From contig JAQSXN010000040.1 of the NCBI GenBank assembly GCA_029256665.1, forward strand, positions 1 through 12,318: a stretch of 12,318 nt of DNA. Direction: 5' to 3'. Made by a program: the position numbers and the translations under genes. The notes under the pieces were generated by a model. That model was not told where the DNA came from, made no database searches, and saw only the letters and a list, made by a program, of their open reading frames with translations. This document shows, piece by piece, positions 1 to 12,318 of this stretch. The stretch comes from Paenibacillus sp. (lineage in GTDB: Bacteria > Bacillota > Bacilli > Paenibacillales > Paenibacillaceae). Numbering within the stretch: position 1 is the stretch's first letter; every line of letters begins with the position of its first letter.

Positions 1-44
1 ATGATGCACCGAAGGCATTGCGGGCCGTACCGCTGTATGAGGGT

Positions 45-145
45 GCGCGAAAAAAGAGCGTTAGAGCTAACAAGTAGCGTTGCAGGTGGCGAGGAGCGCG
101 AGAAAGAGCGTTAGAGCTGAAAAGTTCGTTGCAGACGGCAGCAAA
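45..145. repeat. two imperfect tandem copies of a ~50-base repeat
   Basis: Copy 1 begins near 45 and copy 2 near 96. Both carry the core AGAGCGTTAGAGCT (55-68 and 105-118), followed at equal distance by CGTTGCAG (78-85 and 128-135), so the period is 50 bases. The copies differ at scattered positions. No gene covers the stretch 1-309. The only reading frame open from base 1 ends at 111 and encodes an arginine-rich peptide with no family resemblance. Beyond the repeat, a T-rich tract (181-191) follows GC-rich sequence without a convincing stem. The repeat may belong to a dispersed intergenic family, but one window cannot show that. Confidence 0.6.
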
Positions 146-189
146 ACTACGAGTCTAGCCCCCAAAGGACGGCGGCAGTCGTTTTATTT

Positions 190-204
190 TTGTTAGCGCT
201 TCCA
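190..204 (+). promoter_or_regulatory. candidate cre site (CcpA binding)
   Basis: TTGTTAGCGCTTCCA fits the Bacillus cre consensus WTGNAANCGNWNNCW at 14 of 15 positions, the mismatch being T for A at the fifth base. It lies about 25 bases upstream of the -35 candidate of the kinase gene. In CcpA regulons a site upstream of the promoter is compatible with activation, whereas repression sites usually overlap or follow the promoter. The match is seen in the sequence; the regulatory role is inferred. Confidence 0.45.
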
Positions 205-229
205 TTAAAAGGATCGAGAGGATGAAAAA

Positions 230-261
230 TTAACAATATATCAGAATAAATATGCTATATT
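230..261 (+). promoter_or_regulatory. candidate sigma-A promoter of the kinase gene
   Basis: TTAACA (230-235, 5/6 to the -35 consensus) is followed by TATATT (256-261, 5/6) preceded by TG one base upstream, an extended -10. The spacer is 20 bases, longer than optimal, so the extended -10 may do most of the work. Transcription would start near 268, leaving a short leader with AAGGGG at 295-300 as ribosome site before the ATG at 310. Confidence 0.4.
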
Positions 262-309
262 AATGGCATGTAGCGCACTCGGAGATTCGCGAAGAAGGGG
301 AATTAGGCG

Positions 310-1572
310 ATGCTGCTCTTTCTCAAGGAATTTTTGTTCAACGTATTCATTATCTCTTCTCCGTTCGTGTTGTACCCGTACCTGCATAGGTTCAGGGATA
401 ACGTCGCGACCTATCGCGGCTTCTTGATATTGCTCTGCACGGTGACGATCGTGGTCACGATGAGCTTTCCTGTCGTGATCAACGAATTGTCGTACGACTT
501 TCGATCGGTTCCGCTCGTCATCGGCTCGCTCTATGGCGGGTGGTTCGTAGCCTTGGTTCTTTACGGTGTTATATTAGCGGTTAGATATGTGTTAAGTATG
601 CCAGATAACTTCATGTATGCCATATCGCTTATGTCGACTTTCGCGGTGACTTGGGCGGCCATCAAGCTTTTCCGCCAGGCGTCGCTCGGATTCCGAATGC
701 TCATCGCGGTATTTGCGTGCGCGCTCATAAAGTTGACGACGTTTACTATTTATTTGACGATGCAGGATCGTCTCCATCTGCTTACCGACAACCCGCTCGA
801 GACGATAGCGACTTACCTGTTCCAGAGTCTTATCGTTGCGATCGGAGTCTATCTGATCGAATTTCTGAGGCGGTATAGCCAGATCCAGGAGGAGGTCGTA
901 AACACGGAGCGGATGAAGCTCGTCAGCGAGATAGCCGCGTCCGTCGCGCACGAAATCCGCAATCCGCTCACGGCGGTCAGAGGGTTTATCCATCTTCTTG
1001 GCACGGTCGAACTGACGGCCGAGAAGAAGGAACAATACAAAGGCATTTGCTTTGCCGAGCTCGAACGGGCGGAACAGATCATCGCGGACTATCTGTCGCT
1101 GGCTCGGACCGATCCGGAGCATGTCGAGGAGATCGACCTCAACGCCGAGCTCAGCTATATGTACAGCCTGCTGTCCAATTTCGCGAACTTCAACAACATT
1201 AAGCTTCAGGCTCACTTCCACGAGGAGAGCAGGCTCGTCACGATGGGCGATAAACATAAATTCAGGCAGGCGCTGCTCAATATCGGCAAAAACGCGATCG
1301 AAGCGATGCCGGACGGCGGGGATCTGTCGCTGGCGGCAGAGAGGCAGGGGGACTACGCGATCATCCGAATTTCGGATACGGGAATCGGCATGACCTCCGA
1401 GCAAGTCAGGAGGCTCGGCACCCCGTATTATTCGACCAAGGATAAAGGGACGGGGCTCGGCACGATGGTCTCCTTTAATATCGTCAAGAAGATGGGCGGC
1501 AGCATCCATATCGATAGCGAGCTTAACAAAGGAACTACATTCGTTATAAAATTTCATAATTTTTCGACATGA
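310..1572 (+). CDS. membrane-bound sensor histidine kinase (orphan, sporulation-kinase-like)
   Basis: A 420-residue kinase. Residues 1-190 are a hydrophobic region of about five to six membrane segments. It contains a basic-aromatic stretch followed by DFRSVPLVIGSLYGG (63-77), resembling the 5TMR-LYT sensor domain. The dimerisation and phosphoacceptor region carries SVAHEIRNP with His214. The ATPase domain shows the N box (LLNIGKNAIEAM, Asn328), G1 box DTGIG (356-360) and G2 box GTGLG (380-384), all intact. The H-box and the following GFIHLL are close to Bacillus KinA/KinB/KinE-type kinases, which feed phosphate to Spo0F. That is a family-level inference; YdbF/CitA-type roles are not excluded. 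No response regulator gene is adjacent. AAGGGG lies nine bases before the ATG. A cre-like box and promoter candidate lie upstream. Whether it senses anything connected with the transporter operon that follows is unknown. Confidence 0.9.
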   Translation: MLLFLKEFLFNVFIISSPFVLYPYLHRFRDNVATYRGFLILLCTVTIVVTMSFPVVINELSYDFRSVPLVIGSLYGGWFVALVLYGVILAVRYVLSMPDNFMYAISLMSTFAVTWAAIKLFRQASLGFRMLIAVFACALIKLTTFTIYLTMQDRLHLLTDNPLETIATYLFQSLIVAIGVYLIEFLRRYSQIQEEVVNTERMKLVSEIAASVAHEIRNPLTAVRGFIHLLGTVELTAEKKEQYKGICFAELERAEQIIADYLSLARTDPEHVEEIDLNAELSYMYSLLSNFANFNNIKLQAHFHEESRLVTMGDKHKFRQALLNIGKNAIEAMPDGGDLSLAAERQGDYAIIRISDTGIGMTSEQVRRLGTPYYSTKDKGTGLGTMVSFNIVKKMGGSIHIDSELNKGTTFVIKFHNFST

Positions 1573-1596
1573 TCTGACATAATTCCTGAAAAGGGA

Positions 1597-1625
1597 TTGA
1601 CGTCTCTCTCTATATCCGATAGGAT
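1597..1625 (+). promoter_or_regulatory. candidate promoter of the sugar ABC transporter operon
   Basis: TTGACG (1597-1602, 5/6) and TAGGAT (1620-1625, 4/6) are separated by exactly 17 bases. Predicted start is near 1632, inside the palindrome at 1628-1647. A perfect TATAAT also occurs at 1635-1640 but has no acceptable -35 at 16-18 bases, so it is the less likely -10. Confidence 0.5.
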
Positions 1626-1627
1626 TA

Positions 1628-1647
1628 CTTGTATTATAATATACAAG
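1628..1647. promoter_or_regulatory. palindromic operator candidate upstream of the ABC operon
   Basis: The arms CTTGTAT (1628-1634) and ATACAAG (1641-1647) are perfect inverted repeats around the six bases TATAAT. The site covers the expected transcription start of the operon promoter, a typical repressor position. The half-sites resemble those of GntR-type operators (cTTGTATACAAg), but the six-base spacer is unusual for that family. In RNA the same bases would form a seven-pair hairpin at the 5' end of the message, just before the ribosome site AAGGAG (1653-1658). Confidence 0.5.
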
Positions 1648-1670
1648 AGGTTAAGGAGAGAGAACGCGAC

Positions 1671-2777
1671 ATGAAATTCAAGAAACCGCAAGCGCTGCTC
1701 GCGCTGCTGCTCGTTATCGTAACCGCGGTTACGGGCTGCGGCGCGGACACCGGCAAAACAGGCGGATCCGTGCAAGCAGTAGAGAGCGTGCCGGCCGCGC
1801 TCAAGGATAAGGGCGATATCCAAATCAAGGTCATCCGCAAGATTGGCGGAGACGACCATACGGCGCAATTCCTGGCCGGCGCCAAGCAAGAAGGAGAAGC
1901 GCTTGGCTTCAAGGTGGACACGTTCTCCGCGGAAGGCGACACGGCGAAGTTTCTCGACGCGATCGACCAAGCGGCCGAAGAGGATCTGGACGCGGTCATC
2001 CTGTCGCATGGCGATGATCCCGCCACGGTAGAGGCGGCCAAGAAGCTGAGAGACAAAGGCATCGAGGTCGTGGCGTTCGACTCGACCGGCGACCTGGCGG
2101 AGATCGACGGCGTCACGCTGACGGCCCAGAAGGACGAGGCGCTTGCGCAATACGCGCTGGACGAGCTGGTCAAGGTTCATGGTCCCGAGGCGAACATCGT
2201 TTACCTCTGGGTAGACGGCTTCCCGCCGATGGTTCGCCGCAACGCGGTCTACCAAGAGGTGCTCAAGAACAACCCGGGCATTAAAGAGATCGACCGGTTC
2301 GGCGTCGCGAACGACAACACGTCCGTCGATACGCAGAACGCGGTGGCGGCGATGCTGACCAAATACCCGAAAGGCGAGCTGGACGCGATCTTCGCGACAT
2401 GGGACGCCTTCGCGATCGGAGCAGCGCGCGCGCTGATCGAAGCGGGACGCACCGAAGTGAAAATTTACGGCATCGACGTATCGAACGCCGATCTTCAAAT
2501 CATGCAAGAGCAAGACAGCCCGTGGGCGGCAACCGCTGCGGTCGATCCCAAGCTGATCGGCGCGGTTAACATCCGCATCGCGGCGAAGAAGCTGGCAGGC
2601 GAAGACACGCCGGACAACTTCGATCTCGACGCGGCGCTGATCACGCAAGAAGAGCTTGCGAAGTCCGACAAAGCGGTCAACATGACGTCGCTGGCGGATA
2701 TCATTCCGGGCTGGGGAACATCGGATGCGTTCGAGGAAGCATGGATGAAGGATTTGAAAGCAGCTAACGCCAAGTAA
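1671..2777 (+). CDS. sugar ABC transporter substrate-binding lipoprotein
   Basis: 368 residues. It captures a substrate outside the membrane for the ATPase and permease encoded next. The N-terminus is a lipoprotein signal: KFKK, a hydrophobic run, then the lipobox VTGC with Cys23. The mature part is a type-1 periplasmic-binding fold (Peripla_BP_4, ribose/galactose class): residues starting QIKVIRKIGGDDHTAQF for lobe one, VILSHGDDP and VVAFDST at the first-domain strand ends, and LDAIFATWDAFAIGA and IYGIDVS in the second lobe. The ATG at 1671 is chosen because AAGGAG lies 12 bases before it and the signal peptide starts there; an upstream in-frame TTG (1629) would add residues in front of the signal and lies in the operator. 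The substrate cannot be read from the sequence; a simple sugar or polyol is the family expectation. Confidence 0.9.
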   Translation: MKFKKPQALLALLLVIVTAVTGCGADTGKTGGSVQAVESVPAALKDKGDIQIKVIRKIGGDDHTAQFLAGAKQEGEALGFKVDTFSAEGDTAKFLDAIDQAAEEDLDAVILSHGDDPATVEAAKKLRDKGIEVVAFDSTGDLAEIDGVTLTAQKDEALAQYALDELVKVHGPEANIVYLWVDGFPPMVRRNAVYQEVLKNNPGIKEIDRFGVANDNTSVDTQNAVAAMLTKYPKGELDAIFATWDAFAIGAARALIEAGRTEVKIYGIDVSNADLQIMQEQDSPWAATAAVDPKLIGAVNIRIAAKKLAGEDTPDNFDLDAALITQEELAKSDKAVNMTSLADIIPGWGTSDAFEEAWMKDLKAANAK

Positions 2778-2829
2778 ACGGCCATTCTAGCATATCTTCG
2801 TACTATGGTTCTCATATCTATGACAATTG

Positions 2830-2863
2830 GCGCTCTTATCCATCGGATAGGGGCGCTCTATCC
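2830..2863 (+). promoter_or_regulatory. intercistronic hairpin between binding-protein and ATPase genes
   Basis: GCGCTCTTATCC (2830-2841) pairs with GGATAGGGGCGC (2845-2856) over 12 pairs, two of them G-U, around the loop ATC. No T-tract follows, so it is not a standard terminator. The segment GGATAG (2845-2850) can instead pair with CTATCC (2858-2863), excluding the larger hairpin. Such structures after a binding-protein gene commonly protect its 3' end and raise its level over the downstream genes. The role here is inferred. Confidence 0.55.
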
Positions 2864-2886
2864 TGTTCGGAGAGAAGGTGATTCGC

Positions 2887-4415
<1,529 letters not shown>

Positions 4416-4419
<4 letters not shown>

Positions 4420-5402
4420 ACGCAGCCGGAACGAAGCGGGGAGCGGGCAGCGCCTTCGAGCTTCTCTACAAATACGGAACATTGCTGACGATCGTGATCC
4501 TGATCGCGGTATTCGGCACGATGACGGACAACTTCTTGAATTATTCGAACATCATCAACATTTTGCGTTCCATATCCATCGTCACCATCATCGCGACGGG
4601 ATTGACCGTCTCGCTTGCGGTGGGAGGCTTCGATCTTTCGGTCGGTTCGACGGCGTCGCTGGCGAACGCGCTCGTCATCTCCATCTTTGTGTGGCATGGC
4701 GGCCAGATCGGCGTCAGCTTGATCGTTACGATTATATTTTGTTTGCTCATAGGGCTCGTCAACGCGTTCCTCGTCATCAATTTCAAGATCCAGGATATGC
4801 TGATGACGCTGGCGACGATGTTCGTGTTCCAAGGGGTGGCGCTGACCTATACGCGCGGAGCAACCGTATCCGAAAATATGATTTTGCCAAACGGCGATTA
4901 TGCCACCGGAGCGATTCCGGACATCTTCGGCCAACTGGGCAAGGTGCCTTGGATTATCGTGATCATGCTGCTCGTCGTCCTGGCCGTGCATCTGTTTCTG
5001 ACGTACACGAAGCATGGACGCTACATGTACATGATCGGCGGCAATCCGGAAGCGGCCAAGCTGTCGGGGATCGCGGTCAGCAAATACCGGCTGGCTGCCT
5101 ATCTGATCTCGGCGTTATTCGCGGGCATCGGCGGCATCATTCTCGGCGCGCGCGTCATGACGGCCGAGGTCAATTCAGGCTCGCCTTATCTCATGGACGC
5201 GGTAGCCGCTGCCTTTATCGGCTACTCCGTGCTTGGAGCGGGCAAGCCTAACGCGTTCGGCACGTTCGTGGGCGCGGTATTGATCGGCATCCTGTCCAAC
5301 GGCCTCATCATGTTGTCCGTGCCGTACTATGCCATGGATATCGTCAAAGGCTCCGTTCTGGCGCTGGCGCTTGGTATCACCTACTACAAACGGAAGCATT
5401 AG
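4416..5402 (+). CDS. sugar ABC transporter permease (RbsC-type)
   Basis: 328 residues and mostly hydrophobic, with about eight to ten membrane segments, as in the BPD_transp_2 family (RbsC/XylH/AlsC). Family hallmarks visible are GGFDLSVGS (70-78; the family form is GG-I/F-DLSVGS) and the cytoplasmic loop TKHGRYMYMIGGNPEAAKLSG, which contacts the ATPase. The glycine-rich FAGIGGIILGARV and a late AAAFIGYSVLGAGKPN segment also fit. The ATG lies inside the last codons of the ATPase gene with a four-base overlap (ATGA), so translation is coupled. The length matches the family and the gene looks intact. It is the last gene of the operon and is followed by a strong terminator. No kinase, isomerase or other catabolic gene for the imported compound follows, so its metabolism must be encoded elsewhere. 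Confidence 0.92.
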
Positions 5403-5406
5403 AGGG

Positions 5407-5453
5407 AAAAAAATCCGGAGCAAGCTTATTCACAAGCCGCTCCGGATTTTTTT
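5407..5453. terminator. bidirectional intrinsic terminator between ABC operon and hflX
   Basis: Seven A residues plus TCCGGAGC (5407-5421) pair with GCTCCGGA plus a T run (5439-5453), a 15-pair stem. Inside the loop GCTT (5424-5427) and AAGC (5434-5437) can add a second short stem. The plus strand ends in eight T residues and the minus strand in seven, so it serves both the ABC operon and the convergent hflX. Confidence 0.92.
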
Positions 5454-5502
5454 TGCGAAGGTGGGACGTCACTCGTTCTTAAGGTTGCCCCGTCGTCCCG
5501 GC

Positions 5503-6787
5503 TCAGCCCTCGGCTTCCGCTTCGACGAAGTCCTGCTTGAACCGCTCGTAATCGGCGAGCGTGCACTCCACCAGCATGCGCGTGCCTTCCTCCTCGTAAG
5601 TGGTCGACAGGACATTGGCGTGCTCGTTAAAGTAGGAGACCAGACGGCCTTGGCTGAACGGGATCAGAATGTCCTTCTTGACGTAGTTCGCGAAGATGTG
5701 CGAGCGCACGACTTCGATCAGCTCGGCAAGGCCTTGGCCTTCCTTGACGGACATGTACACCGAGTTGCCCGACTTCAGCGGGTACGGATGGTCGGTGAGA
5801 TCGCATTTGTTGTAGGCGTAGACGGTCGTGATGCCGTCGGCGCCGAGCTCGCCGAGCGTCTCGTTGGTGACGGAAACGAGCTGCTCGTAATCCTCGTGCG
5901 CGTAATCGACGACGTGCACGAGCAGATCGGCTTCCGTCACTTCCTCCAGCGTGGAGCGGAACGCCTTGATGAGGTGATGGGGCAGCTGGCTGACAAAGCC
6001 GACGGTATCCGTGAGCAGAAACGACTTGTTGTCCGGAAGTTCGATGCTGCGCACCGAAGTTTCAAGCGTGGCGAACAGCATATCCTTGGCGAATACCTGC
6101 TTCGTCGTATCGGGGTCGTACGTCTCCAGCAGCGCGTTCATCAAGCTGGACTTGCCGGTATTGGTGTAGCCGACGAGACAGACGACGGGCACTTCGTTTT
6201 TCTTGCGTTGCTTGCGCTGGTTCTGGCGCGTCATGACCAGCTTCTCCAGCTCGGCCTGCAGCGCGGTAATTCGTTCTTCGATCCGTCTGCGGTCGAGCTC
6301 GAGCTTCGTCTCGCCCGCGCCTCTGTTCTTGAGGCCGGAGCCGCCGCCTTGACGGCCGAGCGAAGCGCGTAATCCGACGAGACGCGGCAACGAATATTGC
6401 AAGCGGGCGACTTCGACTTGCAGCTGGGCTTCCCGCGTTTTGGCGCGTTCGGCGAAGATGTCCAGAATCAGGATCGTACGGTCGATGACCGTGCACTGCA
6501 GCTCCGACTCCAGGTTGCGAATCTGGGAAGGGGAGAGCTCGTCGTTGAAGATGACCAGCTCGCACTCATGCTTCCATCAGCGCGCGAAGTTCCTGGATTT
6601 TGCCCGTGCCGATATAATGCGACGAGTTGATTCGGTCCGCCTTCTGGCTGAGCTCGTCGACAACCTCGATAAAACAGGCGTCTGCCAGGTTGCGCAGCTC
6701 CATCATGGCGTATTCGAAGTCGGATCCTTTCTTGAGCTGGACGCCGACGATTATCGCTTTTTGTTTCGGTTGTTCTTGTTCCATCAT
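5503..6787 (-). pseudogene. hflX: GTPase HflX, interrupted by a frameshift
   Basis: HflX binds the 50S subunit, hydrolyses GTP and splits stalled ribosomes. The N-terminal fragment (6787-6566) gives 73 residues typical of the HflX N-domain, including KADRINSSHYIGTGKIQEL, and stops at TGA 6568-6566. The rest continues in another frame from about 6570: HECELVIFNDELSPSQIRNLE, DRTILILDIFAERAKTREAQ, GRQGGGSGLKNRGAGETKLELDRRR, then the G domain with GYTNTGKS (about 6171-6148), DTVGF and NKCD. All G motifs are intact. Restoring two bases (for example GAAGCGCATGAG for GAAGCATGAG) gives about 428 residues, normal for HflX, so loss of one GC unit is the simplest cause. Sequencing or assembly error is a real alternative. 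The second part has no credible start or ribosome site. The first ATG (6787-6785) is used, with GGAGGG ten bases upstream. Confidence 0.9.
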
Positions 6788-6820
6788 TTATATATCACCC
6801 TCCGGAATCGTTTTAGGTAC

Positions 6821-6847
6821 AAAAAAACACAGGCATATTTGCCCGTG
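6821..6847 (-). terminator. intrinsic terminator just upstream of hflX (possible attenuator)
   Basis: Read on the minus strand, CACGGGCA (6847-6840) pairs with TGCCTGTG (6835-6828), eight pairs with one G-U around AATA, followed directly by seven T residues (6827-6821). It ends 33 bases before the hflX start codon and 17 bases before its ribosome site, inside the leader. Readthrough would therefore be required for hflX expression from the promoter at 7179-7208. Confidence 0.8.
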
Positions 6848-7172
6848 CCCGAAAATATTCGACTTGAGGAAAAAGGAATGGCAAGTCCGCGCGAGCAGTA
6901 GGATGAACCAGCCGGGACTTGCTTCGCTCAAGTGCGTATCCCGCCCGGGGATGATATCACGAGAGAAGCGTGCGGCAAGACAATCCGGGAGAATCGAAAG
7001 CGATCATCGATCGCTGGCGATAGTCGGCTGCTGCGGGTTGCATGGGATCATGCGGACAGACCTATCCTGAGTCCTCTGCCGTACGGGCAGAGCTTATCGT
7101 ACTTTGCAATTAGCCGCGCAAAGACCTGACTCGGATGTAATCTATCACACGAAACCCTCCGTTCCTTGGAAT
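6821..7172 (-). ncRNA. candidate structured leader RNA of hflX (not a recognised family)
   Basis: The stretch between the HxlR-family gene and hflX is gene-free for more than 440 bases and dense in hairpins. In order on the minus strand: CTTTGC/GCAAAG (7123-7102) and CTCTGCC/GGCAGAG (7092-7074), enclosed by GAGTC/GACTC (7132-7128 with 7073-7069), which gives a three-way junction; GCATG/CATGC (7053-7040) enclosed by GATAG/CTATC (7066-7062 with 7023-7019); AGCGATC/GATCGCT (7015-6999); then four mutually complementary segments between 6933 and 6861; then the terminator at 6847-6821. A promoter candidate would start it near 7172. No T-box, SRP, RNase P, 6S or known riboswitch signature was recognised. 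It could be an attenuation leader or an independent small RNA ending at the terminator. Short open frames exist (for example 7043-6957, 28 codons) but lack ribosome sites. Confidence 0.45.
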
Positions 7173-7178
7173 GAGAAC

Positions 7179-7208
7179 AGTGTAGCACATGGACAAGGGC
7201 CGATTCAA
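7179..7208 (-). promoter_or_regulatory. candidate promoter for the hflX leader
   Basis: On the minus strand TTGAAT (7208-7203, 4/6) is followed after 18 bases by TACACT (7184-7179, 4/6). A TG one base before the -10 makes it an extended -10. It lies just past the end of the HxlR-family gene, and transcription would begin near 7172. Confidence 0.4.
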
Positions 7209-7230
7209 CCAACTAATTCCTTATAGACGA

Positions 7231-7581
7231 TTATTGCCGGATCTGTTCCTCGTCCGGATCGATCCATTGATGGGCCCATTCGGTAATGTTGATGAACAGC
7301 GGCGATAGGGCGCGGCCCTTGTCGGTAAGCGAATATTCGATACGCACGGGCATCTCCGGGTAAACATCGCGACGAACCAAGCCGCAAGCCTCCAACTCCT
7401 TCAGCCGATCCGACAATACCTTCCCGCTTAGGCTGGGCAGATTCTGCTCGATATCGGAGAATCGCCTTGGGCCCGGCAGCAGGCTGTACACGATCAAAGC
7501 GACCCAGCGCTTGCTAAGCAGCTCCACCGCTTTCTCGAACCTTGCGCACATTTGTCCCTGTTTCGGTTCCAAGAGGCACAT
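7231..7581 (-). CDS. HxlR-family winged-helix transcriptional regulator
   Basis: About 113-116 residues, depending on start. The HxlR (DUF24) pattern is clear: CARFEKAVELLSKRW at the N-terminus with the conserved Cys, PGPRRFSDIEQNLPSLSGKVLSDRLKELEACGLVRR as helix-turn-helix and wing, then PVRIEYSLTDKGRALSPL. These small dimeric repressors or activators often respond to electrophiles or oxidants through the N-terminal Cys; that is family knowledge, not shown here. The start is uncertain. The ATG at 7581 is directly abutted by GGAAAGG. The TTG at 7572 lies eight bases after that ribosome site, and the ATG at 7551 follows AGGGAC. The frame extends further upstream, but that part carries no family similarity. 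It is transcribed divergently from the small membrane protein at 7798, a usual arrangement for a regulator and its target. Confidence 0.88.
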   Translation of the reverse strand: MCLLEPKQGQMCARFEKAVELLSKRWVALIVYSLLPGPRRFSDIEQNLPSLSGKVLSDRLKELEACGLVRRDVYPEMPVRIEYSLTDKGRALSPLFINITEWAHQWIDPDEEQIRQ

Positions 7582-7635
7582 CCTTTCCGCGAAACGTGTT
7601 ATCCGATGACGGGTCTGCCGTTTCACCTTAATCCT

Positions 7636-7641
7636 ATTATA
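7636..7641 (-). promoter_or_regulatory. -10 element of the HxlR-family gene
   Basis: A perfect TATAAT on the minus strand lies about 55 bases upstream of the gene start. No good -35 hexamer is found 16-18 bases further up, which would fit a promoter needing an activator, but this is weak evidence. Confidence 0.35.
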
Positions 7642-7797
7642 GTCCTGAAGGCGCATACATGATAGGGGGATATTTCCCTTGATGCCGGAAGGAAATAGGC
7701 TGGGCGGGAGCGGAGCCCGCGAAACCTTTGGCATGCGGCCGGCGTCTATAAGGTAAGCATGACAACAATGCGGCAATGAGATGAGGAGAGTGCTTCC

Positions 7798-8199
7798 ATG
7801 CGTTGGCTTCCGGAAAGCGGTCAGTCGAAATGGTGGGGAATCGCGGGCTTGTCGGCCGCGTTGCTAAGCGCCGCGCTGCTAGCGGTCAGATATGGCGTCA
7901 TCGGTCAGGAATGGAATCCCATGAACGCCTTGATGCTGGTGCTATTAGCCGTCGTAGTATCCATAGTCGTCGCCTTGGCGGGCTGGTTCGGAGCGAAATG
8001 GATATGGTTGCTCTCCACGATCGGCTTTCTTGCGGGAATCGTCTATATGGCGGTCAAGAGCCAGGACTTGACGGGCTGGGGCGATCTTGTCGGATTTATT
8101 ATGTTTATGTTCATGTCGGCAGCCGGCTTTGCCCTGGGGATCGTTATCGAGATTATCGTATGGGCGGCCAAGCGGTTCGGCAAAACAAATATGCAATAG
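7798..8199 (+). CDS. small four-helix membrane protein of unknown function
   Basis: 133 residues, not recognised as a named family. Four hydrophobic segments are visible at about residues 14-33, 43-63, 67-85 and 97-124. The short N-terminal stretch carries two basic residues and the C-terminal tail (AAKRFGKTNMQ) is basic, which suggests both ends may face the cytoplasm. There is no enzyme motif or signal-peptide cleavage site. GAGGAG (7783-7788) lies nine bases before the ATG, so translation is credible. It is divergent from the HxlR-family regulator, with 216 bases between the two starts, and may be its target; this is inferred only from position. It stands alone and ends in a strong inverted repeat shared with the convergent gene. 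Confidence 0.75.
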   Translation: MRWLPESGQSKWWGIAGLSAALLSAALLAVRYGVIGQEWNPMNALMLVLLAVVVSIVVALAGWFGAKWIWLLSTIGFLAGIVYMAVKSQDLTGWGDLVGFIMFMFMSAAGFALGIVIEIIVWAAKRFGKTNMQ

Positions 8200-8234
8200 G
8201 GACAAGGCCGCAATTTCCCGTCGCGGCCTTGTTC
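8200..8234. terminator. inverted repeat, likely bidirectional terminator
   Basis: ACAAGGCCGC (8202-8211) pairs perfectly with GCGGCCTTGT (8223-8232), extendable to 12 pairs with the G-T and G-C pairs outside it, around an 11-base loop. It starts right after the stop codon at 8199 and lies between two convergent genes. No long T-tract follows on either strand, so termination may be inefficient. Confidence 0.6.
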
Positions 8235-8264
8235 TGATAGGAACGGCCGGGCCGATATGGGGGA

Positions 8265-9092
8265 TCAGAAACCGCGATGCTTCGCTTCGGCTTGCGCGAT
8301 CGTGGCGGCGATGCGTCCTTCATAGGCATGCATGCTCGCCTTCTGCGCGATGATTTGGCGTTGGTAAGCGATCATGCGGATGAAGGAGGCGGTCGTGGCA
8401 GTCGTATCGCCGCTTCGCACCGCGCTTCCAAGCACTTTGGACTCCGTCGCGAACAGGCTCTTATAAGTGCCGGCCGATGCTTTGGCCGCTTTGATCCGCG
8501 TCTCCGTCGCTTCGTTTGCTTCCAGCATGTCGCGGATCAGCTTCATTTTGGCGTTTGCGTCGGCTTTGGCCTTCTTGAGCTCGGCATCCTTGGCGCTTTG
8601 TTTCTTCTTCGCGGCTTGCACGGCGGCTTTGGTTATTTCTACCTGCATGTTCAAGAAGGAGGTTAGCTCCTTGTTCTTGAACGACCTCGCGAGAGCAAGC
8701 TGGGTCTTCTGGGAGTCGTACAGCTTGAACAGCGGCTCATGCTGCTTTTTAAGCGCCGCGGAAGCCGAATCCAGCGCCTTAATCTTTGCGGCGTCGATTT
8801 CCCGGATCGCCTTTCGCAGCTTGTTTTCTTTTTCTTCGTTTTGATAGCGGAGAGCGTTGATCTTTCCATCCCATTCGGCATCCTGTCTCTGCAGGGTCTG
8901 CAGTTCCGCGTGCTGCTTCTTGAGGGAGGCCGAGACGGTGGCCGTCGCTCCCGCAAGCATTTTGTCAAACGCTTTTTTGGCGGTGGGGGTGAACTCGAAC
9001 GACGCCGCGGCGGCGGCCGCGGATAAGGCGAGCGACAACAAGATGGCCATGCACGCGAGCAGCATTGTCCTCGCAAAATTACGGATAATCAT
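8265..9092 (-). CDS. secreted coiled-coil protein of unknown function
   Basis: 275 residues with no recognised family. The N-terminus is a clear signal peptide: IIRNFAR, a hydrophobic run of about 20 residues and an alanine-rich end (SAAAAAASFEF), with cleavage likely near residue 31. The mature protein is highly charged and rich in Lys, Ala, Glu and Gln, with heptad-like spacing from about residue 45 to 210. It reads as a long helical coiled coil, with no cysteines in the mature part and no lipobox or anchor. The ribosome site AAGGAGG lies seven bases before the ATG, so expression may be strong. Only about 60 bases separate it from the terminator of the upstream AraC-family gene. No good promoter was found there, so it may depend partly on readthrough. 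A surface, wall-associated or spore-related structural role is possible but unproven. Confidence 0.8.
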   Translation of the reverse strand: MIIRNFARTMLLACMAILLSLALSAAAAAASFEFTPTAKKAFDKMLAGATATVSASLKKQHAELQTLQRQDAEWDGKINALRYQNEEKENKLRKAIREIDAAKIKALDSASAALKKQHEPLFKLYDSQKTQLALARSFKNKELTSFLNMQVEITKAAVQAAKKKQSAKDAELKKAKADANAKMKLIRDMLEANEATETRIKAAKASAGTYKSLFATESKVLGSAVRSGDTTATTASFIRMIAYQRQIIAQKASMHAYEGRIAATIAQAEAKHRGF

Positions 9093-9149
9093 CGGTATAC
9101 CTCCTTGGAATGGAGCCCGAAGCCAACGAGCCGCACGTAAAAAAGCGCG

Positions 9150-9200
9150 AAAAAAAGCACCCGCAAGGGAGACGGTAACCGTCTGTCCTTGCGGGTGCTT
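9150..9200 (-). terminator. intrinsic terminator of the AraC-family gene
   Basis: On the minus strand a 14-pair stem (9200-9187 with 9168-9155), with an inner stem AGACGG/CCGTCT near its tip, is followed by seven T residues (complement of the A run 9150-9156). It lies 30 bases after the stop of the regulator gene and upstream of the coiled-coil protein gene. Confidence 0.92.
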
Positions 9201-9229
9201 CCCGCTGGTCCGAACTATATTTTCCCTTA

Positions 9230-10075
9230 CTATACCTCATCTCCGGGGACCGGGTCAACAGCCGCCGCGATCGCGCCGGCATAATCCTCGGGCGTCTTGC
9301 CGATCATCGACTTGAACGCGCGGATAAAGTGGGATTGGTCGTAGAAGCCGAGCTCGGCGCCGAGCGTCGCCCAGCTCCCGCTGTATCCGCGATCCAGCAG
9401 ATCCGCCGCGTTCTGCAAGCGGTAGAGCTGGATCACCCACTTGGGACTGACTCCGACATATTTGCCGAACAAGCGCTGAAGCGACCGCACGCCCTTATCG
9501 AATTCGCGGCCAAGCCGATCCACGCTCGCGACGTCCCGGCGATTCTGGATAAGGGAAATCATCTCGCCAAGCCGGTCCACGTCGGCATCGGGCTCCGGAA
9601 GCCGCCGGAGCAGCATGGCTTCGGCGATATGGATCAGCGCGTCGGGGGGTTCTCCCGAACGGAGCGCCAAGGCCAGCCTGGCGCCGGCGTCAGGCTCTCC
9701 GAACGCCTCCTCGAAGGTCATGGCCCCATCCGTTAAAGCGGATAGCGATTTCTTGATAAACGGGTAGAACCCGCCCGGGCGGAATTTGACGCCGTAAGCG
9801 CGGCTGCGGCCGGATAATGTTTTGGTGAATTTGCCGCTGGAGACGCCGTATACGGCGCTGCCCGAGGCTTCGGCAACGAGATTGACGCAGGGATTCGGAA
9901 TGACGTCCTGGAGGAAGGTTTCGCCCACCGGCAGGTCCCATTCGACGATCCAATGATGTTTGACGAACGGAGCAAGCGCCGCCTCCGGCTCGAAGCGGTT
10001 TAACCGGAACTTGGCGAACGCTTCCGGGGCTTGCAGGATGCCCATGCTTGCGGTATGCGGCTGGAGAGGGAGCAT
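9230..10075 (-). CDS. AraC-family transcriptional regulator with DUF6597-like N-domain
   Basis: 281 residues. Residues about 25-130 resemble the DUF6597 ligand-binding domain common in AraC regulators: LAPFVKHHWIVEWDLP, QDVIPNPCVNLV and YGVKFRPGGFYPF. The C-terminal AraC double helix-turn-helix runs from about 196 to 265: RSLQRLFGKYVGVSPKWVIQLYRLQNA, then the second helix with ATLGAELGFYDQSHFIRAFKSMIGKTPEDY, which has the family's GFxDQSHFxRxFK pattern. It binds DNA as an activator or repressor; the ligand is unknown. The ribosome site AAAGGAG lies seven bases before the ATG (10075-10073). The gene is divergent from the AHSA1-domain gene with about 110 bases between starts, so that neighbour is the natural candidate target. 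Confidence 0.9.
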   Translation of the reverse strand: MLPLQPHTASMGILQAPEAFAKFRLNRFEPEAALAPFVKHHWIVEWDLPVGETFLQDVIPNPCVNLVAEASGSAVYGVSSGKFTKTLSGRSRAYGVKFRPGGFYPFIKKSLSALTDGAMTFEEAFGEPDAGARLALALRSGEPPDALIHIAEAMLLRRLPEPDADVDRLGEMISLIQNRRDVASVDRLGREFDKGVRSLQRLFGKYVGVSPKWVIQLYRLQNAADLLDRGYSGSWATLGAELGFYDQSHFIRAFKSMIGKTPEDYAGAIAAAVDPVPGDEV

Positions 10076-10134
10076 GCGGAAACTCCTTTCGGCGACTGTC
10101 GCGTTTATACAATACGGTAATCTATGATCTCTAT

Positions 10135-10140
10135 TATACT
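10135..10140 (+). promoter_or_regulatory. -10 candidate of the AHSA1-domain gene
   Basis: TATACT (5/6) lies in the AT-rich divergent intergenic region, about 45 bases before the ATG at 10185. No convincing -35 is present, which fits control by an activator such as the divergent AraC-family protein. On the opposite strand TATAAA (10109-10104) is a possible -10 for the regulator gene. Confidence 0.35.
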
Positions 10141-10184
10141 AGGATGAGAATGTCACTATCTATAGAAGGAGCGTGCAAACAAAC

Positions 10185-10634
10185 ATGCAGCATAAATTCA
10201 TTACGTATATCGGGGCCGATCCGGAGACGGTGTGGAACGCATTGATCGGACCGGAGGGGACGCGCGCGATTTTCTTCGGCTGCTTGTTCCAATCCGAGCT
10301 GAAGCCCGGCAGCAAGTTCGCCTACGTCGGACCGGGCAACGACGGTGACGAGACCGTGCATGTGTACGGGGATATTATCGAAATCGAGCCTGGCCGTATG
10401 ATGTCGGTGAAGGAACATCCCGGCCCGTCCTACTACGAGAATCACGCCGAGCTGACGTCGCGCATTACGTATACGCTGGAGAAGGTCGGAGAAACGACGA
10501 AGATGACGTTGATCAACGACGAGTTTACGGAGAACCATCCCAGCTTCGAACGCTCCGAGGATTCGTGGGCCGTTATCGTGAGCAACCTGAAAACGTTTGT
10601 CGAAACGGGCAAAACGTTAAACTTTGGCTGGTAG
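10185..10634 (+). CDS. SRPBCC/AHSA1-domain protein
   Basis: 149 residues forming one START-like (AHSA1/activator of Hsp90 ATPase homologue) domain: HKFITYIGADPETVWNALIGPEGTRAIFFG at the start, GSKFAYVGPG and VHVYGDIIEIEPGRMM in the middle, and WAVIVSNLKTFVETGK near the end. The fold makes a hydrophobic ligand cavity. Small bacterial members have no agreed function and are often paired with ArsR or AraC regulators. GAAGGAG (10165-10171) stands 13 bases before the ATG at 10185; the GTG at 10173 is only one base from it and adds residues not typical of the family, so ATG is preferred although the spacing is long. The gene appears monocistronic; the next gene has its own -10 candidate. Confidence 0.88.
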   Translation: MQHKFITYIGADPETVWNALIGPEGTRAIFFGCLFQSELKPGSKFAYVGPGNDGDETVHVYGDIIEIEPGRMMSVKEHPGPSYYENHAELTSRITYTLEKVGETTKMTLINDEFTENHPSFERSEDSWAVIVSNLKTFVETGKTLNFGW

Positions 10635-10653
10635 GGAAGGCTGGCGGTAAACT

Positions 10654-10690
10654 CTCCTATTCTTTATACTAGAAGGAAAACGGATAGGAG
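10654..10690 (+). promoter_or_regulatory. promoter candidate flanked by an inverted repeat before the HAD gene
   Basis: CTCCTAT (10654-10660) and ATAGGAG (10684-10690) are perfect inverted repeats, 23 bases apart. The right arm contains the ribosome site AGGAG of the next gene, and the spacer holds TATACT (10665-10670), a 5/6 -10 hexamer. In a message reading through from upstream, the left arm could pair with the ribosome site. In one starting from this -10 the left arm would be absent. No good -35 was found. Confidence 0.4.
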
Positions 10691-10700
10691 TTTTGGTCAC

Positions 10701-11498
10701 ATGAGCTACAAAATCGTTTTTTTCGATATCGACGGGACGTTGGTCAACGAGGAGAAGGTCATTCCGCAGGATACGGTGGATGCGATTCGCGAGCTGAAAG
10801 AGCTCGGCGTGGAGCCGGTCATCGCGACGGGCAGGGCGCCTTATTTCATCAAACCGCTCGCGGAGCAGCTGGGGATTGATTCCTACGTATGCATGAACGG
10901 TGGATATGTCGTCTATCAAGGCCAGCCGCTTTACCGCCGGGAAATCGGCAAAAACGAGCTGGGCAGGCTGGTTGCGCTGGCCGCCGCCCATAATCACGGA
11001 CTTGTATTCGAGGGCGAGCATCTCTTCTGCTCGGACCGCGAGAACCATCCGTTCATCGAGGAGTCGGTGTCGTCGCTTAAGGTGGATCTGCCCGGATTTA
11101 ATCCGGAGTTCTGGCGCACGGACGATATCTTCCAAGTGTTCCTGCATTGCGAAAGCCACGAGGAGCATCTGTACGAGGAGTTGAAAAACGATTTTACGCT
11201 GATTCGCTGGCATCGCGCCGCGATGGACGTACTGCCCGCGGGCGGCTCGAAGGCGCAGGGCATCGCGGCGTTGCTGGAGAAGCTGGGGCTAACGGCGGCG
11301 GATGCCGTCGCTTTCGGAGACGGACTTAACGACAAAGAGATGCTGGACTACGTCGGTTTTGGCGTAGCCATGGGCAACTCTACGCCGGAGCTGCTTCCGT
11401 TCGCGGATTTCGTGACGTCGCATGTGGACGAGAAGGGCATTCGCAACGGACTTATCCAAGCGGGCTTGTTGAAACCCGAAGGCGTCGGCGCTAAATAA
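10701..11498 (+). CDS. Cof-type HAD-superfamily phosphatase
   Basis: 265 residues. It hydrolyses phosphate esters through an aspartyl-phosphate; Cof/IIB members act on sugar phosphates, flavin or pyridoxal phosphates, and the substrate here cannot be told. Motif I is FFDIDGTLV with nucleophile Asp9 and acid/base Asp11; motif II is ATGR (Thr43); motif III Lys is in GGSKAQG (Lys184); motif IV is GDGLND (Asp207, Asp211). The C2-type cap occupies about residues 85-180. The length is normal and nothing is missing. AGGAG (10686-10690) lies ten bases before the ATG. It is downstream of the AHSA1-domain gene by 66 bases, with a separate promoter candidate between them. Confidence 0.93.
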   Translation: MSYKIVFFDIDGTLVNEEKVIPQDTVDAIRELKELGVEPVIATGRAPYFIKPLAEQLGIDSYVCMNGGYVVYQGQPLYRREIGKNELGRLVALAAAHNHGLVFEGEHLFCSDRENHPFIEESVSSLKVDLPGFNPEFWRTDDIFQVFLHCESHEEHLYEELKNDFTLIRWHRAAMDVLPAGGSKAQGIAALLEKLGLTAADAVAFGDGLNDKEMLDYVGFGVAMGNSTPELLPFADFVTSHVDEKGIRNGLIQAGLLKPEGVGAK

Positions 11499-11594
11499 TT
11501 GACGGTTCACAAAGTTAGGTTTTCATCAGTTCACCAATCCGGGCGGGCTCACGTACTATAACCTAATCCGTATTTTTGGTTTGGGGGGTATAAC

Positions 11595-12318
11595 GTGATC
11601 GTAATTTCGGACGGAAGCAATCCGGGCTCGATACCGCCGCGGATGCTGACGACGCTGGAGAGGAAAACCTTGGCGAGGAAGATGGCAAGTCCGATGATGT
11701 ATGGCTATCCGACGCTCGAGTCGTTAATCTTCGAGCTCAAGATGCGCACGCATATCGTGGAGGCCGCCAAGGCGATGTACGCGAGCGGGGTAAGCTTCGC
11801 GACTTTCAGCACTTCGCGATGCAACGAGCAATATTGGAACCGGACGCCGGAGGGCGGGTTTCTGCTGAAACCGAACGTCCTGCCATCGGCTGCGGTGAAC
11901 GACATCTTCGCGAACGGTCAGCTTTACGGCTTTGAATGCGCAGTCGCCATTATCATCATTATGTACAAGGGCGTGCTGGACACGATCGGCGACGCGGCGT
12001 TTGACCGACACTTCCGCAATCTGTATTTGTTCAGCTGGGAGTCGGACCGCGATCTGCGACTTAACGCGACATATAATTTGAACGAGACGTATCACGGCGA
12101 CGCGATGTATTTCAAGAATCCCGATTACGACCGGTCGACGCCGGAGTGGCAGGGCGAGAACGCCATTAAGCTCGACGATAATTTGTTCTTCGGCCACGGG
12201 ATCGGCATCGGCACGGCGAGCGACATCATCGAGAAGCTGAACCGGGCGAGAATGCCGGGCAGCATGACGTCGGCTTACATGGATAACTTGATTCTGACGC
12301 CGGACTTCGAGTTCGTGC
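11595..12318 (+). CDS. tgl: protein-glutamine gamma-glutamyltransferase (spore coat), partial at window end
   Basis: The first 241 residues are visible and the 3' end lies beyond the window. Tgl makes isopeptide bonds between Gln and Lys side chains and cross-links spore coat proteins in the mother cell. The match to Bacillus Tgl is recognisable along its length: LESLIFELKMRTHIVEAAKAM, FATFSTSRCNEQYWNRTPEGGF, ANGQLYGFECAVAIIIIMYKG, GDAMYFKNPDYD, WQGENAIKL and FFGHGIGI. The catalytic set is present: Cys115 (in FEC), Glu188 (in QGEN) and His201 (in GHG), close to Cys116, Glu187 and His200 of B. subtilis. It starts with GTG at 11595, six bases after GGGGGG (11583-11588). In B. subtilis tgl is under sigma-K; no convincing sigma-K promoter could be picked out upstream. 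The gene identifies the organism as a spore former. Confidence 0.93.
   Translation, partial: MIVISDGSNPGSIPPRMLTTLERKTLARKMASPMMYGYPTLESLIFELKMRTHIVEAAKAMYASGVSFATFSTSRCNEQYWNRTPEGGFLLKPNVLPSAAVNDIFANGQLYGFECAVAIIIIMYKGVLDTIGDAAFDRHFRNLYLFSWESDRDLRLNATYNLNETYHGDAMYFKNPDYDRSTPEWQGENAIKLDDNLFFGHGIGIGTASDIIEKLNRARMPGSMTSAYMDNLILTPDFEFV

Follow-up and report, generated by a model that had tools for sequence, protein, structure and literature searches.

A putative ribosome-stalling attenuator upstream of hflX in a Paenibacillus contig, and the presence of its RNA element before macrolide and lincosamide resistance-type genes

Leaders in which a short upstream open reading frame (uORF) is associated with control of a downstream gene are known from several bacteria, and the following account relies on excerpts of the cited sources. 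The predicted RNA uORFC-6-1, reported in 2021 in a computational study, is found mainly upstream of hflX, with 51 examples that are mostly from Bacillales; it is described as a uORF with Arg-Leu-Arg and, past the start codon of this uORF, a covarying structure, and stalled ribosomes were suggested to influence hflX transcription (PMC8632094). In Listeria monocytogenes the attenuator rli80-hflXr was demonstrated experimentally, including induction by lincomycin and erythromycin through stalled ribosomes, and the second hflX copy, lmo1296, is reported not to be involved in resistance (PMC6310831). The ermK and mef(E)/mel leaders both encode MRLR leader peptides and act through transcriptional attenuation with a long-range anti-attenuator, and no discernible homology beyond the peptide was reported between them (PMC4335068). 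The vmlR and tlrB leaders of Bacillus subtilis combine a uORF with a drug-stalled ribosome; the vmlR uORF lies inside the anti-antiterminator, the tlrB peptide has the motif RYR, and a NusG-dependent pause has been reported for these leaders (PMC9226507, PMC6851288). Macrolide arrest is known to involve the motif Arg/Lys-x-Arg/Lys (PMC6851288, PMC6310831). Leaders have also been described for ermB on a Paenibacillus plasmid (PMC8116656) and for rli53 of Listeria (PMC11550727).

The window analyzed here, a stretch of 12,318 nucleotides from Paenibacillus sp. (contig JAQSXN010000040.1), includes an hflX gene whose leader is most likely a further hflX attenuator of the published kind, i.e. that of uORFC-6-1 and Listeria rli80 (Table 1). 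Two features of uORFC-6-1, the position upstream of hflX and a covarying RNA downstream of the uORF start, are found in the window element. The motif is Arg-Leu-Arg in uORFC-6-1 and Arg-Val-Arg in the window, and the two were likened by description. The excerpted description of uORFC-6-1 includes neither a terminator pairing nor a resistance gene besides hflX, whereas the scaffold studied here is also located before mph, erm, esterase, lmrB, mef, rlmA and short-chain dehydrogenase (SDR) genes, and an antiterminator partner was identified. As in rli80, there is an Arg-x-Arg uORF, a logic of anti-antiterminator, antiterminator and terminator (here in silico, the off state being leaky at many of the loci), and a second hflX copy. 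The likeness to rli80, whose uORF encodes 14 amino acids with RLR compared with 12 amino acids with RVR in the window, is one of logic and motif, the loci collected here being without Listeria. A leader peptide, transcriptional attenuation, and a long-range anti-attenuator are shared with ermK and mef(E)/mel as excerpted; the covariance model R1, described below, aligns the leaders of erm genes with those of mef-like genes from Bacilli, ermK and mef(E) themselves being outside the set. The window also has the uORF and the putative ribosome stalling in common with vmlR and tlrB, the downstream genes being different. No paper linking an hflX leader to mph, erm or esterase leaders was found in the open-access literature, nor any report of a scaffold common to resistance genes or of its antiterminator partner, of a three-codon uORF before macrolide esterases, or of an SDR gene under such a switch.

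The comparison of these sequences makes it highly probable that a resistance-type hflX is controlled by ribosome-stalling attenuation through an Arg-Val-Arg leader peptide, with macrolides or lincosamides as the most likely trigger. Transcription from the promoter, starting presumably near position 7172, would generate an RNA whose first product is the 12-codon uORF MIDYIRVRSLRG. When no drug is present the ribosome would complete the uORF and depart, the uORF codons would pair with nucleotides 7073-7057 (P1), next to P2 and P3, and the terminator (6850-6821) would form, leaving hflX off. In the presence of a macrolide or lincosamide the ribosome would arrest at Arg-Val-Arg and occupy the P1 and P2 5′ strands. 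The P3 and P1 3′ strands thus freed would pair with the terminator 5′ arm and the bases preceding it to form an antiterminator, and RNA polymerase would read through into hflX, whose product, a second HflX, would be of the resistance type and would split stalled ribosomes.

Table 1. Features of the hflX leader in the window (coordinates are those of the window).
Feature	Coordinates	Strand	Sequence or evidence
Promoter TTGAAT-18-TACACT, TG before -10	7179..7208	-	TGnTAnnnT upstream of 120/123 elements; retained in loci with a deleted leader
Conserved RNA element (Shine-Dalgarno, uORF, three-way junction)	7052..7164	-	R1 match, 105.8 bits (window is one of the 19 R1 training sequences, so this is the score of a training member)
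uORF Shine-Dalgarno	7160-7155	-	GGAGGG
uORF, GTG...TAA, 12 codons	7110..7148	-	MIDYIRVRSLRG; conserved among relatives
P1 5′ strand (anti-antiterminator), from uORF codons 2-7	7128..7144	-	
uORF Arg-Val-Arg codons	7133-7125	-	
P2 hairpin over uORF end	7102..7123	-	CUUUGC/GCAAAG in the window
P3 hairpin	7074..7093	-	5′ strand and loop GCUCUGCCCGU, complementary to terminator 5′ arm
P1 3′ strand	7057..7073	-	Alternative partners: uORF codons or bases before terminator
Antiterminator target: 25 bases before terminator, its 5′ arm and loop	6836..6873	-	Pairs with ~7093-7060
Intrinsic terminator	6821..6850	-	GGGCACGGGCAAATATGCCTGTG + TTTTTTT; terminator scan and comparison across loci
hflX Shine-Dalgarno region	6798..6804	-	CGGAGGG
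hflX, start codon at 6787	5503..6787	-	Pieces 6566-6787 and 5503-6402, searched apart, each matched HflX

A sequence-only reading of the window had proposed a promoter candidate, about 385 untranslated bases, and a terminator with seven T residues placed 33 bases before the hflX start, and had suggested attenuation of an HflXr-like gene by an antibiotic-responsive switch. Both signals are present: the promoter, of the type TGnTAnnnT, has its -35 box at 7208-7203 and its -10 box at 7184-7179, and 33 bases separate the terminator end (6821) from the hflX ATG (6787). The description of the leader as untranslated was wrong, as it includes the conserved uORF with its GGAGGG Shine-Dalgarno sequence; the Arg-Val-Arg leader peptide and the antiterminator were missing from that reading. 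Pattern scans of the window alone gave numbers not above chance, with nine terminator-like sites (12.6 expected from shuffles) and eight promoter-like sites (6.5 expected), and the promoter was absent from the list of the mechanical scan, having 8 of the 12 consensus matches at a threshold of 9. The case for promoter and terminator is therefore based on the comparison among loci. The TGnTAnnnT sequence is found within 60 nt upstream of the element in 120 of 123 loci, compared with 125 of 2,480 control windows, and a terminator-like hairpin (dG <= -9) follows the element on the sense strand in 120 of 123 loci, compared with 16 of 123 in the antisense control. Three of the 120 hairpin loci (L046, L132, L092) were judged to be mis-called, not having the conserved hairpin, and were left out of the antiterminator tests; no hairpin was called in L054, L152 and L140. 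The terminator 5′ arm includes an exact CACAGGC in 85 of the 120 loci and matched variants in the others. The pattern scan also listed a promoter-like site, TTGCCG-16-TATCAT with TG, at 6978-6951, between the element and the terminator. Directly upstream of the hflX promoter there is an HxlR-family regulator (7231-7776), whose listed frame begins well before the HxlR domain. The hflX frame is interrupted at about position 6566 (codon 74) in this assembly; relatives have an intact gene, e.g. a 429-residue open frame in L123.

BLASTN comparison of the leader with 39 relatives and its own genome revealed a block of about 135 bases (window ~7189-7054) with 72-85% identity in 17 of the 39 relatives, all 17 with hflX just downstream; the sequence from the conserved block to hflX was mostly without a BLASTN match in the relatives. 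An alignment of 19 elements made without structure information (A1) yields a three-way junction in which the uORF codons constitute the P1 5′ strand. Seven pairs of A1 changed on both sides, compared with 1.3 in shuffles, and pairing was 94.4%, compared with at most 44.0% when the structure was slid. Since de novo RNAalifold predicted only P3 on a larger alignment of 85 diverse elements (A3), this alignment was scored with the A1 structure, as a test of a given structure. Pairing in A3 was 81.7%, compared with 74.3% in shuffles, and cells changed on both sides numbered 174, compared with 72.3 in shuffles and 48-114 when the structure was slid. Pairs with any both-side change numbered 22 compared with 18.6 in shuffles, of which 11 of 500 reached 22; two of the five A3 measures were only narrowly above the shuffles, being reached by 11 and 7 of 500. 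Compensatory changes among the leaders of relatives, a check that the sequence-only reading had proposed, are thus found in the fold, and the lack of conservation of terminator or leader among relatives that it had named as evidence against attenuation is not what was observed: uORF, fold, terminator and promoter are all conserved, which supports the proposed attenuation of an HflXr-like gene. What appeared to be tandem elements in L088/L310 proved, on inspection of the sequence, to be a single element whose P2 strands are separated by an insertion of roughly 100 bases or more; the L108 element is longer too (156 bases).

The covariance model R1 was built from the 19 sequences, of which 18 are hflX leaders, so hflX is over-represented. 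It had matches in 36 of the 51 genus genomes searched, in 232 of 392 at the level of the order and in 76 of 398 at that of the class, 48 of these last lying outside the order; stricter filters, at the cost of weak matches, applied in searches over 40 genomes. The genus has two hflX paralogues, that of the window and another about 40-44% identical to it. When positions were compared by hand, the element preceded 34 of the 39 hflX genes of the window type and none of the 35 of the other paralogue, a distribution reminiscent of Listeria with its attenuated hflXr and its second copy (PMC6310831); the window type is presumably the second, resistance-type HflX and the other copy the housekeeping one. 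One of the five window-type genes without the element is cut off by a contig end. The other four lie on intact contigs: in three (L229-L231) the conserved promoter adjoins hflX, and uORF, junction and terminator are all missing, a joint loss as expected of one module, and in the fourth (L228, genome G013) uORF and junction are gone and the terminator is kept, so that hflX would be expected to have constantly low expression. Among 80 named HflX loci, out of at least 576 found, 66 have an R1 match upstream on the same strand (E <= 0.01), some of these loci overlapping those counted in the other samples; in L265 the match is located about 1.3 kb from HflX. The listed HflX loci with a match include those of Paenibacillus, Cohnella and many Bacillus-related genera, and also both Anaerocolumna, the single Desulfosporosinus, a Clostridia MAG, and two of seven Clostridium. 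A uORF with [RK]x[RK] could be parsed in 62 of 67 matches at named HflX loci.

The 3′ half of the element, consisting of P3 and the P1 3′ strand, is complementary to the terminator 5′ arm and the 25 bases before it. In the window this duplex has an energy of -27.0 kcal/mol and is better than 99 of 100 shuffles, and in 105 of 117 loci the corresponding duplex is better than 95% of dinucleotide shuffles (hflX 73/85, mph 21/21, erm 5/5, esterase 6/6). Own duplexes are on average 5.7-10.2 kcal/mol better than those formed with partners swapped in from other classes. The own partner is within the best 10% of all swaps in 27 of 85 hflX, 15 of 21 mph, 4 of 5 erm and 3 of 6 esterase loci; swapped partners often pair equally well, and many hflX loci are therefore not set apart by their own partner. 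A simpler possibility, the P3 loop as a decoy of the terminator 3′ arm, was set aside in favor of the longer antiterminator, as full pairing of the 7-mer occurs in 43 of 120 loci and the 7-mer is absent in many. It covaries in some loci (GCCTGCG/CGCAGGC in four erm loci, GTCTGTG/CACAGAC in L017, GCCCGT/ACGGGC in the window).

Switching was simulated in 112 loci by partition-function folding of transcripts ending in the terminator loop, with the ribosome stalled at the motif represented as a mask; L060, L159, L158, L144 and L090, which have no parsed uORF, were also omitted. At least six antiterminator pairs formed in 111 of 112 loci with the stalled ribosome, compared with 50 of 112 without it (40 of 81 for hflX), so that the simulated off state is leaky in many loci. 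The mask gained more than one antiterminator pair in 86 of 112 loci and lost pairs in none, and a mask of equal length in the spacer was less effective in 108 of 112. In the window, simulated antiterminator pairs rose from 0.05 to 19.4 and P1/P2 pairs dropped from 18.5 to almost none. When folded at full length, L038 and L006 favor the antiterminator with no ribosome present, and in the minimum-energy structure of the entire window leader the terminator persists despite the ribosome. Switching specific to a position along the uORF was not seen, since masking any uORF codon freed the antiterminator in most of 18 loci; specificity must then come from dwell time. Taken together, the position-blind mask, the antiterminator formed without a ribosome and the full-length window fold mean that the model needs arrest time and co-transcriptional folding, both of which are presumed here.

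The leader could instead act chiefly at the level of translation, the closing stem or a later one hiding a Shine-Dalgarno sequence and the terminator having little weight. The bases after the element are complementary to the uORF Shine-Dalgarno region, with at least six pairs in 59 of 89 hflX loci compared with 9% of shuffles, and both layers are used by vmlR and tlrB according to the excerpted reports (PMC9226507, PMC6851288). Yet the window has just five such pairs, the complement targets the Shine-Dalgarno sequence of the uORF itself and not that of hflX, and the terminator with its T tract is near universal and has also disappeared from three of the four loci that lack the element; chiefly translational control is for these reasons very improbable, and transcriptional attenuation is the preferred reading.

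The uORF peptides of relatives have forms such as MIDFIRVRSLRG or MIDFIRVRTLRG, and 91 of 95 hflX-class uORFs have the motif [RK]x[RKW], its central residue being Val, Ile, Phe or Leu; RVR, the version in the window, differs from RLR, which is found in the leaders studied most closely. In these 91 uORFs the motif's second basic codon specifies Arg in 87 cases, Trp in two and Lys in two, and all six Arg codons are used at this position, which is unpaired in the A1 consensus and outside its helices. This codon usage argues that the peptide itself has been selected besides the RNA, i.e. that conservation acts on the uORF peptide and not on the RNA alone. Among the uORFs of the 172 elements discussed below, 15 fit neither of the two uORF types; some of these, such as L199, L222 and L224, are likely parser misses, L158 and L159 have no standard start codon, and others, including L206, L215 and two SDR leaders, are truly without Arg-x-Arg.

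These 172 elements are a non-random sample composed of 44 best hits, 80 chosen from the listed order and genus matches, and, from beyond the order, 48 of 51 hits of the class-level search (the others being in G588, G732 and G693). Gene classes were assigned by BLAST (E <= 1e-8) to the window HflX pieces and to references named by NCBIfam, and 20 downstream proteins were scanned with NCBIfam; Erm and the one esterase scanned passed a curated cut-off, and the matches of Mph, LmrB, Mef, RlmA and Tet were far below theirs (mostly allele-level models), so that these names stand for family resemblance. A recognized gene is located downstream on the same strand in 171 of the 172: 95 elements precede hflX and 73 precede genes of macrolide/lincosamide-resistance type (mph, erm, macrolide esterase, lmrB, mef, rlmA). 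Within the order (124 elements) the downstream genes are hflX (89), macrolide-phosphotransferase type (23), macrolide esterase (6), erm methyltransferase (5) and one unrecognized, that of L143, whose uORF is MANFIRWR. The 48 elements outside the order precede erm (13), mph (11), esterase (8), hflX (6), lmrB-type lincomycin efflux (4), mef-type efflux (2), SDR (2), an RlmA-type 23S methyltransferase (1) and a Tet-like transporter (1). The last, in L234, is an MFS transporter resembling Tet(A), and the uORF of the element before it is MAFFRVRLNLGAAN. Resistance to macrolides and lincosamides is the common factor and the strongest hint to the signal, and the occurrence of the same element before such genes lends support to the antibiotic-responsive switch suggested earlier.

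The esterase leaders (L085-L087, L124-L126, L194, L203, L205, L207, L208, L218, L221, L223) keep the RNA scaffold and have, in 13 of 14 cases, a three-codon uORF, M[L/V/A]N-stop, without Arg; that of L207 has four codons. The best NCBIfam model for the scanned esterase, L085, is macro_16_ester, a name read as action on 16-membered macrolides, and arrest on a three-codon uORF would presumably require a drug that blocks formation of the first peptide bonds. In two SDR leaders and one mph leader (L190) the uORF has six codons, the last of them for Arg. At E <= 1e-70 nine SDR homologues were found among 396 genomes: two of these had been found via the element, one (57% identity) gave a correctly oriented but weak match to the element (23.4 bits), and the element was found in none of the six with 43-47% identity. 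The SDR genes downstream of the element, L189 and L192 (NCBIfam NF006114) and L326 (weak hit), come from three bacterial families. From its position, the SDR under the element is possibly an unrecognized macrolide/lincosamide resistance enzyme.

These genes and peptides also bear on whether the uORF senses charged Arg-tRNA and not a drug, as an amino-acid-starvation attenuator would. Three of the twelve codons of the window uORF are for Arg, as such a sensor might have it, but the genes downstream are of resistance types and not arginine genes, the esterase-class uORFs do without Arg, and it is the Arg-x-Arg spacing that is conserved, not the number of Arg residues; we consider starvation sensing very unlikely. 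Hardly credible is an independent small RNA or protein-binding leader unrelated to hflX attenuation, such as the L20 leader, since the Rfam match to L20_leader (RF00558) is weak (18.8 bits, E 0.56), far under the gathering cut-off of 58.7 and on another stretch (6926-6815), and since a recognized same-strand gene follows the element in nearly all cases and the element complements its terminator in most loci tested. The window scored below the cut-off for every Rfam family, and Rfam searches of 20 other loci, 19 with the element, gave just one tRNA, located elsewhere.

Beyond drug-triggered attenuation of the window hflX, a broader reading can be put forward tentatively, at rather less than even confidence. 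An ancient attenuator scaffold may serve as a plug-in drug sensor common to many genes for intrinsic resistance to macrolides/lincosamides in Bacilli and, in the case of hflX, also in Clostridia, with the uORF tuned to the drug: Arg-x-Arg before hflX, mph, erm and mef-like genes, and M-x-N-stop before esterases, the latter arrested only by blockers of the first peptide bond such as the 16-membered macrolides. The scaffold would then detect unknown resistance genes and predict that the SDR subfamily acts on such drugs. If this is true, the leaders described gene by gene for hflX, erm, mef and rlmA/tlrB would be partly one RNA family with an explicit switch, which the mph, lmrB-type and macrolide-esterase genes would join. 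The correlation of uORF length with the type of macrolide enzyme makes the drug selectivity of leader peptides directly testable, and the element upstream of a gene would be a cheap pointer to unrecognized drug-defense genes in environmental bacteria.
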